From Terramyces sp. JEL0728 (Eukaryota > Chytridiomycota > Chytridiomycetes > Rhizophydiales > Terramycetaceae): a stretch of 17,774 nucleotides of DNA. The stretch is taken from the NCBI GenBank assembly GCA_027603945.1, contig JADIIU010000194.1, forward strand, positions 1 through 17,774. Reading direction: 5' to 3'. Under the pieces are notes generated by a model. It was given only the letters and a program-made list of their open reading frames with translations, was not told the DNA's origin and ran no database searches. Positions 1 through 17,774 of the stretch are shown here, one piece after another. The stretch's first letter is position 1. The number at the start of each line of letters is the position of its first letter. The position numbers and the translations under genes are program-made.

Positions 1-770
1 TTGCTCAAACCACCACTATTCCAGTTGTTCAAACCACCACTATTCCAATTGCTCAAACCACCACTATTCCAGTTGCTCAAACCACCACTCCATGTGATAC
101 TCAAACCACTACCGCTGATATTCCAGTTGTTGTTCAAACTACCACCACTCCATGTGATACTCAAACTACCACTGCAGACATTCCAGTTGTTGTTCAAACC
201 ACCACTATTCCAGTTGTTCAAACTACCACTCCATGTGATACTCAAACCACTACCGCTGATATTCCAGTTGTTGTTCAAACTACCACCACTCCATGTGATA
301 CTCAAACTACCACTGCAGACATTCCAGTTGTTGTTCAAACCACCACTGCTCCAGTTGTTCAAACTACCACTCCATGTGACACTCAAACTACCACAGCTGA
401 TATTCCAGTAGCTCAAACAGGTTACCCTCAACCAATCCCACAAGTCACCACTTCTGTAGTTTACGGAAATGGTCCAGCTCCATCTAGCTCTGGTGATATT
501 CCAAAAGGCTCCACTGGATACGAAAGTGGAGATGTTCCACCTCAAAACACTGACATTCCTGTTACTCAAGGATCAAATGCCGGATATGGAAACGGAAATG
601 TTCCTCAAAACACTGACATTCCAGTTGCACAAACTACTCCTTGTGAAAGCGATATTCCAGTTGCCGCTCCAACTACTGTTGCTGCTTATGGCGGTAATGG
701 GCCAATTATTAGCGGTGCTGTCGCTTCAACCAGCTTTGGTTTACTTGTCTTGTTTGCTGCGTTGCTTTAA
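1..770 (+). CDS. GPI-anchored Thr-rich repeat cell-wall protein, 3' part (5' end outside window)
   Basis: The correct frame is the one with codons starting at base 3; it has no stop until TAA at 768-770 and no Met in the repeats, so an ATG-based search misses it. It reads as Thr/Pro/Val/Gln repeats of the type PCDTQTTTADIPVVVQ and IPVVQTTT, each PCDTQ carrying one Cys, followed by a Gly/Asn/Ser-rich stalk (about 410-690). The C-terminus is small residues (GGNGP), then a hydrophobic tail (ISGAVASTSFGLLVLFAALL) ending at the stop, the classic GPI-attachment signal. A Thr-rich, probably O-mannosylated, GPI-tethered stalk is typical of fungal wall proteins and adhesins. The ligand or N-terminal domain lies upstream of the window, so the function (adhesin or structural mannoprotein) is inferred. 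A 141-nt (47-codon) higher-order repeat is present at DNA level. Confidence 0.85.
   Translation, partial: AQTTTIPVVQTTTIPIAQTTTIPVAQTTTPCDTQTTTADIPVVVQTTTTPCDTQTTTADIPVVVQTTTIPVVQTTTPCDTQTTTADIPVVVQTTTTPCDTQTTTADIPVVVQTTTAPVVQTTTPCDTQTTTADIPVAQTGYPQPIPQVTTSVVYGNGPAPSSSGDIPKGSTGYESGDVPPQNTDIPVTQGSNAGYGNGNVPQNTDIPVAQTTPCESDIPVAAPTTVAAYGGNGPIISGAVASTSFGLLVLFAALL
88..395 (+). repeat. 141-nt in-frame higher-order tandem repeat in the wall-protein gene
   Basis: The block containing ccatgtgatactcaaaccac recurs with its CATGTGA landmark at 91, 232 and 373, exactly 141 nt (47 codons) apart. Inside each unit is a shorter, degenerate Thr-rich repeat. Copies 1 and 2 are nearly identical, including silent positions, which implies recent duplication or conversion. 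The period is a multiple of three, so copy-number change would keep the frame. Confidence 0.85.
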
Positions 771-886
771 ATAAACCAGACTACAGCTTATCTCTTGTTT
801 GCTGCGTTGCTTTAAAATAAACCAGACTACAGTTTATCTCTTGTTTGCTGCGTTGCTTTAAAATAAACCAGACTACAGTCTATCTC
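750..886 (+). repeat. Tandem triplication of the stop codon/poly(A) segment
   Basis: Three head-to-tail units of 45, 46 and 46 nt start with ttgtttgctgcgttgcttta at 750, 795 and 841. Unit 1 encodes the last residues of the wall protein (LFAALL), its TAA stop and an AATAAA. Units 2 and 3 repeat the same stretch after the stop with one extra A. The result is three successive candidate poly(A) signals and two fossil copies of the C-terminal codons in the 3' UTR. Confidence 0.9.
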
Positions 887-975
887 TTTATTCTTGAACA
901 TGTAATGTAGAGAAACACTATCTCAAACATTTAAAAAGCACAAGAGACAAATATTTTACAGTCTATCACCTTTAT

Positions 976-1410
976 TTAAACAACTTGAACGGTGGATTGG
1001 ATGCAGTTGATGAAAGTCTTGGAAGCATCTCCGTTGGTTGCAGAGATTTGCATGAGGTAGTTTCCAGCAGGGATGATGTTTGGAACTAATTGAGTAACAA
1101 CCAAGGTGTTGTTTCCGGTGGAGATTGGGCAAGCAGTTCCAGAAAGAGCTGATTGTTCACAAAAGTCCAAAGTTTGGTGGTAGATTCTGATCTTTCCTTT
1201 GTAGACGGAAACGTCAATGGTTGCTCCTTGAACGATTTCTGCAGAGTTTGTTCCTGAAGTGGTGATGGTGACGTTCTTTCCTTTTTGCATTGGGTAAGGA
1301 GAGATGTTTGAAGCGTAAACTTCAGTGGTAGGTGAGACTGAGGATGGGCAGTCAGCAAAGGTTTGGGCAAAGGTAGCAGTAGCAAGAGCAGCAAGTTTAA
1401 CGAATTGCAT
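976..1410 (-). CDS. Secreted ML-domain lipid-binding protein (NPC2/PG-PI transfer type), paralogue 1
   Basis: The 144-aa product starts MQFVKLAALATATFAQTFADC, a signal peptide cleaved near FAQ or FAD. The mature part is one small ML (MD-2-related lipid-recognition) domain. Family features visible: SPYP after the first strand, KGKxxTIT, the central YKGKIRIYHQTLDFCEQ, ACPI, and an AGNYLMQISATNGD block near the end. Four Cys (residue 21, the one in DFCEQ, the one in ACPI, and the one in FINCIQ) fit two disulfides of the fold. Family members bind single lipids (sterols, phosphatidylglycerol, phosphatidylinositol) in an immunoglobulin-like pocket; the ligand here is unknown. No intron is needed. 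A TATA box lies 31-40 nt before the ATG, and the TAA stop overlaps an AATAAA. It is closest to the third paralogue (3951-4373). Confidence 0.88.
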   Translation of the reverse strand: MQFVKLAALATATFAQTFADCPSSVSPTTEVYASNISPYPMQKGKNVTITTSGTNSAEIVQGATIDVSVYKGKIRIYHQTLDFCEQSALSGTACPISTGNNTLVVTQLVPNIIPAGNYLMQISATNGDASKTFINCIQSTVQVV

Positions 1411-1440
1411 TTTTATGAGTTGTCCTCTTGAACATCAAGG

Positions 1441-1450
1441 CCTATTTATA
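1441..1450 (-). promoter_or_regulatory. TATA box of ML gene 1
   Basis: The minus strand reads TATAAATAGG, 31-40 nt before the ATG at 1410. This predicts a very short 5' UTR. Position matches the TATA-like elements of the other two ML genes. Confidence 0.6.
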
Positions 1451-1657
1451 TCACTATCGGTGAATTTCATTTCTCCCGTAACACTCACGTGTGTCTATAT
1501 TTAGGTTCCCTACAAGCTTTTTAATTTCAGGGCCTTTCAAGGTGCGTACTGCCAGGAAACTGTAGACGCAGTCCACGAAGTTTAACGTGCGCAAAACTAC
1601 CCAAATTTAAACTAGGAGCACTAACAATCATTTAGGATTTGAATTTCAGCAATTTCT

Positions 1658-1754
1658 ACGAAAAAGCAGCTTCCCTTCTGGTCGTTTAATTAAACGGCGT
1701 GTGACTGCTTTTTTCTTTCAGCATTGTTGCAAAGACGAAAAATTGTACCACAAT
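1658..1754. promoter_or_regulatory. Candidate upstream elements of ML gene 1 (GAAAAAGCAG and ATTGT-ACC-ACAAT)
   Basis: At 1658-1675 the plus strand reads acgaaaaagcagcttccc. At 1742-1754 there is a perfect dyad with five-base arms (ATTGT / ACAAT) around ACC. Near-identical elements occur upstream of the ML gene at 3951-4373, and truncated forms upstream of the one at 3080-3520. The role as transcription-factor sites is inferred only from this sharing. Confidence 0.4.
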
Positions 1755-2307
1755 GGACTTCACAACTCTAGCATTCACATTGTGAATAACTGGGATTAGC
1801 ATCTCGATCATTTCATTTAAATATCCTTTTAGTTTACTTTCCTTTCACCTTTTCCATATATCATGGATAGGGATCCCATTTTCTAGCGTTTCCTTTTTGA
1901 GATTCCGAGGTTCTTTCAGGGAACTACTGATTGCAATTCGCCAAACTGCAGCAGAATGTAAACCAAACTTGTTTAATTTGCTCTCTGGTAATTGTCGTAT
2001 TCATGTGCTGTCTACCGTTTCGGCGAATCAATTCCATTTTGTGTAACATTGATAGGTGGTCTTGTGCACATTTCCTTTTACAAAAAGTATTCCCGATGTT
2101 TAATAGATGTCAGGTGAAATTCCTACCGTCCAGAAGCCCGACGGTTTGATCTCCTAGGTGCACGCGACCTCTATGAGACAATAATAGTGATTGGGAGGTT
2201 TTGATCAATGGTGCCTATGCTGCTCAATACTCTCCAACTACAGCTATAGTATTCAAAAGTTGTACTTGGTGGCCTCATGTGTACATTAAGGTGTTACGGT
2301 TCAAGTT
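1755..2307. other. Intergenic stretch with no supportable gene
   Basis: This is the far upstream side of ML gene 1. A 72-codon plus-strand ORF at 1931-2149 has no recognisable domain or signal, and short open frames occur on both strands. I see no RNA gene and no clear regulatory element. Confidence 0.5.
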
Positions 2308-2607
2308 TCACAGAGCATCAACTGCATATACAAATTTCATCAACCATTCGAGCATATCATAAAACTTATCCGGATATGAATACACTGGTGAAATTGTGAA
2401 TCCTTGATCGAATACTGGGTTGAGGATATAGATACTATTTTGTTTAGTGATTAAAGTGTGCCCACCAAGTTTTGCGTATTCATCCTCCAAGCGAATTAAA
2501 CTAGAAATCGAATAAATTTTATGATTACTGCCAGGTATGCGTATCCATACAATCCACAAAGATGAGAAGGACAAATAGAATGATAGATGAGGCCGACCTT
2601 GGGACAT
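2308..2607 (-). CDS. Hypothetical 99-aa ORF, doubtful
   Basis: This minus-strand ORF has an ATG and no introns. I do not recognise it. Its C-terminal two thirds (from LIRLEDEYAKLGG to WLMKFVYAVDAL) has a protein-like mix of acidic, aromatic and hydrophobic residues. Its N-terminal third is antisense to another plausible spliced frame on the plus strand (2562-2895). At most one of the two is likely to be real, and both may be relics. There is no signal peptide or catalytic motif, and no AATAAA close to its stop. Confidence 0.25.
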   Translation of the reverse strand: MSQGRPHLSFYLSFSSLWIVWIRIPGSNHKIYSISSLIRLEDEYAKLGGHTLITKQNSIYILNPVFDQGFTISPVYSYPDKFYDMLEWLMKFVYAVDAL

Positions 2608-3079
2608 TATTGGAAAGTTGGACTATGAAACCTGAGCTAGAGCAGAAAGTAAAAGTTTTATGCTCAAAAGGGAACAAGCGGTATAATTTCCGTACTGTAC
2701 AGATTTCAAACACAACCAATCGGATGTGATTCCAAATTTGGCTGTGCAGTAATCACAAAACATCAATGGAAATTAAAATTAATTGGGAATGTGATTCGAA
2801 TGAGAGTATCACTAATACTGGGCGATAGCTATGATCTGGTGGATGATACTCCTAGCCAATGGATACACATAGAAGAGACGATTGAAGTGTTGTAAAGTAC
2901 CATAATTGTATTCTTTTCTTTGTGATCTTTTCTTTTGTGAAACTAATCATTGTAAATCACTGCCAAAAGTGTGGTACTTTGGCTAGACTTTTGGAATGGT
3001 GGACTGCCTCAATTTCTATCGTGCAAGTGCAATTTAGAAATAGATTTGCTTAAAATAAATCCAATCAAGAGTGTTTGTT

Positions 3080-3520
3080 TTATTTTGCTACTTGAACATG
3101 AGTAGAGAAACACCCAATTGTAGAATTGTTTGCATCTCCATTTTTAGCAGAGATTTCCATTAAATATCTTTGTGCAAAGGTTGGAGAAAATGGCTTTGGC
3201 CATAATTGTACAAAATCAAACGTGAATTCAGTTCCAGCAGCAATGGGACATGCATATCCAGAAGCACCTGTCAATTCGCAAAGATTGCGATTTACAATAT
3301 AGATTTTCACCAAATTTACGGTGATTGTCTCTTTGAACTTGGCACCTTCCACAATATCTTGAGTTGCAGTTCCGGTAAAGGTCAGAGTATAGTTCTGTCC
3401 ATTTAGAATTGGATATGGGGAGATGCTTGAACTCGTCAAGTTCATATTTTCAATGGCTCCAGGACAGTTATCGAACGATTGAGCAAAAGCGAGCGGCAAA
3501 AGTGAAAAGAAGAGATTCAT
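3080..3520 (-). CDS. Secreted ML-domain lipid-binding protein, paralogue 2 (divergent)
   Basis: The 146-aa product begins with a hydrophobic signal peptide (MNLFFSLLPLAFAQ), then SFDNCPG. The ML domain shows SSISPYP, NGQNYTLTF, VKIYIVNRNLCELTG, YACPI and YLMEISAKNGD. The four Cys fit the same disulfide pattern as the two flanking paralogues. It departs most in the central strand: IYIVNRNLCEL replaces the IRIYHQTLDxCxQ shared by the others. A different lipid ligand or older duplication is therefore likely. It is intronless, and its stop lies inside AAAATAAA. It sits between two same-strand ML genes, with long gaps on both sides. Confidence 0.85.
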   Translation of the reverse strand: MNLFFSLLPLAFAQSFDNCPGAIENMNLTSSSISPYPILNGQNYTLTFTGTATQDIVEGAKFKETITVNLVKIYIVNRNLCELTGASGYACPIAAGTEFTFDFVQLWPKPFSPTFAQRYLMEISAKNGDANNSTIGCFSTHVQVAK

Positions 3521-3544
3521 TGTATCGATAGGACAAGATTCCCA

Positions 3545-3580
3545 TTATTTAAGCCCGGAAAAAGCAATAAGTTGGTACAA
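3545..3580 (-). promoter_or_regulatory. TATA-like element plus GAAAAAGCA and TTGTACCA elements of ML gene 2
   Basis: The minus strand reads TTAAATAA at 3545-3552, 25-32 nt before the ATG at 3520. Just upstream lie ggaaaaagcaa (plus strand, 3557-3567) and TTGTACCAAC (minus strand, 3571-3580). These are shortened forms of the two elements seen upstream of the other ML genes. Confidence 0.4.
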
Positions 3581-3950
3581 GGTCATGAGGCCGCGAATGC
3601 TTTTTCAAAATAAAAGCAAATTAAAAGCAATATGGCGGTGAATTAAACGACTATTGCCGAAACGGAACGAATTCACTGCTGGTTCTATTAGAATAGACGG
3701 ATTGTTCAGATTTCCTTTTGGAGATGCGACAATTTAGTAGCAGTGTTGATCAGGCTTAAAAAACGAGCTTTCAGATTTATTTTTGATTAGTCTGATCCCA
3801 AGTTTGACTTTCTCCACAATCTTTAGCCAAGGAAGGCTTCAGGGCTGACATATTAGCTGCTGTTTGAGTTCAGATCATGGTGGATAAGTGAAAACAGATC
3901 CAAAGAAACTTGTTCTACAGGTAAAATGCTATTGCACAATCTAATATTTA
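3581..3950. other. Intergenic stretch between ML genes 2 and 3
   Basis: This region is AT-rich, with several AAAAGCA/GCTTTTT words (about 3598-3632 and 3758-3772). I see no ORF worth calling. It contains the upstream side of ML gene 2 and the 3' flank of ML gene 3. Confidence 0.5.
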
Positions 3951-4373
3951 TTAAGCAACTTGGATGTTGGAGGTCAAGCAGTTGACAGCAGATCCATCGG
4001 CGTTGGTGGTAGCAATGGTCATAACGTATTGGCCAGCTGGGATGATGGCAGGAACCAATTGAGTAACGTTCATGGTTTGTGGACCAGCTGGAATTGGGCA
4101 AGCAATTGGTGGAGTTTGTAAAAGAGATTGTTGGCATAAATCCAAAGTTTGGTGGTAGATTCTGATCTTTCCTTTGTAAACAGAGACATCAATAGATGCT
4201 CCTTGGTTGATAGCTCCGGTAGAAGGTCCAGTAGCAAAGATGGTAACATTTTTTCCGTGAACAAGTGGATAAGGAGTGATGCTAGTAGTGTCGACGGTAA
4301 AGATACCTCCGGTTCCACAGGTGGAGAAGGTTTGAGCAGAAGCAACAGCGGCAAGAACAGTAAGAGCGAGCAT
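3951..4373 (-). CDS. Secreted ML-domain lipid-binding protein (NPC2/PG-PI transfer type), paralogue 3
   Basis: I start at the ATG at 4373 (140 aa), not at an in-frame ATG 23 codons upstream. The later start begins a proper signal peptide (MLALTVLAAVASAQTFSTC) and sits 30-40 nt from a TATA box; the upstream 23 codons are polar and include the TATA region. The ML domain has ITPYP, HGKNVTIF, YKGKIRIYHQTLDLCQQ, ACPI, LVPAIIPAGQYVMTIATTNADGS and a final Cys in VNCLTS. Its four Cys match the other two paralogues. It is nearly identical to paralogue 1 over the central strand, including a 38-nt run identical at DNA level (4141-4178 versus 1166-1203). It is intronless, and TAA is directly followed by TAAA. 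Confidence 0.88.
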   Translation of the reverse strand: MLALTVLAAVASAQTFSTCGTGGIFTVDTTSITPYPLVHGKNVTIFATGPSTGAINQGASIDVSVYKGKIRIYHQTLDLCQQSLLQTPPIACPIPAGPQTMNVTQLVPAIIPAGQYVMTIATTNADGSAVNCLTSNIQVA

Positions 4374-4402
4374 TTTATTTAGTGTTGTTCTAGTTTCACT
4401 AT

Positions 4403-4413
4403 GGCTTTTTATA
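4403..4413 (-). promoter_or_regulatory. TATA box of ML gene 3
   Basis: The minus strand reads TATAAAAAGCC, 30-40 nt before the chosen ATG at 4373. This supports that start over the upstream in-frame ATG. Confidence 0.6.
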
Positions 4414-4491
4414 GGAAAACGGCATGCGTTGTTCGTGTGCACGAGATCTTAAAAGTCGCCAATTTTGTCATAACCGCTCTTTGATTTTCAT

Positions 4492-4550
4492 TTGTACCAC
4501 AATAGCGGATTGATCGCGTGTTCAAACTGATGCCGAAAAAAGCAGTTCCC
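4492..4550. promoter_or_regulatory. Candidate upstream elements of ML gene 3 (TTGTACCACAAT and GAAAAAAGCAG)
   Basis: TTGTACCACAAT at 4492-4503 is identical to the dyad upstream of ML gene 1. GAAAAAAGCAGTTCCC (within 4532-4550) matches the second element there. The orientation is the same in both promoters but the order is swapped. The function is inferred from recurrence only. Confidence 0.4.
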
Positions 4551-4940
4551 TGAAGATAATAGTTGTTCCGGTCTGTTTCACATTGCTGAGGAAAGACATG
4601 AACCTGAATTCCGAATAATATTCCAAAGTAAAGAATAGAAAAATAAGACGTGAGTTTGTTTTAACATTGCCGAGTTGGAACAAAAAAGTTTGGGAGCCTT
4701 TCTATCCCTTTGAGACATTTAATTACGGGTAAAAAGGAAAGTCCCGAGCCGTGATGTGTTATCTGAAAAGATTAATTCCTTGCATTTCTTTGCGGTGCCA
4801 ATTGTTTCTTATAGTCTGGATCCTGTGTCTACTTACTGGCAGAGTATTTTCTTGGCTGTCATATACTCATTGCCAACTTCCAGTCTGAAAAAACGGTGGC
4901 TTCTTATTTCCTAATTTGGCTCAATGGTATGACTTGGTAA
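4551..4940. other. Intergenic stretch with no supportable gene
   Basis: I find no ORF, RNA gene or repeat that I can defend. It lies between the ML gene 3 promoter and the degenerate coding-like region that follows. Confidence 0.4.
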
Positions 4941-5802
4941 CACAGGGCTGACGAGGAGTTTGATAGACTTTATCGTGAAAGGGAGTTTGCATCAGTGCAA
5001 ATCACGAATCGATGGATCAAACGACGAAATTCCGTGAGAGTAGAATGAAATTTACTTTGTAAAAGTTGTGTAATTCCAACACTCTTTTCAATGCGGTTCT
5101 TTATTTACCAAGGCTATAAAGTGACACGCAGAAAGGACATCTCGGAAAAACAATTCTTTGTGTTAATATATCGATCACAAAGCCGGCTCTTGTGGTCCAA
5201 TCTACAAACTGGGAAACTTTTTACTATGGAGGACATTTCCAAGAAAAAGTCTGTCGGATGTATTTAATTCCAGTGCACTTCAGCTACGGAACTACGACAA
5301 CGGTAGCTTCACCAGTGCCAACCCAGGATTACCAACCACAATTTCAAATAAAGAACCAAGCATCAATTTAGTTCAGAAAAGTGTTTTAAGCCATCTTCCA
5401 CATTGTCGAAACCCCTGGATATAAATTTCAAGTATTCATACAGAGAAAGTAATCTATCTCTATTCTTTCCTTTTTTGGAACAATGGTGTGTAGCACAAAC
5501 GGAATAATTATTTGAAAATGAATCACAAAGATTGTTGGACTTTAGTGAAGCGCAAACCACTCATTGGAACATGCTTGAAGCAAAGGCCAGATGGAATTCT
5601 GACTGAAATGAGTGTTTTCAGAAATCGCATTAAAACAGGGATTGCCCGATAATATGGAGCGACGTTACTATTGCAAACCAATACCCGTGTCAATGGTCTG
5701 ATTTATTGGTCAACTCTGTATTTAGTTCCTTGGGGTTTTCTCAAATTGGTCACGTTAGAAGCGCCATTCTCCAATTCAGAAGTCCCAGGTTGGTGCCCTT
5801 GA
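4941..5802 (+). pseudogene. Degenerate coding region, possibly a decayed copia-type retrotransposon pol fragment
   Basis: Two plus-strand frames stay unusually open here. The first runs from 4941 to about 5265 with one TGA. The second runs from about 5167 to 5802 with only three stops (TAA 5422, TAG 5491, TAA 5650) in roughly 210 codons. In the second, 5494-5649 reads HKRNNYLKMNHKDCWTLVKR, then KPLIGTCLKQRPDG. After the stop, GLIYWSTLYLVPWGFLKLVTL follows at about 5695-5757. This resembles the start of Ty1/copia reverse transcriptases: a W-x-LV-x-R motif, a PDG turn, then a YWxTYxPVV-like block. The spacing between PDG and YWST is about 14 residues too long, so the call is tentative. I see no LTRs or target-site duplication. 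The stretch just before 5869 must also hold the promoter of the DUF3712 gene. Confidence 0.33.
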
Positions 5803-5868
5803 TTTTGTGACGCTGAATGGACAAATAAAAGCGTCAAAAAGGACTTGCTCTATCATAGAATATATACG

Positions 5869-8800
5869 ATGGCGGACGCATCAAGCAAAATTCCTGTCCA
5901 AACCGGCGGATGGTATTCAGTAAGAATAAATTAACCTAGCCATCGTACGACTATAAAGCCAAGGGAAAATCTCCTGAAGAAATTGCCCAGAATCCCCGCT
6001 ATTGCAATGGCAGAATGAAGAAATGGGAGTTTGTTGCACTCCACTTTTTTGTGGTTTTCAACCTCATCCTCGCGGTTCTGTTGCCAGTGTTCTACTTTTC
6101 AATCTTTCCAAACTTTTTGCAGTACCACATTGACCAAATTGGTGTCAACGGTAACACTATCAGAGTCCACAAGGCGTATATCGGCCAAATGCAAGACGGG
6201 TCAATCCCAGCTGAAGTTGACATTAGAATCGACCCTTTCACTTCATTCCCATTGCAAGGTGGGTTCCTTGCTAGCACTGTCGACATTTTATCTGGCGGAA
6301 AGACTTTGGCATCCCTCCAGGTTCCTGAATTGCAGTTCATGCTCAACGAAGAAATCAGAGTTAACGTCAATTCTACTGTTACTATGAGTGCCGACCAACA
6401 ACAGAATGTCCAAGATTTGCTCAAGCAATTGTCGACCCCTGACGGTGTCAAGAACTTGCAAGTCAACATCCGCTTGAACCCAACGGTAACTACCCACGGA
6501 ATTACCATCTATTCGCACCTTGCTTTGAAGAGAGATCTTTCTTTGGGAGATATTGTAGCCAGCACCAAGATGTTGACTGGTGGGCCGTCCAACTTCCAAA
6601 ACCCATTCATCTTTTCCGGGCCAGACAGCAATCAACGTAAGTTTATGGTTAACGATAGTTTCAAGCGAATTGCGCTCTCAATTCAACGCCGACGACATTA
6701 TGCAACTGCCAGACTCTTTGGGAGATTTCCAAATCATCTGGACCAAGTTTGCAATGCAGATGCAAGACATTATGGCCTCCACTGATTTTGGATTTGGATT
6801 CGCTAATCCAAAGTACATTTCCTTGGCACAGATCGACAGTCTTTCCTACTACCTTGCCATTGAAGACACCAAAGTCGTCAAGATGACTGTTCGCAACGTC
6901 GGCTTGAAGACTGAAATCAACAACGACTTTAAGCTTGGATTTGACTTTACTTTTATCGATCCGGCTATTGATCCTACTGCTGTACAAACTGCTATTGAAA
7001 CTGCATTCAACAACTTTGCCACAAAGGCAGACTTTGGATTTGCGCTCCAAGGCCCTATTGTAGTGTCTGGTGCAGGCTTTTTCGAAAAGATCACTGCCGA
7101 CTTGAATGTGCGTGGATCAGTTGGCGACATTCTCTCACTTGTTCCGCAAACATACGCTGATATTCTCAAGAACCCAACTTCTGCTATTTCTGTCAACGCT
7201 ACCCAAATTATCGACATTATTGGAAAATCCAAGATTGAATTGGATGTCTTGGCCGACAAGGTCTTTACGTCGCTTGGTCTTAACATTCCACTGTTCAACT
7301 TTTTGAAACCACCACAACAGATTGATATCCCATACTCTGCTGGAATCAGCATCTACGCCGGAGACAATCTCGACCAAAAAGTCATTGATTCCAGCCTTGC
7401 CCCAATCTCTATTACCCGCGAAAAGGAAGATGTGTTCCTTTACACCAATGCTACCGTGGTTCCGCAAAACTCTGACGACGCTGCTACAGCCCTGGCTGCA
7501 TCCATCAACCCTATTCTTGCAGCCAATGCATCGATTGGACACATTGGTATCAAGGACTTGGTCTTCATGACTCCTGGACAAGCGCCATTCAAGTGGACTC
7601 AAGTGTTGTTTGGAACACGAGTATTGAAGATTGCATTGCCAGCTTTAGACAAAGCCTTGATCAACTCCTTAAACTCACCTGCGCTCTCCAACGCACTGGG
7701 CAAAGTTGCGCAATTGGCTGTTGGAAGCATCAACGTCAACCAAATGACTACCCAGCCTGGATTTGCAGCTACCGGAAACGTCAAGGTGACTCTCAGCCCA
7801 ACTCTGCCAACCGTTCATGTTGATATCGGCTACTTCCATGTTGATACTGCGATTGAAGATGTCCCACTGGCTTCTTTGGAAATGCCCCAAGGTCTCCAAT
7901 TCTTCCCAAGTGCATCCGGAACCAACATCAATGCCCAATTGACGGTCGGCCGCGACCCTAGAATCGCTGCCAAAGCGCAAAATCTTGTTGATGCTTTGCT
8001 CAAGAACGGCACTTTGCCATCGTACTTTGGAGCCACTGGTTTGAAATTTGGTGCTTCGGCTCAAAACTACTTCAAGACCTTCTCCAAGGTAGTTGTTGAC
8101 ATCAACACACAAACTTTGAAGGATGTGCTGGCTGGACAACAGCTGAACATTGCCATTCCAGCTGGATTGGTCAAGGTCAACTCTGCTGATGTTCAAATGC
8201 AATCATCCACCAGCTTGAACTTGAACGCCGGAACTACTCTCAACTTGCCATTCCCATTCACTGTCAGTGCTTCCCTCGGCAACGTTGCGCTCACCACTTC
8301 TCTTGAACAGCAGTTCTTGATGGGATTGAACCTCGGTGCACTCAACGTTGGCAGCGGATCCCAGCCTGCCACTCTCCAATCTGCAGTTACTCTTGCCACT
8401 GGTGCCAACGGATTTGCAGCCAAGGTCGGATCAGCAGTCAATGCAATCATCAAGCTTGACGAATCTTCCCCTCTTGTGTTTGGCGCTACCGGACTCCAAC
8501 TCGGATCTGGTGCAGGTTTGATTGATCAATTCAAGGATGTCAAGGTTTCAACCACTGCTGGAACTATTGTTACTCTCTTGAAGAAACTCATTGACGCAAA
8601 CCCAACTGCTGGAAGTCCAATCGACTTGTCTGCTGTTCTCCCTGCCGACTTGGGCAATGTTCTTGCAACTCAAGTCAAGCCATCTGTCAACAGTCTCAAA
8701 TTGCATGTGCTCCCACAGTCCAGTATCGATGCTGGTGCCGACGTGACTTACAACAACCCAATCCCAGTGTCTGCTTCCCTGCCTTATGTTTCGCTGTCTG

Positions 8801-11800
8801 CCTTGCTCGATGGTTCAAAAGCTTTGGATCTATCCTTGTCCAATGTGGTTTTGAAGAGAAACAACGGTAAGATATTCGTTAACAATAGGTGCCATGACTC
8901 CAGATGTTGGATTGACTTTGGCTAGCGGCTTGAGCACCAAGATCGATGCTCTTTTGACTGCGTTTATGAATGGAGAGCTTTCATCAAAGGTTGGTGTGCA
9001 GAACCTCTACTTTGGAACCAGTGCAAATGACAAGAACGACTTGCTCTCCCAGGTCTCTCTTCCAGACTTGAACTCGCTCTTGGCTCCAGTTGTCAAGGTC
9101 GCTGGACCTGCAGTTGCTTCGCTGGTCAAATCCTCAGGCGCAACCGTTACAAAGAGAGACACTGCTCCGTTTGTCATCAAGGGCCCAATGGGTATCAACT
9201 TGGAGCTCAATGGCGCAGGCTTGGAGTTGCTGGACGGACAAAAAGTAAATGCAAACCTCAACGTCAAGCTCGACTTGCCGGCTCCATTCTCCAAAACCTC
9301 GTTCGATGTCAGCATCCCATACTTGGGCGGTTCTGCTTCGTTAGACCAACTCCCCGTTTCCGACTTTTCCTTGGGATTGAATGTCCAAGGACAAAACCCA
9401 TCTGTTGCTCTCAACACCCTCCTCGCATTGAAAGACTCTGATGAACTCGCAACTGAAGTAAACGCACTTTTGAACGCCATTTTGAAGGGATCTCAAGTTC
9501 CAGGAAATGCTATTGTTCGCGGACTTACTATCGGTGCCAGTGCTCAAGACACCAACGATGCACTCTCTGCTGTCACTGCATCGCTTCCATTGCAAAACTT
9601 GATTCCATCTGGTCTCTCAGCAAGCAGCTTGGATCTCAACAGCTTGCTTACCCAGCTTTCACCAAGCATCGGCAATGTTGGTATCACTACCAAGCCAGGC
9701 AAGGTACTGGAAAACACTGCTGCAATCAAGTTCAATCTTCCGTTCCCAGTTACTCTCAAGGGTGTCAACTACTTTACTGCTTCTGCTGCCATTGACCAAA
9801 ACGCATTGGTTGACATTTCATCCACTTCCCCAATCTCTATTGCCTCTGGCACCAACGAATTGAATGCTGCTTTGGATGTGCACTTCCCAAGCAGTTCTGC
9901 AATTCAATCATCTGTCAGCAAGTTTGTCAACGATCTGCTCAACAACATCGACAAGAACTTTACCGTCCCATTCACCCAAGACGTCACTGCATCCAACATT
10001 GCTGTCGGTTTCAGCGCTTCTCAACCGTTGAAAGCTTTGAGCAAGGTAGTACTCAAAATTGATCCAAACTTGCTCATAAACCAAAAGAACTACAACTTGG
10101 TATTGAAATTGATCAATGATAAACTCGCAGCCAGTAGCAGTGGGTTGTTGTCCAACGCATTCTTGAAGAGATTCATGATGCACGCCGACAACGGACCAAT
10201 CATCAACGGGGAAATCATTGGTGGACTGCACCAATTGCTTCCAATCACTGCAAACATTGGATATGCCAAGCTGAACGCACAAATGGACTCTGTTGATTTG
10301 TTGGAAATTGGATTGAACAAGGCTCTTACTGTGGCTGCTAACGCAGGAGACACTGTTGCCAGCGTCTACAACTACATCAAGCTTTCTGCTAACCCACTTG
10401 TCCAAAAGGCAGTTGCCAACTTCTTTGACTTGGTTTTGGCTAAAAAGCCAGTTCCAGACAGAGTTGGAGGAACCGGCGCGCTTATTGGTGCTTCCTCCGA
10501 CCCAGCTGATGTTATTGACACTTTCCAAACTGTCAACTTGTCCTTTGAGGTCCAGCCTGTTGTAAACATTATCTACAAACTGGTCAACAACTTGATGAAC
10601 TCTAACGATTCTAGTATTTTGAAAGGACTCAAGATTGTTCCAAAGAGCATGGACTTGGATGTACATGACGCCAAGACTCTCGTTGCAAATGCTGAAATTG
10701 ACTTGCCAGACTCTCCAGTTGATCTCGATATCAACATTCCATATGCTACCGCTGCCATTTCATACAACGGTGTTTCTCTAGTTCAGAATGCAGTGCAAAA
10801 CATTGTTATCAAGGACAACAAGGTAACTGCATCCGTCTACTTGACCTTCAACGACCAAGCTGAAGCCAAGCCAATCTACCAAGATGTATTGGGCATTGTT
10901 GGAAACGTAGCCTTCAATGTCGCTACCACCACAGACGACTTTGTCAACCTTGGATGGCTGACTTTTGGACCAAGCAAGGACAGCCAAATGTCTCTTTTGG
11001 GCAGTGTTAACGCCAAAGTTGTTTTGAGTCCATTGATTGAAATGGCTAGAAAGCTTGCAGAACCATACTCGTTGGAAAACATTGATGCATCCATCCAGTT
11101 GGCAGGTATTCATGCTGCTGCCACTCTGCCAGATTTGGGTCTTCCATTGAACTTTAAGGCAACTCTCAACTCTATTGCAAAGTGGGATATCGGCAAGAAG
11201 CGCGACCCTACCAAATTTGTCCCAATTGGTCTGGTCGTTGGTAAACCTTTCACCCTTCCTCACGTTGATTTGCTTGTTGAAATCCCAACTGTCGGAAGCA
11301 ACCAGCCATTCCCACCTCAAACCGTTGCAGTCGTTGCAGCAATGACGGATTTGATGGTCAGTGTCGCCACTTTCCAAAGCTTTGCAGAAAGCGCGGTCAT
11401 TGGTTTCGTGTCTTTAGTCGGATCGAATGGTGCTGTTTTCAACATTCTCGCTGATGCTTACTTGTTTGGTCCTTCTGGATTATCGCTCCACAATGTGATT
11501 GAAATGGATCTTGTTAATGATCAATATACTCACTTCTGGGATGATGTTAACAAGTATCCGAACCATGATCCAACTGCTTCCCAAGGTCCAGGTGTTTCTG
11601 CACAAGACAACCCAGTCATTGCTCAAATCTCTGTTATCAACAACTCACCGCTCCACTTGGATGTTGGGCAAGTTGTAGTTTGGGCTGGCCAGAACCCTAC
11701 AGTTTGGGGCCAACCAGATCTCACAAACGCTATTTCGCTTTACATGAGCTCTATCGGAAATGTTGTTTTATTGAACAAGAATGAAGGCGGTAATGTTCTC

Positions 11801-12178
11801 AGTGATGCCGGTATGCCAACTGTTGGATTATTCGAAGGAAACTTGTGGTCCATGCCATACCTGTTTTCAGTCGACCCAGTCACTGGAAATCTTATACCTT
11901 TTTCAGGGGATGAATGGGTGAATATTTTCACACAATTCACACAGTCTACCCCTCAAGGTATCTTTTCCACTATCATTCAAATTACCAGGGATGGAAAGTC
12001 TGTTGATTGGTTCAATAATCTGATTATTGCTATGGATAAATCATTCTGGTTTGACAAACTGGCTCCAGCTTTCGCTTCAGGCGACTTGCCAAAGCACTTC
12101 AACTACGGAAACTACTACAATGGTAACTTCTCCACTGGTGCTAAAAACTGGGATTACCAGCTCACCATTTCAAAATAA
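5869..12178 (+). CDS. Giant membrane-anchored DUF3712/LEA-2-like repeat protein, 2081 aa, four exons
   Basis: Exons are 5869-5919, 5940-6636, 6659-8866 and 8889-12178, giving 6246 nt with frame kept throughout. The introns are 20, 22 and 22 nt, with GTAAG starts and TTAAC near the AG. The N-terminus is a 47-residue cytosolic-looking tail (ends CNGRMKKW), then one TM segment (about 48-70, FVALHFFVVFNLILAVLLPVF). The rest is lumenal or extracellular and made of tandem beta-sandwich modules of 150-172 aa. Each has an amphipathic 'L..hh.ALL.G' helix followed by a G-x-(I/F)-G-x-S motif, for example FGATGLKFGASAQ near 8050, then near 8490, 9014, 9530, 10003, 10483 and 10963. DUF3712 and related LEA-2-like modules occur in fungal single-pass vacuolar or surface proteins such as yeast Tag1. 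A distinct C-terminal domain, rich in aromatic residues and Asn, starts near 11500. KR-D sites occur at residues 214-216, about 1074 and about 1756. The function is unknown. The stop lies inside AAAATAAA. Confidence 0.85.
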
Positions 12179-12224
12179 ATGTAGTTTTGTCAATTGTTCA
12201 TAAATTTAAAACCAAGACTTTATT
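12174..12224. terminator. Facing poly(A) signals between the DUF3712 gene and CDC48
   Basis: AATAAA on the plus strand (12174-12179) spans the DUF3712 stop codon. AATAAA on the minus strand (12219-12224) is 12 nt past the CDC48 stop. With 57 nt between stops, the two 3' UTRs must be very short or overlap. Confidence 0.6.
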
Positions 12225-12235
12225 AGATTGGCAAC

Positions 12236-14779
<2,544 letters not shown>

Positions 14780-15021
14780 TTCGAGATCAGTGAAAAAACC
14801 CAGGGTTATTTTTCAAGTCGATTCGCTGTGGCTTTGTTACATTGGAGAACAAATTAGTCATTAAGTGGAACTAGTTATTACGTTCAAGTTTCTGCCCTTT
14901 GCTCGGATTTAGTTTCAGGAATAATGGAGCACGCTATCGATGCATAATTGTTCAGGTGCTCATTCTGTTCTAGTCGGCGATTCTGGGACTGCCATCCATT
15001 ATTCAAAACTATATTTATTAC

Positions 15022-15435
15022 TTATTTTGTATTGGTATTAACCAGCAGTGCCTTCAATCTCTTTTGTTTCTTCATATAATAAAATACACTGGTTAAACAG
15101 GCAAACAAAAACAATGCCGAGCCAACGATTGAAAAGAATAGGACTGGGTTGCCCCGAGGATCTATTTCTGCATTTAATTTAGGAGATGGTTTAAATAACT
15201 CGAATTTGAGTGAATCGTAATCCTGTTGATCGTTGTCCTGCTGGTAAAATTGGTCGAAATCTTGTCGATCCTCCTGTTCATAATCACTTGATTGGTAATT
15301 GTTGTTATTTTGATAGTGTTTCTGATTTCCCTTTGAATATGAATGCGAGTCTTGAATGAATCTTGCAGACATTAGATTTCGTTCGCTGATTTTGGTTTTT
15401 AAGGGGCGAAATCTCAGCCTTACATTTGGAAACAT
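15022..15435 (-). CDS. Unrecognised single-pass membrane protein, 137 aa
   Basis: I do not recognise a family. Residues 1-26 (MFPNVRLRFRPLKTKISERN...) are basic and free of acidic residues except one Glu, which could be a mitochondrial presequence. Residues 28-75 are a low-complexity Gln/Asn/Asp/Tyr-rich stretch. One TM helix spans about 97-120 (NPVLFFSIVGSALFLFACLTSVFYY), followed by a basic tail (MKKQKRLKAL). By the positive-inside rule the C-terminus would face the cytosol or matrix. No intron is needed. The stop is followed a few bases later by AATAAA. It is transcribed away from the RAB3GAP1-like gene, from which about 250 nt separate it. It may be a small mitochondrial inner-membrane protein, but that is inference. 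Confidence 0.6.
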   Translation of the reverse strand: MFPNVRLRFRPLKTKISERNLMSARFIQDSHSYSKGNQKHYQNNNNYQSSDYEQEDRQDFDQFYQQDNDQQDYDSLKFELFKPSPKLNAEIDPRGNPVLFFSIVGSALFLFACLTSVFYYMKKQKRLKALLVNTNTK

Positions 15436-15683
15436 CGTGAATGGGCAGTGTTTTCAATAAATAGATTGAGGTTGTGAAGATGTAGTGGTTTATATCTTTC
15501 AAGGTATCGGAATAAATTCCGTTGTTTTCCGCAAGTTTATTTGTTAGTCTGTTGACGAGTGATTGATTCCGTTGTAAAATTTACATGTCTTGTGTTCAAA
15601 GGTATTCCTTCCATTTAAAAGATTTCGCATTGCTTGATATCCACTTTCCATGGATAATTTCCTTCAAAAAAGTTAATCTCAGG
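15436..15683. promoter_or_regulatory. Divergent intergenic/5' region between the membrane-protein gene and the RAB3GAP1-like gene
   Basis: Both flanking genes read outward from this stretch, so it must hold both promoters. No clear TATA box is seen. An in-frame ATG at 15585 could extend the RAB3GAP1-like protein by 33 residues, but those residues do not match the family, so I treat them as 5' UTR. Confidence 0.4.
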
Positions 15684-17614
15684 ATGAACGAATTCGAGTT
15701 TGTAGACCACACATTCGCTACACAGCTAGAAAAAACAGTGACAGAGCTCTCTCTATACTTGGAACCTAGAATTAAGCAAAGACAAACAATTCTGCACCAT
15801 TTTCAATACAGACAAAAAGGATTTGTTAAATCAATGGATATTAATGACACTTATTCCATTGTGTTCCATTGTGATTCATTATCACTTGTCAAGTTGGTAA
15901 TGAAGGGATTTGATGTCCCGTTCTATTTGGAAACGGACCATCGGTACAAGCGAATCTACAAAGGTAACTGAATTGCCGTACCTGGAATTCTTATTAAAAA
16001 CAGATTAACAGTAGGATATCAATATGGAGAAACTTTAAAGGAAATCAATATCCTAGTATTGTCCTTCACGCCAAGTGTGGACTACTTGCAGCATTTTCCT
16101 AAAAGTAGACTGCTTAAAACAGTGAAAAAGTACAAGCGGGTTGTTCATTACGAGCACGAATTGTTTAATCTTTCATTTATCGTCACTTTTCAGGAAACAA
16201 ATGATAATACTACACAGAATACACTCAGTTCGTCTAGCGGAATTAAAACAAGCGTAGGAAGCAAGACAAATCTGGAAACTGGAGATAGCAAGTCTAACCT
16301 GGATGAAATCAAGCCAAATCTGCAACCCGGAGATAGCAAGTCGAATTTGAATGACAACAAGAGTGAATTACAGAATACCAACCTCCAATCACCAACCAGG
16401 AAGGATCTTGCAGAAACAAACTCACAAGTTAAACCAGCCAAAGGAAATTTGGATATTAAGATCATTGAAAACGGAATCACGCAAATATTCAAACACAACA
16501 AGCAAACACGCATACCAGGACACTATGATTTCTACGATTACGATATTTCCAACTTGTTTATAAACTCAAATTCAGACAATATAACAAAAGAAACAATCAA
16601 GAAGCTACGGTTCCTGAATAAAACGGTGCCAAAAGGATCTTTATTGTGGAACTTTGCAAAGTTAATTATAAAAATCAAAAAGACTGAAATCGATCCAACT
16701 TCTGTTATTCAGTCAATTTACAATCAGTTACTAGTACGACTATTCTCAAACAAACCAATACCAAATTTACTAAATTGTGAGTGCATACAGCCATGTGAAT
16801 GCATCGGATTACAGCATATCCTGCTACACCAGAAAATCAGCATGATTAACGCTTGTTTAAAAAGACGAAAAGACCGAGAATCTAACTTGATTGAAAATTA
16901 TGAAAAGATTGAAATCAATAGCTGGAAGTCTGATGCTAGTTTTGAACTACTTGAGCTCAAATTTGATGGAAGAAAGATGAAGCTCGATGATGAGCTGTAT
17001 ATCCCAGAAACACAGTCTCCAACAGTGCAAACAAGGTTTCTTTTATTAATTCAGCGATATGATTGATAGTTTCCAACAAGAATTGCTCTACGCTGATAAT
17101 CCGACAATGCTACAAACGCAACACTTGGAATCTGATATACAGTCGTTCAAAGCCGCCAATCCAAACTGCAAATTTATTGATTTTGTAAAGTGAGTCTAGT
17201 TAATATAGATGGTACTCGCCGAATGATATTAAAAACAATCAGCTTTCACAGCGAATGCAAGGGAATTGTCTATGGAAACGGTTATTTGACTCAAACCCGC
17301 CTGTGCCATGCAAGTACCAAAAGCCTATTTTTGATATTGACAAGCAAATGAGCATAGTTGAAGAGTACCTGGAACAATGCGATATTATCACTGAACTTGA
17401 GCCTATTTATGAGCTTGTACTCGCAGATTCTTTCAACATACCCCTAGATAATATTAAAGTCGTGGAGAATATCGTTATTGATGGGTGGAAGAAAGAGTTT
17501 GAAGGATTTGAGGAGAAGGATTTGGTTGACGTGAAGGAAATTTATAGCGGTGGGTTGATTGTTACCAAAGGGCAAGAATTTAGCATCACACGAATAAAGA
17601 ACCTTGATTTTTAA
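15684..17614 (+). CDS. RAB3GAP1: RAB3GAP1-like Rab GAP catalytic subunit, 614 aa, four exons
   Basis: Exons are 15684-15963, 16012-17035, 17055-17189 and 17209-17614 (1845 nt). The introns are 48, 19 and 19 nt. The start was chosen because MNEFEFVDHTFATQLEK lines up with the EVFEITDFTTASEWERF start of animal RAB3GAP1. Conserved landmarks follow: FDVPFYLETDHRYKRIY (about 76-92), LLHQKISMINACLKRRK (about 365-380), SWKSDASFELLEL, ELYIPETQ (about 421), SFKAANPNCKFIDFVK (465-480) and WYSPNDI (481-487). The last two join only if the 19-nt intron is removed. Then come LSQRM and a region matching the family's KPIPARRQRRLF block, degenerate here (PPVPCKYQKPIF). With RAB3GAP2 this protein acts on Rab3 and Rab18 in vesicle, lipid-droplet and autophagy traffic. 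It is shorter than the 981-aa human protein. Residues about 157-240 are a lineage-specific hydrophilic insert with GDSKSNL repeats. Confidence 0.85.
15964..16011 (+). other. 48-nt intron, possibly an intron nested in an intron (stwintron)
   Basis: Removing 15964-16011 joins IYK to VGYQYGE in frame and deletes the only in-frame stop (TGA). It is twice the length of every other intron here. Inside it, 15978-16003 itself begins GTACC and ends ATTAAAAACAG (26 nt). Taking that out leaves 22 nt, starting GTAACTGAATTGCC and ending ATTAACAG, which is exactly the local norm. The two donors (GTAACTGAATT and GTACCTGGAATT) and the two acceptors are alike, as expected if one short intron was inserted into or duplicated within another. 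A plain 48-nt intron is equally consistent with the frame. Confidence 0.6.
16271..16371 (+). repeat. Degenerate coding repeat in the RAB3GAP1-like gene (GDSKSNL)
   Basis: The word ggagatagcaagtc occurs at about 16280 and 16330 (50-51 nt apart), each encoding GDSKSNL. Related NLET, NLQP and SELQ words lie around it. It falls in a hydrophilic, probably disordered loop absent from the conserved family core. Confidence 0.6.
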
Positions 17615-17710
17615 TGACTTGTTTAGATCCAAGTAATCCAGGAATGTTTAATTCTAGCATCCAAGGATTTATATCGGTATCCATGTAGAATAGAATTAGT
17701 CTTGTAATCT

Positions 17711-17774
17711 TTATTTTAATCTTGCTGCCATTCCCACAAACAAAACAATCGCTGATATCTCAAATTCGGGAAAT
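17711..17774 (-). CDS. C-terminal end of a further gene, running off the window (tentative)
   Basis: On the minus strand, an open frame from the window edge reads FPEFEISAIVLFVGMAARLK and then TAA. The stop sits inside AAAATAAAG, the arrangement seen at the ends of several genes here. The hydrophobic run with a basic end would suit a C-terminal membrane segment. Only about 20 codons are visible, so this rests mainly on the stop/poly(A) pattern. Confidence 0.35.
   Translation of the reverse strand, partial: FPEFEISAIVLFVGMAARLK

What the first reader, a model, noticed from the sequence alone, without database searches (positions are those of the whole stretch)
5920..17208. Genes cut by ultrashort spliceosomal introns of 19-22 nt
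Eleven introns of 19-22 nt are placed by frame and, in CDC48 and the RAB3GAP1-like gene, by conserved protein sequence across the joins. They are 5920-5939 (20), 6637-6658 (22), 8867-8888 (22), 12700-12720 (21), 13104-13124 (21), 13745-13765 (21), 14186-14205 (20), 14570-14589 (20), 14746-14765 (20), 17036-17054 (19) and 17190-17208 (19). Removing all six from CDC48 gives exactly 806 aa with GPPGCGKT restored across one join. The introns start GTA, GTG or GTT and most carry TTAAC, CTAAC or TTAAT only about 5-7 nt before the AG. Fungal introns are typically 50-100 nt. Sizes this small are known from nucleomorphs and some ciliates, and I know of no fungus described as having a whole set of this size. 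A spliceosome working across about 20 nt has little room for separate U1, U2 and branch-point contacts.
Basis: partly seen in the sequence, partly recalled or inferred. Interest (0 to 1): 0.88.

Follow-up and report, generated by a model that had tools for sequence, protein, structure and literature searches.

The report
Twenty-letter introns throughout a chytrid fungus
A chytrid fungus appears to have its genes interrupted by thousands of introns that are mostly only about 20 letters long, with an almost fixed inner spacing, which offers a new test of how small an intron the splicing machinery can handle.

Summary
The finding holds. The window is a whole contig of Terramyces sp. JEL0728, a chytrid. 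All 11 claimed introns (19-22 nt) are GT..AG at the stated places. Five of six CDC48 joins lie in indel-free alignment in 118-120 of 120 listed homologues.

It is genome-wide. In 200 kb of the 15-Mb genome, a motif-blind gene finder placed 104 GT-AG introns of 19-22 nt, against 9-18 for five control dinucleotide pairs, and showed no GT-AG excess at 26-150 nt. Whole-genome pattern counts agree. Rough total: 5,000-10,000.

New detail: the geometry is nearly fixed. The inferred branch A is at intron nucleotide 14 or 15 in 77 of 82 motif-bearing introns, never below 14, and usually 1-2 nt separate YTAAY from YAG.

U2 snRNA, SF1 and U2AF65 sequences are present; U1 and U6 were not found by non-exhaustive searches. 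No RNA-seq was available, so splicing is inferred. A GenBank model already removes two of these introns. Ten paper searches found no description of the set.

The parts
5869..12178 (+). Large gene (GenBank HDV01_002718), 2081 aa after removal of three ultrashort introns
   Evidence: Pfam gave no family for the two long pieces tested
5920..5939 (+). Ultrashort intron, 20 nt
   Evidence: join WYS|PSYDYK matches WYKPVYDYK in two relatives, whereas the GenBank model starts with M-PSYDYK
6637..6658 (+). Ultrashort intron, 22 nt
   Evidence: same join in GenBank P0002, and LSSELRSQFN continues in Boothiomyces P0003; the blind finder chose 6641-6665 instead
8867..8888 (+). Ultrashort intron, 22 nt
   Evidence: same join in P0002 and in Boothiomyces P0003
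12236..14779 (-). CDC48 gene, 806 aa after removal of six ultrashort introns
12700..12720 (-). Ultrashort intron, 21 nt (join PLP|DEAS)
   Evidence: no indel in 120 of 120 listed homologues
13104..13124 (-). Ultrashort intron, 21 nt (join GPPGC|GKTM)
   Evidence: no indel in 120 of 120
13745..13765 (-). Ultrashort intron, 21 nt (join KRDK|TNGE)
   Evidence: no indel in 119 of 120
14186..14205 (-). Ultrashort intron, 20 nt (join PYCI|VAQD)
   Evidence: no indel in 120 of 120
14570..14589 (-). Ultrashort intron, 20 nt (join LFRG|DTVL)
   Evidence: no indel in 118 of 120
14746..14765 (-). Ultrashort intron, 20 nt (join KLT|DPQ)
   Evidence: the script failed to test this join; by eye MGKLTDPQPL matches MGKLPEPQPL in Boothiomyces P0007; the blind finder chose a 126-nt intron with the same 3' end
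15684..17614 (+). RAB3GAP1-like gene, 613 aa after removal of three introns
   Evidence: (PF13890 listed for homologues)
15964..16014 (+).
   Evidence: join as in Boothiomyces P0127; the blind finder preferred 15964-16011, 48 nt
17036..17054 (+). Ultrashort intron, 19 nt
   Evidence: same join in a second Terramyces copy P0128 and similar in P0127
17190..17208 (+). Ultrashort intron, 19 nt
   Evidence: join FVK|WYSP kept in P0128, and FVKWHSPRDW or FVRWHSPRDW in P0129, P0130 and P0131; the Boothiomyces model P0127 lacks this segment; the blind finder chose a 130-nt intron

Best explanation
These are U2-type spliceosomal introns shrunk to a functional floor, and they are the main intron class of the Terramyces genome. 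Shown: GT..AG ends, a YTAAY-like branch motif, restored reading frames, a length mode of 19-22 nt in the sampled genome, and an inferred branch A at nucleotide 14 or 15 in 77 of 82 motif-bearing introns with none below 14. Inferred: the spliceosome removes them. U2 pairs with YTAAY through an unchanged GUAGUA; the first YAG, usually 1-2 nt further on, is used without a pyrimidine tract; the 5' site is recognised mainly by GTA and the A-rich, often G-ending exon end. Only 13 nt separate the first intron base from the branch A, too few for the U6-5'SS and U2-branch helices to lie apart as in the human B complex. I therefore infer that U1, U2 and U6 engage the intron one after another or in a compacted complex (this step about 0.5 likely). 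Length would be set by deletion pressure against that sharp limit.
For: Coordinates, ends and frames. CDC48 joins free of indels in 118-120 of 120 listed homologues for five of six joins, and human p97 aligned across those five without a gap. Motif-blind finder: 104 against 18, 12, 18, 9 and 10 at 19-22 nt. Frame-free pattern counts: 551 against 136, 1323 against 197. Sharp floor of 8 nt between GT and YTAAY: 96, 34 and 13 cases at 8, 9 and 10 nt against 2 at 7 nt, background 4.6. U2 snRNA 140 bits with intact branch-binding region. U2AF65 and SF1 domain sequences present. Other genes of this genome are likewise restored: two of four U2AF65 joins and both joins of an AFG3-like protease lie in gap-free alignment.
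Against: No transcript data. U1 and U6 snRNA not found, though those searches scored only part of their candidates. One 51-nt intron. 22 of 104 finder introns lack a TRAY motif near the end, about the number expected to be false. The motif histogram shows no excess over its reversed control at 21 and 22 nt. The finder's codon signal is weak (0.09 nats per codon) and on the window it also placed six introns that I regard as false. 200 kb is about 1.3% of the genome.
Confidence: 0.9

Rival explanations
1. Assembly or base-calling errors, or decayed genes: the short inserts are false sequence or frameshifts in pseudogenes.
For: Several loci occur as near-identical copies in the assembly (for instance L033 and L034; P0128).
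Against: Errors would not carry GT..AG ends, a branch motif at fixed spacing and a 19-22-nt mode. 104 of 104 finder introns are different sequences. CDC48 is highly conserved outside the inserts.
Confidence: 0.01
2. The inserts are real but not spliced by the spliceosome: removed from DNA as in ciliates, or bypassed in translation.
For: Splicing itself was not observed; U1 and U6 were not found.
Against: GT..AG ends and a YTAAY motif near the 3' end, with an intact U2 branch-binding region, U2AF65 and an SF1 domain. The organism is a chytrid, not a ciliate.
Confidence: 0.02
3. A mixed population: ultrashort introns are one class beside many ordinary fungal introns of 50-100 nt or more.
For: A 51-nt intron is supported in the window. 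Longer introns with weak or distant motifs, or above 150 nt, would escape my tests.
Against: No GT-AG excess over controls in any bin from 26 to 150 nt: 107 in all against 162-188. The pattern with gap 32-62 gives 122 against 110. 11 of the 12 introns that I accept in the window are ultrashort.
Confidence: 0.07

Closest known systems
Stentor coeruleus (heterotrich ciliate) 15-16-nt introns (PMC9505925, passages seen)
   Same: Genome-wide tiny GT-AG introns of very narrow length, fixed branch position, GTA start; the U2 GUAGUA motif is kept in both. Its most abundant intron starts GUAAUU, like the common GTAATT here.
   Different: Branch A at nucleotide 10 or 11 there, 14 or 15 here; weak branch consensus there, clear YTAAY here; a ciliate with all five snRNAs reported, whereas U1 and U6 were not found here.
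Chlorarachniophyte nucleomorph introns, 18-21 nt (PMC10245619 section 7 read; PMC6461891 and PMC5014332, passages seen)
   Same: Nearly the same length range.
   Different: More than 800 introns in a relic endosymbiont genome there; an estimated 5,000-10,000 in a 15-Mb fungal genome here. That paper says the Bigelowiella introns have no identifiable 5' splice-site motif; here GTA plus weak further preferences remain.
Mikrocytid introns, 16-17 nt (PMC10245619, section 7 and passages)
   Same: Very uniform length with conserved sequence.
   Different: 224 introns in a parasite with a reduced spliceosome (17-19 proteins identified); here far more introns, and U2AF65 and SF1 sequences are present. 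Spliceosome completeness was not surveyed here.
Paramecium introns, about 25 nt (PMC5014332, passages seen)
   Same: A genome whose introns are nearly all ultrashort.
   Different: Somewhat longer; a ciliate.
Typical fungal introns, 50-100 nt (recalled)
   Same: GT-AG ends and a branch motif near the 3' site.
   Different: Two- to fivefold longer, with much more room between 5' site and branch.

Membership tests
U2-type spliceosomal intron | GT..AG ends with reading frame restored on removal | tested here: met
U2-type spliceosomal intron | Branch-site sequence able to pair with U2 GUAGUA | tested here: met
   YTAAY-like motif at fixed spacing; U2 snRNA with intact GUAGUA
U2-type spliceosomal intron | U1 and U6 snRNA encoded in the genome | tested here: inconclusive
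   none accepted; only 41 of 233 and 48 of 1328 first-look candidates were scored for U1 and U6
U2-type spliceosomal intron | Removed from RNA through a lariat | not testable with these tools
   no RNA data
U12-type intron | Long conserved 5' site (RTATCCTT) and branch TTCCTTRAY (motifs recalled) | tested here: not met
   positions +4 to +8 are weak and T-rich, not TCCTT
Ultrashort-intron genomes (heterotrichs, chlorarachniophyte nucleomorph, mikrocytids) | Narrow length mode at or below about 21 nt as the main intron class | tested here: met
   the sequence read was 200 kb plus the window, the pattern counts cover the whole genome
Ultrashort-intron genomes (heterotrichs, chlorarachniophyte nucleomorph, mikrocytids) | Splicing shown by transcripts | not testable with these tools
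   no RNA data
Ciliate internal eliminated sequence | TA-bounded segment removed from DNA (recalled) | tested here: not met
   ends are GT..AG; the organism is a chytrid

The most novel reading that the evidence does not exclude
Terramyces, and perhaps its whole chytrid family, independently evolved a genome-wide minimal intron built to a fixed ruler: GT, 8-9 nt, YTAAY, 1-2 nt, YAG. A modified assembly pathway serves it, in which 5' site and branch are never held apart as in the textbook B complex, and the usually near-invariant U6, and U1, are altered, interrupted or replaced.
Probability: 0.3. Interest if true: 0.87.

Novelty: new variant of a known kind. Interest (0 to 1): 0.74.

Why it matters
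Introns this small were described from ciliates, a relic algal nucleus and mikrocytid parasites (PMC10245619, section 7). A chytrid whose genus is isolated from soil and water on pollen baits (PMC11210171, passages) would be an easier system, and as a fungus it can be set directly against yeast spliceosome structures. The sharp lower limit (branch A at nucleotide 14, against 10 in Stentor) is a constraint that models of spliceosome assembly must meet: in the human B complex the two helices are about 15 nm, or 21 nt, apart (PMC6692369, passage). There is a practical side: gene models of such genomes are easily wrong. The GenBank model of the large gene appears to miss its first exon, and the Boothiomyces RAB3GAP1 model lacks the segment next to one such join.

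Tried and rejected
Rejected: sequencing error or pseudogenes, DNA elimination or bypass (see rivals). A ciliate contaminant: rejected, because the best matches of the large protein and CDC48 are mostly chytrids, Boothiomyces first apart from the protein itself. A first frame-switch scan gave 14 GT-AG cases at 19-22 nt against 1.3 expected; superseded.

U6: the two best Rfam matches (27.4 and 26.9 bits, cut-off 44) lie in two copies 98.9% identical over 3.1 kb and lack the AGC of the catalytic region in the alignment, so I do not accept them. A 16-base core with up to one mismatch gave 0 hits; a BLAST search gave none, which the tool says shows nothing without a positive control. U1: no Rfam match; a canonical 5' end matched twice, against 7 for the reversed control, and neither place is a U1. 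Missing from the assembly, split by introns, or diverged: open.

Pfam on pieces of the window: three ML-domain proteins; no family for the two long pieces of the large gene. Ten paper searches gave no paper on ultrashort introns in a chytrid and none that names strain JEL0728. A likely genome paper (PNAS 2022, recalled) is not held, so absence in print holds only within these searches.
Full report
What it is. The window is a whole 17,774-base contig of Terramyces sp. JEL0728: the spliced large protein finds GenBank HDV01_002718 on a contig of that length. The lineage is Chytridiomycota, Rhizophydiales, Terramycetaceae. The held genome is 15.0 Mb in 231 contigs. Terramyces strains in one paper come from soil and water on pollen (PMC11210171, passages); the source of JEL0728 itself was not seen, so 'free-living' is an inference.

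The 11 introns. CDC48 without its six is 806 aa. It aligns to human p97 over residues 8-790; the five joins in that range show no gap. Among the 120 listed homologues (of 7,995 scored), a stretch of about six residues on either side was free of indels in 118, 120, 119, 120 and 120 of 120 for five joins. The script did not test the first join; by eye MGKLT|DPQPL lines up with MGKLPEPQPL in Boothiomyces. P0008, a JGI protein of 808 aa on a contig of at most 2,481 nt and 90% identical, would fit a transcript of a relative, but its nature is not stated. In the large gene the joins at 6637 and 8867 are those of the GenBank protein, and the sequence continues likewise in Boothiomyces. In the RAB3GAP1-like gene both 19-nt joins are kept in a second Terramyces copy, P0128, and FVK|WYSP has counterparts in three more distant proteins. 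Against this, the Boothiomyces model P0127 lacks the 15 residues after FVK.

Correction. The RAB3GAP1-like gene still holds an in-frame stop after its two 19-nt introns are removed. A 51-nt intron at 15964-16014 solves this, and its join is identical in Boothiomyces. Longer introns therefore exist.

Genome-wide test without motifs. I wrote a small gene finder that scores codon usage and allows GT..AG gaps of 12-150 nt at one flat cost, and ran it on 20 stretches of 10 kb, both strands. It placed 104 introns of 19-22 nt (31, 46, 19 and 8). With TG-GA, GA-TG, AG-GT, TG-AG and CT-AC in place of GT-AG it placed 18, 12, 18, 9 and 10. From 26 to 150 nt GT-AG gave 107 and the controls 185, 181, 162, 188 and 173, so no longer class stands out. 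The codon signal is weak (0.09 nats per codon). On the window the finder recovered 8 of the 11 exactly, chose other boundaries for 3, gave 48 nt for the 51-nt intron, and placed six that I regard as false; only the excess over controls should be read. The excess scales to about 6,800 introns in the genome (bootstrap over stretches 5,300-8,450) and the motif excess to about 9,950. Both are rough.

Genome-wide test without frames. GTAATN{1,31}TTAAYNNTAG occurs 551 times against 136 for the reversed pattern. Of the first 100 places listed, 85 are 19-22 nt long: none of 19, 52 of 20, 28 of 21, 5 of 22; the other 15 are spread over 16-18 and 23-44 nt. With the gap at 32-62 the count is 122 against 110. 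GTN8TTAAYNNTAG occurs 1,323 times against 197. A motif length histogram on the 200 kb peaks at 19 (63 against 19) and 20 (71 against 9); 21 (24 against 19) and 22 (22 against 21) do not beat that control, though they exceed neighbouring lengths of about 9.

The ruler. Counting the distances GT to YTAAY and YTAAY to YAG together on the 200 kb, with 1-2 nt before YAG, spacings of 8, 9 and 10 nt give 96, 34 and 13 cases. 11 nt gives 8 and 7 nt gives 2, against a background of 4.6, so 11 is not clearly above it. Other distances before YAG are at background. In the motif-free set, 82 of 104 introns hold TRAY near the end. In those 82 the 5' site is GTA (+3 A 89%) with weak +4 A (49%), +5 T (46%; G 17%) and +6 T (50%); the exon ends A (52%), A (66%), G (49%).

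Machinery. U2 snRNA scores 140 bits with GUGUAGUAUCUGUUCUU intact. The SF1 helix-hairpin domain is found in two pieces. The U2AF65 family matches at 252 bits exon by exon, below its cut-off of 310. My spliced model, with four ultrashort introns, matches human U2AF65 RRM1-RRM2 at E 9e-62, and two of its joins lie in gap-free alignment. Its stretch RPRKLNYWDQKPKGYE resembles the U2AF35-binding motif (resemblance recalled, not tested). An AFG3-like protease with two 21-nt introns aligns across both joins without a gap. U1 and U6 were not found; the Rfam searches scored only 41 of 233 and 48 of 1,328 candidates.

How it probably works. Shown: the signals and their spacing. Inferred: splicing by the U2-type spliceosome. 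In human B complexes the U6-5'SS and U2-branch helices lie about 15 nm, or 21 nt, apart, and about 50 nt between 5' site and branch is needed for efficient assembly (PMC6692369, passages). Here 13 nt separate the first intron base from the branch A, and 1-2 nt between YTAAY and YAG leave no room for a pyrimidine tract. I infer sequential or compacted contacts, with a minimum set by the two helices.

Known company. Stentor: 15-16 nt, branch A at 10 or 11 (PMC9505925, passages). Chlorarachniophyte nucleomorph: 18-21 nt; mikrocytids: 16-17 nt (PMC10245619, section 7). Paramecium: about 25 nt (PMC5014332, passages). The kind of thing is known. A fungal, genome-wide case with this branch ruler was not found in ten paper searches.

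Noticed in passing
   Followed up: partly
whole genome G000; L033 and L034: No convincing U6 or U1 snRNA gene: the U6 core with up to one mismatch has 0 hits, and the best Rfam U6 matches (27 bits) lie in two near-identical copies.
   Followed up: partly
window:976-1434, 3083-3520, 3954-4373 (minus strand): Three ML-domain proteins side by side, uninterrupted by introns.
   Followed up: no
window:3-770: Open frame with repeats rich in TTT..PCDTQTTTADIPVVVQ and a hydrophobic end, perhaps a surface protein; no Pfam match.
   Followed up: no
window:15684-17614 and GenBank P0128: A second, nearly identical partial copy of the RAB3GAP1-like gene is filed from another Terramyces contig (23,319 nt); other loci also occur twice in the assembly, so haplotypes or duplications are likely.
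   Followed up: no
window:5869-5939; GenBank P0002 and P0127: Public gene models appear wrong at ultrashort introns: P0002 lacks the first exon, and the Boothiomyces P0127 lacks the residues after FVK.
   Followed up: partly
L038:1454-2854: U2AF65 RRM1-RRM2 is kept although these introns leave no room for a pyrimidine tract; the T-rich stretch lies upstream of the branch, at positions 5-9.
   Followed up: partly
genome-wide intron 5' ends: The common 5' form GTAATT resembles the start of Stentor's most abundant intron, GUAAUUUUUAUAUAG: possibly a convergent signal of minimal introns.
   Followed up: no
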